A stretch of 64,000 nt of DNA, from positions 1 to 64,000 of the forward strand of contig NZ_LUUB01000063.1 in assembly GCF_001641635.1 (NCBI RefSeq), written 5' to 3'. The notes under the pieces were generated by a model that searched no databases, was not told the origin of the DNA, and saw nothing but the letters and a program-made list of their open reading frames with translations. Shown piece after piece: positions 1 to 64,000 of the stretch. The stretch comes from Bradyrhizobium centrolobii (GTDB taxonomy: Bacteria; Pseudomonadota; Alphaproteobacteria; Rhizobiales; Xanthobacteraceae). The position numbers were made by a program, and so were the translations under genes. How positions within the stretch are numbered: the first letter of the stretch is position 1; every line of letters begins with the position of its first letter.

Positions 1-344
1 TCTGCCGTCTTCACCGGCACATACCGCATCCGCGGCCGGCTCGCCGCCTCGCACAGACCCTCCGCATCGCGCCCGTCGTTCTTGTTGCGCGGCACATAGG
101 GCTTCGCCAATTGCGGCGCGATCAGCTTGGCCGTGTGCCCCAGCTTGCCAAGCTCTCGCGCCAGGTGGTGGGCAGCCCCGCACGCCTCGATCGCCACCAC
201 CGTCGGCGGCAGCTTGGCAAAAAACGCCAGCATCGCCTTGCGGCTCAGCCGCTTGCGAAGCACGACCGATTCCGATGCATCAACCCCATGCAATTGAAAA
301 ATATACTTCGACGTATCCATCCCAATGCGGATAATCTGGCTCAC
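1..344 (-). mobile_element. IS110-family transposase, 5' part (runs off the window)
   Basis: The reverse strand reads an open frame from a GTG at 344 to the window edge, about 114 codons. It shows the N-terminal DEDD nuclease half of IS110-type transposases: an early Asp in GMDTSK, a Glu in VAIEACG, and the paired acidic residues in KNDGRDAEG. The GTG follows AAGGGAG at a spacing of about six bases, which decides the start over the ATG twenty-odd bases inside. IS110 enzymes excise and insert circular elements without terminal inverted repeats. The C-terminal Ser-containing half lies outside the window, so intactness cannot be judged. It sits just downstream of the pheT-tauE unit and is transcribed the same way. 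Confidence 0.85.
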
Positions 345-525
345 GGACGGCTCCCTTGTCTGAGATTTGCAACAACCTCATTCTGGCACACTGATGCCGT
401 AGGGGGCCGTCCACACCATCAACCACAGGAAGTGGTTTAGCGAAGACTCGTGGTTGTCAGCTCGCGCTACAATCACTGACCGGGGTAATGGGTCCTGGCT
501 TTCGCCACGACGACTCCGGAGAGAG
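345..525. other. Non-coding stretch between IS110 transposase and TauE/SafE gene
   Basis: This stretch precedes the transposase and probably includes the upstream end of the insertion sequence. A short perfect inverted repeat, AACCAC/GTGGTT, lies near 419-437. The element boundary cannot be placed from one copy, because IS110 elements lack clear inverted termini. Confidence 0.4.
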
Positions 526-1296
526 CTAGCGCAAAATCCCATCCAGCGCCGGCAGGCCGACAATCACCGCCATCGCGATCAGCGCGTAGCAGATGCTGCG
601 AAACACCTTTTCGCTGGCGCGACCGAACAGGGACGCGCCGAAGGCGACGCCGATAGCGTAGACCGGGCCGACGATCAGCGAGAGCACGAGCGATTCGCGC
701 GAGATCAGGCCGGTCGTCGCGTAGCTCACCATCGAGAAAAAGTCCGACGCGCCGAAGAACAGCACGATGTTGGCGCGTGCGACGATCGGGGCAATCGGAC
801 GGCCGAGCCAGTAGCCGACGATTGGCGGGCCGCCGGTTTGAGCCAGTCCGCTACAGAAGCCCGAGAGGCCGCCGATGCCGACCGACAGCCAGGCGTGGTC
901 TTTGCCGCGGTAACGCCAGCCCGAGAGCAGAAGAAGCAGCAGTGCGGCGACGAAGCAGGCGATGATCCAGCGCGTGGCGACGGGATCGAGCACGCTGAGG
1001 AAATAGGTCCCGACGGGTACGCCGACCAGCGCGCCCAGCACGATCACGGCGGTCGCCTTGCGGTCGGCCTTCTTCCACGCATCGGGCAGGAGCGGCGCTG
1101 CCGCGACGAAATCGACGACGAGGAGCAGCGCTGCGACCAGCCGCGGCGGCGCGACGCTGCTGGCCAGCGGCATGAAGATCAGCGCGGAGCCGAAGCCGGA
1201 GAAGCCGCGCGCAGTGCCTGAAACGAAAGCGATGGCGCAAAGCGCCATCGCGATGGTGATGCTGACGTCACCAGGGAGAAAGTCTCCAGGACTCAT
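526..1296 (-). CDS. TauE/SafE (DUF81) family permease
   Basis: This 256-residue membrane protein has about eight hydrophobic segments and the layout of the TauE/SafE family: an N-terminal GFSGFGSAL-type motif near residues 32-40 and a second half starting at [19 protein letters not shown]. Family members are inner-membrane exporters or importers of sulfite, sulfoacetate or other small organosulfur anions; the substrate here is unknown. The ATG overlaps the pheT stop codon in an ATGA arrangement, so it is probably translated from the same message as pheST, although nothing suggests a link in function. An IS110 element lies immediately downstream. Confidence 0.85.
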
Positions 1297-3701
1297 CCCC
1301 GCAAAGTGCCGCCGGTCTTCTTCGTCACCTCGGTGACGATCTTGGCGGCGACGGTCTCGATCTCCTGGTCGGTCAGGGTCTTTTCGCGCGGCTGGATCGT
1401 CACCGCGATCGCGATCGACTTCTTGCCGTCCTCGATGCCCTTGCCTTCATAGACGTCGAAGACATTCACACCGGTGATCAGCTTCTTGTCGACGCCCTGC
1501 GCGGTGCGCACGATGTCGCCCGCCTTCACGCCGCGATCGACGATGAAGGCGAAATCGCGCGAGACCGGCTGGAACGCCGACAGCTCGATCGCGGGTTTTG
1601 CGCGCGTGGCTCTCTTCTTCGCCTCGGGGATGCGGTCGAGGATCACCTCGAACACCATCACGGGGCCGTCGGCGCCAAGCGCTTCGAGCGCGCGCGGATG
1701 CATCTCGCCGAAATAGCCGAGCACGTTTTGCGGGCCCATCTGGATCGTGCCGGAGCGTCCGGGGTGCAGCCACGTAGCGCCGCCGGGGACGATTTGCAGC
1801 GCCTGCATCGGTGCGCCGGCCGCGGCCAGCACTGCCAGCGCATCGGCCTTGGCGTCGAACGCGTCGGCCATCGCTGAGCCCGACCAGTGCCGCCCGAGAC
1901 CTTCGGACGAGCCAAAGCCGCGGCGGACGCCGCTTGCCGCCATCAACTGGTCCTGCGGACGATCGCCCCTGAAGACCTGGCCGACCTCGAACAGCGCGAC
2001 ATCGCCAAAGCCGCGATCGGCATTGGCCTGCGCGGCCGCGATCAGGCCCGGCAGGAGGCTCGGCCGCATGTCGGAGAGATCGGCGGCGATCGGATTGGCC
2101 ACCTCGAGTTCGCGCTGGCCGCCGCCGAAGAGCTCGGCTGCCGGCTTTGTGATGAACGACCAGGTCACCGCCTCGACCATGCCGCGGCTTGCAGGCGCGC
2201 GCCTGGCGCGGCGCGTGCGGAGCTGAAGCGGCGTCAGCACGGATTTGCGCGCGTCCTCGCCGCGCTCGAACGGCGTCTCCGGCACCTTGTCGACGCCGAA
2301 GATGCGGACGATCTCCTCGACGATGTCGGCCTTGCCGTGCACGTCCGAGCGCCAGGACGGGACCGCGACCTTCACCACCGGACCTGCGCCCGCCATCATG
2401 AAACCGAGATGGTTGAGGATGCGCTTCATCTCCACCTGCGGCACCTCGATGCCGGACAGCCGCTTCACCTCGGTGATTGGGAACTCGATCACGCGGTCGT
2501 CGCCAAAGGCCTTGCCGACCACGATGGTCTCCGACGGCGCACCGCCGCACATCTCCATCACGAGCTTGGTCGCAAGCTCTAGCCCCGGCACCATGAAGGC
2601 CGGATCAACACCGCGCTCGAAACGGTAGCGCGCATCCGAATTGATGCCGAGCTTGCGGCCGGTCTGCGCGATGTTGATCTCGTTCCACAGCGCCGATTCG
2701 ATCAGCACGTCGGTGGTGTTCTCGTCGCAGCCCGAGGCCTCGCCGCCCATGATGCCGGCGAGCGATTCGACGCCATGGTCGTCGGCGATCACGCAGATCG
2801 CGGGATCGAGATTGTAGGTGCGGCCGTCGAGGGCGAGCAGCGTCTCGCCGTCGCGGGCACGCCGCACGACGAGGTTGCCCCTGACCTTCTTGGCGTCGAA
2901 CACGTGCAGCGGGCGCGCGCGGTCGAAGGTCATGAAGTTGGTGATGTCGACCAGTGCGTTGATCGGGCGAAGCCCGATCGCGGTCAGCCGCTTCTGCAGC
3001 CATTCCGGCGACGATCCGTTCTTCACGCCGCGCACAAGCCTGAGCGCGAAGCCCGGGCACAGCGTGGCGTCCTCGACCGTGACCTTCACGGGACAAGGGA
3101 ATTCGCCCTTCACGGCCTTGATGGTCGGGTCCTTGAACTTGCCCATGTCGGCCGTAGCGAGGTCGCGCGCGATGCCGTGCACGCCGGTGCAGTCCTGCCG
3201 GTTCGGCGTCAGGTTGATCTCGATCACGGGATCGCCGAGGCCGGCCCATTCGGCGTAAGCAGCGCCGATCGGCGCATCGGCCGGCAGCTCCATGATGCCG
3301 TCATGGTCGTTCGAGATCTGCAGTTCGGCCGCCGAGCACAGCATGCCGCGGCTCTCGACGCCGCGGATGGTGCCGATGCCGAGCGTGATGTCCTTGCCGG
3401 GAATGTAGGTGCCGGGCGGCGAGAACACGCTGACGAGACCGGTGCGCGCATTCGGCGCGCCGCAGACGACCTGCACGGGGGCCGCGCCGTTGCCGGTGTC
3501 GACCATGCAGACGCGCAGACGATCGGCATTCGGATGCTGCTCGGCGGAGATCACCTTCGCGATGGTGAACGGCTTCAGCGCCTTCGCCTTGTCCTCGATG
3601 TTCTCGACCTCGAGCCCGATCATGGTGAGCTTGTCGGCGAGCTTGTCCAGCGGCTCGTCGGTGTCGAGATGATCCTTCAGCCAGGAGAGGGTGAATTTCA
3701 T
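1293..3701 (-). CDS. pheT: Phenylalanyl-tRNA synthetase beta subunit
   Basis: This 802-residue protein has the full PheT domain order: an N-terminal tRNA-binding OB domain (about residues 40-150), the B3/B4 editing region, the B5 domain, the inactive synthetase-like core, and a C-terminal anticodon-binding FDX-ACB domain (last 95 residues, containing [13 protein letters not shown]). With PheS it forms the cytoplasmic alpha2beta2 enzyme that charges tRNA-Phe and edits mischarged Tyr. Its ATG overlaps the stop of the upstream DUF559 gene (ATGA) instead of following pheS directly as is usual. Length is normal for the family and no damage is seen. Confidence 0.98.
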
Positions 3702-4144
3702 GGCTGCTTTTTCTCCACGGGGACGGTCTGCTCCCTCTCCCGCTTGCGGGGGAGGGCTGGGGTGGGGGCTCTCTCCGAGACGGCGGTCGCGATTGTTTCG
3801 AGAACGCCGACGCGATTTGTCATCACATCATGATTGCTGAAGCGGAGGACCTTGAAGCCTCTCGCTTCAATGAGAGCGGAGCGACGCGCATCCGCACTCT
3901 CGCCCTCATCGGAGAAATGCTGACCGCCGTCGAGTTCAATAACGAGCTTCGCCGCGTGGCAGGCGAAATCGGCGACATAACGCTCGATCGGTACTTGGCG
4001 GCGGAAAATCACACCGTTCAATCGGCCGGCGCGCAGCTCCGACCACAGAATTTGCTCTGCATCGGTTGAATTGCGCCTGAGCGCGCGGGCATTGGCTCGG
4101 AGCTTGCCCGAGACTTTCCAGTCCGGATGTTCAGGATCGACCAT
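3698..4144 (-). CDS. DUF559 (VSR/PD-D/ExK-like) nuclease-family protein inserted between pheS and pheT
   Basis: The 148-residue product from the ATG at 4144 carries the DUF559 core: [13 protein letters not shown], then [11 protein letters not shown], a D-x-x-R segment, and [12 protein letters not shown]. The Asp of ADF and the Glu of IELDG are the likely acidic active-site residues of a VSR-like PD-(D/E)xK fold. The cellular role of the family is not established. The last 20 or so residues are translated REP repeat ([13 protein letters not shown]). The same frame is open upstream to a GTG at 4369 that overlaps the pheS stop (GTGA), so a 223-residue form that also translates the upstream repeats is possible. 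The stop overlaps the pheT ATG. The gene and its REP flanks form a 473-bp cassette within an otherwise conserved operon. Confidence 0.85.
3731..3773 (+). repeat. REP-like palindrome R1 (left end of the pheST DUF559 cassette)
   Basis: A C-rich/G-rich hairpin head (CTCCCTCTCCCGCTTGCGGG) is followed by a G-rich tail (GGCTGGGGTGGGGG). Head faces outward and tail inward toward the DUF559 gene. R2 at 4162-4203 is the inverted partner. The 3' end of the DUF559 frame runs through this repeat. Confidence 0.85.
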
Positions 4145-4161
4145 TGGCAACCCCAACGCTG

Positions 4162-4203
4162 AGACACCCTCACCCCAACCCTCCCCCGCAGGCGGGGGAG
4201 GGA
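4162..4203 (-). repeat. REP-like palindrome R2 (right end of the pheST DUF559 cassette)
   Basis: This is the inverted counterpart of R1: read on the minus strand, the palindromic head is followed by GGGTTGGGGTGAGGG pointing into the DUF559 gene. It lies 18 bp upstream of the DUF559 start codon. Confidence 0.85.
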
Positions 4204-4271
4204 GTCCGACCTGTCGGGCGGACAGAGGATACGTATCCATACGATGAATGCTACGCGCTCGCTCTATCCAT

Positions 4272-4317
4272 TCCCTCCCCCGCTTGCGGGGGAGGGGCAG
4301 GGAGAGGGCTGTCTCCG
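4272..4317 (+). repeat. REP-like palindrome R3
   Basis: This third copy of the same head lies between R2 and the end of pheS, in the same orientation as R1, with the tail GGCAGGGAGAGGGCTGTCTCC. It is head-to-head with R2 and has no partner further right, so the pheS side of the cassette carries two repeat units. Confidence 0.75.
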
Positions 4318-4365
4318 CAATGGGGCCGGAGAGAGTCGTCGCAGGCTCGTGTTTGAGAGCGAGCC

Positions 4366-5454
4366 TCACGAGCTCAGCCCTCCTGCGAGCGTGGGGACTT
4401 CAAGCGGCTTGAAGCCGTAGTGGGACAGCCAGCGGACGTCGCTGTCGAAGAGCTGGCGCAGGTCGCTCATGCCGTATTTCAGCATCGCGATGCGGTCGAT
4501 GCCCATGCCCCAGGCGAAACCCTGGTACTCGTCGGGATCGATGCCGCAGGCGCGCAGCACGTTCGGATGCACCATGCCGCAGCCCAAAATCTCGAGCCAG
4601 TCCTCGCCCTCGCCGAAGCGGATCTCGCCCTTGTCGCGGCGGCACTGGATGTCGACTTCCAGCGACGGCTCGGTGAACGGGAAGAACGAGGGCCGGAAGC
4701 GCATGTTGATGTGGTCGACCTCGAAGAACGCCTTGCAGAACTCGTGCAAAATCCATTTGAGGTGGCCGAGATGCGAGCTCTTGTCGATGACGAGGCCCTC
4801 GACCTGATGGAATTGCGGCGTGTGGGTCGCGTCCGAATCGATGCGATAGGTGCGGCCCGGGCAGATCACGCGGATCGGCGGCTTCTGGCTCAGCATGGTG
4901 CGCACCTGCACCGGCGAGGTGTGGGTCCGCAGCAGCATGCGTGAGCCGTCCTCCTTCGGATGGAAGAAGAAGGTGTCGTGCATCTCGCGCGCGGGATGGC
5001 CCTCGGGGAAGTTCAGCTTGGTGAAGTTGTAATCGTCGGTCTCGATGTCGGGACCCTCGGCGACCGAGAATCCCATGTCGGCGAAGATCGTCGTCAGTTC
5101 GTCCCAGACCTGGCTCAGCGGATGGATGCGGCCAGCCTCTGCGGCTGCGTCGCGCAGCGGCAGGGTGACGTCGATGGTCTCGGAGGCCAGCCGCGCATCG
5201 AGCGCAGCGGATTTCAGGACGTCGCGCCGCGCGGCCAGCGCATCGGTGACCTTGTCCTTGGCCTGGTTGATCGCCGCGCCTTGCGTCTTGCGCTCGTCCG
5301 GCGACATCTTGCCGAGGGTAGCAAGCAGCGCGGAGATCGAGCCCTTCTTGCCGAGGGACGAGACGCGGACGGCTTCGAGGGCCGCTTCGTCGCCGGCCGA
5401 AGCGATCTGCTCAAGGATGGATTGTTCGAGGCTCGCGAGGTCGGACACGGTCAA
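4366..5454 (-). CDS. pheS: Phenylalanyl-tRNA synthetase alpha subunit
   Basis: This 362-residue catalytic subunit of the PheST enzyme activates Phe with ATP and transfers it to tRNA-Phe. It has an N-terminal coiled-coil tRNA-binding arm (about residues 1-95), then the class II core with motif 2 (around [20 protein letters not shown]) and motif 3 near the C-terminus ([17 protein letters not shown]). It lies downstream of infC-rpmI-rplT on the same strand, as in many bacteria, but a small divergent gene (5592-5999) separates it from rplT. Its TGA overlaps a GTG that opens the frame running through the inserted DUF559 cassette toward pheT. Confidence 0.98.
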
Positions 5455-5591
5455 ATCCTCTTAACTTCAAAAGGCTGCCGGTTGTGGCCGCAGCCGGGTC
5501 GGAACGTCAAGCCGTAACGGCATCAGAAACGGCCGGGGTCTTGAACCGTTTTGGCATGGCTGGCACCAACCTGTAGTCGAAGGAGAGGACG

Positions 5592-5999
5592 ATGCGTTTG
5601 CGATCCTGCCTGGCCGCTCTGGCCCTGGTTCTGCTTGGAGGTGCGGCTCATGCCGCGGAAGAATGCCCGGCCAAATCCACGTCGATGGACGACATCATCG
5701 CCGTGCTGAACGCGGCACCAGGCTGCGATCGCGCCATGAAGCTGTTCGAAGCCTGCGAATACGGCGCCAGCGGTGACGTCCAGTTCGGCGAGATCGTCGA
5801 GAAGAAGTGCGAGGCCGACTTCCTCGGTCACCTCAAGCCACCGCAGAAGCTCAGCTATCAGCGCGAGTTGCGGGTCTGCGACCGGAAATACCGGAACAAG
5901 TCCGGCACGATTTATATCTCGTTCACAGCCTTCTGCCGGGCGGAGGTCGCCCAGCGCTACTCGCGAAGAGCGCTGAAGGCCGGCGGAGCCGGCCGTTAG
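5592..5999 (+). CDS. Secreted cysteine-rich hypothetical protein
   Basis: This 135-residue protein has a clear Sec signal peptide (residues 1-22, ending AHAA). The mature part has six Cys residues, enough for three disulfides, suggesting a periplasmic or surface protein. I do not recognise the family. It overlaps nothing and sits on the plus strand between the minus-strand rplT and pheS genes, so it must have its own promoter. An AGGAGAGGACG ribosome-binding region just before the ATG supports translation. The frame on the opposite strand has no comparable support. Confidence 0.75.
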   Translation: MRLRSCLAALALVLLGGAAHAAEECPAKSTSMDDIIAVLNAAPGCDRAMKLFEACEYGASGDVQFGEIVEKKCEADFLGHLKPPQKLSYQRELRVCDRKYRNKSGTIYISFTAFCRAEVAQRYSRRALKAGGAGR

Positions 6000-6013
6000 C
6001 GCGTGCTTTGGCT

Positions 6014-6373
6014 TCAGGCAGCCAGCGCAGCCTTGGCCTTCTCGGCGATCGCCTGGAACGCGGCGGGCTCGCGGATCGCGAGATCCGACAGCACCTTGCG
6101 GTCCACGGTGATGCCCGACTTGGCGAGGCCGTCGATAAATCGGCTGTAGGTCAGGCCGAACGGACGGACAGCAGCGTTGAGGCGCTGGATCCACAGCGCG
6201 CGGAAGGTGCGCTTGCGGCGCTTGCGGTCACGGAAGGCATACTGCTGGGCCTTCTCGACGGCCGGCTTGGCGGCGCGGATGGTGTTCTTGCGGCGGCCGT
6301 AGAACCCCTTGGCGGCCTTGTAGACTTTCTTGTGCTTGGCGTGGGCGGTCACACCGCGTTTGACGCGAGACAT
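6014..6373 (-). CDS. rplT: 50S ribosomal protein L20
   Basis: This 119-residue, strongly basic protein matches L20 end to end: the N-terminal [16 protein letters not shown], the central [17 protein letters not shown] region and the C-terminal globular half ([20 protein letters not shown]). L20 binds 23S rRNA early in 50S assembly and in many bacteria represses its own operon. It follows rpmI by 79 bp on the same strand. No L20-binding leader was identified here. Confidence 0.98.
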
Positions 6374-6452
6374 GACAAAAATCCTTCAGAGATGACTTCG
6401 GTTTGGGATCGCCGCGCGAAACGCGGCTCGGCTGAATTGATCGTGGACGCGA

Positions 6453-6653
6453 TCAGGCGTTCGGCAAGAAGTACTTCTTGACGTTGTCGCCGTCGGTCTT
6501 GAACAGCACGCGGGTGCCGCGGAGCTGACGGATCTGCTTCTTCGTCCGCTTGATCATGCCGTGACGCTTGCCGCGCTGGGCGTGCATCACTTTGCCGGTA
6601 GCAGTCACCTTGAAGCGCTTTTTAGCGCCCGATTTGGTCTTCAACTTGGGCAT
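6453..6653 (-). CDS. rpmI: 50S ribosomal protein L35
   Basis: This 66-residue basic protein carries the L35 signature [15 protein letters not shown] and a C-terminal LPNA. It is part of the large ribosomal subunit and has the usual length. An AGGAGAG ribosome-binding site lies directly upstream. A 440-bp gap containing a strong terminator separates it from infC, so rpmI-rplT probably has its own promoter rather than relying on read-through from infC. Confidence 0.98.
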
Positions 6654-6975
6654 TTGGCTCTCCTATGGCCACAACAGAAATCCGCCCGCGAAGGCGGCTG
6701 GCCGTCAAAAATGCTCGTTAGAGCGTTGATTGTGCTCAGGTTTTTGCGCATACGCAGGAAACCCGCACGGACATCGCCACGGCAGCCCTTAAATCAGCCG
6801 GGCGATGAAGGTTGGGCTTATGGCAGAGCGGGAGCCAATTGGCAACGATGAACCGCCGGAACCTGCCGGTCGACTATCTTGGGTTGCCGATCCTCATGTC
6901 CACGCCTTGCCGCCCGGAGCAGGACCGAAATGGCCCATTTCCCGCAATCGCTTTTGGATCTCGCCGCGAAAAGAG

Positions 6976-7018
6976 ACCTCATCCTGAGGAGCCCGCCAAA
7001 GCGGGCGTCTCGAAGGAT
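6976..7018. repeat. Intergenic palindromic repeat (CATCCTGAGGAG family)
   Basis: CTCATCCTGAGGAGCCCGCC, then AAAGCGGGC and GTCTCGAAGGAT, form nested stems (CCCGC/GCGGG and ATCCT/AGGAT). It is the only copy in this window; its family assignment as a dispersed rhizobial repeat is from general knowledge. Confidence 0.6.
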
Positions 7019-7029
7019 AGGCCGCGCAC

Positions 7030-7066
7030 AAAACAAAACGGCCCGCTGGATATCCGGACGGGCCGT
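7030..7066 (-). terminator. Rho-independent terminator of infC
   Basis: On the minus strand an 8-bp stem (ACGGCCCG/CGGGCCGT) is followed by TTTTGTTT. It lies 28 bp beyond the infC stop and explains the separation of infC from rpmI. Confidence 0.85.
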
Positions 7067-7093
7067 TGAATTCTGAGCCTTCAAGAGCCCGCG

Positions 7094-7633
7094 TCAGCGC
7101 GGTGCCAGCACCATGACGACCTGACGGCCCTCGAACTTGGCGTCCTGCTCGACCTTGGCGAGCTCGGCGACATCGCTCTTGATCTTGTCGAGCAGCTTGG
7201 TGCCGATCTCCTGGTGCGCCATTTCGCGGCCGCGATAGCGCAGCGTGATCTTGACCTTGTCGCCCTCTTCGAAGAACCGCTGCATCGCGCGCATCTTCAC
7301 GTCATAATCGTGATCGTCGATCATCGGGCGGAGCTTGATCTCCTTGATCTCGACGGTCTTCTGCCGCTTGCGAGCTTCGGCGGCTTTCTTCTGAGCGGAA
7401 TACTTGTACTTCCCGTAGTCCATGATCTTGCAGACGGGAGGGCTGGTATTCGGCGAAATCTCGACCAGATCCATGCCAGCTTCCTGGGCCAACCGGATGG
7501 CCACGACGGTCTCGACCGTGCCTTTGTTCTCACCGGTCTGATCGATCAGCTGGATCTGCGCATTGCGAATATCATCATTGATGCGCGGCCCGTCTTTGCT
7601 GGCAGGGGCCGGGGCTCTATTGGGACGACGAAT
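7094..7633 (-). CDS. infC: Translation initiation factor IF-3, ATT start
   Basis: This 179-residue protein matches IF-3: N-domain with [10 protein letters not shown], linker rich in Lys/Arg ([19 protein letters not shown]), and C-domain ([15 protein letters not shown] ... [11 protein letters not shown]). IF-3 binds the 30S subunit and checks initiator tRNA and start codon. The family's N-terminus falls at [10 protein letters not shown], with an ATT codon at 7631-7633 and GGAGAA six bases upstream. No ATG or GTG fits as well; the nearest in-frame ATG (7699) would add 22 residues not expected for the family. ATT as an autoregulatory start is well known for E. coli infC. Confidence 0.95.
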
Positions 7634-7885
7634 GGGTGGTTCTCCAAAGTTGTGAAGGAAGCGGTTATTTTGAAGGAAGATGCGTTTGCCGGCAAGCAAG
7701 TCGCCCGTGCCGCGATCGAAAAAGCCTCAAATGCGAGGCATTTTGGTCACGCCTATCGGCACGCTGCTCGACATAGACACCTTGCTTCTGTTCCGCAAGC
7801 GTCCCAAAGGGTCAATGTCGACATGGGGTCCGCGTTGCGGAACGCGCCCGAACAGCTCAAACCGCACAACCAGAGTAAACGTTCC

Positions 7886-8695
7886 ATGACCAATGCGATT
7901 TTCGACGCGCCGAGCTTCATCGATGTGGGCGAGGGCCCGTCAGCGCGCAAGATTGCGGTGCGCAGCCGGGCAGGCCTGAGACCCGGGCTGTTTTGGCTCG
8001 GTGGCTTCAAGTCGGACATGCAGGGCACCAAGGCCGTGGCGTTGGACGGCTGGGCCAAGGACCATGGTCGCGCCTCGGTCCGGTTCGATTATTCCGGCCA
8101 TGGCGAATCCGGCGGCGACTTCGCTGATGGAACCATCGGGCGCTGGCTCGAGGAGAGCGTGGCGGTGTTCGAACGGTTCTGCGAGGGACCGCAGGTCGTG
8201 ATCGGCTCCTCCATGGGCGGCTGGATGGCGCTTCTTCTCGCGCGCGAAGTCAGGAAGCGGCAAGAGAAACAGCAAGAGAAGCAGCAAGCCAAGGCATCGC
8301 TCGCGGGCCTCGTGCTGATCGCGCCGGCGCCTGATTTCACCGAGGAGCTGATGTGGAAGAACTTCTCGGCCGAGGTGAAGAAGGAGATCGAGACCACGGG
8401 TCTCTGGCTCAGGCCGTCAGAATATGGTGACGGCTCGCCCTATCCGATCACGCGGAACCTGATCGAGGAGGGGCGCAATCACCTCGTGCTCGGCAGCGCC
8501 ATCGATCTCGGCTGTCCTGTTCGCATTCTGCAGGGCGCCAAGGATCCGGACGTGCCGTGGCAGCACGCGTTTGCGCTGACGCATCGCCTGCCGGCCGACG
8601 ACGTCGTGCTGACCATGATCCAGGACGGCGATCACCGCCTGTCGCGTCCGCAGGACATCGCGCGAATCCTTGCCGCCGTGGCGGAGTTCGGGTGA
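7886..8695 (+). CDS. Alpha/beta hydrolase
   Basis: This 269-residue serine hydrolase has the nucleophile elbow GSSMGG (Ser about residue 111), an oxyanion-hole region near WLGGFKSDM, a late acid in GAKDPDVPW and the catalytic His in DGDHRLS. A Gln/Glu/Lys-rich insert (RKRQEKQQEKQQAKA) follows the elbow. It resembles palmitoyl-thioesterase/peptidase-like cytosolic hydrolases; the substrate is unknown. It is divergent from infC. The frame is open much further upstream, but the ATG at 7886 is where conserved sequence begins (TNAIFDAPSF). Confidence 0.85.
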   Translation: MTNAIFDAPSFIDVGEGPSARKIAVRSRAGLRPGLFWLGGFKSDMQGTKAVALDGWAKDHGRASVRFDYSGHGESGGDFADGTIGRWLEESVAVFERFCEGPQVVIGSSMGGWMALLLAREVRKRQEKQQEKQQAKASLAGLVLIAPAPDFTEELMWKNFSAEVKKEIETTGLWLRPSEYGDGSPYPITRNLIEEGRNHLVLGSAIDLGCPVRILQGAKDPDVPWQHAFALTHRLPADDVVLTMIQDGDHRLSRPQDIARILAAVAEFG

Positions 8696-8717
8696 AGTCG
8701 TTGCCCAGCACTCGATG

Positions 8718-8818
8718 TCATCGCCCGCGAAAGCGGGCGATCCAGTATTCCAGAGACGGTCATGTTTGACTGAGAGGCCGCGGCGTACTGGATGCCCCGG
8801 TCAAGCCGGGGCATGACA
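8718..8818. repeat. Composite palindromic repeat, family A copy 1
   Basis: Two hairpins (CGCCCGCGAAAGCGGGCG and GCCCCGGTCAAGCCGGGGC) are joined by ATCCAGTATTCC and its approximate inverse GTACTGGAT, making one large imperfect palindrome of about 100 bp. Copies lie at 10321-10419 and 59518-59617. Confidence 0.85.
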
Positions 8819-8842
8819 GAAAATGGGGAAGGAGGAACGCCA

Positions 8843-9310
8843 ATGAACGCAACAGCCATGCTGCGCGCCTTCTGCGACGCGGTCGAGCAGCGCAACGGCA
8901 GGGCCTTTGCCGAACTGTTCACCGAGGACGGCGTCTATCACGACGTGTTCTACGGCGCATTCGCAGGCCGCGAAAAAATCGCCGGGATGATCGACGACTG
9001 GTTCTATCGCACGGCCAGCGATTTCCGCTGGGACATGCACGATCCGGTCTCCGACGGAACCACGCTCTATGCGCGCTACACTTTCAGCTATCGCTCGACA
9101 TTGCCGGAGGCGAGTGGTGCGCGGGCGATGTTCGAAGGCGTCGCGATCATGACGCTCCGCGACAGCAAGATCGTCAGCTATCACGAGGTCGCCAACACCG
9201 CGCCGGCCTTCGTCGACTTGAAGTTTGCGCCTGAGCGCATCGCCAAGATCGTCGCCAAGCAGGGCGCGGAGCTGAAGGCGCGGCCGGAGATGAAGCGGCA
9301 TTTGGTGTAG
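8843..9310 (+). CDS. NTF2-like/SnoaL-type protein
   Basis: This 155-residue protein has the cone-shaped NTF2-like fold pattern: an N-terminal helix with AFCDAVEQRNGRAFAELF, then TEDGVYHD, the AGREKIAGMI helix and a C-terminal sheet region (FEGVAIMTLRDSKIVSYHEV). Members include ketosteroid isomerase-like enzymes and small-ligand binding proteins; the role here cannot be told. The ATG has a strong GGAGGA ribosome-binding site at 8831-8836, which decides the start. It is flanked on both sides by palindromic repeats (families A and B). Confidence 0.8.
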   Translation: MNATAMLRAFCDAVEQRNGRAFAELFTEDGVYHDVFYGAFAGREKIAGMIDDWFYRTASDFRWDMHDPVSDGTTLYARYTFSYRSTLPEASGARAMFEGVAIMTLRDSKIVSYHEVANTAPAFVDLKFAPERIAKIVAKQGAELKARPEMKRHLV

Positions 9311-9325
9311 CCGTCTCCTCGTCGT

Positions 9326-9427
9326 CGTTCCGGGGCGCGCCGATAGGCGCGAGCCCGGAATCCATTCACACGCAAACTTGAGGCCCGATGGATTCCGGGC
9401 TCGCGCTTCGCGCGCCCCGGAATGACG
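9326..9427. repeat. Palindromic repeat, family B copy 1
   Basis: GTTCCGGGGCGCGCC ... GGAATCC at the left is mirrored by GGATTCCGGGCTCGCGC ... GCCCCGGAATGAC at the right, forming a roughly 100-bp hairpin. A related copy is at 31288-31379. Confidence 0.8.
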
Positions 9428-9436
9428 GCGGAGAAA

Positions 9437-10231
9437 CTACGGCGGCGGCTTCGCCATCGGCTTGCGCTGCGCCAGCGCTGCCACTGTCGCGGTGCCGATC
9501 GGGCCCTGTTCGTCATGGAGCCAGCATTCGCCGATCGCGACGCCGTCGGTGGCGTGGTGGTTCACCACTTCGAAGCCGATCCATCTCGTCACCGGCAGGC
9601 GGTGCAGATAGATGGTTACATCGCTGTTGATGTAGCCGAGCCCCTTGTCGCCGGCATTGGCAAAGGGGCTGGCGAAATCAGCGCCGGTCGCGACATGGAC
9701 GAACGGCGTCATCGGCACGCCCGCAACGAGCTCGCGCACCTCGCTCATCCAGAGCCGGCGCGGGCCGAGCGAGCCCATGTGGCCGACGATCGGACGCGTC
9801 GTCCATTTGCCGTTCATGCCAAGCCGCGGATCGGTCGGCGGTGGAATGTCGGCGGGCTTCGGCGCATCCCAATTCGCCGGCGACCAGACGTTATCGTCGG
9901 CATTTTGCGTCCGGCGCAGGAGCTGGCACGAGGCGCGCGCCATGCTGACGCCGCCGGAGGAGAACTCTGCCTCCACCACACGGATGCGCAGGCCGTCGCG
10001 CACCAGCCGCGTCGTCACTTGAATCGGCTTGTCGATGGTCGGCAGGCGAAACATGTCGACGGTGAGCCGCGCCGGCACGAATTCCGGGCCCGAATGACGC
10101 TCCTCGATGGCGAAGCCGAGCAGACCGACGATGACGCGTCCGTGCAGCGATTTTGGATCCCACGGACCATTGGCAACTTCCGTCGGATGGAATGTGTCGC
10201 CGTCGCGGGTGAAGAAAGGCATGTTGGTCAT
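9437..10231 (-). CDS. Acyl-CoA thioesterase-like (hotdog-fold) protein
   Basis: This 264-residue protein has a double-hotdog layout like the TesB/4HBT_3 group: an N-terminal half with SLHGRVIVGLLGFAIEE and ARLTVDMFRLP, and a C-terminal half with SDVTIYLHRLPVTRWIGFEV and GECWLHDEQGPIGTATV. Such enzymes cleave acyl-CoA thioesters in the cytosol; the physiological substrate is unknown. Two ATGs start the protein, at 10231 and three codons later at 10222. I chose the first; neither has a convincing ribosome-binding site. It is bounded by repeats on both sides and shares no operon with its neighbours. Confidence 0.7.
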   Translation of the reverse strand: MTNMPFFTRDGDTFHPTEVANGPWDPKSLHGRVIVGLLGFAIEERHSGPEFVPARLTVDMFRLPTIDKPIQVTTRLVRDGLRIRVVEAEFSSGGVSMARASCQLLRRTQNADDNVWSPANWDAPKPADIPPPTDPRLGMNGKWTTRPIVGHMGSLGPRRLWMSEVRELVAGVPMTPFVHVATGADFASPFANAGDKGLGYINSDVTIYLHRLPVTRWIGFEVVNHHATDGVAIGECWLHDEQGPIGTATVAALAQRKPMAKPPP

Positions 10232-10320
10232 GATGCGCGACCTTGAAGGATCGCGCGGGGAAATCAAGGTGCTCGATCTTCTTGGTGAGGAGCGGCGCGC
10301 CTTTTCCTCGCTCTCCGCCG

Positions 10321-10419
10321 TCATCACCCGCGAAAGCGGGTGATCCAGTATTCCGGAGGCGGTGACGAATACGGATAAGCCGCGGCGTACTGGATGCCCC
10401 GCCTTCGCGGGGCATGACA
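10321..10419. repeat. Composite palindromic repeat, family A copy 2
   Basis: This copy matches the one at 8718-8818 in both hairpins and in the central ATCCAGTATTCC and GCGGCGTACTGGAT blocks; loops differ by compensated changes (CACCCGCGAAAGCGGGTG). Confidence 0.85.
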
Positions 10420-10426
10420 GCGAGTT

Positions 10427-11608
10427 TTAGGAAGCGGCTTGCCACTCCTGACGCACGCTCTCGTCGGGCTCGATGCCCATCGCGACAAGCTTCATCGCAT
10501 CAAACTCATCTCGCGACAGCAACTGCCCCAGCGCCCATACCGCAGCCCCGCGCACCAGCGGGCTTGCATCGTCGAGCAAGCGCCGCGCCTCTACCGCCAG
10601 CGTCGCATCACCGGAGTTGCCGATCGCGATCAGCACGTTGCGCAAAAAACGGTCGCGGCCGATGCGCTTGACCGGCGACTTCGTGAACAGCGCGCGAAAG
10701 GCCGCGTCATCGAGGCGCGCCAGCTCAGCCAAGCTCGGCGCGCGCAATTCGTCGCGCGCGGCGAGCTTTGCTTCGCGGCCCTCTTGCGCGAACTTGTTCC
10801 AGGGGCAGGCAGCGAGACAATCGTCGCAGCCGTAGATACGATTGCCGATCGCATTGCGGAATTCGCGCGGGATCGGTCCCTTGTTCTCGATGGTGAGATA
10901 CGAAATGCAGCGCCGCGCATCGAGCTTGTAGGGCGCGGGAAACGCCGCGGTCGGGCAGATGTCGAGACACGCATGGCAGGAGCCGCAATGATCGATCTCC
11001 GCGTCGTCGCGCGGCAGCTCGAGCGTGGTGTAGATCGCGCCGAGGAACAGCCACGAGCCGAATTCGCGCGAGACGAGATTGGTGTGCTTGCCCTGCCAGC
11101 CGAGATGCGCGGCTTGCGCGAGCGGCTTCTCCATCACCGCGGCGGTGTCGACGAACACCTTCACCTCGGATGGCACGGTCGCAACCAGCCAGCGCGCCAG
11201 CGCCTTCAGGCGCTTCTTGATCAGGTCGTGATAGTCGTCGCCTTTCGCATAGACCGAGATCGCCGCGCGCGTGGGGTCTTGCAGGATCGCCAGCGGATCC
11301 TGGTCGGGACCGTAGTTCACGCCGAGCATGATCACGCTGCGCACGTCCTGCCACAGCCCGCGCGGATCGACGCGGCGCTCGGGCTGCGCGGCGAGCCAGT
11401 CCATGTCGCCATGGCCGCCCGAGGCGATGAATTCGAGGAAGTATTTTCCGGCATTGTCGATCGTGCCGGGTGCAGTGACGCCGATGCAGTCGAACCCGAG
11501 CGCCTGCGCCTCGCGCGCAAGCGCTGCTTTCAGTTCAGACAGATCAGAGGCAGGGTTCAGAAGTCGAGGTCCACGTAGGTCCGCGACGCCGGCACGCCGG
11601 CCAGCCAT
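10427..11608 (-). CDS. queG: Epoxyqueuosine reductase
   Basis: QueG is a cobalamin-dependent Fe-S enzyme that reduces epoxyqueuosine to queuosine in tRNA. The product has the N-terminal cobalamin-binding reductase region, two ferredoxin-like clusters ([12 protein letters not shown] and [11 protein letters not shown]) and a C-terminal HEAT-like region. The frame extends upstream of 11608, but homology begins just inside the end of the GST gene. I chose the ATG at 11608 (393 residues), which overlaps the 3' end of the GST gene by 52 bp in another frame. No ATG, GTG or TTG was found between there and the first family residues (LSELKAALA), so the overlap looks real. Confidence 0.92.
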
Positions 11609-12249
11609 TCGCTCAGGAGCGGACGGAACGACGGGCGGGATTTCACCCGCGCGTACCACGCCTTTGCTGCGTCGTCCTCGCTCCATGGCACGTCGCCCAG
11701 ATAGTCGATCGCCGAAAGATGCGCCGCGGCGGCGAGATCCGCGTAAGTCAACCGGTCGCCGGCGAGGAAGTTGCGCGTCTGCGCCAGCCAGCCGATATAG
11801 GCCAGATGATAGCGCACATTGGCCTTGGCGGCGCGCATCACGTCGGCCGAGGGCGGGCCGCCGCCATTCTCCTCGCTCATGAAGCGCTTATAGATGCGCT
11901 CGGTCACCAGCGGATGGGAGACCTCCTCGAAGAATTTTTCGTTGAACCAGGCCATCAGCCGGCGCACCTCGACGCGCTCGGCAATTGTTTCCGGCATCAG
12001 CCGCTTGGCGCCCATACCCTGCCCGTAGGCCTCATCGAGATACTCGGCGATAATGGCCGCGCCCGGAATCGGCGGCTCCCTGTCGTCCACCAGTACCGGC
12101 GTTGTGCCCGCCGCGTTGAGCAGCAGAAATGCCTCGCGCCGCTCCCAGGTGCGTTCCTCGGTCAGCCGAAGCTCGAGCCCGTATTCGCCCACGATCAGGC
12201 GGATGAAGCGCGAATGCGGACAGAACGGATGATGAAACAGCGTAAACAT
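11557..12249 (-). CDS. Glutathione S-transferase family protein
   Basis: This 230-residue protein has a thioredoxin-like N-terminal domain ([14 protein letters not shown], with Cys10 in the position used by beta-class-like GSTs; TPVLVD; E near residue 70 in the glutathione site) followed by an all-helical C-terminal domain ([19 protein letters not shown]). It may conjugate or reduce with glutathione; the substrate is unknown. It is upstream of queG on the same strand and overlaps it, implying co-transcription. Its ATG lies 170 bp from the divergent uppP. Confidence 0.85.
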
Positions 12250-12418
12250 GTAGCCTTTGATTATTTGGTGGTGCTTAAGAATCCATCAATGTTTGTTCGG
12301 CGTCACACTAGTTCCTCAAAACCGCGAGACAACCCGCGATGCCGCATTTAGCGATTGCGGCAGCGGGACGAATAGGCGAGAAGAGCCCCCGCTTTTCCAG
12401 CCGAAATGGACCGTAAAT

Positions 12419-13225
12419 ATGTCAGACACAATACGGGCAGTGATCCTCGGCATCATCGAGGGTGTGACTGAGTTCCTACCCGTTTCCTCGACAGGTCACC
12501 TCCTGCTCGCGGAGCGCTTCTTCGGCCTTGGCGAAGGCGCTTTCTGGGACTCGTTTACGGTCCTGATCCAGCTCGGCGCGATCCTCGCGATCGTCGGGCT
12601 GTACTTCAGGAAATTGTGGGATGTCGCGATAGGCATGTTCTCCGGCGATGCCTATGCACGCCGTTTCGTGATCGGCGTGCTGGTCGCGTTCCTGCCCGCT
12701 GTCATCGTCGGCCTCGTCGCCGGCAAATACATCAAGAGCGTGCTGTTCAATCCGTGGGTCGTGTGCTTCACACTGATTGTCGGCGGTGCCATTCTCTTGT
12801 GGGTCGACCGGCTCGATCTCAAGCCGCGCGAGCACGATGCCACCAGGTTTCCGCTGCTGATGTATCTCTACATCGGCATCGCGCAGTGCGTGGCGATGAT
12901 CCCGGGCGTGTCGCGCTCCGGCGCCAGCATCGTCGCCGCCATGCTGCTCGGCGCGGATAAGCGCGCGGCGGCGGAGTTCTCGTTCTTCCTCGCGATCCCC
13001 ACCATGATCGGCGCGTTCGCCTATGACTTCTACAAGAGCCGCGCCGAGATGACGATGGACCATATGGGCATCGTCGCGATCGGCTTCGTGGTGTCGTTCA
13101 TCACCGCGATCATCGTGGTGAAGAGCTTCCTCGAATATGTCACCCGCCACGGCTTCGTGGTGTTTGCCTGGTGGCGCGTCATCGTCGGCACGCTCGGCCT
13201 GATCGCGCTGGCGCTCGGCCGGTAG
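12419..13225 (+). CDS. uppP: Undecaprenyl-diphosphatase
   Basis: This 268-residue inner-membrane enzyme dephosphorylates undecaprenyl diphosphate to recycle the lipid carrier used for peptidoglycan, LPS and other glycans. It shows the BacA/UppP motifs: EGVTEFLPVSSTGHLLL (residues about 14-30) and PGVSRSGASI in the second half, with about eight membrane segments. The open frame extends upstream, but the ATG at 12419 gives the canonical N-terminus. It lies just before the dprE1/dprE2-like pair, which also uses polyprenyl-phosphate substrates. Confidence 0.95.
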   Translation: MSDTIRAVILGIIEGVTEFLPVSSTGHLLLAERFFGLGEGAFWDSFTVLIQLGAILAIVGLYFRKLWDVAIGMFSGDAYARRFVIGVLVAFLPAVIVGLVAGKYIKSVLFNPWVVCFTLIVGGAILLWVDRLDLKPREHDATRFPLLMYLYIGIAQCVAMIPGVSRSGASIVAAMLLGADKRAAAEFSFFLAIPTMIGAFAYDFYKSRAEMTMDHMGIVAIGFVVSFITAIIVVKSFLEYVTRHGFVVFAWWRVIVGTLGLIALALGR

Positions 13226-13277
13226 AGCACGACGAATTTCTGATTGAAACGCTGCTGGCCGGAGCACTCTGACCTAA

Positions 13278-13300
13278 CCTCTCCCCGCTGGGGAGAGGTG
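13278..13300. repeat. Solitary REP-like head (R4)
   Basis: CCTCTCCCCGCTGGGGAGAG is the same hairpin head found at the trpBA DUF559 cassette, here without a paired second copy. It lies 53 bp after uppP and may double as an mRNA 3'-end structure. Confidence 0.7.
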
Positions 13301-13444
13301 AGCACCGAGGCATTCGACTGGACCCAGTCTCGTTGCGCCTTAATCCCCGCAAAAGTCGCATCACCGCCTCAACGTAATATAAGCTTTTGATCGGTAGGTA
13401 GTTTCCAAAGCGGGGCGGGGCATGCCCGGCAAAGGAGCTGAACG

Positions 13445-14782
13445 ATGACCCTCGTCAGCGGCTGGGGGCGCTTCCCGGTCGTCGATACCGATATCCTGCG
13501 GCCGCGGTCGTTTGAGGCGGTCGGCGAGGCTGTCGCCGGTGCGTCCGGCACTGTGGCCAGGGGGAACGGCCGCGCCTATGGCGACGCCGGGATCGGCGCC
13601 ATCAGGACCATCGCGATGACGGGCTTCGACCGGGTCAGGTCATTCGATCCGGCGACCGGGCGCATACGCCTGGAGGCCGGCGTGCTGCTGTCGGACCTGA
13701 TCGACACGTTTGGCCCGCGCGGCTTCCTGCCTTTCGTCGTTCCGGGCACGCGGTTCGTGTCGATCGGCGGTGCCATCGCCGCCGACGTTCACGGCAAAAA
13801 CCATCATTGCGAGGGCGGCTTTGGCCGCTATGTCGACAGCATCCTGCTGCGCACCGGGCGGGGCGAGACCATCGAGGTCTCGCGCGAGCAGGATTCCGAT
13901 GCCTTCTTCGCGACCGTCGGCGGCATGGGCCTGACCGGGGTCATCCTGGAAGCGACGATCCGGCTCCGGCCGGTGGAGACCGGCTGGATCCGTGAGCGGG
14001 TGGTCTCGGCGTCCGATCTGGATGCGGCGATGCGCGCGCTCGATGCCGGCGATTCCGCAACCTATTCGGTGGCGTGGATCGATTGCGCGGCGCGTGGCAG
14101 CGACCTCGGCCGCTCGCTGATCTATCTCGGCGAGCACGCTGGAAGAGCCGAGCTCCCGGACGGTGCTGACGCATTTCCGCTTGGAAAGGATCCCGGGCTC
14201 GCCGTGCCGGTCGACCTTCCGTCGATGACGCTGAACCGCTACAGCATTCGCGCCTTCAACGAGCTCTACTACCGCATGGGCGCGAGGCGCGCCGGCGGCA
14301 GCCATCTGGTCTCGCTGTTTCCGTATTTCTTCCCGCTCGACAGCATCAGTGCCTGGAATCGCATCTATGGACGGCGCGGCTTCCTCCAGCATCAATGCGT
14401 GATTCCGGAGCAGGGCGCGCGCGACGTGCTCGGCGACATTCTCGAACGCATCTCCAGGCGCGGCGACGCCTCCTTCCTCGCGGTGCTGAAGAAGCTCGGC
14501 CAGGGCGACGGTATCCTGTCGTTTCCGCTGCCGGGCTACACGCTGGCGCTGGATTTCCCGATACGGGGCGACATCCTCAATTTCCTCGACGAGATCGACC
14601 GTCTCGTCGTCACCGCCGGCGGACGGCTGTATCTGGCGAAAGACGCGCGCCAGTCGCGCGCGACCTTCGAGGCGGGCTATCCGGCCCTGCAACGCTTCAA
14701 GGCGATCCGGAAGTCGCTGGATCCTGCCGGGAAAATCCGATCAAGACTTTCACAGCGTCTGTTTGATGAGGTGCAGCCGTGA
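13445..14782 (+). CDS. dprE1: DprE1-like FAD-dependent decaprenylphosphoryl-ribose oxidase
   Basis: This 445-residue flavoprotein resembles mycobacterial DprE1, which oxidises decaprenylphosphoryl-beta-D-ribose at C2 as the first half of epimerisation to the arabinose form. Seen are the FAD-binding segment (ARGNGRAYGDAGIG, near residue 40; SIGGAIAADVHGKNHH) and the C-terminal substrate region GYTLALDFPI ... GGRLYLAKDAR, whose Lys matches the active-site Lys of DprE1. Ala368 occupies the position of Cys387 of the M. tuberculosis enzyme. It overlaps the SDR gene by ATGA, the expected DprE1-DprE2 pairing. Function by homology; the end product here is unknown. Confidence 0.85.
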   Translation: MTLVSGWGRFPVVDTDILRPRSFEAVGEAVAGASGTVARGNGRAYGDAGIGAIRTIAMTGFDRVRSFDPATGRIRLEAGVLLSDLIDTFGPRGFLPFVVPGTRFVSIGGAIAADVHGKNHHCEGGFGRYVDSILLRTGRGETIEVSREQDSDAFFATVGGMGLTGVILEATIRLRPVETGWIRERVVSASDLDAAMRALDAGDSATYSVAWIDCAARGSDLGRSLIYLGEHAGRAELPDGADAFPLGKDPGLAVPVDLPSMTLNRYSIRAFNELYYRMGARRAGGSHLVSLFPYFFPLDSISAWNRIYGRRGFLQHQCVIPEQGARDVLGDILERISRRGDASFLAVLKKLGQGDGILSFPLPGYTLALDFPIRGDILNFLDEIDRLVVTAGGRLYLAKDARQSRATFEAGYPALQRFKAIRKSLDPAGKIRSRLSQRLFDEVQP

Positions 14783-15519
14783 CTTCGCGCAAGACCGTTC
14801 TGGTGCTGGGTGGCTCCTCCGATATCGGCCGCGCCACCGCGCGCGCTTTCGCCAAGGCGGGATACGATGTGCAGCTCGCCGGGCGCGATGTCGCCGTGCT
14901 CGAGCCTGACGCCGCCGATCTGCGTGCCCGCTACAATGTCGAGGCAAGCGTCTCGAAATTCGACGTGCTCGACACGGCATCGTTTGAAGGCTTCGTCAGC
15001 GGCCTTCCGGCATTGCCGGATGTCGTCATCTCGATCGTCGGCTTGCTGGGCACGCAGGAGAACGCGCAGGGCGATCTCGACCATGCCACGACGATCATGC
15101 GCTCCAACTATGAGGGGCCTGCGCTGATCCTCGGCCTGTTCGCCGAAAAATTCTTGGCGCGCGGCAGCGGCACGATCGTCGGGGTGTCTTCGGTCGCAGG
15201 CGATCGCGGCCGCGCCTCGAACTATGTCTACGGCTCGGCCAAGGCGGGCTTTTCGGCGTTCCTGTCAGGCCTGCGCGCCCGCGCCAGCCGCGGCGGCGTT
15301 CACGTCGTCACCGTTAAGCCCGGCTTCGTCCGCACCAGGATGACCGAAGGCATGAAGCTGATCGGTCCCCTGACCGTCGAGGCAAAGGTGGTGGGCGATG
15401 CAATACTCAACGCCGTGCAGCGGCGGACCGACGTCGTCTACGTCAGCGGCAAATGGCGTCTCGTGATGCTCATCATCAAGACGCTGCCGGAAGCGATCTT
15501 CAAGAAGCTGAAATTTTGA
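14779..15519 (+). CDS. dprE2: DprE2-like short-chain dehydrogenase
   Basis: This 246-residue SDR protein has the NAD(P) fingerprint VLGGSSDIGRATA (residues 8-20), an NYxGP segment and the catalytic SSVAGDRGRASNYVYGSAKAG region with Ser, Tyr and Lys. By its overlap with the DprE1-like gene it probably reduces the 2-keto intermediate to decaprenylphosphoryl-arabinose. The C-terminus is a hydrophobic helix (LVMLIIKTLPEAIFKKLKF) consistent with membrane association. An alternative is a stand-alone SDR, but the translational coupling favours the pathway role. Confidence 0.8.
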   Translation: MTSRKTVLVLGGSSDIGRATARAFAKAGYDVQLAGRDVAVLEPDAADLRARYNVEASVSKFDVLDTASFEGFVSGLPALPDVVISIVGLLGTQENAQGDLDHATTIMRSNYEGPALILGLFAEKFLARGSGTIVGVSSVAGDRGRASNYVYGSAKAGFSAFLSGLRARASRGGVHVVTVKPGFVRTRMTEGMKLIGPLTVEAKVVGDAILNAVQRRTDVVYVSGKWRLVMLIIKTLPEAIFKKLKF

Positions 15520-15551
15520 TTCTGGGCTGCGGTCGCGGCGAAGGTGCAACT

Positions 15552-15691
15552 CCCTCGCCCCGCTTGCGGGGAGAGGGTTGGGGTGAGGGGGACTCTCCCC
15601 GGGGACGGTGACAGTTGGACTCGCGGAGAGTCCCCCTCACCCGAATTCGAGCTTCGCTCGAATTCGACCTCTCCCCGCAAGCGGGGCGAGG
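15552..15691. repeat. Paired inverted REP-like elements without cargo (R5/R6)
   Basis: Two heads (CTCGCCCCGCTTGCGGGGAG and its inverse) face outward with tails GGGTGAGGGGGACTCTCC facing inward, in the geometry seen around both DUF559 genes. The right arm carries an extra hairpin (GAATTCGAGC/GCTCGAATTC) between head and tail. Only about 28 bp separate the arms. The pair lies between the convergent dprE2 and NDUFA9-like genes. Confidence 0.85.
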
Positions 15692-15703
15692 TAAGGGAAG
15701 ACG

Positions 15704-16669
15704 TTACGCGCCGTTACGCTGGAACTGCCCGGCGGAGCGGAAACGCCAGAGATATTGCGGGGCGATCGCCTCGAGCGAATCGGGCGCAATGCCGAGGCCT
15801 TCCAGCGTCAGGCCTGCGGCCTTCGCTGCCTCCGACACGATGTTGTCGCGCTCGAGCAGCGTGACCTGATCCGGCGTCAGCTTCAGTGCGCCCGGCGCGA
15901 ATTGCAGGAAGGCGGCCTGGAAACGAGCGAGGGAGAACGACAGCGGGATCAGCATCCGCTTGCGCCCGGTGATGGCGAGGATGGTCTCGATGATCTCGCG
16001 CATGGTCAGCACTTCCGGCCCGCCGAGCTCGTAGGTGGCACCCTTCTTGGCCTTGCCATCGACCGCATCCGCAATCGCGGTCGCGACGTCGCCGACATAG
16101 GCGGGCTGCATCTTGGTCTCGCCGCCGATCAGCGGCAGCACCGGCGACATCCGTGCCAGCGCAGCAAAGCGGTTGGTGAACTGGTCCTCCGGGCCGAACA
16201 ACACCGAGGGACGGAAGATCGTGGCCGACGGCACCGCGGCGAGCACCGCCTTCTCGCCGGCCGCCTTGGCCCGGGCGTAATGCGAGGGCGACTCTTCGTC
16301 GGCGCCGATCGCCGAGACATGCACCATTTCCGCGCCGGCTGCGGCTGCCGCCTTGGCGACGGTCTCGGCGCCCTTGGCCTGGACGGCGTCAAACGTCTGT
16401 CCGCCGCTCTCGGCGAGGATGCCGACCAGATTGATCGCCACATGCGAATCACGCAGCGCCGCCTCGACCGAGGCCGGGTAGCGCAGGTTCGCCTGCACGG
16501 TATGGACCTGCCCGACCCGGCCGAGCGGCTGGAGGAAGCCGGCGAGTTCCGGCCGCCGCACCGCGACCCGGACCCGGTAGTCGCGCTTGCACAGCGCGCG
16601 GACGACGCTCCGGCCCAAAAACCCCGATCCGCCGAAAACCGTGACGAGCGTGTCCAGATTCGTTGCCAT
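15704..16669 (-). CDS. Complex I NDUFA9-like NAD(P)-binding protein
   Basis: This 321-residue protein of the atypical SDR (NAD-epimerase-like) family has the Rossmann motif VFGGSGFLGRSVVRAL at residues 9-24 and the NDUFA9 features (ELGGPEVLTMREIIETIL). The mitochondrial relative is an accessory subunit of complex I; alphaproteobacterial members are assumed to associate with NADH dehydrogenase or quinone metabolism, without proof here. The start at 16669 (MATNLDTLVT) is the normal family start, although the frame extends 47 codons upstream. Confidence 0.88.
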   Translation of the reverse strand: MATNLDTLVTVFGGSGFLGRSVVRALCKRDYRVRVAVRRPELAGFLQPLGRVGQVHTVQANLRYPASVEAALRDSHVAINLVGILAESGGQTFDAVQAKGAETVAKAAAAAGAEMVHVSAIGADEESPSHYARAKAAGEKAVLAAVPSATIFRPSVLFGPEDQFTNRFAALARMSPVLPLIGGETKMQPAYVGDVATAIADAVDGKAKKGATYELGGPEVLTMREIIETILAITGRKRMLIPLSFSLARFQAAFLQFAPGALKLTPDQVTLLERDNIVSEAAKAAGLTLEGLGIAPDSLEAIAPQYLWRFRSAGQFQRNGA

Positions 16670-16810
16670 GGCGGTCCATTCCTGCGGGAAGAGTGCGTCT
16701 TGAGGAGGCTTGTATCGGGCCGGTTTGCGATGCGCAATCCGCATCCCCACGCATGATTTGACAAGCGCGTCACCGAACCGTAGTAACCGCCTCCGTGCCC
16801 CAACCGGCAT

Positions 16811-16897
<87 letters not shown>

Positions 16898-17301
16898 CTT
16901 TTCTCCCAAGCGATTGAAATCCGGGAGATTTGAACCGCTTACCCGAGAATGGCGCAGCCTCAAGTAGCAGATTCTTAGGTATGCCGCCGTGATTGAACGC
17001 TGGCTTCTCTGCCGGTCCATCCAAGTGTGGTACTTAAGCGAGATGAAACGGCCGTGGCCGCCTCTCAGGATTGGAGATGTCGCCGGTATCCAATCGTCCT
17101 TGCGGTAATCGGCATGTTCATCCTTCTCACCATCGGATAACCCGAAGTTCTCGCAGCAAGCGACAAATGCAGGATTTGGCCCCGATTGGGATTGCACCCG
17201 GACCGGGGCCAGCGAGCCGGTCTGCGTGAAGAGAATCGAGGCGGCTAAATGAGCTGTGACGTCTGCTTCGCTTGCCACCAGATCCGACTGGGAGTTGCAG
17301 G
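16898..17301. other. Non-coding stretch after tRNA-Leu
   Basis: These 404 bp have no convincing gene, terminator or repeat. Base composition is less GC-rich than in the housekeeping regions. It forms the left edge of the possible tRNA-associated island. Confidence 0.5.
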
Positions 17302-17793
17302 ATGATAAATCGGCCAGCACGCGACCAGCTCTCCAGAAACCTCAGGCGCCTGATTGCGGGAGCGATCACCAACCACCGGTTCGAGCGCAGTACCCCGGAG
17401 AGCGAGGAGGATGCAGCGATTTTGGCGATCGCGGATATGTCGTGGCTCCTCTACAGCGACATGAAAGAGCATCGGTTGGTCGGACGTTACAGCATCGATC
17501 CAAGCTGGCGCCGGGAAGTGCTGCGCTGGGTCCTGTTTCTTGACAACGATTTTGAGTACCGATGGCCGAGGATCTCCCTGCCTGGCCTCTCGCCTATGCG
17601 ACGTGCTCGCCCGGTTGTGACGAGGTGGCTGAGCGGGCCTAACACGATCTCCCACGAACGTGCGGCCGAGTTTCTGGCGGCCGGAGATTACAATGCATGG
17701 CCGTTCATTTCCCGATCAGAGTACAAGCATGCCGTGGGGCATCCGAGGCGGCTGGCCGGCGGGCAAGGGGCATCGCGAAGACCGGCTACGTGA
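17302..17793 (+). CDS. Hypothetical protein
   Basis: The ATG at 17302 follows GCAGG and gives 163 residues with no signal peptide or membrane segment. The N-terminal 100 residues look like a structured, charged domain (LSRNLRRLIAGAITNHRFE; AILAIADMSWLLYSDMKEHRLVG; EVLRWVLFLDNDFEYRW); the C-terminus is basic and less ordered. I do not recognise the family. It is the first gene after tRNA-Leu and is followed 46 bp later by a ClpX-type zinc-finger protein on the same strand. Confidence 0.55.
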   Translation: MINRPARDQLSRNLRRLIAGAITNHRFERSTPESEEDAAILAIADMSWLLYSDMKEHRLVGRYSIDPSWRREVLRWVLFLDNDFEYRWPRISLPGLSPMRRARPVVTRWLSGPNTISHERAAEFLAAGDYNAWPFISRSEYKHAVGHPRRLAGGQGASRRPAT

Positions 17794-17839
17794 CCGAGAC
17801 GAGTGGCTATTCCAATTCAGGCTACCTGCGTGAGAAGCG

Positions 17840-18061
17840 ATGACCGGTTCGGATCTGATCTGCTCGTTTTGTGGAAAAGGGCACGATGAAGTCTTGTCGC
17901 TCATCCGGGGCGCCGCAGTGAACGAGAAGGGTCAGAAGACGGCGGCCTCGATCTGTGATGAATGCGTTCAGTTGTGCGTGCAGGCCATCGCAATGCAACG
18001 ACCGGAATGGCTCGAGCAGCATCGCAGCTTTGTTGCGGCGCTTGGGGATATTTCCCGATGA
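17840..18061 (+). CDS. Stand-alone ClpX-type C4 zinc-finger protein
   Basis: This 73-residue protein consists almost only of a ClpX N-terminal zinc-binding domain: CSFCGK at residues 8-13 and ICDECVQLC at residues 39-47 supply the four Cys, and EVLSLIRGA matches the ClpX spacing helix. In ClpX this domain dimerises and binds adaptors and substrates. There is no AAA+ module here, so it may act as an adaptor, decoy or DNA/protein-binding orphan; that is inference. A 9-residue insert (NEKGQKTAA) lengthens the loop between the Cys pairs compared with ClpX. Confidence 0.75.
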   Translation: MTGSDLICSFCGKGHDEVLSLIRGAAVNEKGQKTAASICDECVQLCVQAIAMQRPEWLEQHRSFVAALGDISR

Positions 18062-18132
18062 ACTGTCGTAGGCCCTCAGGCTCCGCCAAGCTGGACCTTC
18101 TTCTCGGCAAGTAGACTCGCCGCCCCATTTTC

Positions 18133-18471
18133 CTATGACAATGGCTCTCGTGCCCGTGCATATGTGGCGTCCGTCCAAGCAAACTCACTCATGCTTACCA
18201 GGTCACAGCCCTCTGCTGCGGCTATCTTTCTCGCCTCAATCGTGAAGCAGTAAGCGGCGATCAAAGTCGGGCCTCGCGGGCTTTCAATCTTCTGAAGTGC
18301 ACGAGCAACGGACCGTCCGGTGGCTACATCGTCCGGGAATCTGGGAACGAACGCATACTTCGCCACATTGGGATTTGCTATGAATTGCTTACCCAACTTG
18401 GGACCAAGCGCCTTTGTCATCGAAGCGGCAACAGCCGACACGTCGCGTATGACAGCGGGCTTAAGGCTCAT
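18133..18471 (-). CDS. Hypothetical protein
   Basis: From the ATG at 18471 the product is 112 residues; a TTG at 18504 could add 11 more and would overlap the upstream gene. The sequence is soluble, with an N-terminal block (AVIRDVSAVAASMTKALGPK) and a C-terminal block (IEARKIAAAEGCDLVSMSEFAW). I do not recognise it. A partial duplicate of the N-terminal block occurs at 19216-19254. It is the last of three close minus-strand genes (18694-19173, 18461-18661, this one). Confidence 0.5.
   Translation of the reverse strand: MSLKPAVIRDVSAVAASMTKALGPKLGKQFIANPNVAKYAFVPRFPDDVATGRSVARALQKIESPRGPTLIAAYCFTIEARKIAAAEGCDLVSMSEFAWTDATYARAREPLS
18413..18453. repeat. Partial direct repeat, copy 1
   Basis: This block overlaps the N-terminal coding part of the 18133-18471 gene. 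The core CAGCCGACACGTCGCG is identical to copy 2 at 19216-19256, and most flanking bases also match. Confidence 0.65.
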
Positions 18472-18661
18472 TGAACTCGTCGCCTCCAGTGACAGAGCAT
18501 TCAAGCCCGTTACTCACCGCATCAAAAAACAGGCGCGTCCCGTCGTTGAACTCGATTCCTACTTCTCCCGGTCGGTGACGCCACACCACCTTGACTACTT
18601 TCCCTCGAAGTAGCTCAGTGAGTCTGGCCGCTTCGTCTTCTAAATTAGCATTACGGGTCAT
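18461..18661 (-). CDS. Small hypothetical protein
   Basis: The ATG at 18661 gives 66 residues: an acidic N-terminal helix (LEDEAARLTELLRGK) followed by a beta-rich part (VVKVVWRHRPGEVGIEFNDGTRLFFDA), reminiscent of small beta-sheet proteins that read a 'DGTRLFF' motif, but no family is recognised. Starts further upstream in frame (to 18718) would overlap the DUF4279-like gene. It overlaps or abuts its downstream neighbour, suggesting one transcript. Confidence 0.5.
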   Translation of the reverse strand: MTRNANLEDEAARLTELLRGKVVKVVWRHRPGEVGIEFNDGTRLFFDAVSNGLECSVTGGDEFNEP

Positions 18662-18693
18662 GGACGGCGATCCTCTCGACAGGGTTGACCGGG

Positions 18694-19173
18694 TCATGAC
18701 TGCGGGTCCGCAAAACATTCGATCGCAAGGGCCACCCCAAGGTCGACCAGCTTCGCCAGGGTGGCTACGGGTAGCTCGTCACCCAAATATCCGTCACCGA
18801 AAAACTGAATGATTATGCTTGCCCTTCCGCCTGTCGATGTGAGGCTTGCAAAGAACGCTTTGTGAGGCTCGAGTCTATCGACAAAGGTCATCACCTCTCC
18901 GGCGTACCATTGATCCCTGACATTGCATCGGATGCAGTGTCTCCATCGTGTGTCAGGGTGGTTTCCGGGGAGCGGAGTGCCGGCCGGGGTCTTCCGGGGC
19001 CCGCCCACCCGGTGCGCGAAGTTCGCTTCCAACCCAAGCGCGGTGCTAATCTCTGTCGGCTCCCACGTCGGGTGCACAATGAACAGCTCAATATCGACCC
19101 GTCGCGGCGTACCCACTTCTGGGTTCTCCGCCTCACTCTGTTCCGTCACTTCCCTGTTGCTTGCGTCGTTCAT
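18694..19173 (-). CDS. DUF4279-like protein
   Basis: This 159-residue soluble protein has features that I associate with DUF4279: ELFIVHPTWEPTEISTALGLEANFAHRVG, a central W-rich segment, and GRASIIIQFFGDGYLGDELPVATLAKLVDLGVALAIECF at the end. The family's function is unknown; members are often found beside toxin or immunity genes, but no toxin is visible here. The ATG overlaps the stop of a degraded fragment upstream (19170-19262). It heads a three-gene minus-strand cluster. Confidence 0.55.
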   Translation of the reverse strand: MNDASNREVTEQSEAENPEVGTPRRVDIELFIVHPTWEPTEISTALGLEANFAHRVGGPRKTPAGTPLPGNHPDTRWRHCIRCNVRDQWYAGEVMTFVDRLEPHKAFFASLTSTGGRASIIIQFFGDGYLGDELPVATLAKLVDLGVALAIECFADPQS

Positions 19174-19262
19174 GGCATCAGACCCATCGAAGCTTCAGCC
19201 AAATCCCATCGTGTCTTCGTCATCGATGCGGCGTCAGCCGACACGTCGCGAATGATCGAAGG
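19170..19262 (-). pseudogene. Fragment related to the N-terminus of the 18133-18471 gene
   Basis: The minus-strand frame reads SIIRDVSADAASMTK before diverging and ending at a TGA that overlaps the ATG of the DUF4279-like gene. It mirrors the AVIRDVSAVAASMTK block of the downstream gene but has no start codon or remaining domain. It looks like the remnant of a duplicated gene or of a recombination event in this cluster. Confidence 0.5.
19216..19256. repeat. Partial direct repeat, copy 2
   Basis: This is the second copy of the block at 18413-18453, same orientation, about 800 bp away, within the pseudogene fragment. Confidence 0.65.
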
Positions 19263-19263
19263 T

Positions 19264-19755
19264 TCATTCCGGTGAAACCCGCTTAAGTTCGCCAGTTTTC
19301 GCAGAGGAAAATTTACTGAAGTCAAGGTTCAGAGGCACGTCGGTGTTGTTGACCACGCGATAAAGGTTCGTGATCAGGGTATTTCGATCCTTCTGTGTAA
19401 TTACAAACGCCCATGTTTCGACCCAAAGCCCGTCATTGTCCGTCCCTGAGTCGATCGCAAAAATGATCATGTTGGTAGCGACTCGCTCGACCTTGAACCT
19501 CCCGGACTTGACCTCATCGTTGAAGTTTTCACCGGTGAACACTTGAGCCGCCTCATCTCGAACAATCATGCGAATCGGCAGAGGCTTATTTGACTCGGAC
19601 AACCCCGGACCACTGATAGGACCAAGACTGCCCTCCCACGTCCCATTTACAGGGCCGAAGTCCTGGGCCTGCGCCTGTCGCGGCGTACTGATCGACAGGG
19701 TCCATGCGATCGCAAGAGCGCCGACCAGTGAAGATAGTGCACGCGCAATATGCAT
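19264..19755 (-). CDS. Secreted hypothetical protein
   Basis: The 163-residue product begins with a signal peptide (residues 1-30, ending AQA) and continues as a single beta-rich domain: NGTWEGSLGPI, PIRMIVRDEAAQVFT, FAIDSGTDNDGLWVETWAFVITQKD and LYRVVNNTDVPL. The pattern of a strand-rich barrel with conserved Trp is seen in many small periplasmic proteins of unknown function. It ends just before the pseudogene fragment at 19262 and is probably its own unit, with the promoter in the 19756-20160 region. Confidence 0.65.
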   Translation of the reverse strand: MHIARALSSLVGALAIAWTLSISTPRQAQAQDFGPVNGTWEGSLGPISGPGLSESNKPLPIRMIVRDEAAQVFTGENFNDEVKSGRFKVERVATNMIIFAIDSGTDNDGLWVETWAFVITQKDRNTLITNLYRVVNNTDVPLNLDFSKFSSAKTGELKRVSPE

Positions 19756-20160
19756 TCCTTGCCATCCCTGCCTTTCACACCAATCTGCTCGGCTCTATCG
19801 CCCGACAACCTGTAGGTGAGGCGTCGCTTCGGACTACTTAAGGAGATCGCTCAAGTGCCGTTGAAATCCCATCGGACCCAAAGAAAGCCCAGCCGAGGGC
19901 CGGGCGGCCGGCACTCTGGTGCCCTGTCAGTGCTCGGAGGGTTGAAAACGGTACACGACGCCGGTACACAAGACCCTACCGGACGGCTGAAAATCCCAGC
20001 AAATGCAGGCGTTCTGGGCGGTGGCGATCCAGTCCTTGGCACCACTTTGCGGAATTTGGATGCAAAATGGGGCTGCTTCCGATCAGTGGAGGTAGCAGGC
20101 GGCGATCCATCCATCGCTCTCGCGACGGCCCCCTATTGCGCCAAATCGGCCCGCTTGCCG
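19756..20160. other. Non-coding stretch with a tRNA-end-like sequence
   Basis: These 405 bp separate the secreted orphan from the MFS gene. At 20031-20048 the sequence AGTCCTTGGCACCACTTT resembles the 3' end of tRNA-Leu (AGTCCTTTCCTGGGCACC then ACTTT) with about five bases missing. No gene is supported here. Confidence 0.5.
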
Positions 20161-21432
20161 TCAGACGACCCGCCTGCCGGCCCGATTCGCGACCGATTTC
20201 TGCACAAAGTACATCGCGACCAGCGAGACGATCGACGTCGCTACGACGATGTATCCGAGCCGGTCGAAATGGATCAGCGAACCATCCGGGTCTTGCGCGA
20301 TGATCGCGGCGGCGAGCACCGAACCGAGCCCGCCGGAGAGCTGCTGCAGTGACGCGCTGACCGCGCTGAACGAGCCGCGCTGACTGGGATCGGGGATTGC
20401 CGACATCAGGGCCTGCGACGGGATCATACGTGAGAAGATGCCGACGAACATCAGGACGTTGACGAGGATCGCCGTCGCGAGCGAGACGCGGCCGAGATGG
20501 GTATAGATCAGCACCATGATCACCGACACCACGCTGCCAAAGACAAAGGTCGGATATTTGCCGAACGCATCGCTCGCTCTGCCGACCAGCGGCCCCGTGA
20601 CGATGCTGAACAGGCCGGAGACGAGATAGATCGTCGGCAGGTGCAGGATGTCGATGCCGAGATTATGCACGGTGAAGGCGCTGGAGAAGGGCATCAGCAT
20701 GAACCCGCCGGTCGCCAGCAAAGTCGTGACAGCGAAGGCCAGCGTATAGCGCGGCTGTCCGACGGTCGCTATCAGGTGGTGGAAGGGGTTCTTGTCCTGC
20801 TTGAGCCGCAGATGCGCGTCGACCGGCTCCATCGCCAGCGCGATGATTGCGATCGCGACGATCGACAGGCCGACGATCGCAACGAAGCAGAAATGCCAGC
20901 TCCAGTGATTGGCGAGAAACAGCCCGGCCGGAATGCCGAGCACCTGGCTCGCGGCGAACGCCGTCTGGACGAATCCCATCACGCGGCCGCGCAGATGCAA
21001 CGGGAACAGGTCGGTGATGATGGCAAGTACGACTGAGCCGATCACGCCGCCGAACAATCCGGTCACGATCCTGCCGAGCAGCAGGACATGGTAGTTCTGC
21101 GCTGCGGCGCAGAGCATGGTTCCGAGCGTGAAGCCGACATAGAAGAACAACAGCAGGCGCTTGCGATCGAAGCGATCGGCAAAGCCGGCGGCCAGGATAC
21201 CCGAAAGTCCCGCGCTGAACGCGTAGGCCGAAACCGCGACGCCGAATTGCGCGGCCGTGATGTTGAGCGAGGGCATCAGGATGGCGCCGAGCGGCGACAT
21301 GATGATGAAATCGAGAATGATCGTGAACTGTGTGAACGCGAGCAACGCGATGAGGAGCGACTGGTAGCGCGAAAAGCCGCGTTGGCGTTCCTGTTGATCG
21401 TCGATAGGCGCAGCGAGCGTCTGTTCGGTCAT
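20161..21432 (-). CDS. Major facilitator superfamily transporter (DHA1-like)
   Basis: This 423-residue protein has twelve predicted membrane segments, the MFS motif A region GFADRFDRKRLLLF between TM2 and TM3, and the GRIVTGLFGGVIGSV segment of TM4, as in drug:H+ antiporter-like exporters. The substrate is unknown. The ATG at 21432 (MTEQTLAAPIDD) is preferred to longer in-frame options, because the upstream residues are unlike a transporter N-terminus. It stands alone at the right edge of the orphan region; no regulator is adjacent. Confidence 0.85.
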   Translation of the reverse strand: MTEQTLAAPIDDQQERQRGFSRYQSLLIALLAFTQFTIILDFIIMSPLGAILMPSLNITAAQFGVAVSAYAFSAGLSGILAAGFADRFDRKRLLLFFYVGFTLGTMLCAAAQNYHVLLLGRIVTGLFGGVIGSVVLAIITDLFPLHLRGRVMGFVQTAFAASQVLGIPAGLFLANHWSWHFCFVAIVGLSIVAIAIIALAMEPVDAHLRLKQDKNPFHHLIATVGQPRYTLAFAVTTLLATGGFMLMPFSSAFTVHNLGIDILHLPTIYLVSGLFSIVTGPLVGRASDAFGKYPTFVFGSVVSVIMVLIYTHLGRVSLATAILVNVLMFVGIFSRMIPSQALMSAIPDPSQRGSFSAVSASLQQLSGGLGSVLAAAIIAQDPDGSLIHFDRLGYIVVATSIVSLVAMYFVQKSVANRAGRRVV

Positions 21433-21854
21433 GACACTTAATTCGCGGTGAACGGGGGCAAGGGAGCGCGAGAAACTCGCAGATAGGATGGCACGGGACG
21501 ATTTCCACGGGCGCATGACCCAAGTTCCGCTGGAATATGGAGCTCGTGCCGGATTGTGGGATCCATGCAACAGCCTGACTTCCAAAGAACCGTCCGTCTC
21601 CTCTCGCCAACCTCGATTGGGCGCCGCGCGCTTGCCTGACCGGGAGCGTGACCGCCCGGCCGGATATCCCGGCGATTCGATCCGAATTCGCAGCGATTTT
21701 GCACCGATTGGACCTGGGCATCCCGCGGCGGCCGTCCCCCTTCTCCACCCGAATTAAGCTGCCCTTAGCGAATGATCCCCTAGGGTTTTGGCCGTCCATT
21801 TCCCTGCTCCCCGGCCAAGGGCCGGTCATGCCGCGGTCAATAGAGCGTTTTCGG
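21433..21854. other. Divergent promoter region between MFS and UbiA genes
   Basis: This 422-bp gap between divergently transcribed genes holds no credible gene and no repeat or operator that I could recognise; promoters for both neighbours must lie here. Confidence 0.5.
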
Positions 21855-23213
21855 ATGGAGCAGCCTGTCTGGCAGTACGATTCTGGCACGCTCGAGCCGT
21901 CGGCGACCCCGGCGCTGGCGGGCACGCTCGTCATTGATCTCGAAGGCGCCCTGCTGCGCTCGCAGCTCGCCTTCGAGGCGTTCTTCGCCGATGTCGGTGG
22001 CGCGTTCGCCCGCCTGCGCGCGAAGGGCTCGCTGAGCCGGGCGGCGCTTGAGGATGTGCTGGCCCAGGCCGAGGTCGACTACGCCCATCTGCCCTACGAC
22101 GCCGATGTCCTGAGCCAGGCGCTGGCGGCGCGGGCGCGGGGCGAGAAGATCTATCTCGTAGCTGGCCGCTTTGCTCATCATGCTGCGGGAATCGCCTCGC
22201 ATCTCGGCTTCGATGGCGTCGTTGCGCCGGCCGCGCTCGTCACGGGCGATGCCCTGCCGTTCGACCGTGGCTCGATCGAGCGGATCAGCGACCGCAGCGG
22301 TAGCCGTCCGGCCAGCCCGAAGACATCCAGTCTGAAGACTTCCAGCCTGAAGATTTGGGCGAAGGCGCTCCGCGTCTACCAATACGCCAAGAACACGCTG
22401 GTGTTCGTGCCCGCCATCACCGCGCACCAGATGCACCTCGCGACGCTCGGCTATGCGCTGCTGGCGTTTCTGGCGTTTTCGGCCTGCGCGTCGGGCGCCT
22501 ATCTGATGAACGATCTGCTCGATCTCGCGGCCGACCGGCAGCACCCGACCAAGCGCCATCGCGCGCTCGCGGCCGGTGACTTGCCGATCTCCTCCGCTCT
22601 GCTCGCAATTCCGGCGCTGTGGCTGTTCGCGGTCGCCGCCAGCCTCTGCATCTCCGCCGTCTTCCTCGGCGTGCTCGGCGCCTATCTCGTCACCACCATC
22701 GCCTATTCGCTGGTGCTCAAGCGCAAGATGCTGGTCGATGTCGTGACGCTCGCCGGTCTCTACACGCTGCGCATCATCGCCGGTGCCGTCGGCGTCGGCG
22801 TCGTGCTGTCGGAATGGCTGCTGATCTTCTCGCTGTTCGTGTTCACCTCATTGGCGCTGATCAAGCGCTTCAGCGAGCTCAGCATGCGCCAGGGCGCAGG
22901 GCTCGCCGACCCCTCCAACCGCGACTACAGGATTACCGACCTGCACGTGATCGCCGCGATGGCGGCCGCGAGCGCCATGAACGCGGTGACGGTGTTCTCG
23001 CTCTACGTGTCGTCATCGGCCGTGACGCCGCTGTACAGCCGCCCCTGGATGCTGTGGCTCTTGAACCCGCTGCTGCTCTACTGGTTCGGCCGTGCCCTGA
23101 TGATGGCGCATCGCCGCGAGATGCCCGACGATCCCATCATCTACACCTTCCGGGATGCGGCCAGCCGCATCACGGTGGCGGCGATGATCTGCATCATGCT
23201 GGCGGCGATCTGA
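21855..23213 (+). CDS. UbiA-family prenyltransferase with degenerate N-terminal HAD domain
   Basis: This 452-residue membrane protein has two parts. Residues 1-165 look like half a HAD phosphatase: the motif I nucleophile is present (Asp28) but the second Asp is Glu30 (IDLEGALL), and the usual Lys and DD motifs (III, IV) cannot be found. A short linker repeats SSLK. Residues 170-452 form a UbiA domain with the Asp-rich motif NDLLDLAADRQHPTKRHR and about nine membrane segments. The motif closely resembles decaprenyl-phosphate 5-phosphoribosyltransferase (Rv3806c type), fitting the DprE1/DprE2-like genes 7 kb away. An upstream ATG (21828) could add nine residues. Confidence 0.82.
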   Translation: MEQPVWQYDSGTLEPSATPALAGTLVIDLEGALLRSQLAFEAFFADVGGAFARLRAKGSLSRAALEDVLAQAEVDYAHLPYDADVLSQALAARARGEKIYLVAGRFAHHAAGIASHLGFDGVVAPAALVTGDALPFDRGSIERISDRSGSRPASPKTSSLKTSSLKIWAKALRVYQYAKNTLVFVPAITAHQMHLATLGYALLAFLAFSACASGAYLMNDLLDLAADRQHPTKRHRALAAGDLPISSALLAIPALWLFAVAASLCISAVFLGVLGAYLVTTIAYSLVLKRKMLVDVVTLAGLYTLRIIAGAVGVGVVLSEWLLIFSLFVFTSLALIKRFSELSMRQGAGLADPSNRDYRITDLHVIAAMAAASAMNAVTVFSLYVSSSAVTPLYSRPWMLWLLNPLLLYWFGRALMMAHRREMPDDPIIYTFRDAASRITVAAMICIMLAAI

Positions 23214-23329
23214 CCGAGCCTGCAAGGCGCACCCGGCGCTTGCGCGGCCCGCCTCCAGTGGATACATCGCGGGCAATCCGATTAGCCTATTATGCCGACG
23301 CGCCAATTCGAGTGAGGTTTTGAAACGCC

Positions 23330-23944
23330 ATGACCGTACGCCTGCATCGCGGTGATCTGCCCGACCTGTCCCGCTACACCGGAGCGGTGGCGATCGACAC
23401 CGAGACCATGGGGCTGAACCCGCACCGCGACCGGCTCTGCGTGGTGCAGCTCTCGCCCGGCGACGGCAGCGCCGACGTGGTGCAGATCCCGAAGGGCCAC
23501 ACCGACGCGCCGAACCTGAAGGCGCTGCTCGCCAATCCCGCCATCACCAAGATATTCCATTACGCGCGATTTGACATCGCGGTGCTGTACCAGGCCTTCG
23601 GCGTGATGGCGCAGCCGCTCTACTGCACCAAGATCGCCTCCCGCCTGACGCGCACCTATACGGACCGCCACGGCCTCAAGGACCTCGTGCGCGAGGTGCT
23701 CAATGTCGACCTCTCCAAGCAGCAGCAATCCAGCGACTGGGGTTCCGACAGCCTGACTGAGCCGCAGCTCGCCTATGCCGCCTCCGACGTGCTGCATCTG
23801 CATGCGCTGCGCGAGCGGCTGGATGCCATGCTGGTGCGGGAGGGCCGCACGGCGCTGGCCCAGGCCTGCTTCGACTTCCTGCCGACGCGGGCCCGGCTCG
23901 ACCTCCAGGGCTGGGAGGCCGAGGACATTTTTGCGCATTCCTAA
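23330..23944 (+). CDS. Ribonuclease D-like 3'-5' exonuclease
   Basis: This 204-residue protein is a single DEDD exonuclease domain without the HRDC domains of E. coli RNase D. The catalytic residues are visible: Asp and Glu in AIDTETMG (residues 21-28), Asp in HYARFDIAVL, and the YAASDV motif (DEDDy type). Short alphaproteobacterial versions like this are common and trim tRNA or structured RNA 3' ends. It lies between the UbiA gene and the lpt cluster on the same strand, with more than 100 bp on each side. Confidence 0.92.
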   Translation: MTVRLHRGDLPDLSRYTGAVAIDTETMGLNPHRDRLCVVQLSPGDGSADVVQIPKGHTDAPNLKALLANPAITKIFHYARFDIAVLYQAFGVMAQPLYCTKIASRLTRTYTDRHGLKDLVREVLNVDLSKQQQSSDWGSDSLTEPQLAYAASDVLHLHALRERLDAMLVREGRTALAQACFDFLPTRARLDLQGWEAEDIFAHS

Positions 23945-24100
23945 AGGCCCCGACCGGCTGCCAAGGAAGGCCGCCGCCCCGTTTCGGACACAGTCGTACC
24001 GCCTGTCGCAGGCTGCATACTCCGCAGGTAGCGGGTACAATGGGGCGTCCTCGATCAGGAGCCTTCGACTGGAAAAGGCTAGCGACGTCCCGGAGCAGTG

Positions 24101-24847
24101 GTGAACTCGGCCCACAATCCAACCTATGACGCCGCGCTCGCGGCGCGGTTTGCCAGCGCGGCGCGGCACAGCCGGCTGGTGCGGATTCTGCGCATCGCGG
24201 TGCCGGGCGCGGTGCTCCTGTCCCTGGCGGCCATCATCGGGGTGTCGATCTTCAACCCGTTCCGCATGCTGATGCCGAACCTGCCGCTCGATTCCGGAAA
24301 CATGGTGGTGTCAGGCACCAAGATCACCATGGAATCGCCGCATCTTTCCGGTTTCACGCCGGACCAGCGGCCCTATGAGCTCTGGGCCAAGACCGCAACG
24401 CAGGACATCACCGATCCCGATCATGTCGATCTTTCGGACTTGCGCTCGAAAGTCCTGATGGAAGATCAATCGACCCTGTTCCTCGATGCCCGCACCGGCA
24501 GGTTCGACAACAAGCAGCAGCAGCTCGACCTCCACAAGGACATCTTCCTGCGCACTTCGACCGGCTATGAGGCGCGGCTGAACTCGGCCTTCGTCGACAT
24601 GGGCAAGGGCACGGTCTCCTCGGATGAGCATGTCGACGTCAAGCTCACCAACGGCACGCTGACCTCCGACCGGCTGCGAATCACGGAAGGCGGCGATGTC
24701 ATCCGCTTCGAGGGCAATGTGGTGATGCACCTGGACAAGCTGAGCACGGACGAGCCGGCCGCGGCTCCGCCCGCACCCGCCGAGCCCCCGCCGCCGCCGC
24801 CAGCGAAGACGCGTGCGCCCCAGAACAAGTCTGCCAATTCAAGATGA
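24101..24847 (+). CDS. lptC: LPS export protein LptC
   Basis: This roughly 248-residue protein has one N-terminal membrane anchor (about residues 28-52) and a periplasmic beta-jellyroll of the LptC/LptA type (LDSGNMVVSGTKITMESPHLSGF; VDMGKGTVSSDEHVDVKLTNGTLTSDRLRI). LptC docks on the LptBFG transporter and passes LPS to LptA. A Pro-rich C-terminal tail is present. Two tandem GTGs (24098, 24101) could start it; the second has the better spacing from CGGAG. It is directly followed by lptA; LptF and LptG are not in the window. Confidence 0.9.
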   Translation: MNSAHNPTYDAALAARFASAARHSRLVRILRIAVPGAVLLSLAAIIGVSIFNPFRMLMPNLPLDSGNMVVSGTKITMESPHLSGFTPDQRPYELWAKTATQDITDPDHVDLSDLRSKVLMEDQSTLFLDARTGRFDNKQQQLDLHKDIFLRTSTGYEARLNSAFVDMGKGTVSSDEHVDVKLTNGTLTSDRLRITEGGDVIRFEGNVVMHLDKLSTDEPAAAPPAPAEPPPPPPAKTRAPQNKSANSR

Positions 24848-24867
24848 TTGCCACTTCAAGATGATTG
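24838..24867 (+). repeat. 13-bp direct repeat spanning the lptC stop and lptA start
   Basis: TTCAAGATGATTG occurs at 24838-24850 and again at 24855-24867. The first copy contains the lptC stop codon and the second contains a possible lptA start (ATG at 24861), so the junction looks like a small tandem duplication. Confidence 0.85.
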
Positions 24868-24869
24868 TC

Positions 24870-25574
24870 ATGGCCAAGTTTTTTCCGCGTGGCGAAGACA
24901 AGCGTAGCGCCATCGTCGGCGCGGCCGCGCTTGTCGCCTGTGCTGTGCTGATCGGCGCGGCGCAAGCACAGAGCACCATGCAGGGCGTGCCCAACGCGAT
25001 GCAGGGCTTTTCGCAGAACCGCGATCAGCCGATCCAGATCGAAGCCGCTTCGCTGGAGATGCGCGACAAGAAGAAGGAGGCGACCTTCGCCGGCAATGTG
25101 AAGGTCGTGCAGGGCGACACCACCATGACCTCGAAGACGCTGGTGGTGTTCTACGAGTCGGGCGGTGACAAGGCGGCCACGCCGCAGCCTACGCCCGCGA
25201 AGGGCGCGAAGTCGGCGCCGATGCAGTCGGCGACGCCGGGCCCGGGCGGCAGCTCCTCGATCAAGCGGCTGGAAGCGCGCGGCAATGTCGTGGTCACCCA
25301 GAAGGATCAGGTGGTGACCGGCGAGACCGCCATCTTCGACACCAGGACCAACCTCATCACCATGCTCGGCGGCGTGGTCTTGACGCAGTGCAAGAACGTG
25401 CTGCGCGGTGACCGGCTGATGGTCGACATGACCACCGGCGTGTCCCGCGTCGAATCCGACAGCGGCAAGGTGCAGGCCCTGCTGCCGCAGGGTGGCGGAA
25501 ATGATTGCGGCGGGCAGTCCAAGCCCGGGGGCGCCCCGCCCCTGCAATTGCCGGGGGCAAGTAAACAAAAGTAA
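24870..25574 (+). CDS. lptA: LPS transport periplasmic protein LptA
   Basis: This 234-residue protein has a signal peptide (ending GAAQAQ) and the OstA/LptA beta-jellyroll, seen as repeated units such as IEAASLEMRDKKKEATFAGNVKVVQGD, RLEARGNVVVTQKDQVVTGETAIF and NVLRGDRLMVDMTTGVSRVE. LptA polymerises into the periplasmic bridge carrying LPS to the outer membrane. A Pro/Ala/Gly-rich insert interrupts the fold near residues 95-130. Starts at 24861 and 24870 are both possible; 24870 (MAKFFPRG) was chosen. An unusual 216-bp gap with a strong hairpin follows before lptB. Confidence 0.92.
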   Translation: MAKFFPRGEDKRSAIVGAAALVACAVLIGAAQAQSTMQGVPNAMQGFSQNRDQPIQIEAASLEMRDKKKEATFAGNVKVVQGDTTMTSKTLVVFYESGGDKAATPQPTPAKGAKSAPMQSATPGPGGSSSIKRLEARGNVVVTQKDQVVTGETAIFDTRTNLITMLGGVVLTQCKNVLRGDRLMVDMTTGVSRVESDSGKVQALLPQGGGNDCGGQSKPGGAPPLQLPGASKQK

Positions 25575-25687
25575 ATTCCAAATGTAAATTCAATGGCTTA
25601 AATTGGGCATCGGCGATCCGAGGTTGAAGCCGGCCGGACAAGACTGTATCTACCGCAACGGGCTTTCGAAGCGGGATCCGCTTAACG

Positions 25688-25715
25688 AGGATGTCTCCTG
25701 GGCAGGAGACATCCT
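25688..25715. terminator. Strong hairpin in the lptA-lptB gap
   Basis: A 13-bp perfect stem (AGGATGTCTCCTG with its inverse) around GG is followed by TTCATTCAT. It lacks a full U-run, so it may attenuate, process or only stabilise the lptA 3' end. It would uncouple lptA from lptB transcription in part. Confidence 0.55.
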
Positions 25716-25790
25716 TTCATTCATGCTGCGCGGGCGAATTGCAACCGCACGGCAGGTCGCGGGATCACCGTGAAAGGCTAGAAGGCGGGG

Positions 25791-26786
<996 letters not shown>

Positions 26787-26877
26787 CCCGTTTTTCCAAT
26801 TCGTCAAGGCGTGTACATCGGGCTTGGAGTAGGATAAGCAAAAATCGGACCAAATTTTTGGGAACGGTTCTTGCTTC

Positions 26878-28494
26878 ATGGCGCTGACGCAGAGATTAGA
26901 GTTCCGGCAATCGCAGTCGCTGGTGATGACGCCGCAGTTGATGCAGGCGATCAAGCTGCTGCAATTGTCGAATCTCGATCTCACGACCTTCGTCGAGGAA
27001 GAACTTGAGCGTAATCCGCTGCTGGAGCGGGCCAATGACGAGCCGGCCGGGGGCGAGGCTCCGACTGAGGCCGCCCAGTTCAGCGATTCCGACGATTCCG
27101 GCGGCAGCAATGGTGACGAAACGGGCACCGGCGAGGCCTTCGAGCCGGGCCAGGAGGAATGGCTGAGCCGCGATCTCGGCACCCGCGCCGAGATCGAGCA
27201 GACCCTCGACACCGGCCTGGACAACGTCTTTTCCGAGGAGCCGGCCGAGGCCGCCGCGCGCAACGCCCAGGATGCCGCGCCGACCGTCTATACCGAGTGG
27301 GGTGGCGGCGCCTCCGGCGACGAGGATTATAACCTCGAGGCCTTCGTGGCGGCGGAGACGACACTCGCCGACCATCTCGCCGAGCAGCTCGCGGTGGCCT
27401 TCTCCGCGCCCGCGCAGCGCATGATCGGCCAATACCTGATCGACCTCGTCGATGAAGCCGGATATCTGCCACCGGATCTCGGCGAGGCTGCCGAGCGGCT
27501 TGGCGCATCGCAGCGGGACGTCGAGGACGTTCTCGCCGTGCTGCAAAAATTCGATCCCCCCGGCGTCTGCGCGCGCAATTTGAGTGAATGTCTCGCGATC
27601 CAGCTCCGCGAGCTCGACCGCTACGACCCGGCGATGCAGGCACTGGTCGAGCATCTCGATCTCCTCGCCAAACGCGACATTGCGGGGCTTCGCAAGGTCT
27701 GCGGCGTCGATGACGAAGACATCGCCGACATGATCGGCGAAATCCGCAGGCTCGACCCCAAGCCCGGCATGAAGTTCGGCTCGTCGCGCCTGCAGACCAT
27801 GGTGCCGGACGTCTATGTCCGTCCGGGTCCCGACGGCGGCTGGCACGTCGAGCTCAATAGCGACACCTTGCCGCGCGTGCTGGTGAACCAGACCTACTAT
27901 TCCGAGTTATCGAAGAAAATCGGCAAGGACGGCGACAAGTCGTATTTCACGGATGCCTTGCAGAACGCGACCTGGCTCGTCCGCGCGCTCGATCAGCGCG
28001 CCCGCACCATCCTGAAGGTTGCGACCGAGATCGTGCGCCAGCAGGACGGCTTCTTCACCCGCGGCGTAGCGCATCTGCGGCCGCTCAATCTCAAGGCGGT
28101 CGCCGACGCGATCCAGATGCATGAATCCACGGTGTCGCGCGTCACTGCCAACAAATACATGGCGACGAATCGCGGCACTTTCGAGCTGAAATATTTCTTC
28201 ACGGCTTCGATTGCCTCGGCCGACGGCGGCGAGGCGCATTCCGCCGAAGCCGTCCGTCACCACATCAAGCAACTGATCGATGCAGAAGAGCCATCCGCGA
28301 TCCTGTCGGATGACACGATCGTGGAACGGTTGCGAGCCTCGGGCATTGATATTGCCCGCCGCACGGTCGCGAAGTACCGCGAAGCCATGCGCATTCCTTC
28401 CTCGGTGCAACGCCGTCGCGACAAGCAGAGCGCTCTTGGTAACGTCCTCTCCACCGCATTGTCCGACCGCTCCCGCAACACCGAACCGGCCTGA
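26878..28494 (+). CDS. rpoN: RNA polymerase sigma-54 factor
   Basis: This 538-residue protein has the three sigma-54 regions: the Gln/Leu-rich region I (QRLEFRQSQSLVMTPQLMQAIKLLQLSNLDL, the activator-responsive part), an acidic region II (residues 55-130), and region III with the core-binding domain, the helix-turn-helix (MHESTVSRVTANKY) and the RpoN box ARRTVAKYRE near the C-terminus. It directs transcription from -24/-12 promoters, including nitrogen fixation and assimilation genes. It lies between lptB and hpf, as usual. Bradyrhizobium is known to have two rpoN genes; which copy this is cannot be told. Confidence 0.98.
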   Translation: MALTQRLEFRQSQSLVMTPQLMQAIKLLQLSNLDLTTFVEEELERNPLLERANDEPAGGEAPTEAAQFSDSDDSGGSNGDETGTGEAFEPGQEEWLSRDLGTRAEIEQTLDTGLDNVFSEEPAEAAARNAQDAAPTVYTEWGGGASGDEDYNLEAFVAAETTLADHLAEQLAVAFSAPAQRMIGQYLIDLVDEAGYLPPDLGEAAERLGASQRDVEDVLAVLQKFDPPGVCARNLSECLAIQLRELDRYDPAMQALVEHLDLLAKRDIAGLRKVCGVDDEDIADMIGEIRRLDPKPGMKFGSSRLQTMVPDVYVRPGPDGGWHVELNSDTLPRVLVNQTYYSELSKKIGKDGDKSYFTDALQNATWLVRALDQRARTILKVATEIVRQQDGFFTRGVAHLRPLNLKAVADAIQMHESTVSRVTANKYMATNRGTFELKYFFTASIASADGGEAHSAEAVRHHIKQLIDAEEPSAILSDDTIVERLRASGIDIARRTVAKYREAMRIPSSVQRRRDKQSALGNVLSTALSDRSRNTEPA

Positions 28495-28575
28495 TTGCGT
28501 CGGCGCCAAATCGCGGTACTCTCAATCTCCCATCGGGAAAGATCCAAGCTGGGCACCAACCAAGCGAGGCATCAC

Positions 28576-29175
28576 ATGACTCTCCGGATTTCGGGAAAAA
28601 GCATCAGCGTCGGCGAAGCCTTGCGCGGCCGCGTTGCCGACCGCACCGACGAGGTCTTACGCAAATATTTCGACGGCAATTATTCCGGCCACATCACGCT
28701 GAGCAAGGACGGCTTCGGTTTCCGCACCGACTGTGCGCTGCATCTTGATTCGGGAATTACGCTCGAGGCCGATTCGAACGCGCCGGACGCCTATGCCAGC
28801 GCCGACCAGGCGCTGCTGATGATCGAGAAGCGGCTGCGCCGCTACAAGAGCCGGCTGAAGGACCGGTCGGCCCGCAAGGCCGCTGCAGCCTCCGCCCAAT
28901 TCGCCGGGCTCGATGCGACGAGCTACGTCCTGGAGGCGCCGACGGAGGGCGAGGACGAACTGACCGGCTACAACCCCGTAATCATCGCAGAGGCGACCAC
29001 CTCTCTGAAACTGCTGTCGGTCAGCGAGGCGGTCATGGAACTCGACCTGAGCGGGGCCCCCTGCTTGGTATTCCAGCACGGCTCCTCGGGCCGGGTGAAC
29101 ATCATTTACCGCCGCGCGGACGGCAATGTGGGCTGGATCGACCCGCCAGGAGGTAAGTCGGACGGCAAAGCCTAA
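28576..29175 (+). CDS. hpf: Ribosome hibernation-promoting factor, long form
   Basis: The 199-residue product has an N-terminal ribosome-binding domain (ISGKSISVGEALRGRVADRTDEVLRKYF to about residue 100) and a C-terminal dimerisation domain (YNPVIIAEATTSLKLLSVSEAVMELD ... IIYRRADGNVGWIDP), so it is long HPF, able to make 100S ribosome dimers. It follows rpoN by 81 bp and precedes ptsN. The true start is the ATG at 28576, although the frame is open further upstream. Confidence 0.95.
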   Translation: MTLRISGKSISVGEALRGRVADRTDEVLRKYFDGNYSGHITLSKDGFGFRTDCALHLDSGITLEADSNAPDAYASADQALLMIEKRLRRYKSRLKDRSARKAAAASAQFAGLDATSYVLEAPTEGEDELTGYNPVIIAEATTSLKLLSVSEAVMELDLSGAPCLVFQHGSSGRVNIIYRRADGNVGWIDPPGGKSDGKA

Positions 29176-29388
29176 TGCCCCGGACGTACCCCCGCTGCCC
29201 CTTAACAATTGACGGGGCAAAGCCGAACGCGGGAGTTGGCACCGGGATTGCGTTGGAGTAGAAGCGCCCCACATCAGGACCGGGGCTAAGTCCGCCTCCT
29301 GCTTCACCTTCTTGACAACGGTCCAGCGCGGTTCTCGCCAAGCTGGCCAATTCGGAACCTGACGGTTTAATTCACCTCGGAAAGCTCC

Positions 29389-29850
29389 ATGCCGATTACC
29401 GATCTGGTCGCACCCGAGGCGATTCTCCCGGCATTGAAGGTCAACAGCAAGAAGCAGGCCTTGCAGGAACTCGCAGCCAAGGCTGCTGAGCTGACGGGGC
29501 AGAACGAGCGCGCGATCTTCGAAGTGCTGCTGCAGCGGGAAAAGCTCGGCACCACCGCGGTCGGTTACGGCGTCGCCATTCCGCACGGCAAGCTGCCCAA
29601 GCTGGAAAAGATTTTTGGCCTGTTCGCGCGCCTCGATCGCCCGATCGATTTCGAGGCAATGGACGGCCAGCCCGTCGATCTCGTCTTCCTGCTGCTCGCG
29701 CCCGAAGGCGCCGGCGCCGATCATCTCAAGGCGCTGGCACGCATCGCCCGCCTGCTGCGCGACCAGGACATCGCCAAGAAGCTCCGCGCCTCGCGCGATG
29801 CCCAGGCGATCTATTCGGTGCTGGCACTGCCGCCCGCGACTGCGGCGTAA
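29389..29850 (+). CDS. ptsN: Nitrogen-regulatory phosphotransferase EIIA-Ntr
   Basis: This 153-residue PTS EIIA type-2 domain has the phosphorylatable His66 in GVAIPHGKLP and the GADHLKALARIARLLRD helix. It accepts phosphate from NPr in the regulatory PTS-Ntr chain that ties nitrogen, carbon and potassium status together. It is the third gene of the rpoN-hpf-ptsN cluster, 213 bp after hpf, so a separate promoter is possible. A paired REP element follows its stop codon by 36 bp. Confidence 0.95.
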   Translation: MPITDLVAPEAILPALKVNSKKQALQELAAKAAELTGQNERAIFEVLLQREKLGTTAVGYGVAIPHGKLPKLEKIFGLFARLDRPIDFEAMDGQPVDLVFLLLAPEGAGADHLKALARIARLLRDQDIAKKLRASRDAQAIYSVLALPPATAA

Positions 29851-29886
29851 TTCGCCAGGTTCAATCGCTCCCGCGAAGACGGTGTG

Positions 29887-30010
29887 CTCCCTCTCCCGCT
29901 TGCGGGGGAGGGCTGGGGTGGGGGTGTCTCCGCTGGCGACACTCCCGACGTGGAGAGAGCCCTCACCCGCCGCGCTTTGCGCGTCGACCTCTCCCGCAAG
30001 CGGGAGAGGT
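29887..30010. repeat. Paired inverted REP-like elements without cargo (R7/R8)
   Basis: Left head CTCCCTCTCCCGCTTGCGGG with tail GGCTGGGGTGGGGGTGTCTC, right arm inverted with the head CTCTCCCGCAAGCGGGAGAG and a small extra hairpin (GCGCTTTGCGC) before its tail. Heads face outward and tails inward, as around the DUF559 genes; about 20 bp separate the arms. Confidence 0.85.
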
Positions 30011-30065
30011 TGAGCGAGCCCGCGGCCCAACTGATTCTACTTAAGGCCCACCGCGCCTTGGAAAT

Positions 30066-30308
30066 CTAACTATCAGTCTGGACCGCAATCACGACAAGCT
30101 CATTGCCGTCAATCGTTTGCGTCCTTCGCCAAACATTATGTCGATTTGGAATGGGTTCAAAACCGGCGTACATGTTCTGGGCCGCTTTCTTTTTGAGTTC
30201 GGGAGGAAGTGTCTCAAGCCGATCGCCGAAACCTTGAAAGTTGCTGCGCCTCCTCTGAGTGACGTAACTAATGTCTTTGTAGATCGCTACATAGGTGTAG
30301 AGCGGCAT
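30066..30308 (-). CDS. Small hypothetical protein
   Basis: From the ATG at 30308, preceded by GAGAGGG, the product is 80 residues: MPLYTYVAIYKDISYVTQ, then a basic turn and a helix (LETLPPELKKKAAQNMYAG), then WRRTQTIDGNELVVIAVQTD. It is soluble and less GC-rich than its neighbours. No family is recognised. It lies downstream of the terminator of the hsp20-DUF1150 unit, so it is probably transcribed separately. Confidence 0.6.
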   Translation of the reverse strand: MPLYTYVAIYKDISYVTQRRRSNFQGFGDRLETLPPELKKKAAQNMYAGFEPIPNRHNVWRRTQTIDGNELVVIAVQTDS

Positions 30309-30353
30309 CGCACCCTCTCTGATTTCTGCGAATTCCCACATCCAATTGCTGAA

Positions 30354-30393
30354 ACGAAAACGGGCACGCCTTCGTGTGAAGGCATGCCCGTTT
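30354..30393. terminator. Terminator after the DUF1150 gene
   Basis: A 14-bp stem (ACGGGCACGCCTTC pairing with GAAGGCATGCCCGT, one mismatch) has T-rich sequence on the minus-strand side (TTTTCGTTTC). It ends the hsp20-DUF1150 transcript. Confidence 0.85.
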
Positions 30394-30419
30394 GAATCTC
30401 TATGCGCGTGCGAGTCGCG

Positions 30420-30692
30420 TCAGTGCACGCTCACCGCCTGCAACTCGTTGCTCCAGGCATTCGCGATCGCGGCCTCGCGGCTGTCGGTCAGCATGATCGG
30501 CGTGCCGTCAGCGGCGTGGAGTGCGAAGAGCTTGATGCCCGGCGCGATCTTCGGTGCCTCAGGAAACAGGTCCGGCACGTCCTCGGAGCGGATCTGCTTC
30601 ACATAGGCGATATGGCCCTCGCCGAGCGTCGCCAGCGTTTCGGTTGAGACGTTCTTGGCTTCGTATTCGTACGCAACGTAACCGTCGTTCAT
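30420..30692 (-). CDS. DUF1150 family protein
   Basis: This 90-residue protein matches the DUF1150 family, found beside small heat-shock genes in alphaproteobacteria: VAYEYEAKNVSTETLATLGEGHIAYVKQI, then DGTPIMLTDSREAAIANAWSNEL. Its biochemical role is unknown. It follows the hsp20 gene by 50 bp with an AGGAG ribosome-binding site and ends before a strong terminator, so the two form one heat-regulated unit by inference. Confidence 0.9.
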   Translation of the reverse strand: MNDGYVAYEYEAKNVSTETLATLGEGHIAYVKQIRSEDVPDLFPEAPKIAPGIKLFALHAADGTPIMLTDSREAAIANAWSNELQAVSVH

Positions 30693-30742
30693 GGTCTCGA
30701 CTCCTTCAGGAGACTAAGCGGTCGAGTCCGCTACTCGTTCCA

Positions 30743-31168
30743 TTATTCGTGTTCATTGATAGCGATTGTCTTAACGATCCTCTCCGGTTCCGGCCGGGCA
30801 AGATCGATCGACAACAACCCGTTTTTCAGATCCGCACCCAGCACCAGCATCCCCTCCGCCAGCACGAAGGTGCGCTGGAAGTGGCGCGCGGCGATGCCGC
30901 GATGGATGTATTGCCGGGTCTTGTCGTCCTGCTGCCGCCCGCGGATCACGAGCTGGTTTTCCTCAATGGTTACATCGAGTTGGTCGCGGGTGAAGCCGGC
31001 GACCGCCAACGTGATGCGTAAGCGTTCCGGCGCACCGTCGGATCGTTCACACCTCTCGATATTGTAGGGAGGGTAACCGTCGGCGCCTTTGACGACGCGA
31101 TCGAGCACGCGCTCAATCTCGTCGAAGCCCAGAAGGAACGGGCTGGAAAGCGTGGGAACACGAGACAT
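30743..31168 (-). CDS. Hsp20/alpha-crystallin small heat-shock protein (class A, IbpA-like)
   Basis: This 141-residue ATP-independent chaperone has an alpha-crystallin domain from about residue 35 to 130 (YPPYNIERC, ITLAVAGFTRDQLDVTIEENQLVIRGRQ, RHFQRTFVLAEGM, GLLSIDLARPEPE). The N-terminal FLLGFDEIERVLD is typical of class A rhizobial sHsps. It holds unfolding proteins during heat stress. The leader (31169-31240) carries a ROSE-like hairpin that hides the ribosome-binding site, and a candidate sigma-32 promoter lies upstream. Confidence 0.95.
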   Translation of the reverse strand: MSRVPTLSSPFLLGFDEIERVLDRVVKGADGYPPYNIERCERSDGAPERLRITLAVAGFTRDQLDVTIEENQLVIRGRQQDDKTRQYIHRGIAARHFQRTFVLAEGMLVLGADLKNGLLSIDLARPEPERIVKTIAINEHE

Positions 31169-31240
31169 AGTTTACAAAGTCCTCTCGAAGCGACTTTGAC
31201 GTTTCAGGGCCCGGAGTGGCGCCCCTTGGTCAACAATATG
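31169..31240 (-). promoter_or_regulatory. ROSE-like RNA thermometer in the hsp20 leader
   Basis: The transcript can fold AAAGUC/GACUUU (31176-31197) with a bulged G and a CUU/GAG top, burying the GAGGA ribosome-binding site opposite UCGCUU. A bulged G in a U(C/U)GCU segment facing the ribosome-binding site is the hallmark of ROSE elements, first described for Bradyrhizobium hsp genes. A GC-rich hairpin (AGGGGCGCC...GGGCCCT) lies just upstream. The 11-nt gap from the site to the ATG is longer than usual. Confidence 0.65.
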
Positions 31241-31263
31241 GTCATATCCCGTGCGGGTTCAAG
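31235..31263 (-). promoter_or_regulatory. Candidate sigma-32 promoter of hsp20
   Basis: On the minus strand CTTGAA (31258-31263) is followed after 17 bases by CATATT, near the alphaproteobacterial RpoH pattern (CTTG, long spacer, CYTATNT). The match at -10 is imperfect. Confidence 0.4.
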
Positions 31264-31287
31264 CACCTAGCCGGGGTCGGTGGATTC

Positions 31288-31379
31288 GTCGTTCCGGCGT
31301 GGCGCGAAGCGTCGAATCCGGAATCTCGCGCCGTAACCTGTGGATTCCGGGTTCGCCCTTCGGGCGCCCCGGAATGACC
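31288..31379. repeat. Palindromic repeat, family B copy 2
   Basis: CGTTCCGG...GAATCCGGAATC at the left and GGATTCCGGGTTCGCCCTTC...GCCCCGGAATGAC at the right match the copy at 9326-9427; the right arm is better conserved than the left. Confidence 0.75.
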
Positions 31380-31449
31380 GTGGAAGGCCACATCGGCTAC
31401 TTTGCATGGGGTTGTTTTCGATATTTTTAATCGCCCCTGACGGAAAGCC

Positions 31450-32541
31450 TCACACCTCGATCCGCGTCCGGCCGTCGCCGCTGAACAGATGCAGCTTTTC
31501 GCGCACCGCGGCGACGCGGATTTTCTGGCCGATCGCCGGGGCCTCGGTTCCGGGAACCCGGACGATGACATCTCCAGGCGGCAATTCGCCGGGATTGGCG
31601 GCAACCCGCTCCTCGTCCTGCTGACGCGAGCCATAGACGAAGGTCTCGGCGCCGACGCGCTCGATCGCCTCCACCGCTAGCGGAAGCGCGACGCCACCTG
31701 TGGGGGTCTGATCGGTGATGACGAAATCCTCCGGGCGGATGCCGAGGATGCCGGCCTCGGTCGCACGGCCGTTGCTGCCGAGCTGCGACTTGATCTCGTC
31801 CGGCTGCGTCGACATCAGGTTCATCGGCGGCGCGCCGATGAACGAGGCGACGAACGTCGTCGCCGGCTTTTCGTAGATCGCCAGGGGGTTGCCGATCTGC
31901 TCGACCTGGCCGCCATTCATCACCACCAGGATGTCGGCGAGCGTCATCGCCTCGAGCTGGTCGTGGGTGACGTAGATCGAGGTCGTGTTCAGCCGGCGCT
32001 GCAATTTGCGGATCTCGACCCGCATCGCGATGCGCAGCTTGGCGTCGAGATTCGACAGCGGCTCGTCGAACAGAAACACCTTTGGCTGGCGCACGATGGC
32101 GCGGCCCATGGCGACGCGCTGGCGCTGGCCGCCGGAGAGCTGCCGCGGCTTGCGCTCGAGCATCGGCGCCAGCTCGAGGATGCGCGCCGCTTCCTCGACC
32201 CGGGTCTTGATCTCGGCCTCAGCCATGCCGCGATTGCGCAGGCCGTAGGCCATGTTGTTGTAGACGCTCATATGCGGATAGAGCGCGTAGTTCTGGAACA
32301 CCATCGCGATGTCGCGGTCGGCGGGCTCGACCTGGTTGACGACGCGGCCGCCGATGTCGATCTCGCCGCCGGTGACGGTCTCGAGCCCCGCGACCATGCG
32401 GAGCAGCGTCGACTTGCCGCAGCCGGAGGGACCGACCAGCACGCAGAACTGCCCGTCGCCGACATCGACATCGACGCCTTTGATCGCCTCGAAGCCGCCG
32501 GGATAGGTCTTGCGGACGTTGCGCAGGGTGACGTTAGCCAT
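31450..32541 (-). CDS. ugpC: UgpC/MalK-type ABC transporter ATPase
   Basis: This 363-residue sugar-type ATPase has Walker [10 protein letters not shown], signature [14 protein letters not shown], Walker [17 protein letters not shown], His in [10 protein letters not shown], and the C-terminal TOBE regulatory domain (residues 240-363) with GIRPEDF. It energises uptake through the UgpA/UgpE-like permeases encoded just upstream. It is last of four genes in the order B-A-E-C, 6 bp after the E gene. Glycerol-3-phosphate is the likely substrate by family; related importers carry other phosphodiesters or sugars. Confidence 0.9.
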
Positions 32542-32547
32542 GAAAAC

Positions 32548-33396
32548 TCACTTCTCGGTCTCAACGAGTCCGCGCACGAACAATTTCTGCATGACGACGA
32601 CGACGAACACCGGCGGCAGCATCGCCAGCACGGCGGTCGCCATCACGACCGGCCATTCGGTGAGCGCGTCGGTGGTGGTGATCATCTTGCGGATGCCGAC
32701 CTGGATGGTCTGCATGTCGTCGCGCGTGGTGATCAGAAGCGGCCAGAGATACTGATTCCAGCCGAGGATGAAGAGGATCACGAACAGTGCGGCCATGTTG
32801 GTGCGCGATAGGGGCAACAGTGTATCCCAGAAGAAGCGGAACGGACCGGCGCCGTCGATGCGCGAGGCTTCCAGCAGCTCGTCCGGCACGGTCATGAAGA
32901 ACTGTCGGAACAGCAGCGTCGCGGTGGCCGACGCGATCAGCGGCAGCGACAGGCCGGCATAGCTGTCGAGCATGTGCAGATCGGCGACGATCTTGTAGGT
33001 CGGATAGATGCGCACCTCGACCGGCAGCATCAAGGTGATGAAGATGATCCAGAAGATCGGCATCCGGAACGGAAAGCGGAAATAGACGATCGCATAGGCC
33101 GAGATGATCGAGATCGCGATCTTGCCGACCGCGATCAGCAGCGCCATCACCAGCGAGTTCAGCATCATGTTGCCGACCGGCTCGCGGGTCGAGCCGCTCG
33201 TGCCGATAAAGATGGTCTGGTAGTAGACCTCGAGGAAATGTCCGCCCGGCAAGAGCGACATCTGCCCGTTCGCGATCAGCGCGTTGTCCTGGGTGGAGGC
33301 GATGAAGGCGAGATAGACCGGGAATGCGACGATGGCGATCCCGATCCAGAGGATGACGTGGGCGACATAGCGCCGAAAGCCCTCTTCCTCGACCAT
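32548..33396 (-). CDS. ugpE: UgpE-like ABC transporter permease
   Basis: The 282-residue inner-membrane subunit has six membrane segments and the EAA loop that contacts the ATPase (DELLEASRIDGAGPFRFFWDTLLPLSR). The long periplasmic loop after the first segment (ALIANGQMSLLPGGHFLEVYYQ) is typical of UgpE. The start overlaps the ugpA-like stop by one base. It forms the channel with the UgpA-like protein. Confidence 0.9.
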   Translation of the reverse strand: MVEEEGFRRYVAHVILWIGIAIVAFPVYLAFIASTQDNALIANGQMSLLPGGHFLEVYYQTIFIGTSGSTREPVGNMMLNSLVMALLIAVGKIAISIISAYAIVYFRFPFRMPIFWIIFITLMLPVEVRIYPTYKIVADLHMLDSYAGLSLPLIASATATLLFRQFFMTVPDELLEASRIDGAGPFRFFWDTLLPLSRTNMAALFVILFILGWNQYLWPLLITTRDDMQTIQVGIRKMITTTDALTEWPVVMATAVLAMLPPVFVVVVMQKLFVRGLVETEK

Positions 33397-34277
33397 CAGT
33401 AGGTCACCTTGCGTTCGACGAAGCGGAACTGGATTCCCGTCAGCACGATGACGATGACCATCAGGATGACCGATTGCGCTGCGGAGCTGCCGAGATTTCC
33501 GCCCAGGAGTCCGTCGGTATAGACCTTGTAGACCAGCGTTACCGTCGATGTGCCGGGACCGCCGCGGGTCATGGTGTCGATGATGCCGAACGTGTCGAAG
33601 AAGGCGTAGACGATGTTGACGACCAGGAGGAAGAAGATGGTCGGCGACAGCAGCGGGAAGATCACGGTCCAGAACCGCCGCATCGGGCGCGCGCCGTCGA
33701 TCGCCGCTGCCTCGATCACGCTCTTCGGGATGCTCTGAAGGCCGGCGAGGAAAAACAGGAAGTTGTAGGAGATCTGCTTCCAGGCGGCGGCGAGGATGAT
33801 CAGCAGCGCGGCCTGGTTGCCGTCGAGCAGCGGATTCCAGTCGACGCCGCCAGCGCGAAGATAGCGCGAGAGCACGCCGAGCGAGGGGTGCAGCATGAAG
33901 ATCCAGAGTACGCCGACCACGGGCGGGGCGACGGCGTAAGGCCAGATCAGGAGCGTACGGTAGAGCGTTGAGCCGCGCAGCGGCCTGTCCGCCATCACGG
34001 CGAGCAGCAGCGCGAAGGACAGCGACGAAACGGCGATGGCGAACGAGAAGAAGAAGGTTCGGACGATCGCCTCGAAATAGGCGGGCTCCTTGAAGAGGTC
34101 GAGGTAGTTCTCGAACCAGACGAAGCTGGTCGACAGACCAAAGGCGTCCTGGAGCAGGAAGGATTGGATGACCGCCTGCGCGGCCGGCCAGTAGAAAAAG
34201 ATCAGGACGATCGCGAGTTGCGGCGCAACCAGCGCATAAGGCAACAGCTTTGACTGGAAAATGGCCTGCTTTTGCAT
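33396..34277 (-). CDS. ugpA: UgpA-like ABC transporter permease
   Basis: This 293-residue permease has six membrane segments and an EAA loop ([27 protein letters not shown]). It partners the UgpE-like subunit. The ATG at 34277 ([20 protein letters not shown]) gives the usual N-terminus; an in-frame start eight codons upstream is less likely. It follows the ugpB-like gene by 50 bp. Confidence 0.9.
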
Positions 34278-34327
34278 GACGTCAGGAGAGCGGCAGGCCA
34301 CGCATTCGCGGCCTGCCGCTCATCGCC

Positions 34328-35644
34328 TCACTTCACGGCGGTCTTTTCGAACTGGCGCAGCATCTGGTTGCCGCGCTCGACGGCCGCGTCCAGCGCCTGC
34401 TTGGCGGTCTTCTTGCCGGCGAGTGCCTGCTCGATCTCTTCCGACCAGACGTCACGGAGCTGAACCATGTTGCCAAGGCGCAGGCCGCGCGAGTTCTCGG
34501 TCGGCTCCTTGTTGGTCAACTCGAGCAGCGGCGTCTCGAGGTAGGGCTGATCCTTGTAGAAGCCCTCGGCCTTCGCCTTCTCATAGGCCGCCTTGGTGAT
34601 CGGCAGATAGCCGGAGGCCTTGTGAATATACACTTGGCGATCAGTGTCCGAGAGGAAGGTCAGGAATTTCGCAACGCCCTTGTACTCCTCGGCCGACTTG
34701 CCGCCCATGACCCAGAGCGAAGCGCCGCCGATGATCGAGTTCTGCGGCGCGCCCTTGACGTCCGGGTAGTACGGCATCGGCACGGCGGTGAAGTTGAACT
34801 TGGCCTGCGCCTTGACGTTGCCGAAGAAGGCCGACGAGGTCAGGTAGATCGGGCATTCGCCGGAGGTGAAGCGACCCTCGCCGGTGTTGGTGCGGCCGGC
34901 ATAGTCGTAGGTCTTGTCCTTCTGGAGCTCGACCAGGTTCTCGAGATGCTTGACCTGGAGCGGTCGGTTGAACTCCAGCACGGTGTCGAAGCCGTCGAGG
35001 CCGTTGGCCTTGCTGGCGAGCGGCACGTTGTGCCAGGCGGAGAGCTGCTCGAGATTGACCCAGGTGACCCAGGAGCCGGAGAAGCCGCAAGTGGCGTGGC
35101 CGTTGGCGTGGAGCTTCTTGGCGGCATCGAATACTTCAGGCCAGGTTTTCGGGATCTCGACGTTGGCCTTCTTGAGCTCGTCGAGGTTTACCCACATGAC
35201 GGTCGACGACGAGTTGAAGGGGAAGGACAGCATCTCGCCCTTCGAGGTCGAATAGTAGCCGGTGATCGCGGGCAGATAGGCCTTGGGATCGAACTTCTCG
35301 CCGGCGTCGGTCATCAGCTTGTAGACCGGTTTGACCGCGCCGGTCGCGGCCATCATGGTCGCGGTGCCGACTTCGAACACCTGCATGATGTGGGGCGCGT
35401 TGCCGGCACGGAAGGCCGCGATGCCCGCGTTCATGGTGTCGGCGTAGTTGCCCTTGTAGGTCGGGACGACCTTGTAATCGCTCTGCGACGCGTTGAAGTC
35501 GTTGGCGAGCTTGACGATGACGTCGTTGTTCGCGCCGGTCATCGCGTGCCACCACTGGATTTCAGTCACGGCCAAGGCCGGCGAGGCGGCACAGCCGAAC
35601 GTGACTGCAACAGCGGCAGCCGCAGCAAATTGTCGAAGAGCCAT
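34328..35644 (-). CDS. ugpB: UgpB-like periplasmic solute-binding protein
   Basis: The 438-residue product has a Sec signal peptide (residues 1-25, ending ALA) and the type-1 extracellular solute-binding fold with TEIQWWHAMTGANNDVIVKLANDFN at the mature N-terminus, which is characteristic of UgpB. In E. coli the protein binds glycerol-3-phosphate or glycerophosphocholine in the periplasm and delivers it to UgpAE. It heads the four-gene operon. No Pho box was recognised in the 228 bp upstream. Confidence 0.92.
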   Translation of the reverse strand: MALRQFAAAAAVAVTFGCAASPALAVTEIQWWHAMTGANNDVIVKLANDFNASQSDYKVVPTYKGNYADTMNAGIAAFRAGNAPHIMQVFEVGTATMMAATGAVKPVYKLMTDAGEKFDPKAYLPAITGYYSTSKGEMLSFPFNSSSTVMWVNLDELKKANVEIPKTWPEVFDAAKKLHANGHATCGFSGSWVTWVNLEQLSAWHNVPLASKANGLDGFDTVLEFNRPLQVKHLENLVELQKDKTYDYAGRTNTGEGRFTSGECPIYLTSSAFFGNVKAQAKFNFTAVPMPYYPDVKGAPQNSIIGGASLWVMGGKSAEEYKGVAKFLTFLSDTDRQVYIHKASGYLPITKAAYEKAKAEGFYKDQPYLETPLLELTNKEPTENSRGLRLGNMVQLRDVWSEEIEQALAGKKTAKQALDAAVERGNQMLRQFEKTAVK

Positions 35645-35872
35645 TTGGAAAAACCTCCCCCTTTTCGGCCATCATGAAGAGCGCTTGCGCTAGCAGCGCC
35701 ATATGACGTTCACATGACTGTGTAAGCGGCCGAAACGAAAGCGGCAAGCGCTGGAAAAGGGAAGCCGTCAAATAGGCGAAGGCGCTTCCGGCAGCCGCCG
35801 CCGTTCGCGGTGCACACGCGTGCCCGCGCCGCAGTGCGGCATCGGCTGTCGGATGCGAAGGGCGAGGGCCTT

Positions 35873-37078
35873 TTAGCGCTTGCGCTCGGGTCCGCAGACC
35901 ACGCCCTTGGCGACCATCGCGTCGATCTCGGCCTTGGAGTATCCGAACTCCCCGAGCACCTCGGCGGAGTGCTGGCTGAATTTCGGCGGCACGCGACGCA
36001 GGCTCGGCTTGCTGCGATCGAGCCGGATCGGCGAGGCGACGCCCTTGTACCAATCCTTCTCGATAATATCGCCGCGGTAGAGCGTGTGCGGGTTGGTCAA
36101 CGCCTGGTCGATCTTCTGCACCGGGCCTGCCGGCAGGCCCGCGGCGAGCAGGCGATTGCAGAGCGGCTCGGCCTCGTGCTGGCTGAACACGGCGGCAAGC
36201 TCGGCGCGCAGCGCCTCGCGATTGGCGATGCGGTCCTTGTTGCGGGCAAAGCGCGGATCGGTGCCGAGCTCCGCCTTGCCGATCTCCTTGCACAATTTGC
36301 GGAAGGTGCCGTCGTTGCCGACGCCGATGAAGATGTTGTCGGTCTTCGTCGGGAAGATCGCGTAAGGAACGAGATTGGGGTGCTCGTTGCCGGTCAGGCC
36401 GGGGGGCTTGCCATGCATGAAATAGTTCGCGGTGTGCGGATGCATGATGGCAAGGCCGGTCTCGTAGAGCGTGGTTTCCAGGAACTGGCCCTGGCCCGAG
36501 CGCTGCCGTTCCGACAGTGCCATCAGGATGCCGATCGCCGCATAAAGTCCGGTGGTGATGTCGACCAGCGGCACGCCGATCCGCATCGGGCCGCTCTCGG
36601 GCGAGCCGGTCGCGGCGATCATGCCGGTCATGGCCTGGATGATGGCGTCGTAGCCGGGGTTGCCGCCGCGCGGACCGTCGGCGCCGAAGCCGCAGATCCG
36701 GCAATGCACGAGGCGCGGGAATTTTTCGCGCAGCACCTCGTTGCCGATGCCCCATTTCTCCAGCGTGCCCGGTTTGAAATTCTCGATCAGGACGTCCGCG
36801 GTCTCCAGCATCTTGAGCAGCACGGCGCGGCCACCCTCGGAGGCGAGGTCGAGGCCGATCGAGCGCTTGTTGCGGTTGATGCCGACGAAATAGGCCGCGT
36901 CGTCCTCGTGGAAGGGAGGGCCCCACTCGCGCACCTCGTCGCCCGCGGGCGGCTCGACCTTGATCACGTCGGCGCCATGGTCTGCGAGGATCTGCGTGCA
37001 GTAGGGGCCGCCGAGCACGCGCGTGAGATCGATGACGCGCAGTCCGCTCATTGCGCCCAAAGCGGCTTCAGAACTCAT
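35873..37078 (-). CDS. CaiB/BaiF (class III) CoA-transferase
   Basis: This 401-residue cytosolic enzyme carries the family hallmarks: GLRVIDLTRVLGGPYCTQILADHGADVIKVEPP at the N-terminus, ENFKPG, and the catalytic Asp in NPGYDAIIQAMTG (about residue 170). Class III enzymes move CoA between carboxylic acids; the substrates cannot be told. The start at 37078 (MSSEAALGAMSG) is the family start. It ends 228 bp before ugpB on the same strand and is probably separate from the transporter operon. Confidence 0.9.
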   Translation of the reverse strand: MSSEAALGAMSGLRVIDLTRVLGGPYCTQILADHGADVIKVEPPAGDEVREWGPPFHEDDAAYFVGINRNKRSIGLDLASEGGRAVLLKMLETADVLIENFKPGTLEKWGIGNEVLREKFPRLVHCRICGFGADGPRGGNPGYDAIIQAMTGMIAATGSPESGPMRIGVPLVDITTGLYAAIGILMALSERQRSGQGQFLETTLYETGLAIMHPHTANYFMHGKPPGLTGNEHPNLVPYAIFPTKTDNIFIGVGNDGTFRKLCKEIGKAELGTDPRFARNKDRIANREALRAELAAVFSQHEAEPLCNRLLAAGLPAGPVQKIDQALTNPHTLYRGDIIEKDWYKGVASPIRLDRSKPSLRRVPPKFSQHSAEVLGEFGYSKAEIDAMVAKGVVCGPERKR

Positions 37079-37262
37079 GGCAGCAAACCTTCGCTTCAAC
37101 CCTGTGATGATCGTCGATCTCAGGCCTAGCGAGGTTTGTCTGCGCCAGCAATGGCGTCCGGAGTAGGGCGGCATGCACTGCCGCGTCTCAATCCCGCGGC
37201 GTGGCAAATCAAGGGAAGTGGCTGGCCCGAGGGGGATCTCGGGCCAGCCAGCCCGCCGTCGA

Positions 37263-37688
37263 TCAGACGACCTTCAGGCGAACGTCGACATTGCCGCGGG
37301 TGGCGTTGGAATAGGGACAGACCTGGTGCGCCTTCTCGACCAGCGCCTCGGCCTCCGCGCGGGGGACGCCGGGCAGGGAGACGGCCAGATCGATGTCGAG
37401 GCCGAACCCGCCCTCGGAACGCGGGCCGATGCCGACCGTTGAGGTGACGGAGGCGTCAGCCGGGACCTTCGGGCCGCCCTGCGAGGCCACGAACTTCATT
37501 GCGCCGATGAAGCAGGCGGCATAGCCGGCCGCGAAGAGCTGTTCGGGATTGTTGCCGGCGCCGCCACCACCACCGAGCTCCTTCGGCGTGGTGAGCTTGA
37601 CGTCGAGGGCGCCGTCGAGGGTTGCGGCATGGCCGTCGCGGCCGCCGGTGGCCTTCGCGCTGGTCTTGTAGAGGACATTCACGGACAT
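37263..37688 (-). CDS. ohr: Organic hydroperoxide resistance protein Ohr
   Basis: The 141-residue OsmC/Ohr-family peroxidase has both catalytic Cys residues, in [12 protein letters not shown] and [13 protein letters not shown], and a full-length fold starting [15 protein letters not shown]. It reduces organic and fatty-acid hydroperoxides using lipoylated partners. It is transcribed divergently from ohrR with three ATTG-N4-CAAT palindromes between them, so control by OhrR is likely. Confidence 0.97.
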
Positions 37689-37726
37689 TTTCGTCTCCCT
37701 GGGGTTCCGGTTGGGGTGCGATCTGT

Positions 37727-37738
37727 ATTGCAAACAAT
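37727..37738. promoter_or_regulatory. Candidate OhrR operator 1
   Basis: ATTGCAAACAAT is an ATTG-N4-CAAT palindrome in the ohr-ohrR intergenic region, 38 bp upstream of the ohr start and 4 bp from operator 2. Confidence 0.65.
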
Positions 37739-37741
37739 TCT

Positions 37742-37753
37742 ATTGCGCGCAAT
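37742..37753. promoter_or_regulatory. Candidate OhrR operator 2
   Basis: ATTGCGCGCAAT is a fully symmetrical ATTG-N4-CAAT palindrome, centred 15 bp from operator 1. Confidence 0.7.
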
Positions 37754-37777
37754 TGAAATCGAGTGGTCTCACATTTA

Positions 37778-37789
37778 ATTGTTCGCAAT
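37778..37789. promoter_or_regulatory. Candidate OhrR operator 3
   Basis: ATTGTTCGCAAT, with further AATT symmetry outside, lies 53 bp before the ohrR start and is centred 36 bp from operator 2; likely autoregulatory. Confidence 0.65.
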
Positions 37790-37842
37790 TGAATATGCGG
37801 CGGCCTAGCCCCACAATGCGGGCGACTCTCGTGAGGCTCTCC

Positions 37843-38304
37843 ATGGTTCGGAAACAATCGGCGGCCGATCAGCCGCTGCGGCTCGATAACCAGATCTGCT
37901 TTGCGGTCTATTCGGCCGCGCACGCGTTCAACCGTGTCTACAAGCCGCTGCTCGACCGGCTCGGCCTGACCTACCCGCAATATCTGGTGATGCTGGTGCT
38001 ATGGGAGCAGGACGACGTGCCGGTGAAGGACATCGGCGAGAGGCTGTTTTTGGATTCGGGCACGCTGACGCCGCTCCTGAAGCGGCTGGAGGCCGCCCAT
38101 CTGCTCAAGCGCACACGCAGCAGCGAGGATGAGCGTCAGGTGCTGATCGCGCTGACCCCGCAAGGGCAGGCCTTGAAGGAAAAGGCGCGCAACGTGCCGC
38201 AGTCGATCCTGGCGGCGTCGGAATGCTCGGTATCAGAGCTGGTCGCGATGAAGAACGAGATCGTTGCCCTGCGCAACAGGCTCAATGCGGTGATCGGGGA
38301 GTAG
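37843..38304 (+). CDS. ohrR: OhrR, MarR-family organic peroxide sensor
   Basis: This 153-residue winged-helix repressor has the redox-sensing Cys in [23 protein letters not shown] (about residue 21) and the wHTH region [39 protein letters not shown]. When its Cys is oxidised by organic hydroperoxides it releases the ohr promoter. The ATG at 37843 (MVRKQSA) gives the family length; longer frames upstream would run through the operators. Confidence 0.95.
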
Positions 38305-38322
38305 GATTTCCTACATGACCGA

Positions 38323-38559
38323 TCAGAAGTGCTTCTTCGCGAAGGCACGTCCGGAGCCAGATTTCAGATACCGTTCGAACGCGACAGCGCGTGCCATGTC
38401 GTTGAACGCAAAATAGGTCCGTATTCTCCAAGGCCCGTATTTCGACGTGTGTGGAACCTCGCCGGCATTATGCTTTGCCAATCGAGCCCGCAAATCGTCC
38501 GTGATGCCCACGTAGAAATGCTCGGAGTCGAGACTCTCAAGAATATAAACGTATTTCAT
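38323..38559 (-). CDS. Single-domain GIY-YIG nuclease-like protein
   Basis: The 78-residue protein is a bare GIY-YIG domain: YVYILES and FYVGITDDL supply the two motif strands, followed by Arg in the LRARLAKHN helix and the late FERYLKSGSGRAFAKKH segment. The YhbQ/UPF0213-like branch is widespread with unclear function; some members cut nicked or branched DNA. It is convergent with ohrR (18 bp between stops) and is followed upstream by a palindromic repeat and tRNA-Ala. Confidence 0.88.
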   Translation of the reverse strand: MKYVYILESLDSEHFYVGITDDLRARLAKHNAGEVPHTSKYGPWRIRTYFAFNDMARAVAFERYLKSGSGRAFAKKHF

Positions 38560-38636
38560 TGTGCTTCCTCCCGAGCAGGCAGGATAGCAGCTTGTGAATG
38601 TCACAGAGATTGCCGGCGCCCGCCGTCGCCCTCCGG

Positions 38637-38720
38637 GCTATGGCGGGGCAGCCTTCGCTCCCTTCGCTACGAGGGACTTCCCGGGCTTGCCCAGCCGAAG
38701 CTCGCGAAGCGAGCGAAGGC
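38637..38720. repeat. Large palindrome abutting tRNA-Ala
   Basis: An outer stem CAGCCTTCGCTC/GAGCGAAGGCTG encloses a CTTCCCGGGCTTGCC core. It ends exactly at the encoded CCA of tRNA-Ala and may act as the tRNA transcript's terminator or as a dispersed repeat. Confidence 0.6.
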
Positions 38721-38796
<76 letters not shown>

Positions 38797-38862
38797 TTAA
38801 CCATCCGGCGCGCCTTGGGCGACGCGTCGGGAGAGACCCAGAACCACAGTTCTGGAATTATC

Positions 38863-39270
38863 TCAAGTCTCTTCATCACCTCCGACATCACCAATGATGT
38901 CGGTCACGTCCTCATCGCCCTCTTCCTCGTCCGCGATGAAGGTCGAATCATCGTCATCGTCGTCATCGAGGGTCTCATCGACCTCGATATCGTCCTCCGA
39001 TTCGGGCACGACGGCCTTGACCTTGCCGGTGTTCTCCTCGGCATCGGCCTCCTCGAGCGAGACCATCTCTTCGGTCTCCGCCGGCTCCGGCGTGGTGTCC
39101 TGGGCCGTGCTGCGCGCTTCGGCGCCGCGGGTCGCGCGCACCGGCGCAACCGGCGCAATCGGCACCACCTCGCCAGTATAGGGCGAGATCACCGGATTCT
39201 TGTTGAGGTCATAGAACTTCTTGCCCGTGGTCGGGCAAATGCGTTTGGTTCCGAGTTCGGACTTGGCCAC
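38863..39270 (-). CDS. TIGR02300 family protein with acidic tail
   Basis: From a GTG at 39270 the 135-residue product starts AKSELGTKRICPTTGKKFYDLNKNPVISPYTGE, the defining block of the alphaproteobacterial TIGR02300 family of unknown function. The rest is low-complexity and very acidic (runs of Asp/Glu from residue 75 on). The GTG start fits the family, whose members normally begin MAKxELGTKR; the longer ATG start at 39309 does not. It is divergent from aroA. Confidence 0.85.
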   Translation of the reverse strand: MAKSELGTKRICPTTGKKFYDLNKNPVISPYTGEVVPIAPVAPVRATRGAEARSTAQDTTPEPAETEEMVSLEEADAEENTGKVKAVVPESEDDIEVDETLDDDDDDDSTFIADEEEGDEDVTDIIGDVGGDEET

Positions 39271-39430
39271 GGCAGGAATCCTGGGAATGTCTGAAAAGCG
39301 GTGCTTCACTTGGCTAGTTGGCGGCCCGCTGTCAATAGCGCATTACAGAAGAAAGACATGCCCGTGACGGGGCGCGGACCATGTGGTACCTGCGCCCTGT
39401 CCCCCGAGGGGCACATCCAAGGACACAATC

Positions 39431-40768
39431 TTGACTCATTCCGACCAACCGAGGCCGCTCCAGTCTCGCGCCAGCGGCGCCCTGACCGGGAAAGTACGGG
39501 TGCCCGGGGACAAGTCGATCTCCCACCGTGCCCTGATCCTGGGCGCGCTGGCGGTCGGCGAGACCCGGATTTCCGGCCTGCTCGAGGGCGAGGACGTCCT
39601 CAACACCGCCAAATCCATGCAGGCGCTGGGCGCCAAGGTCGAGCGCACCGGCAATTTTGCCTGGAAGGTGCACGGGGTCGGTGTCGCCGGCTTCGCCCAG
39701 CCCAAGGCGCCGCTCGATTTTGGCAACTCCGGCACCGGCTGCCGGCTGGTCATGGGCGCGGTGGCCGGATGCCCGATCTCCACGGTGTTCGATGGCGATG
39801 CCTCGCTGCGCAGCCGTCCCATGCGCCGGATCCTGGATCCGCTCGAAAAGATGGGTGCCAAGGTCGTTTCCGGCGGTGAGGGCGGTCGTCTGCCGTTGAC
39901 GTTGCAGGGCGCGCGCGATCCCCTGCCGATCGCCTACCAGACCCCTGTTGCGTCAGCGCAGATCAAGTCGGCCGTGCTGCTGGCGGGTCTGGCTGCGCCA
40001 GGCACGACGACGGTCATCGAGACCGAGGCGAGTCGTGACCATACCGAGCTGATGCTGAAGCATTTCGGTGCCGACATCGCCTCGACGGTTGAAGGGACGC
40101 ATGGCCGCCGTATCACGCTCGTCGGACAACCCGAGCTGCGTGGCGCCGAAGTCGTGGTGCCTGCCGATCCGTCCTCAGCCGCCTTTCCGATCGTTGCCGC
40201 GCTGATCGCCGAAGGCTCCGACCTCGTCCTGACCGACGTCATGACCAACCCGTTGCGCACGGGTCTCTTCACGACGCTGCGTGAAATGGGCGCCTCGATC
40301 GAGGAGAGCGAGGTGCGCGGCGATGCCGGCGAGCCGATGGCGCAACTCCGCCTGCGCGCCTCGAAGCTTCGCGGCGTCGAGGTGCCGCCGGAGCGCGCGC
40401 CCTCGATGATCGACGAATATCTGGTGCTGGCGGTGGCGGCCTCGTTCGCCGAGGGCACCACCATCATGCGCGGCCTGCACGAGCTGCGCGTCAAGGAGTC
40501 CGATCGCCTGGCGGCTACCGCCGACATGCTTCGCGTCAACGGCGTGAAGGTCGAGATTTCCGGTGACGATTTGATCGTCCAGGGCCGCGGCCATGTGCCC
40601 GGCGGCGGTCTCGTCGCCACCCATATGGATCACCGCATCGCGATGTCGGCGCTGGTGATGGGCTGCGCGTCCGATCAACCCGTGAAGGTCGACGACACCG
40701 CCTTCATCGCCACCAGTTTCCCGGATTTTATTCCGATGATGCGCTCAATTGGCGCGGAGTTTTCATGA
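39431..40768 (+). CDS. aroA: 3-phosphoshikimate 1-carboxyvinyltransferase (EPSP synthase), class II type
   Basis: AroA joins PEP to shikimate-3-phosphate in the shikimate pathway. The 445-residue protein has [21 protein letters not shown] near the N-terminus, [10 protein letters not shown], the DPSSAAFP block and the [16 protein letters not shown] segment, most like the class II (Agrobacterium CP4) group. Gly101 (in GNSGTGCRL) is found where CP4 has Ala100. The start is a TTG at 39431 ([11 protein letters not shown]), judged by family N-termini; no ATG fits. It overlaps cmk by ATGA. Confidence 0.96.
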
Positions 40769-41403
40769 TTATCGCCATCGACGGACCCGCGGCTTCGGGC
40801 AAGGGCACGCTTGGCAAGCGCCTCGCCCACCACTACGGCTATCGTCATCTCGATACCGGCGTGATCTATCGCGCGGTAGCCTACGCCCTGATGCAGTCCG
40901 GTCATGACCTCCGGGACGAAGCGGCCGCGGTCGCGGCCGCCCTGGAGCTCGATCCCGAAAAGTTCGGCAATCCCGTCCTGAAGACCCAGAAGGTCGGCGA
41001 GGGCGCCTCCGTCGTCTCCGCGATCCCCCGGGTCCGCGAAGTCCTGGTCAACTTCCAGCGACAGTTCGCCGCCGACCCGCCGGGGGCCGTGCTCGACGGC
41101 CGCGACATTGGAACCGTGATTTGCCCGGATGCCGATGTGAAGATTTTCGTCGTCGCCGACCCCAAGGTCCGTGCCCGCCGCCGCACCATGGAAGCGAGAG
41201 CGCGGGGCGAGGAGGCCGATGAGGCCGCTGTCCTGGCCGACATCATCCAGCGCGACGAGCGCGACAAGAACCGGCCCATTGCGCCTTTGAAACCAGCGCC
41301 GGATGCTTACTTGCTAGATAACTCCCAACTGGATATAGAAGGCGGCGTCCGGGCCGCCATCGACATTATCGAGGCCGTCCGAGCGGGCCGTCCGCGGGGT
41401 TAA
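40765..41403 (+). CDS. cmk: Cytidylate kinase
   Basis: The 212-residue P-loop kinase phosphorylates CMP and dCMP. Seen are the Walker A-like [17 protein letters not shown], the [11 protein letters not shown] segment, the [19 protein letters not shown] block and a C-terminal lid helix. It overlaps aroA by four bases and precedes rpsA, the standard order in proteobacteria. Confidence 0.98.
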
Positions 41404-41671
41404 GCCGCGGCCGTCATTGGAGGAAGAGCCCGCTCCCGCTCGTTGAGGTCGATACCTCGGCTCCCTGTTTCGGGGGCCGGCGACATCCAGGCTCCGGATC
41501 AAGATTTTCCACGTATCGAACGTGCGGGCCTGGCCGGCCCGCTCCTGCTGTTCTCGGTCAACGCCCGGGACGACGAGCGGTCGCTTGAAGGTTTTGCGGA
41601 CCTTCCGACACTGCACGCACGATACGCCCTTAAACCCAATGGCCGGCGAGACGTCCGCAACTGGAGAACAA

Positions 41672-43378
41672 ATGGCTTCGATTTCTGCTGATACCTATAG
41701 CCCCTCGCGCGATGATTTCGCCGCGATGCTCGACGAGTCCTTTGCCGGCGGCAATTTGCAGGAAAGCTCCGTCGTCAAGGGCAAGGTGGTTGCAATTGAA
41801 AAGGACATGGCCGTCATCGACGTCGGCCTGAAGACCGAGGGCCGCGTCGCACTGCGCGAATTTTCGGGCCCCGGCCGTGAAAGCGATCTCAAGGTTGGCG
41901 ACGAGGTGGAAGTATTCCTCGATCGCATCGAAAACGCCCTCGGTGAAGCCGTGCTGTCGCGCGACAAGGCGCGCCGCGAAGAGAGCTGGGGCAAGCTGGA
42001 GAAGGCGTTCCAGAACAACGAGAAGGTGACGGGCGTCATCTTCAACCAGGTCAAGGGCGGCTTCACCGTCGACCTCGACGGCGCCGTGGCCTTCCTGCCG
42101 CGCTCGCAGGTGGACATCCGTCCGATCCGCGACGTCGCGCCGCTGATGAACAACGCGCAGCCGTTCCAGATCCTCAAGATGGACCGCCGTCGCGGCAACA
42201 TCGTCGTCTCCCGCCGCACCGTGCTGGAAGAGACCCGCGCCGAGCAGCGTCAGGAGCTGGTGCAGAACCTCGAAGAGGGTCAGGTCATCGACGGCGTGGT
42301 CAAGAACATCACCGATTACGGTGCGTTCGTTGATCTCGGCGGCATCGACGGCCTGCTGCACGTCACCGACATCGCCTGGCGTCGCGTCAACCACCCGACC
42401 GAGGTGCTGTCGATCGGCCAGACCGTGAAGGTCAAGATCATCAAGATCAACCACGAGACGCACCGCATCTCGCTGGGCATGAAGCAGCTCCTGGACGATC
42501 CGTGGCAGGGCATCGAAGCCAAGTACCCGCTGGGTGCCCGCTTCACCGGCCGCGTCACCAACATCACCGACTACGGTGCGTTCGTCGAGCTCGAGCCGGG
42601 CATCGAGGGCCTGATCCACGTCTCCGAGATGTCGTGGACCAAGAAGAACATGCACCCCGGCAAGATCGTTTCGACCTCGCAGGAAGTCGAAGTGCAGGTG
42701 CTGGAGGTCGATTCCGTCAAGCGCCGCATCTCGCTCGGCCTCAAGCAGACCATGCGCAACCCCTGGGAGGTCTTCGTCGAGAAGCACCCGACCGGTTCGG
42801 TGGTCGAGGGCGAGGTCAAGAACAAGACCGAGTTCGGTCTGTTCCTGGGTCTCGAGGGCGACGTCGACGGCATGGTCCACCTCTCCGACCTCGACTGGAA
42901 GCTTCCGGGCGAGCAGGTGATCGACAACTACAAGAAGGGCGACATGGTGAAGGCCGTGGTGCTCGATGTGGACGTCGAGAAGGAGCGCATCTCGCTCGGC
43001 ATCAAGCAGCTCGAAGGCGACCCCTTCGCCGAGCCGGGCGATGTCAAGAAGGGTGCGGTCGTGACCTGCGAAGTGCTCGAAGTGAAGGAGAGCGGTATCG
43101 AGGTGAAGATCGTCGGCACCGACTTCACCACCTTCATCAAGCGCTCCGAGCTCGCCCGTGACCGCAACGACCAGCGCGCCGAACGCTTCGCCGTCGGCGA
43201 GAAGGTCGATGCCCGCGTGATCCAGTTCGACAAGAAAGCCCGCAAGGTCCAGGTGTCGATCAAGGCGCTCGAAGTCGCCGAAGAGAAGGAAGCCATCGCG
43301 CAGTACGGCTCCTCCGATTCGGGTGCGACGCTCGGCGACATCTTGGGCACCGCGCTCAAGAATCGCGACAACAAGTAA
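41672..43378 (+). CDS. rpsA: 30S ribosomal protein S1
   Basis: This 568-residue protein has six S1 RNA-binding repeats (for example ITDYGAFVDLGGIDGLLHVTDI and ITDYGAFVELEPGIEGLIHVSEM in the third and fourth). It binds mRNA leaders on the 30S subunit and is essential for translation of structured messages. The ATG at 41672 follows TGGAGAAC; the frame remains open upstream for 50 codons without homology. A strong terminator follows, ending the aroA-cmk-rpsA cluster. Confidence 0.98.
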   Translation: MASISADTYSPSRDDFAAMLDESFAGGNLQESSVVKGKVVAIEKDMAVIDVGLKTEGRVALREFSGPGRESDLKVGDEVEVFLDRIENALGEAVLSRDKARREESWGKLEKAFQNNEKVTGVIFNQVKGGFTVDLDGAVAFLPRSQVDIRPIRDVAPLMNNAQPFQILKMDRRRGNIVVSRRTVLEETRAEQRQELVQNLEEGQVIDGVVKNITDYGAFVDLGGIDGLLHVTDIAWRRVNHPTEVLSIGQTVKVKIIKINHETHRISLGMKQLLDDPWQGIEAKYPLGARFTGRVTNITDYGAFVELEPGIEGLIHVSEMSWTKKNMHPGKIVSTSQEVEVQVLEVDSVKRRISLGLKQTMRNPWEVFVEKHPTGSVVEGEVKNKTEFGLFLGLEGDVDGMVHLSDLDWKLPGEQVIDNYKKGDMVKAVVLDVDVEKERISLGIKQLEGDPFAEPGDVKKGAVVTCEVLEVKESGIEVKIVGTDFTTFIKRSELARDRNDQRAERFAVGEKVDARVIQFDKKARKVQVSIKALEVAEEKEAIAQYGSSDSGATLGDILGTALKNRDNK

Positions 43379-43403
43379 GCGAAACGCTTATTGTGCAAGC
43401 ATC

Positions 43404-43435
43404 AAAGCCCCGGCGAGAGCCGGGGCTTTTTTGTT
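43404..43435 (+). terminator. rpsA terminator
   Basis: AAAGCCCCGGC GAGA GCCGGGGCTTTTTTG: a 7-bp GC stem, extended by A-T pairs, with a T6 run, 25 bp after the rpsA stop. Confidence 0.92.
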
Positions 43436-43441
43436 GCGCCT

Positions 43442-43527
43442 GTAGCCCGGATGGAGCGCAGCGAAATCCGGGGGCGTGCCGCGACCGAAAGACGTCCCGG
43501 ATTGCGCTACGCTCCATCCGGGCTACG
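43442..43527. repeat. Palindromic repeat, family C copy 1
   Basis: GTAGCCCGGATGGAGCGCAG is mirrored by CTACGCTCCATCCGGGCTAC about 45 bp later, forming a long hairpin. A second copy is at 52117-52201. Confidence 0.85.
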
Positions 43528-43689
43528 GCGACTTAGCCGGGACGACAAATGAGTGTGTGGCAAGGTCCTGGCCACCGCCGGGACAGGCCTTCATTTCTTC
43601 AAATTGCGCCGCAATTGATGTATTCAGATAAGCGAATGGTCACGCTGTGACGGCACAACGCGCCTGACCTTTTATTTGGAGATTTTTCG

Positions 43690-44670
43690 ATGTCGCTCGA
43701 TTCGGACATCATCGTCGATCGCCGCAGGATCCGCCGCAAGCTGACCTTCTGGCGCGTGCTGGCCGCGCTGATCGCGATCGCGTCGATTGCGGGCTTCGCG
43801 TTGATCGCAACGCCCGGCGCGCGCGGCACGTTCGCGTCCGCCGGCTCGATCGCACGCGTGCAGATCGAGGGCCTGATCCGCAGCGACTCCGAGCGCACCC
43901 AGGCGCTGGAGCGGCTCGAGAACTCGCGGGCCGCCGCCGTCATCGTTCACATCAACTCCCCGGGCGGCACCACCGCCGGCTCCGAGCAGCTCTATGACTC
44001 CCTGACGCGGCTGAAGGCGAAGAAACCGGTGGTCGTCGTGGTCGAAGGTCTCGCGGCCTCCGGCGGCTACATCACCGCGATCGCGAGCGACCACATTGTT
44101 GCCCAGCAGAGCTCGCTGGTCGGCTCGATCGGCGTGCTGTTCCAGTATCCGAATGTCGCCGAGCTCTTGAAGACCATCGGCGTCAAGGTCGAGGAGGTGA
44201 AATCCTCGCCGCTGAAGGCGGCGCCCAACGGCTTTGAGCCGACCAGCCCCGAGGCGCGCGCCGCGCTTGATGCGCTGGTGAAGGACTCCTACGCTTGGTT
44301 CAAGGGGCTCGTGAAGGAGCGGCGTGGCATGGACGACGCGCAGCTCGAGAAAGTCGCCGATGGCCGGGTATTTACCGGGCGCCAGGCGATCGATCTCAAA
44401 CTGATCGATCAGATTGGCGATGAGAAGACGGCCGTAACCTGGCTCGTCGAGCAAAAGGGCGTCAAGAAGGGCCTTTCGGTCCGCGACTATAAGCTGCAGC
44501 CCCGCTTCGGCGATCTGTCGCTCTTCAAGGCGACCGCCGCCGTCACCCTGGAAGCGCTCGGCCTGGGCTCGATTGCGCATCAGATCGAGCAGAGCGGCGT
44601 CACGCAGGCGGTCGATCGGTTCGGAATGGATGGAATGCTGGCCCTTTGGCAGCCGGCAGCGTCGAATTGA
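43690..44670 (+). CDS. sppA: Signal peptide peptidase SppA, 36-kDa type
   Basis: The 326-residue S49-family protease has one N-terminal membrane anchor (residues 20-40), the HINSPGGTTAGSE block, the nucleophile Ser in LAASGGYITAIAS and the general-base Lys region EEVKSSPLKAAPNGFEPTSPEA. It degrades signal-peptide remnants in the inner membrane with the active site on the periplasmic side. It is the short, single-domain form. A terminator follows before ihfB. Confidence 0.95.
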   Translation: MSLDSDIIVDRRRIRRKLTFWRVLAALIAIASIAGFALIATPGARGTFASAGSIARVQIEGLIRSDSERTQALERLENSRAAAVIVHINSPGGTTAGSEQLYDSLTRLKAKKPVVVVVEGLAASGGYITAIASDHIVAQQSSLVGSIGVLFQYPNVAELLKTIGVKVEEVKSSPLKAAPNGFEPTSPEARAALDALVKDSYAWFKGLVKERRGMDDAQLEKVADGRVFTGRQAIDLKLIDQIGDEKTAVTWLVEQKGVKKGLSVRDYKLQPRFGDLSLFKATAAVTLEALGLGSIAHQIEQSGVTQAVDRFGMDGMLALWQPAASN

Positions 44671-44707
44671 CCGGGAACTAGGCGTGTATTTCAGGATTTA
44701 CCCGTTG

Positions 44708-44737
44708 AGCGGGTGCTGCGACAGCCCGCTTTTTTTG
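44708..44737 (+). terminator. sppA terminator
   Basis: The stem AGCGGG/CCCGCT with an 11-nt loop is followed by TTTTTTT, 38 bp after the sppA stop. Confidence 0.85.
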
Positions 44738-44843
44738 CATTTGTCACGCATTTTCAGGTCCCCCAAACTTCATTTAGCGTCTTGACAGTTCAAGGTATTT
44801 TCACGGAAATGGTGATCCGCACGCTCCCGGGTCCTTTCTCTCG

Positions 44844-45149
44844 ATGATCAAATCCGAACTTGTTCAGCGTATCGCCGAGCACAACCCGCATCTTTACCAG
44901 CGGGATGTCGAGAACATTGTGAACGCGATTCTCGAAGAGATCGTCGCGGCCCTCGCGCGCGGTGATCGCGTCGAGTTGCGCGGTTTCGGCGCCTTCTCGG
45001 TGAAACATCGCCCGGCACGCGCCGGCCGCAATCCGCGTACGGGCGCCCATGTGCCCGTCGATCAGAAGAGCGTTCCGTTCTTCAAGACCGGCAAGGAAAT
45101 GCGCGAGCGGCTGAACCGCGACAATCCGGACCCCGGCGCGGCCGACTGA
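44844..45149 (+). CDS. ihfB: Integration host factor beta subunit
   Basis: The 101-residue DNA-bending protein has the HU/IHF fold: N-terminal helices ([30 protein letters not shown]), the RGFGAFSVK turn and the DNA-arm sequence [18 protein letters not shown] heterodimers bend DNA and assist sigma-54 promoters and recombination. It lies between sppA and lapA, the usual alphaproteobacterial position. Confidence 0.97.
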
Positions 45150-45220
45150 GGCCATCGTCCGAACCTAACCAAGCGGTCGTGTGATGCGGCTACGGGCTTG
45201 ATTCAAGGCGAGCGATCGAG

Positions 45221-45625
45221 ATGCGAAAGTTCCTGACTGCGCTGATCGCGATTCCGCTGGGCCTGCTTCTCGTGGTCTTCGCCGTCGCCAACCGGCATTT
45301 CGTCACGGTTTCCTTCGACCCCTTCAATTCGACCGATCCGGCCCTCTCCGCCACGATGCCGCTGTTCGCGCTTTTGATCATCGTGGCGATCCTGGGAGTT
45401 GTGGCCGGCGGCTGCGCCACCTGGCTCGGCCAGCACCACTGGCGGCGTGCGGCCCGCCGGAACGAGGCGGAGGCGCGGTCCGCGAAGGCCGAGCTGGCCG
45501 ATCTCCGGGCCTCGGCGGCCGCGTCGCGGCACGATCAGCGTCAAGATCCGCAGCGCCTCCCGGTCCCCTCCGGAGCCGGCCTCTACGGCCCCATCGGGCG
45601 AGACAAGCAGCGCGCGACGTTGTAG
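45221..45625 (+). CDS. LapA-family (DUF1049) membrane protein
   Basis: This 134-residue protein has two membrane segments (residues about 4-24 and 45-68) followed by a charged helix (RRAARRNEAEARSAKAELADLR), the layout of lipopolysaccharide assembly protein A. In E. coli LapA works with LapB on LpxC turnover; here the C-terminal tail is longer and Pro/Arg-rich. It is 71 bp after ihfB and before trpF. Confidence 0.82.
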   Translation: MRKFLTALIAIPLGLLLVVFAVANRHFVTVSFDPFNSTDPALSATMPLFALLIIVAILGVVAGGCATWLGQHHWRRAARRNEAEARSAKAELADLRASAAASRHDQRQDPQRLPVPSGAGLYGPIGRDKQRATL

Positions 45626-45691
45626 AAGCGGCCGCAACCGAAAACCCTGTTTTCCGGCCGCGGATACGCGGCCTCCACCTGCTTTGAGACC

Positions 45692-46333
45692 ATGTCCCTG
45701 CTCGTCAAGATCTGCGGCCTGTCCACGCGCGAGACGCTTCAAACGGCGCTCGACGCGGGCGCCGACATGGTGGGGTTCGTGTTCTTCCCGCCGTCGCCGC
45801 GGCACCTCGCGCTGGAGATGGGGCGCGATCTCGGCCGGCAGGTGAAGCGGCGCGCGCTGAAGGTGGCGCTCACGGTCGATGCCGACGACGCGACGCTCGA
45901 CAACATCATGGACGCGCTGTCGCCGGACATCTTCCAGCTCCACGGCAAGGAGAGCGTCGCGCGGCTGCGCGACATCAAGGGGCGGTTCGGCCGTCCGGTG
46001 ATGAAGGCCGTGCCGGTCGAGACGGCGGCCGATCTTGCCGCGCTACCCGGCTACGCTTCGGTCGCCGATCGCATCCTGTTCGATGCGCGCGCGCCGAAAG
46101 ATGCGACACGTCCCGGTGGCCTCGGCGCACCCTTCGACTGGCATCTGCTCGACAATCTCGAGCTCCGGCTGCCCTACATGGTCTCGGGCGGCCTGCATGC
46201 CCAGAACGTCGCAGAAGCCCTTCGCATCACCCGTGCCGGCGGCGTCGACGTGTCCTCCGGTGTCGAGAGCGCTCCCGGCGTCAAGGATCCGGAGCTGATC
46301 GAGGCCTTCATTCGCGCCGCGCGCGCCACGTAA
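45692..46333 (+). CDS. trpF: Phosphoribosylanthranilate isomerase
   Basis: The 213-residue TIM-barrel enzyme of tryptophan synthesis converts PRA to CdRP. The catalytic Cys lies in [11 protein letters not shown] (residue 8) and the general acid Asp in [11 protein letters not shown]; the phosphate-binding end [15 protein letters not shown] and [10 protein letters not shown] are intact. It leads into trpB after 14 bp. Confidence 0.97.
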
Positions 46334-46347
46334 GAGTTGAGCGTCCG

Positions 46348-47565
<1,218 letters not shown>

Positions 47566-47586
47566 GGCAGAGGTCGCGCTTTCTTC

Positions 47587-47637
47587 ACCTCTCCCCGACG
47601 GGGAGAGGTCGGCTGCGAAGCAGCCGGGTGAGGGGCC
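47587..47637 (+). repeat. REP-like element R9, left end of the trpBA DUF559 cassette
   Basis: Head ACCTCTCCCCGACGGGGAG, a second hairpin CGGCTGCGAAGCAGCCG and the tail GGTGAGGGG, oriented head out and tail in. It begins 22 bases after the trpB stop. It matches the inverse of R10 at 47 of 49 positions. Confidence 0.9.
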
Positions 47638-47644
47638 TTTCCGC

Positions 47645-47989
47645 TCACTCGAACCTCAGTGAGGTTTCGATGAGCTCGAGCACGCCTTCAAGATTCTCGT
47701 ACACATCCGTGTTCGAGACTCGAAGGACGCGGAAGCCGCAGGCTTCAAGCACTTCGGTCCGCGCCTTGTCACGTTCGATCTCGGCCGAACTGGAGTGCGT
47801 CACGCCATCGACCTCGATGATCAGCTTTCCGTCGAGCGTCGCGAAATCGACGACATATCGGTCGACCGGGTGCTGGCGGCGAAGCTTCCAGCGGGCTAGC
47901 TGCCGGTTACGCAGCGCCTGCCAAAGCTTTGCTTCGGCGCTCGTTTGCGACTCGCGGAGCCTTCTCGCTCTGGACTTGAACCTCTCCAT
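47645..47989 (-). CDS. DUF559 (VSR/PD-D/ExK-like) nuclease-family protein, antisense between trpB and trpA
   Basis: The 114-residue product is a compact DUF559 domain: a basic N-terminal helix (SRARRLRESQTSAEAKLWQALRNRQ), LRRQHPVDRYVVDF, KLIIEVDGVTH, a D-K-A-R segment and GFRVLRVSNTDVYEN. The Asp of VDF and Glu of IEVDG are the likely active-site acids. It is related to, but well diverged from, the pheST copy. Its ATG directly abuts the tail of R10, whose GGGTGAGGGGG supplies the ribosome-binding site. It lies antisense to trpB/trpA. The frame is open upstream, but no homology extends past this ATG. Confidence 0.87.
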   Translation of the reverse strand: MERFKSRARRLRESQTSAEAKLWQALRNRQLARWKLRRQHPVDRYVVDFATLDGKLIIEVDGVTHSSSAEIERDKARTEVLEACGFRVLRVSNTDVYENLEGVLELIETSLRFE

Positions 47990-48039
47990 CCCCCTCACCC
48001 GGCTGCTTCGCAGCCGACCTCTCCCCGGAGGGGAGAGGT
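47990..48039 (-). repeat. REP-like element R10, right end of the trpBA DUF559 cassette
   Basis: This is the near-perfect inverse of R9, differing only in the head loop (TCC for GAC). Its outer end lies 22 bp before the trpA start codon, mirroring the spacing at trpB. Confidence 0.9.
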
Positions 48040-48061
48040 ATAACACAGCGACCGCGGAACC

Positions 48062-48898
48062 ATGACCACGCGTATCGACACCCGTTTTGCCGAGCTGAAG
48101 AAAGCGGGCCGCTCGGCCTTCGTCACCTTCCTGATGGCCGGCGATCCCGATCCGGCGACCTCGCTCGAGATCATCAAGGCGCTGCCGAAGGCGGGCGCCG
48201 ACGTGATCGAGATCGGCATGCCCTTCACCGACCCGATGGCCGACGGGCCATCGATCCAGGCCGCTGGCCTGCGTGCGCTGAAGGCCGGCATGACGCTGAA
48301 GAAGACGCTCGAGCTGGTGCGCGGCTTCCGCAAGGACGACAACGCGACGCCGATCGTGCTGATGGGCTACTACAACCCGATCTACATCTACGGCGTCGAC
48401 AAGTTCCTCGCCGATGCCAAGACCGCCGGCGTTGATGGTCTCATCATCGTCGACCTGCCGCCGGAGGAGGACGACGAACTCTGCCTGCCCGCGATGAAGG
48501 CCGGCCTCAACTTCATTCGCCTGGCGACTCCGACGACCGATGACAAGCGCCTGCCGGCCGTGCTCGCCAACACCTCGGGCTTCGTCTACTACGTCTCGAT
48601 CACCGGCATCACCGGCGCGGCGGCGGCCGACAGCAAGGCCGTCAGCGAGGCCGTTGCCCGCATCAAGCGGCACACAAAACTGCCGGTCTGCGTCGGCTTC
48701 GGCATCCGCACGCCGGAGGCTGCCCGCGCCATCGCCTCGCATGCCAACGGCGCCGTGGTCGGCACCGCGCTGGTCGATGCCCTCAAGCACAGCCTCGATG
48801 CCGACGGACGGGCAACCAGCAAAACCGTTAACGCCGTTGCCGAACTGACAGCATCCCTGGCCCACGGCGTCAGGGGCGCGCAGCAGGCGGCGGAATAG
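48062..48898 (+). CDS. trpA: Tryptophan synthase alpha chain
   Basis: The 278-residue TIM barrel cleaves indole-3-glycerol phosphate to indole and G3P. The catalytic Glu and Asp lie in [17 protein letters not shown] (about residues 49 and 60) and the phosphate site in [14 protein letters not shown]. Its ribosome-binding region is unremarkable and lies between the REP element and the ATG. Expression must read through the inserted cassette or start near it. Confidence 0.98.
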
Positions 48899-49010
48899 GC
48901 CATAATTCCGCTGCCAAGGCAGACGACACGGCGGCTTGCCGGCAAATGGCCCAGCCGCCATATATCCCTTCAGGCCATACCCGGCGCGGGATGGCTAATC
49001 GGAGCAAACC

Positions 49011-49952
49011 ATGAACTGGCTTACCAATGTGGTCCGGCCGAAGATCCGCAACATGCTGCGGCGGGAGACGCCGGAGAATTTGTGGATCAAGTGCCCGGAT
49101 TCCGGACAGCTGGTGTTCTACAAGGACGTCGAGGCCAACCAGTTCGTCATCCCCGGTTCGAACTACCACATGCGCATGGGCGCGGTGGCGCGGCTGAAGT
49201 CGATCTTCGACAACGAGACCTGGTTCGACGTCGCCTTGCCCGACGTCACTCCTGATCCGCTCAAGTTCCGCGACGAGAAGAAATACGCCGATCGCATCAA
49301 GGATGCCCGCGCGCGCACCAACCTGAACGACGCGATCAAGGTCGGCTACGGCAAGCTCGAAGGCGCTGCCGTCGTCGTCGCCGTGCAGGATTTCGATTTC
49401 ATGGGCGGCTCGCTCGGCATGGCCGCAGGCGAAGCCATCGTGCGCGGGCTCGAGCTCGCGGTCGAGAAGAAGTCGCCGTTCATCGTGTTCGCCGCGAGCG
49501 GCGGCGCGCGGATGCAGGAAGGCATCTTGTCGCTGATGCAGATGCCGCGCACGACCGTCGCAGTGCAGATGCTGCGCGAGGCCAAGCAGCCCTATATCGT
49601 CGTGCTGACCAATCCGACCACCGGCGGCGTCACCGCGTCCTACGCGATGCTCGGCGACGTACAGATCGCCGAGCCCGGCGCACTGATCGGCTTTGCCGGC
49701 GCGCGCGTGATCGAGCAGACCATCCGCGAAAAGCTCCCCGAGGGCTTCCAGCGCGCCGAGTACCTGAAAGAGCATGGCATGGTCGACATGGTCGTGCATC
49801 GCCATGATTTGCGCCCGACCTTGGCGCGGCTCTGCCGCCTGCTGACCAAGTCGCCCGCGCCGGAGGGCGCATCGAAATCGACGCCGCCGGTGGTAAGCCC
49901 GGCGCAGATCGTATCGGCCCCCGAGGTGGCGCCGGCCGCGCCGCACGCGTGA
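49011..49952 (+). CDS. accD: Acetyl-CoA carboxylase carboxyltransferase beta subunit, zinc-ribbon Cys lost
   Basis: This 313-residue subunit pairs with AccA to transfer carboxyl from biotin to acetyl-CoA in fatty-acid synthesis. The carboxyltransferase core is intact ([51 protein letters not shown]). In E. coli four Cys at the N-terminus bind zinc; here the segment reads [13 protein letters not shown] ... [10 protein letters not shown], leaving one Cys. A Pro/Ala-rich tail follows residue 280. It overlaps folC by GTGA. Confidence 0.97.
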
Positions 49953-51292
49953 ACGCCGCCGCACCCAGTGCAAAGCCGTCGCTCGGTGAATTGATCGGGC
50001 GGCTGTCGGCCCTGCATCAGAAGCGCATCGATCTCGGGCTCGAGCGGATGCACCGTCTGCTCGAACGGCTCGGCCATCCCGAGCGCAAGCTGCCGCCGGT
50101 GATCCACATCGCCGGCACCAATGGCAAGGGCTCGACGCTCGCTTATCTGCGGGCAACGCTCGAGGCCGCTGGTCTGCGCGTTCACGCCTATACCTCGCCC
50201 TATCTCGTGAGGATCAACGAGTGCTTCCGGCTCGGCCGCGTCGGCGGTGGCGTGCTCGTCGGCGACGATGAACTGCGTGCCGCGCTGGAAGAGGTCGAGC
50301 GCGTCAATGCCGGCGAGCCTGCGACCGTGTTCGAGCTCAAGACCGCCGCGGCACTCCACCTGTTCGCGCAGAACCCGGCCGATGTGGTGCTGCTCGAAGT
50401 CGGCCTCGGCGGCCGGCTCGACTCCACCAATGTGATCGATACGCCGGCGGCCTGCGTGATCACGCCGATCAGCATGGATCACATGGATTTCCTCGGCGAC
50501 GCCCTGGCCTCGATTGCCGCCGAGAAAGCCGCGATCATCAAGCGCGGCGTGCCCGTGGTGTGCGCGGAGCAGGCCCCGGAGGCGATGGCCGTGATCGAGG
50601 CGCAGGCCAAACGCATGCGCGCGCCGCTGTTTGCCGCCGGCGAAGGCTGGCATGTCAATGTAGAGCACGGGCGACTGGTCTATTCCGACGATCGCGGCCT
50701 GATGGATCTGGCGGCGCCGCGCCTGTTCGGCCGCCACCAGTTCGGCAATGCCGGCCTTGCGATCGCGACGCTCCGCGCCACCAGCGCGTTCAAGATCAAT
50801 CATGCGGCGTTCGAAGCCGGCATCGTCGGTGCCGAATGGCCGGCGCGGATGCAGCGCATCACCTCTGGCGAGCTGCTTGGCTGGGGACCGCAGGGCTCCG
50901 AGATCTGGCTCGATGGCGGACACAATGCCGAGGGCGGGCGCGTCGCAGCCGCTGCGCTGGGCGATCTCGAGGAGCGGGTGTCGCGGCCGCTGGTCGTCAT
51001 CGCCGGCATGATGGCCAACAAGGACGCGCAGGGTTTTCTCGCCAATTTCGCCGGCCTCACCCGCCACATCATCGCGGTGCCGATCCCGGACACAGAGAAC
51101 GCCATGCCGGTCGACCGGCTTGCTGATGCCGCGCGCAGCCTCGGCATGCGCGCCGAGATCGCGCCCGGCATCGAGGCCGCGCTGCGCGCGCTGTCGCAGC
51201 TTGCCTATGAAGTGCCGCCACGCATCCTGATCACCGGCTCGCTCTATCTCGCCGGCCACGTCCTCGGAATCAACGGCACGCCTCCTGCATAG
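49949..51292 (+). CDS. folC: Bifunctional folylpolyglutamate/dihydrofolate synthase
   Basis: The 447-residue Mur-ligase-family enzyme adds glutamate to folates and makes dihydrofolate. It has the ATP loop [15 protein letters not shown] (residues about 52-66), the Omega-loop region and [14 protein letters not shown] in the C-terminal domain. It starts at a GTG overlapping the accD stop, so the two are translationally coupled, the typical order. Confidence 0.96.
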
Positions 51293-51361
51293 ACGGTCTC
51301 CTGTCCCGGACAAGGTGCAGCGCGCCAGCGCTGCGTCCGGGGCACGAGCTTGAGGATGACG

Positions 51362-52102
51362 ATGCGTTTTGCCGCGATTGCCGACGTCCACGGAAACTAT
51401 CTCGCGCTGGAGGCGGTCCTCGCCGACATCCGCGCCCAGGGCATCGTGGACATCGTCAATCTGGGCGACATGCTGAGCGGCCCGCTTGACGCCCGACGCA
51501 CCATCGATATCCTGATTAATCTCGACGCCGTGCATGTGCTCGGCAATCACGACCGCTATCTCCTCGACCGGCCGCCCGAGAAGATGGGCTCGTGGGACCG
51601 TCCCGCGCATGCGCAGCTGGATGTCGCGCATCTCGGCTGGCTGCGCGCGCAGCCAATGACGCGTGTATTCCGTGAGCAGGTCTTCCTCTGCCATGCGACG
51701 CCCGACAATGACGAGGTCTATTGGCTCGATACCGTGCACCCCGACGGCACCGTCGCAATGTCACCGCTCGATCGCATCGAGCTGCTCGCGCGGGGCATCA
51801 CGCAATCTCTGATTCTCTGCGCCCATACGCATCTTGCCCGCGCCGTGCGGCTTCGCGACGGCCGGCTGATCGTCAATCCCGGCAGCGTCGGCAGCCCCGG
51901 TTATCGCGACAAGCATCCGTTCCCACATGTCGTCGAGGCCGGCACGCCGCACGCGCGCTACGCCGTTCTCGAGCTGGCAGGTGGTGTCTGGCAGGTGACG
52001 TTCCGCCATGTGGCCTACGATCACGAGGCAATGGCCGCGCTCGCGCGCCGCAACGGCCAGCCGGAGCTTGCGAATGCGCTTGCGACCGGGTGGATCAGGT
52101 AG
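51362..52102 (+). CDS. Calcineurin-like metallophosphoesterase
   Basis: This 246-residue protein has the dinuclear-metal motifs: Asp and His in ADVHGN (residues 6-11), LGDM, the GNHD block and the late His residues in CAHTHLAR, followed by NPGSVGSP. It resembles YfcE/MJ0936-type phosphodiesterases. The substrate is unknown. The ATG at 51362 is six bases from GAGG; an ATG two codons upstream is also possible. It follows folC by 69 bp. Confidence 0.85.
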   Translation: MRFAAIADVHGNYLALEAVLADIRAQGIVDIVNLGDMLSGPLDARRTIDILINLDAVHVLGNHDRYLLDRPPEKMGSWDRPAHAQLDVAHLGWLRAQPMTRVFREQVFLCHATPDNDEVYWLDTVHPDGTVAMSPLDRIELLARGITQSLILCAHTHLARAVRLRDGRLIVNPGSVGSPGYRDKHPFPHVVEAGTPHARYAVLELAGGVWQVTFRHVAYDHEAMAALARRNGQPELANALATGWIR

Positions 52103-52116
52103 CCGTCGCCGACGCG

Positions 52117-52201
52117 AAGCCCGGATGGCGCGAAGCGAAATCCGGGATTGTGCCACAAGCGATGAAAGGCCCCGGATTACGCTTCGCTCCATCGGGGCTA
52201 C
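52117..52201. repeat. Palindromic repeat, family C copy 2
   Basis: AGCCCGGATGGCGCGAAGCG is mirrored by CGCTTCGCTCCATCGGGGCT; it matches the copy after rpsA (43442-43527) in arms and orientation of loops. Confidence 0.8.
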
Positions 52202-52204
52202 AGG

Positions 52205-52237
52205 CAAAACAAAACGGCCGGCATGACGCCGGCCGTT
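52205..52237 (-). terminator. trxA terminator
   Basis: On the minus strand AACGGCCGGC/GCCGGCCGTT is followed by TTGTTTTG, about 26 bp after the trxA stop. Confidence 0.88.
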
Positions 52238-52263
52238 GCATAACCCTTCGTACGCGAAACGGA

Positions 52264-52584
52264 TCAGACCGCGGACGTGATCCACTGCTGGAGCTTCGCC
52301 TTCGGCGCGGCGCCGACCTGACGGGAGGCCATCTCGCCGCCCTTGAAGATCATCAGGGTCGGGATCGACATCACGCCATACTTCGACGCGGTCTTCGGGC
52401 TCTCGTCGACGTTGAGCTTGACGATCTTGACCTTGTCGCCCATCGCGCCGGCGATCTCGTCGAGCGCGGGTGCGATCATGCGGCAAGGGCCGCACCATTC
52501 GGCCCAGAAATCGACGACCACCGGGCCGTTCGCCTTGAGCACTTCGGCTTCGAAATCGGCGTCGGAAACCTTGCTAACGGCCAT
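52264..52584 (-). CDS. trxA: Thioredoxin
   Basis: The 106-residue protein has the classic active site WCGPC (Cys31 and Cys34) and the cis-Pro region MSIPTLMIF. It reduces protein disulfides in the cytosol. It lies 67 bp from the end of addA on the same strand and ends in its own terminator. Confidence 0.98.
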
Positions 52585-52651
52585 TGGAGTACCTCACTCG
52601 GTTAAAAGAATCGGCGCGACGTGGAATCGCGCCCGGGATCATGGCGTCAAC

Positions 52652-55600
52652 CTATGAACGGCCCCTTGCCGGGTCAAGGATGCTCACGCCGACATGAAGG
52701 GATGCCAGCGCCGCGTCCAGCGCGGGGGCTGAAATCTCCATGTATTCAAGGGCCTCGGTCCAGAGCAGGACGGCCCGGATCGGCTTTTGGGGATAAAGGC
52801 GGGCGAGCACCGCCCGGTACAGCGCAAGCTGCCGGACATAGGCCGCGGGCGCTTCAGTGGCGCTCCTCGGAGCCACCTGATTGGTCTTGAAATCGACGAT
52901 CAGGACCTCGCTAGGGGTGACGACTAGCCTGTCGATCTGGCCAGACACCAGCGCCGGCGGCCGGCCCGGCCGCTCCAGCCGGCCGACGATGGCGACCTCC
53001 GCCCGGCTGCCGATGGCAAAGACGGGCGCGAAGCGCGGCTCGGCGATCAAGGCAAGAACCTTGTCGGCCAGCGCGGCGCGATCGACCTCCGCCCAGTCCG
53101 CGGCATTGCGCGCCATGAAGCCGAGCGCGGCCTCGCGCCGGCGCTCGGCGGCGATGTCGGGCAGCGACTGCAAGAGCCGGTGCACCAGCGTGCCGCGCTG
53201 CAGCGCCAGCGCGCGGCACTGGACCGATTCGCCGGTCCGGACCGCGCGGCCTTGGTCCGTGGCTTGCCCGGAGGGGCGCACCGGATCGTCCTCGACCAGC
53301 TCTCGGCGCGCCGGCGACCGCAGCCAGTCAGGCAGATCGATCTGCTCGGCGGTCGTCTTCGCCGGAACGCCCAGCGCCGCTGCGTCCTCCGGCCGCGCGA
53401 ATCGCGTCACCGGACCATGCGGCGTCTCGACCGTCTGTTTCTGAAGGCCCGAGCCGGTGAGCCCCGTGTCGATCAGGTCGTACCAGCTGAGCTTGCGGAC
53501 CGTTTTCATGTTGCCGGGCATGCAGCCGCCGACGATCAGCCGGTCGGCCGCCCGCGTCATCGCGACATAGAGCAGCCGGCGGTATTCGTCTTCGGTCTCG
53601 GTCAGCATCGCGGTGCGCGCCGCGACGACCGGCTTCGGATCGTCTGCTTTCCGTCCGGCCCAGACCACCACCTCGCCGCTATTGCCGTGCGGCACGTGGA
53701 TCAGCCGCAGCCGCTGCGTGTCCGCGGGCGAGGACGTCGTGTCGACCATGAACACGACGGAGGCCTCCAGGCCTTTTGCACCGTGCACGGTCATCACCCG
53801 CACCTCGTCGCGCGAAATCTCCATGTCGCGCTTCACCTCGGTGTCGGCCGAGCGCAGCCAGGCCATGAAGCCCTGCAGCGAGGCCGGCGCCTTGCGCTCA
53901 TAGTTCAGCGCGAGCTCCAGGAATTCGTCGAGCGCGTCGTTGGCCTCGTGGCCGAGCCGCCGCAGGATGCGTGCGCGTCCACCGTCGCCCCCGAGCAACC
54001 AGGCATAGAAGGCGAACGGCGTCTCGTCGCGCGCGCGGGCCTCGCAGGCCTCCAGGCGCCGCAGCGCCGTGGCGAACTTCTCGCTTCCAGCCGCGTGTTC
54101 GCCGAGCGCGCGGCGCAGCGATCCCTTGCGGTCCCAGGCGAGCGTGAACAGGTCGTCATCGTCGAGCCCGAACAGCGGGCTCTTCAGCGCGACCGCGAGC
54201 GCCAGATCGTCCTGCGGCAGCAGCAGCGCATCGGCGAGGTTCATCAGGTCGATGATCGCGATATGCTCGGTGAGTTTCAGCCGGTCAGCGCCCGCGACCG
54301 GAATATTGGCGTGCTTCAGCGCCTGGATCACGGCATCGAATGCGTTGCCGCGCCGGCGCACCAGGATCAGCATGTCACCATAGCGCAGCGGCCGGCGTTC
54401 GCCCTCGTGCCCCGTCAGCGTGCCGCTCTCCACCAGCCGCTTGATCTCGGCCTGGATACGGCGGGCGAGTTTTACTTCGGGACTGGTGACGGAGACACCG
54501 TCGAACGGCGCACGCCAGCCCTCGATGTCCTGCCTGTCGTCGGCTTCAGCAAGGTCCCACAGCTCGATCACGCTTGGACCGGCATCGCTCAGCGCATTGT
54601 GCAGGGGATGGCCGATCTCGATCGCATGGATGCTCTTGTAGATCTCGGGCTCGCGGAAGACGTGATCGACCGAGTGCAGGATCGTCGCGCCCGAGCGGAA
54701 CGAATAGGTGAAGGCCACGGGATCGAATTTCAGCCCGGCGGCGGTGAACTTGCGGTGCAACTCGCGCCGGCGCGCGTCGAATTCGTGGGGTGCCGCGCCC
54801 TGGAACGAGAAGATCGACTGCTTCTCGTCGCCGACGGCGAAGATGGTGCGATTGAGCCCCTCGCGCGCGCCTTCGCCGGAGGTGAACTCGGAGATGATGT
54901 GCGCGACGATGTCCCATTGCCGCGGGCTCGTGTCCTGGGCCTCGTCGATCAGGACATGATCGACGCCGCGGTCGAGCTTGTAATGCACCCAGCCCGAGGT
55001 GACGCGGTTCAGCATCGCCAGCGTCTTGTCGATCAGGTCGTCATAGTCGAGCAGCCCGCGCTCCTGCTTCTCGCGCCGGTAGTTCGCGGCAGCGGCAGTC
55101 GCGATGTGCAGGAGCGCCTCGGTACGATCGCGCACCGTCACCGCGCGGCGCTTCTCGATCAATCCGCCCAGGCGTTGCGCCTCGGCCTCGAACAGGCGCG
55201 CGACGGACGGATTGTGATCGCCGAATTTCTTGGTCAGCACCGCCTTGCGCGGCAGCTTGTCGTCGGTGAGGAAAACGCCGAGATAGGCGTCGACCTGCGC
55301 GCTGCCCGAAAACACCTTTGCCTCGCGGAGGCGTTCGGCCTGGGTTTTGTCGGTAGAGGTGCCATCTTCCAGCGCGAAGGCGATGTCGTCCCAGCGCGAT
55401 CGCGGCAGGAACGGGCCATCGAGGATCTCGTTCTCGATGTCCTCGATGCGGTCGCTCGCGTCCACGCCCAGTACCGTCGCCATCTGTGCGGCCGCGGCTT
55501 GGGCGTTGCCGGCCTCGTCGGTCCAGGCCATGAAATGATCGCGGCTCAGACAAGCCTCGCGCACGACCTCCTTGAAGGTCACGTCGGCGGCATTCGCCAT

Positions 55601-56161
55601 CGCGGTCAGAAGCGCGCGGCCGGTGACGCTCTCCGGATCGCGCGCGGCATCCAGCAGCACCTTCAGGTTGGCGCGCTCCATCATGTCGGTTTGGTCGCGC
55701 TCGTCGATGACGGCGAAGCGCGCCGGCACGTTGGCCTCGAACGGAAACTGCTGGAGCAACCGCGTGCACAGCGCGTGGATGGTTTGAACCTTCAATCCGC
55801 CCGGTGTCTCCAGCGCGCAGGCGAACAGCTTTCGCGCCTCGCGGCGCAGCTTTGCACTGGGGTGGGGAATGCCGGCCGCACGGATCGCCGCATCCAGCGC
55901 GTCATCGTCCAGCGTCACCCAATGACCAAGTGTGGTGAACACGCGCTCGGCCATATTGGCGGCGGCGGCCTTGGTGAAGGTGATGCAGAGGATCTTTTCC
56001 GGCGGGACGCCCGACAGCAGCAGCCGGATCACGCGCTGCACCAGCACATGCGTCTTGCCCGAGCCTGCATTGGCCGACACGAAAGCCGACGCGGTCGGAT
56101 CCGACGCGCGCGCCTGCGTGGCGCGCACGGCATCGGGAATGGGACGTGGGGCCTTTACCAT
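52652..56161 (-). CDS. addA: AddA helicase-nuclease of double-strand break repair
   Basis: At 1169 residues this is a full-length AddA: Walker A in SANAGSGKTHVLVQRV near the N-terminus, UvrD-like helicase motifs (DYDDLIDKTLAML; DEAQDTSPRQW; VMTVHGAKGLEASVVF) and a C-terminal RecB-type nuclease with LIVDFKTNQVAP. With AddB it resects DNA ends for RecA loading. Start at 56161 overlaps the addB stop by seven bases. The long antisense open frame within it is a codon-bias shadow. Confidence 0.97.
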   Translation of the reverse strand: MVKAPRPIPDAVRATQARASDPTASAFVSANAGSGKTHVLVQRVIRLLLSGVPPEKILCITFTKAAAANMAERVFTTLGHWVTLDDDALDAAIRAAGIPHPSAKLRREARKLFACALETPGGLKVQTIHALCTRLLQQFPFEANVPARFAVIDERDQTDMMERANLKVLLDAARDPESVTGRALLTAMANAADVTFKEVVREACLSRDHFMAWTDEAGNAQAAAAQMATVLGVDASDRIEDIENEILDGPFLPRSRWDDIAFALEDGTSTDKTQAERLREAKVFSGSAQVDAYLGVFLTDDKLPRKAVLTKKFGDHNPSVARLFEAEAQRLGGLIEKRRAVTVRDRTEALLHIATAAAANYRREKQERGLLDYDDLIDKTLAMLNRVTSGWVHYKLDRGVDHVLIDEAQDTSPRQWDIVAHIISEFTSGEGAREGLNRTIFAVGDEKQSIFSFQGAAPHEFDARRRELHRKFTAAGLKFDPVAFTYSFRSGATILHSVDHVFREPEIYKSIHAIEIGHPLHNALSDAGPSVIELWDLAEADDRQDIEGWRAPFDGVSVTSPEVKLARRIQAEIKRLVESGTLTGHEGERRPLRYGDMLILVRRRGNAFDAVIQALKHANIPVAGADRLKLTEHIAIIDLMNLADALLLPQDDLALAVALKSPLFGLDDDDLFTLAWDRKGSLRRALGEHAAGSEKFATALRRLEACEARARDETPFAFYAWLLGGDGGRARILRRLGHEANDALDEFLELALNYERKAPASLQGFMAWLRSADTEVKRDMEISRDEVRVMTVHGAKGLEASVVFMVDTTSSPADTQRLRLIHVPHGNSGEVVVWAGRKADDPKPVVAARTAMLTETEDEYRRLLYVAMTRAADRLIVGGCMPGNMKTVRKLSWYDLIDTGLTGSGLQKQTVETPHGPVTRFARPEDAAALGVPAKTTAEQIDLPDWLRSPARRELVEDDPVRPSGQATDQGRAVRTGESVQCRALALQRGTLVHRLLQSLPDIAAERRREAALGFMARNAADWAEVDRAALADKVLALIAEPRFAPVFAIGSRAEVAIVGRLERPGRPPALVSGQIDRLVVTPSEVLIVDFKTNQVAPRSATEAPAAYVRQLALYRAVLARLYPQKPIRAVLLWTEALEYMEISAPALDAALASLHVGVSILDPARGRS

Positions 56162-59100
56162 TCCTCGATCCCCAATCCGCCGGCCGCGGACCATTCCTTG
56201 ATCCGCGCGAGATCGTCATAGGCGCCGTAGCGGCTGGTCCACATCGGCAGGCTCAGCGACGTGTAGGGCTGATTCTCGTCCTCGAAGGCGCGGATCAGCG
56301 CCTCCAGCTTGGCCCTAGCGTCGGCAGCTGCGGTGTCCGGCGGCTGCGGCGTGTCGCCCGGCTTGATCCTGAGCTCGAGGATGCGCTCCTCGCCCGGCGG
56401 ATTGTTGCCGCTCAGGCGGACATAGACGAGCTGGCTCACCGACGCGCCCGCGTCGATGTCGGGGAAGCCGCCCTCGCGCAGGATCGCTGCTTCCAGCGTG
56501 AGCTGCGGCGACAGGCCCATGCGCACCTGCTTGCCGGTCGGCGGCTGGCCGGTCTTGTAGTCGAGGATGGCATAGCCGCCGCCCTGGCGCCGCTCGATGC
56601 GGTCGGCACGGGCGGAGAGGCGGAAGCTGCGGTCATTGTCGAGCGGGATCGAGATCTCGCCATGGGTCTCCGCGGTGATCGCCTCGATCACGTCGCGGCG
56701 CGCCGTCTCCCATTCGCCGAACCAGCGCGCGATGCGCTGGAAGCGTGGCCACCACAGCGCCCGCGCCTCGGGGCGCTCCATCAGCGGCGCAAAATACTTT
56801 TCGCCGATCGCGCGCAGCACGCGCGCGGGATCGTCAGGCAGACGCGTTGCGTAGCTTTCGGTGAACTCGCCGAGGGCATCGTGGATCGCCGAGCCGCGGT
56901 CGGCGGCCGAGAGCGGCATGTCAACGGGATCGAGCGCATCGAGCCGGAGGATGTGCCTGGCGTAGATCGTATAGGGATCGCGCAGCCAGTCCTCGATTGC
57001 GGTGACCGACATTTTGAGCGGCCGCGTCGCGCGCGGCGGCCGCGGCTCGGGCTGCTTGATCGGCCTGACCTCGGCGGGCTGGTCCAGCGCGCCCGCGAAC
57101 TGCACATATTTCTCGCCGGCCCGCTTCGCCGCCTTCCAGTGCGCGGCGCCCGCGACCGCTTCGAGCCGGTGCAGGAAGCGTGAGGCCACGGCCGGTGCTC
57201 CGCCGGCCTTGGCGGCATGGGTGAGGATGACTTCATCGGCGCCGAGCAGTTGCGCAAAGTCATGCGCAGAGAGGCCGATACGCCGCTCCGGCAGATCGAG
57301 GCCGAGCTCGTGCCGCATCGGCCGGCTCAGCCAGGGATCGATGCGCGGCGCAGGAGGCCAGACCCCCTCGATCAGGCCACCGACGATGATGCGGTCGGCC
57401 TGCATCAGGCGCGATTCCAGCGGGCCGTAGATCTGGAGCCGCGCGCCCGGCTTGTCCGGCCGCCGCACCGCGCGATCTCCGAACGCAGTCTGGAATACGT
57501 CCGCGTAGTCCGGCAGCGGAACCATCAATCCGCTCGTCGTCCCGCCGCGCAGGAGATCATCGAACGCGGCAACAAGCGCGAGTCCCTCGCGCTCCTCGAA
57601 GGCCAATGGAATGCCCTGCTCGTCGCGCGACAGCTCGATAAGGATCTCGCGGTGCCGGTGTGCGAGCTCGGCGAAGTCATACGGCTTCGACGACGCCAGG
57701 CTTTCGATCGGCGCCAATGCCGTTTGCAAGGCCGCGATCAGCGCCTGGATGCGATCGAGATCTTCTGCCTTGAGACGCGCGCGAGGCTCCGCGCGGTGCA
57801 GCGCGGAGGCCTCACCGCGCCACAGCTTTGCCAGCTCCTCGCGGAAGCGGTTGAATTCGCGTATCAGGCCGGCCGTGCCCGCTGGCGGCCGCGTGCCGCG
57901 CAACACCGCGAGCTCCAGGCCTTCGATGGCCATTTTCCACGCGCCCGTTGCGCGGCCGAGCCGGCACAGCGGGTGCTTCAGCATCGCCAGCAGCGTCGGT
58001 GGTTCCAAACCTTTGGTCGCCGCCTCCGCCGCGAGGCGCGCAAAGATGCCGGCGGAGGTTTCCATCAGCACGTCGCCGCCGGAATCGTCGAAGGCGAGAT
58101 CCCATCGAGTCAGCGCGGCCATCACCCGCCGCGCCAGCGCGCGGTCCGGCGTCACCAGCGCCGCCGATTTGTCGAGATGGCGCGCCTCGCGCATCGCGAT
58201 GGCGATCGCGAGCGCTTCCATCTCGGGGTTGGGTGCCTCGACGACCGCGAGATTCGTCATGCCGCCGGCGATCCTGGCGGCCACGTCAGGCTGCTTCAGC
58301 CGATCGTGCCAGATCTCCGTCTTGGCGGATGGCCGCATCGATTCGGACGCCAGGAGATCGCGGCCGCCTTCCGCCGCCGGCTGAAGGAGTTCGACATCGC
58401 TGCGCTTTATGCCGAACCGCTGCAACAGCGCGTGCATGGCATATTGCGGATGGTTCGAGGCCGGATGTTCCGCGAACTTGCCGAGCGCATCGCGCACGCC
58501 GCCGATGATCCGCCACGCGTCCTCGTCGAGATCGGTGTCGAGGCCCGGCAGCACCACCGCGCCATGCGGGAGCGAAGCGACGGCATGGAGGAATTTTGCG
58601 GTGGCCGGCATCGAGCCGGTCGAGCCGGCCGCGATCACGGGACCCGCGGGATGCGCGGTCAGCCGTTTTGCTTCCGCCGCAATCAGAAGATCGCGCCGTG
58701 CCGCGGGCTCGATCCTGTTGATTTCGGCGAGATGATTGGGCCAGGCGATGCGCGCGATGCGCAGGAATTCGAGCGAATGCTGCCAGTATTGGTCGAGCTG
58801 GTCCGGCACGAGGCCATCGAGCGCGCTCCAGTCGACGCCGCGCGTGACCATGTCATCTATCAGGCGCGCGAGATCGCCGGCGAGTGCGAGCGTCGAAGCG
58901 GGGCCGCCGACGACCAAAGGCGCCAGCACCGGACCCGTGGCCCAGGCCGCGACCAGCCGCGCCAGCGTCAGCCGCCGCTCGAGCTCGCCGAGCCGCGGTG
59001 GAATGTCGAGCGGTGTCGCGCCGGAAAACTGCTCAGCCTCGTCAGCGAAGGCCAGCGCATCCTCGTCAATATCGCCGAGCGCGACGATGCGCGGCAGGAC

Positions 59101-59301
59101 CGCCGCGTCCGCCTTCATCTCGTCAAGGAAGATCTCACGGACGACGCGCATCGCGCGCCGGGTCGGGAGATACAGCATGGCGTCGGCAAGTCGCGCCGGC
59201 TCCTTCCGCGCCTCGAATCCCTCGACCAGCCGGCCGTCGAGCAGAGCCGACACGACCGTGCGCAGGAATGGAACTGAGACTGGAACGCTGTAAACGCGCA
59301 T
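56155..59301 (-). CDS. addB: AddB subunit of double-strand break repair nuclease
   Basis: This 1048-residue alphaproteobacterial-type AddB begins RVYSVPVSVPFLRTVVSALL, has a degenerate helicase-like body (LPTRRAMRVVREIFLDEM) and a C-terminal PD-(D/E)xK nuclease (YAILDYKTGQPPTGKQ). It degrades the second strand in the AddAB complex. The upstream in-frame codons beyond 59301 are unlikely. It precedes addA with overlapping codons, fixing equal expression. Confidence 0.96.
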   Translation of the reverse strand: MRVYSVPVSVPFLRTVVSALLDGRLVEGFEARKEPARLADAMLYLPTRRAMRVVREIFLDEMKADAAVLPRIVALGDIDEDALAFADEAEQFSGATPLDIPPRLGELERRLTLARLVAAWATGPVLAPLVVGGPASTLALAGDLARLIDDMVTRGVDWSALDGLVPDQLDQYWQHSLEFLRIARIAWPNHLAEINRIEPAARRDLLIAAEAKRLTAHPAGPVIAAGSTGSMPATAKFLHAVASLPHGAVVLPGLDTDLDEDAWRIIGGVRDALGKFAEHPASNHPQYAMHALLQRFGIKRSDVELLQPAAEGGRDLLASESMRPSAKTEIWHDRLKQPDVAARIAGGMTNLAVVEAPNPEMEALAIAIAMREARHLDKSAALVTPDRALARRVMAALTRWDLAFDDSGGDVLMETSAGIFARLAAEAATKGLEPPTLLAMLKHPLCRLGRATGAWKMAIEGLELAVLRGTRPPAGTAGLIREFNRFREELAKLWRGEASALHRAEPRARLKAEDLDRIQALIAALQTALAPIESLASSKPYDFAELAHRHREILIELSRDEQGIPLAFEEREGLALVAAFDDLLRGGTTSGLMVPLPDYADVFQTAFGDRAVRRPDKPGARLQIYGPLESRLMQADRIIVGGLIEGVWPPAPRIDPWLSRPMRHELGLDLPERRIGLSAHDFAQLLGADEVILTHAAKAGGAPAVASRFLHRLEAVAGAAHWKAAKRAGEKYVQFAGALDQPAEVRPIKQPEPRPPRATRPLKMSVTAIEDWLRDPYTIYARHILRLDALDPVDMPLSAADRGSAIHDALGEFTESYATRLPDDPARVLRAIGEKYFAPLMERPEARALWWPRFQRIARWFGEWETARRDVIEAITAETHGEISIPLDNDRSFRLSARADRIERRQGGGYAILDYKTGQPPTGKQVRMGLSPQLTLEAAILREGGFPDIDAGASVSQLVYVRLSGNNPPGEERILELRIKPGDTPQPPDTAAADARAKLEALIRAFEDENQPYTSLSLPMWTSRYGAYDDLARIKEWSAAGGLGIEEW

Positions 59302-59462
59302 GGGCTGCCTGATTCGGGAATCAGGCGCCAATATAGGGAGGGAGCCTCAAATGGTCATGCGCGAGACCAAGGTGTTCCCCGTTGTTCGCAGCATCTCATG
59401 GGGTCGGCAAAGGCGCGCTTGCGCCGTGCCACCACATCTCGCGTCCGGGTTTCAGCTTAAGC

Positions 59463-59492
59463 GGTGGGCACGCTTCGCTTTGCCCACCCTAC
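59463..59492. repeat. Short palindrome (GGTGGGCACGCTTC)
   Basis: GGTGGGCA/TGCCCACC with a CGCTTCGCTT loop, a simple hairpin of the kind dispersed in rhizobial intergenic DNA; single copy in this window. Confidence 0.6.
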
Positions 59493-59517
59493 GATTCTGG
59501 CGCTTTTTTCCGCGCTG

Positions 59518-59617
59518 TCATCATCCGCGAAGGCGGATGATCCAGTATTCCAGAGACGGTAGAGATTCAATGGAGAAGCCGCGGCGTACCGGATGCCCCG
59601 CCTTCGCGGGGCATGAC
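59518..59617. repeat. Composite palindromic repeat, family A copy 3
   Basis: It matches copies at 8718-8818 and 10321-10419 in both hairpins and the central ATCCAGTATTCC block; stem changes are compensated (CATCCGCGAAGGCGGATG). Confidence 0.85.
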
Positions 59618-59638
59618 GATGCCACGAGCGGCGCAGCG

Positions 59639-60361
59639 CTAGACCACGCTCTCCAGAAACGCCTCTTCCGCCGCGTGCACGGCGTCGGGCGTGCCGACAT
59701 GCATCCAGACGCCGTCGAGCCGCAGCCCGAACAGCCGCTCCTGATCATTGGCGCGGTCGAACATCTTCGTCAGCGAGAACTCGCCCTTCGGCGCGTCGGC
59801 GAAGATCGACGGTGACAGGATCGCCGCGCCCGCATAGACGAACGGAACGACCTCTTTTTCCTTGCGCTTGCGCAGGGCGCCGTCGGGCAGCATGCCGTAA
59901 TCGCCGCGACCGCTGTAGCCGATGCTGGTTGCGGTTGGCGCCATCAAGAGCAGGATGTCCATCCGCGCGGGATCGAAGTTCTCGGCAAGCCGTGCGAGAT
60001 TCGAGCGCACGCCGTCGATCCACAGCGTGTCGGAATTGACATGGAAGAACGGTGCGTTGCCCAGCAGCGGCAGCGCCTTGACCACGCCGCCGCCGGTGCC
60101 GAGCACCTGGTCACGCTCGTCCGAAATGGTCACGCGCGGCTGCTGGCGGCCCGCGACGTGATTGATGATCTGGTCCGGCAGATAGTGCACATTGACGACC
60201 GCTTCGGTCACGCCGGCCTGGTCGAGCTTGTCGAGCACATGATCGAGCAGGGGTTGCCCGGCCACCGACACCAGCGGCTTCGGCATCTTGTCCGTCAATG
60301 GACGCATGCGCAGACCAAGCCCTGCGGCGAGCACCATGGCTTTGGTCGGTTTGACGGACAT
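59639..60361 (-). CDS. MurU-like nucleotidyltransferase
   Basis: The 240-residue sugar nucleotidyltransferase has the signature AAGLGLRMRPLTDKMPKPLV at residues 12-31 and FHVNSDTLWID in the metal site. It resembles N-acetylmuramate-1-phosphate uridylyltransferase MurU, which makes UDP-MurNAc in a recycling bypass. The adjacent TsaE fusion carries an AmgK-like kinase, the enzyme preceding MurU, which supports that role. A general hexose-1-P transferase is the alternative. Confidence 0.85.
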   Translation of the reverse strand: MSVKPTKAMVLAAGLGLRMRPLTDKMPKPLVSVAGQPLLDHVLDKLDQAGVTEAVVNVHYLPDQIINHVAGRQQPRVTISDERDQVLGTGGGVVKALPLLGNAPFFHVNSDTLWIDGVRSNLARLAENFDPARMDILLLMAPTATSIGYSGRGDYGMLPDGALRKRKEKEVVPFVYAGAAILSPSIFADAPKGEFSLTKMFDRANDQERLFGLRLDGVWMHVGTPDAVHAAEEAFLESVV

Positions 60362-60473
60362 CCCAGGCTTTCTCAGACTCTCGAATTTCGCGGTCGCAGC
60401 AATCCTAGCACGGTTCGGCGAGCCTCGACCGCCTTAATCACCCGACGTGACGTTTGTACGACGGGTGTTGCCG

Positions 60474-60791
60474 TCACGCTCCAACGGATGTGGAACGCAC
60501 CTTTTTCTTCCTGTCGCCCAGCTTGAGGAAATTGACGCCGATCTGGTCGCCATTGACCCAGGCAAGCTCGCAGCGCCGGTACGCAAGTCCGGTCGACGAC
60601 AGCAGCAGAAAGAATTCCCTCAGATGCAAGCCTTCGACGGAGCCGTCGATGGTCAGCTTGGCGCCGGTCTCGGAGACGTCCTCCATGGTGCAGTCGCGCC
60701 GCCAGGTGCCGTCGATCCCCATCATCTGGGCCGGTATCCCGCGCTCGAAGACAACCCGGTTGCCGCCGCGCTGATCGGTCCTCGCCGCCAT
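60474..60791 (-). CDS. PilZ domain protein
   Basis: This 105-residue protein is a single PilZ domain with the cyclic-di-GMP-binding RGGNR (RxxxR) at residues 8-12 and DVSETG (DxSxxG) at residues 38-43. Such proteins turn cyclic di-GMP into a protein contact; the target is unknown. It interrupts the otherwise related tsaE/amgK and murU-like genes on the same strand, with about 90-110 bp on both sides. Confidence 0.88.
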   Translation of the reverse strand: MAARTDQRGGNRVVFERGIPAQMMGIDGTWRRDCTMEDVSETGAKLTIDGSVEGLHLREFFLLLSSTGLAYRRCELAWVNGDQIGVNFLKLGDRKKKVRSTSVGA

Positions 60792-60881
60792 CTGTCCTTG
60801 CTCCAGCCCCGTTCTTATCCGGCTGCCCCGCCGCCCAGACTACGGGCGCCTTGGCTAACAGCCGGTAAATCGGGCCTCTCG

Positions 60882-62405
60882 TCAGGATGGTGGCGGCGGA
60901 ACGTTGGCGAGGTACCAGTCGCGCAAATGGGCCAGCGCAGGATGGGCCAGCGAGCGTTGCAGGTAGGTCCAGATCCGCGGCTGGTGACGCAGGTAGTGCG
61001 GCTTGCCGTCGCGGCGGTTGAGCCGGGCAAAGGTGCCGAGCAGCCGCGTGTTCCGCTGCGCCGACATGATGGCGTAGAGCTCGGCGAAGCCGGCCGGATC
61101 GAAGTTTGCGTCCTGCGTGCGGCGCGTCTTGATGTAGCGCGACAGCAGCGTCAGCTCGAGGCTTTCGGGCACGTCGATGCGGGCGTCCTGGAGCAGCGAC
61201 ACGACGTCGTAGGACTTCGGGCCGAGCACGGTGTCCTGGAAATCGATCACGCCGACACGCTCGATGCCGGCGCGGTCGGCAAGCCAGATCATATTGGGCG
61301 AGTGGAAGTCGCGCAGCACCCAGGTTTTCGGCGCGGCCATCGGCTTCTGCAACAGCTCGCGCCACATCGCGAAGAATTCGGCGCGTAAATCGTCACTGAG
61401 CGGAGCATTGCGGTCGGGCAGATACCACTCCGGCATCAATCCGATTTCGATCAGGAGTGCGTCGGTATCAAAGACCGGAATGGTGTAGATCGCATCTCCT
61501 GCCAGCTTCAGCGTCTCCGGCAGTGTCTTCGCGTGCAGCGCGGCCAGCATGTCGGTCGCCGCTTCATAGCGCTCGGCGATCGGCTGGGCCGGATCGCCTT
61601 CGATCACCCCTTCGCTGCCAAAATCCTCGGTGATCAGGAAGCCGTGGTCGAGATCGGCGTGGTGGATCACGGGCGCGGAGATGCCCTGCGCACGCAGGCC
61701 CTCATCGATGGCAACGAAGGGTTTGACGTTCTCGGCGAGATGCACCGCGGCGCTGTAGGATTTCCCATTGTAGATCGCGGCCCCGTCCGGCCGCTGCGGA
61801 AAATTCATGAGGATGACGACGCCGTCGTCGCGCATCAGCCGCGCATAGGAACGGGTCGAGGCGTCGCCGTTCATGCGCCGGCGCGTCGCGTCGATATAGC
61901 CGGACGCATTGAGGAATTCGCGCAGCGCCTTCAGGCGCGCGACTTGGGCGGCGCCCTTGCCGTAGCCGGTGATGTCGGCGGCGCGCGCGGTCGAGCCCTG
62001 CGCCGGCCGGTGCGTCAGCGCGATGTCAATGCGGTCCTCGGGCATCGCCGACGGCGCGCGCTCCGGCCATTCGATCAGCACGAGCGTGCCTTCCGGTAGC
62101 GGCGACAGTCCGATCTCCTCGAGCTCGCTCTCGTCTTCCACGCGGTAGAGATCGGCGTGCAGCACCGGGAAGGGCGGCAGCTCATAGCCCTGCACCAGCG
62201 TGAAGGTCGGGCTCGGCACTTCCAGCGCCTCATCATCGGCGAGATAGCGGATCATGGCGCGCGCCGCTGCGGTCTTGCCGGCACCGAGATCGCCCGACAG
62301 CGTGATGAGGTCGCCAGGTCCGACCAGCAACGCGAGATCGGCCATCAGCTGCGCGGTGGCCGTCTCGTTGACAAGAGCGACGGAGAATGTGGCCGGTATG
62401 GTCAT
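60882..62405 (-). CDS. TsaE-AmgK fusion: tRNA t6A ATPase joined to sugar kinase
   Basis: Residues 1-150 are TsaE, the ATPase of tRNA threonylcarbamoyladenosine synthesis: Walker A GDLGAGKTAAARAMIRYL and FTLVQGYELPPFPVLHADLYRVED. Residues 160-507 form an aminoglycoside phosphotransferase-type kinase like AmgK (RMNGDASTRSYARL; VLRDFHSPNMIWL; GVIDFQDTVLGPKSYDVVSLLQD), which phosphorylates MurNAc or GlcNAc at C1. One uninterrupted frame joins both. The ATG overlaps the divL stop (ATGA). Such fusions are known in alphaproteobacteria. Confidence 0.9.
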   Translation of the reverse strand: MTIPATFSVALVNETATAQLMADLALLVGPGDLITLSGDLGAGKTAAARAMIRYLADDEALEVPSPTFTLVQGYELPPFPVLHADLYRVEDESELEEIGLSPLPEGTLVLIEWPERAPSAMPEDRIDIALTHRPAQGSTARAADITGYGKGAAQVARLKALREFLNASGYIDATRRRMNGDASTRSYARLMRDDGVVILMNFPQRPDGAAIYNGKSYSAAVHLAENVKPFVAIDEGLRAQGISAPVIHHADLDHGFLITEDFGSEGVIEGDPAQPIAERYEAATDMLAALHAKTLPETLKLAGDAIYTIPVFDTDALLIEIGLMPEWYLPDRNAPLSDDLRAEFFAMWRELLQKPMAAPKTWVLRDFHSPNMIWLADRAGIERVGVIDFQDTVLGPKSYDVVSLLQDARIDVPESLELTLLSRYIKTRRTQDANFDPAGFAELYAIMSAQRNTRLLGTFARLNRRDGKPHYLRHQPRIWTYLQRSLAHPALAHLRDWYLANVPPPPS

Positions 62406-64000
62406 TCGGCGGCGTCGCGATGCGCCGCCTGGTCGGTCGGGAAGTCGCAGATCACGACCGTACCCCTGCCGACGATCGAATCCACCCGCACCCTGCCGCC
62501 ATGCAGCTCGACGAAGGAGCGCACCAGCGACAGGCCGAGTCCGGCCCCGCGGTGACGCGAGCCCTGCGAACGGCTTTCGAACCAGTTGAACACCTTGTCC
62601 TTCATGTCGGCAGGTATTCCAGGCCCGGAATCTGTCACTGTGAAGACCACGCTGCGCTCGGTGCGGCGCGCGCTGATGCCGACGGCCGAATCCTGTGGAG
62701 AAAACCCGACGGCGTTGGCGAGGAGGTTATAGAGCACCTGCACCACGCGTTTCTCGTCGCCGACGAAGCTGCCGACATCGGGCGCGATCTCGACCTTGAG
62801 GCGGATGCGGTCGGTGGCGAGCCGGTCCTGGATACCCTCGGCGGCGAGCTCGATGGCCTTGCTGACGTCGACCGGGCCGAGTTCCAGCTTCATCGCGCCG
62901 GCGTCGATGGTCGCGAGATCGAGGATGTTGTTGGTCAGCGCCAGCAGCGCATTGGTCGATTTGGTGACGTAGTCGAGATATTCGGCCTGTTTCGGCGTCA
63001 GCGGCCCGGTCGAGGGATCGCTGAGGAAGTGCGCGAAGCCGATGATGGTGGTGAGCGGCGAGCGCAGCTCGTAGGAGACGTGGTGGACGAAATCCACCTT
63101 CATTTGGTCGGCCGCTTCCAGCGCCTCGTTGCGTTCGCGCAGCGCCCGCTCGACATTCTCGGTGTCGGTGATGTCCTGGAACGTCAGCATGGTCGCGCCG
63201 TCTGGCAGCGGCCGGATCATGCCATCGAGCACGCTGCCGTCCTTGCGCTCCAGCTTCAGCGGCACGTCGCCGCGGTTCTCGATCGAGGTGATGGCCTCGC
63301 GGATCTGGCGCCAGACGACGGGATCGTCGAACAGCTGATGGCACCAGCCTTCGACGGTCTGGATATGCGGCTCCTCGCGCAGCGCCTCGTTCGACAATTT
63401 CCACATCCGGGCAAAGGCCGGGTTGAACAACTGCGCCTTGCCGTTGCTGCCGAACACCGCCACGCCCTCGGCGAGGCTGTCCAGCGTCTCGCGCTGGACC
63501 CGGATCAGGCCGTCGAAGCGCCGGGCAAGGTCGAGGCTCTCGGTGACGTCGTCGAACAGATAGGTGACGCCGCCTTCCGGGTTCGGCGTGGTGACGACGG
63601 AGAGCGCGCGACCGTCGGGCAGGAACCAGGTGTCCTGGGCGGCCTCGACCGCGCGATAGGCCTCGTGCAGTTTTGCCTTCCAGGCGCGGAAGTCCGGCTG
63701 CTCCGGCAGCTTGCGTGCGGCGCGGAGCTGGTCGAGCACGCTGGAATCATCGGGATTGCTGTCGAGGAAAGTGCGGTCGAGATCCCACAGTCGCCGGTAG
63801 GAGTCGTTATAGAAGGCGAGCCGCCGCTGGCCGTCGAACACGGCAACGCCCGAGGAGAGCTGGTCCAGCGTGCGGCGGTGCGCTTCCGCCATGCGGACCA
63901 GCGCCGAGCTCAGCGCATCCGCCTCGCTGGCGTCGATCGCAACGCCGACGCTGCCGCCGCCGACATTGACGGCGCGCACGTCATAGATGCGGCGCTCGCC
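62402..64000 (-). CDS. divL: DivL-like PAS sensor pseudokinase, 3' part (5' end outside window)
   Basis: At least 533 codons are visible; the frame stays open to the window edge, so the start lies beyond it. PAS-like repeats (residues LDQLSSGVAVFDGQRRLAF, LDSLAEGVAVFGSNGKAQL, and a third) are followed by a dimerisation helix and an ATPase domain (SPQDSAVGI; DSGPGIPADMKDKVFNWFESRSQGSRHRGAGLGL). In the H-box the expected His is Tyr: HVSYELRSPLTT, codon at 63071-63073. That change defines DivL, the cell-cycle regulator that controls CckA. Its place before tsaE matches other alphaproteobacteria. Confidence 0.9.
   Translation of the reverse strand, partial: GERRIYDVRAVNVGGGSVGVAIDASEADALSSALVRMAEAHRRTLDQLSSGVAVFDGQRRLAFYNDSYRRLWDLDRTFLDSNPDDSSVLDQLRAARKLPEQPDFRAWKAKLHEAYRAVEAAQDTWFLPDGRALSVVTTPNPEGGVTYLFDDVTESLDLARRFDGLIRVQRETLDSLAEGVAVFGSNGKAQLFNPAFARMWKLSNEALREEPHIQTVEGWCHQLFDDPVVWRQIREAITSIENRGDVPLKLERKDGSVLDGMIRPLPDGATMLTFQDITDTENVERALRERNEALEAADQMKVDFVHHVSYELRSPLTTIIGFAHFLSDPSTGPLTPKQAEYLDYVTKSTNALLALTNNILDLATIDAGAMKLELGPVDVSKAIELAAEGIQDRLATDRIRLKVEIAPDVGSFVGDEKRVVQVLYNLLANAVGFSPQDSAVGISARRTERSVVFTVTDSGPGIPADMKDKVFNWFESRSQGSRHRGAGLGLSLVRSFVELHGGRVRVDSIVGRGTVVICDFPTDQAAHRDAAE

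Follow-up and report, generated by a model that had tools for sequence, protein, structure and literature searches.

The closest described counterparts of the repeats considered here are the REPIN-RAYT systems, in which paired palindromes are moved by a REP-associated tyrosine transposase (RAYT), and the families of tagged REPs. A 2013 survey, in the portion of its text available, notes CGTC REP families without a known enzyme along with further untagged families, and lists CCTC as a variant of the CGTC tag (PMC3733652). The protein that enters the present analysis, DUF559, has been described in other settings: the accessible part of a report on the Caulobacter DUF559 protein VsrA states that the SOS response requires VsrA when a cytosine methyltransferase is missing, and proposes a repair role (PMC12907096), and a partially available account of a Legionella evolution experiment identifies DUF559-containing segments as recombination hotspots (PMC12308824). 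A literature search, from which most subscription papers and bioRxiv were absent, found no publication that connects DUF559 with REPs or with hairpins at its flanks.

We analyzed a window of 64,000 nucleotides from Bradyrhizobium centrolobii (contig NZ_LUUB01000063.1, positions 1 to 64,000), in which an inverted pair of hairpins, R7 and R8, lies at 29887-30010 with the heads outside and the tails inside (Table 1). The first stem begins 38 bases past the stop codon of ptsN. The strand from 29880 to 30020 (141 nt) folds at -100.6 kcal/mol, as against -68.3 +/- 4.3 in 200 shuffles, none of which folds as low (z -7.5). Folded alone, the R8 arm is likewise unusual (z -4.5, with 0/200 shuffles as good); the R7 arm alone is not (z -1.5, with 17/200 shuffles as good). 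R7 is close in sequence to the simple arm found in the gene-holding element at 3731 (93% over 54 bases; family D4), and the linker and tail of R8 are nearly identical to those in the left arm of a further element of this genome (L004), so that the pair combines two arm types. At Rfam gathering scores the window yields two tRNAs and nothing else.

Table 1. Features of the R7/R8 pair and of related loci in the 64,000-nt window
Feature	Position	Strand	Remarks
DUF559 nuclease (pheS/pheT element)	3698..4144	-	Pfam PF04480, 130.3 bits; frame continues through the arm at 3731-3768
Left arm, full-size element between pheS and pheT	3731..3768	+	Same type as R7
Right arm, pheS/pheT element	4167..4204	-	
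Further arm beside the pheS/pheT element	4272..4308	+	
Single head without partner	13278..13298	.	
R5/R6, cargo-less asymmetric pair	15552..15692	.	GAATTCGAGC in its mini-hairpin
ptsN	29389..29850	+	Host gene just upstream, outside the element; TIGR01419 above cut-off
R7 head hairpin	29889..29912	+	10-bp stem, CTTG loop; CCCTCTCCCG-CTTG-CGGGGGAGGG
R7 tail GGGGTGGGGG	29915..29924	+	Two-base linker before the tail; simple arm
Inner spacer between R7 and R8 tails	29925..29959	+	Loose likeness to spacers of some other cargo-less pairs
R8 tail	29960..29968	-	CCCTCACCC on the + strand = GGGTGAGGG
R8 mini-hairpin linker	29969..29986	-	
R8 head hairpin	29987..30010	-	10-bp stem
Left arm, full-size element between trpB and trpA	47587..47635	+	
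DUF559 nuclease, 114 aa (trpB/trpA element)	47645..47989	-	Pfam PF04480, 123.4 bits
Right arm, trpB/trpA element	47991..48039	-	

The head pattern CCTCYCCC...GGGRGAGG retrieves 365 heads from the whole genome (10.1 Mb in 133 contigs), and the reversed pattern none. In 848 kb of this genome, which hold 49 heads, 17 neighboring pairs are less than 700 bp apart: 11 are arranged heads-out with both tails recognized, a further four have one tail unrecognized, and two are in the opposite orientation. The conservation of the tail was assessed on 31 pairs (62 arms), defined by their heads alone, from these 848 kb and ten syntenic 80-kb blocks of relatives. A tail with at most one mismatch from GGGTGAGGG is present on the inner side of 47/62 flanks and on the outer side of 6/62; among inner flanks that have been shuffled, the share is 2.6%. 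When GGGTGGGGG is also accepted as a tail, 30 arms have a long linker with a mini-hairpin, 22 a short linker, and 10 no recognized tail. At trpB/trpA and pheS/pheT about 20-55 more bases lie between the heads and the conserved genes; at these two sites and in the flanks of the paired heads, no outer motif stood out as strongly shared.

These counts bear on the original prediction, which saw in R7/R8 a second cargo-less pair of the asymmetric design of R5/R6 and suggested that the mini-hairpin varies, with head and tail kept, as would be expected if a protein recognized head and tail and the mini-hairpin were recognized by its shape alone. The design indeed recurs, R7 having the short linker and R8 the mini-hairpin as in the pair at 15552-15692, and the description as cargo-less is apt, since there are other pairs, with arms of this kind, that do carry a gene. 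Loss of tail conservation on aligning many copies, which would have spoken against the prediction, is not what the inner and outer flanks display. Within the pair itself the tail is kept exactly in R8 alone, the best 9-mer of the R7 tail being one base off GGGTGAGGG. The covariation analysis that had been suggested as a check was carried out on 22 distinct linkers, in which 104/110 cells of the five outer stem pairs are paired (G-U allowed); in 5000 shuffles, which ignore the relatedness of the linkers, the mean is 68 and the maximum 86. Because the observed pairing exceeds that of every shuffle, and stem positions 2 to 5 show several pair types, the mini-hairpin stem is maintained by compensatory change, a pattern that fits recognition by shape. 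The variability itself holds in part: the stem is nearly constant among the trpB/trpA copies, so that variation is greater between lineages than within one. The mini-hairpin word GGCTGCGAAGCAGCC occurs in the 47587/48039 pair, and linkers of 43 bases with a second hairpin nested in the mini-hairpin were noted at L123:3530-3736, L128:2800-2953, and L141:9419-9571.

The original prediction named no protein, and the evidence that follows points to a DUF559 nuclease as the partner of these arms. The two gene-holding pairs of the window, 47587-48039 and 3731-4204, have arms 410-425 bp apart and enclose DUF559 genes. A search of the genome returned five DUF559 matches, and the four stand-alone genes among them all lie between inverted arms with the tails facing the gene; the fifth, a divergent match inside a 403-aa frame (L007, G000:C78:244229-244516), has no flanking arms. 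Four DUF559 proteins score 122.7-130.3 bits against the PF04480 cut-off of 20.6. The DUF559 frames at 3698-4144 and L006:841-1848 run through the adjacent arm and beyond, so that translation may extend over the arm and give the protein a C-terminal tail. Pairs like R7/R8 are short and gene-less and have inverted arms like those of a gene-carrying element, as MITEs do.

We observed the same arrangement at DUF559 loci far beyond this genus. For each DUF559 match, the left-hand 250 bp was aligned with the reverse-complemented right-hand 250 bp (score of at least 18) at the best 80 of at least 535 confirmed named loci and at 34 loci of this genus, including the genome studied here. Both sets had been ordered by similarity to the query or to the Pfam model and so are not a random sample; five loci with too-short flanks were dropped, leaving 109 DUF559 loci. 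The flanks are mutually inverted repeats at 81/109 loci, some of those from this genus being orthologous insertions and the loci thus not all independent, as against 0/479 shifted windows of the same loci; with the close relatives of the trp element (L008-L018) set aside, the figure is 70/98. By title, the flanked loci come from Pseudomonadota, Planctomycetota, Cyanobacteriota, Melainabacteria, Bacteroidota, Binatota, Omnitrophota, Desulfuromonadales, and Dehalococcoidales, several of them being metagenome bins that could be misassigned, and the arm sequences vary from lineage to lineage. At 28/109 loci no inverted-repeat flanks are found at 250 bp; five of these 28 reach a score of 22 at 900 bp (three with the present repeat type and two without), as do 3/143 shifted controls at that length.

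Among the flanked loci, similarity between arms goes with similarity between nucleases. In 12 Bradyrhizobium lineages, obtained by dereplicating 35 flanked loci at less than 0.8 normalized protein similarity, the correlation is r = 0.54, a value reached in 0/1000 permutations, and it falls to 0.47 once pairs above 0.75 similarity are omitted. Over all 81 flanked loci it is 0.59, and 0.25 without similar pairs. Such a correlation would be expected if the arms are the nuclease's own sites, and would be harder to explain were DUF559 a casual passenger.

The association extends to whole genomes. With a strong DUF559 match defined as E <= 1e-20 and a head population as at least five heads, both cut-offs having been fixed after the tables had been seen, 31/45 genomes with strong DUF559 have such a population as against 6/146 without (p = 5e-19) among 191 alphaproteobacterial genomes, the present one excluded. 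In 183 genomes of a second class, that of a Nevskia genome which was itself excluded, the corresponding counts are 23/39 and 14/144 (p = 5e-10). Fewer than five heads of the pattern are present despite DUF559 in 14/45 and 16/39 genomes of the two classes, respectively. Conversely, six genomes of the first class have heads without strong DUF559, three of them with weak matches, and in the second class 14 genomes with 7-91 heads are without it (three having weaker or partial matches, one of which lies just under the cut-off); in the latter the gene may have been lost, the genome may be incomplete, or another enzyme may be used. Four genomes (G309, G346, G307, and G337) with 31-91 heads have no DUF559 among the matches listed and could represent orphan populations or the use of another enzyme. 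Sixteen genomes with a named locus that is flanked, or nearly so, contain 1 to 253 heads, as against 0 to 5 of the reversed pattern: an Omnitrophota bin has 253/5, a Planctomycetia bin 235/1, a Caulobacter sp. 104/0, and Planctomycetales ZRK34 78/0. RGIG4720 (one head), Pedobacter (three heads), and Pelatocladus (32 heads, the rows listed being mostly other palindromes) were not counted as support.

The orphan populations, with up to 91 heads without strong DUF559, are what would be anticipated if the repeats owed their spread to a different enzyme, or to recombination and replication slippage, with DUF559 being a repair or defense gene that travels between them; the repair role proposed for the Caulobacter VsrA, in the part of that report available (PMC12907096), would suit such a hitch-hiker. 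We regard this as unlikely, given that DUF559 is flanked in several phyla and that, within the DUF559 loci to which the flank comparison was applied, the arms correlate with its sequence.

Still less probable, in our estimate, is that these are ordinary REPINs moved by a RAYT, with DUF559 a passenger caught between two repeats. The many-copy, heads-out inverted pairs do look like REPINs as these are described in the sections available (PMC3733652, PMC3116915), and the genome has two Y1_Tnp genes. However, the flanks of these genes are of other kinds, GTAGCCCGGATG-type repeats for one gene and a long repeat for the other, and in the stretches read neither locus has a head of the present kind, so that no RAYT flanked by the same repeats was found. 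Furthermore, across the 191 alphaproteobacterial genomes Y1_Tnp is not associated with at least five heads (9/44 versus 28/147, p = 0.83), whereas the arms correlate with DUF559; all nine of those Y1_Tnp genomes with at least five heads also have strong DUF559, and no sampled genome with Y1_Tnp and without strong DUF559 has that many. RAYT as the mover is hence disfavored by both the other flanks at the two loci and the lack of association. As regards the loci themselves, the Y1_Tnp gene at L002:1190-1960 (G000:C79), which is RAYT-like, is flanked by GTAGCCCGGATGGAGCG-type repeats that are also present in the window at 43442-43526 and 52118-52219. The second gene, L001:1209-2150 (G000:C125), adjoins a partial duplication of its own start, and behind it the long repeat GGGAATTACGGTGACAGTGCACTTAATT is found, part of it recurring there in inverted orientation.

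The elements are present or absent at fixed sites. At trpB/trpA, 30 loci from a search of 60 genomes comprise nine with the DUF559 element and 21 that are precisely empty, the two genes overlapping at GTGA in the latter with nothing inserted. A tree built from the trp sequence around the site requires nine changes to account for the filled loci, eight of them forced by well-supported branches, and this tree fits both repeated gain and repeated loss through recombination with empty alleles. The DUF559 copies have diverged about as much as trpA (0.17 versus 0.15), which leaves a recent sweep at this site unsupported. The trpA start is ATG in the filled loci and GTG in the empty ones. At pheS/pheT, one genome (G036) has an insertion at a stop/start overlap, and the same overlap is empty in three relatives. 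In the window, too, the DUF559 elements occupy stop/start overlaps of operon genes (47562-48065 and 3702-4365). At these two sites only, the insert is bounded on both sides by TGA, a 3-base overlap that may reflect a target duplication or a mere coding constraint of stop and start. Four cargo-less pairs (5, 14, 15, and 17) are absent in the 3 to 10 relatives compared for each, some other relatives holding single heads at these sites, and the ends of such pairs are blurred by variable intergenic DNA. R7/R8 is present in its own genome only among 30 ptsN loci, for each of which 330 bases after the gene were read; two others (G055 and G058) have related, degenerate pairs after ptsN, perhaps from one older insertion. 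Hence, that R7/R8 is a host regulatory feature of ptsN, a 3' hairpin for termination or mRNA stability as its strong fold and its position 38 bases after the stop might suggest, is highly improbable, the pair being unconserved among these loci and, by eye, followed by a T run after neither arm, even if a side effect on the ptsN mRNA is possible.

The DUF559 protein itself appears to be maintained. The nine trp copies code for intact 114-aa proteins whose differences per codon position are 0.099/0.049/0.361, and because of this distribution we take them to show a sign of purifying selection. Across 48 selected proteins ten residues never vary (E19, W23, Q39, D48, E59, D61, G62, H65, R77, and R90). 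Sequence comparison links the family to 3hrl (E = 3.4e-33) and, weakly, to the homing endonuclease I-Bth0305I (3r3p, E = 0.0056), and an AlphaFold2 model (mean pLDDT 88) matches 3hrl with Z 17.1, I-Bth0305I with Z 12.4, and Vsr with Z 10.4. The conserved residues and the modeled fold point to a Vsr/EDxHD nuclease of the PD-(D/E)XK fold, and make DNA cleavage likely. In a tree of the 48 nucleases the phyla are interleaved, but no more than 11/45 inner branches are well supported, so that transfer between phyla is unproved.

We posit, as a reading that is fairly probable, that R7/R8, about 120 bp long, is a non-autonomous, REPIN- or MITE-like offshoot of a mobile element driven by DUF559 and carrying DUF559 as its sole gene. 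The full element consists of an arm, DUF559, and the inverted arm; in each arm the head hairpin lies outermost and a tail of the GGGTGAGGG type innermost, and the linker between them is either short or forms a mini-hairpin. The nuclease most likely reads its own arms by their head and tail, the mini-hairpin probably serving only as a structural spacer of fixed shape. It would then nick or cut DNA at an arm or at an empty target, and host repair would copy into new sites the element itself or, with the nuclease acting in trans, a pair without a gene, either by homing-like cut-and-repair or by hairpin-guided single-strand transfer. The association of DUF559 with the arms is strong; binding, cutting, and movement we infer from it. 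More tentatively, with somewhat less than even confidence, we propose a hitherto unrecognized class of mobile elements in several phyla, in which one Vsr-like DUF559 gene between hairpin arms spreads untagged palindromic repeats, in large numbers, by acting in trans. Palindromic repeats that lack a known enzyme occur in many bacterial genomes; the association connects a single widespread design of this sort (CCTCTCCC...GGGAGAGG and the tail GGGTGAGGG) with a single small family of nucleases, offers DUF559 a candidate natural substrate, and bears on the reading of DUF559 proteins such as the Caulobacter VsrA. If the proposal is true, a lone nuclease behaves as a mobile element in a new way, and some REPs owe their spread to a nuclease resembling homing endonucleases rather than to a tyrosine transposase.

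The repeats can be set against several described families. The window also has repeats of other kinds: a GTCATC...GATCCAGTA block in three copies (8713-8816, 10316-10418, and 59513-59617) resembles CGTC-type REPs, and TGGATTCCGGG...CCCCGGAATGAC palindromes (9389-9432 and 31341-31384) are like the published Br-REP2. Br-REP1 and Br-REP2 of B. japonicum are, like the present heads, intergenic palindromes in 3' regions of Bradyrhizobium, but their consensus sequences, as given in the available part of their description, differ from these heads (PMC5082802). The Caulobacter CIR elements (about 110 bp) similarly have two inverted-repeat arms and a linker in an alphaproteobacterium, but, compared by description only and from partial text, are characterized by GANTC sites (PMC2229807). 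The GTAG- and CGTC-tagged REPs are likewise families of short palindromes in which dimers are common, and are reported in Bradyrhizobium in the survey text available (PMC3733652). An unpaired GTAG or CGTC at the stem end is absent in the heads read; CCTC is here inside the stem, and the heads do not have the A-T pairs with which CGTC stems begin according to the accessible text (PMC3733652). With the EDxHD/Vsr-fold homing endonuclease I-Bth0305I, DUF559 shares the fold, by sequence and by model, and the presence or absence at fixed sites; unlike it, DUF559 is about 115 aa long, does not have the additional DNA-binding region that the available part of a report attributes to I-Bth0305I (PMC3943268), is flanked by terminal hairpins, and has gene-less derivatives. 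The likeness to the REPIN-RAYT systems lies in the short palindromes, the inverted heads-out pairs of REP hairpins in many copies, the many gene-less ones included, and the full version with one gene between the arms. The differences are that the gene here is a predicted DUF559 nuclease of the PD-(D/E)XK/Vsr fold and not a Y1 (HUH) enzyme, and that the arms have, with no GTAG tag, an inner GGGTGAGGG tail and a covarying mini-hairpin.
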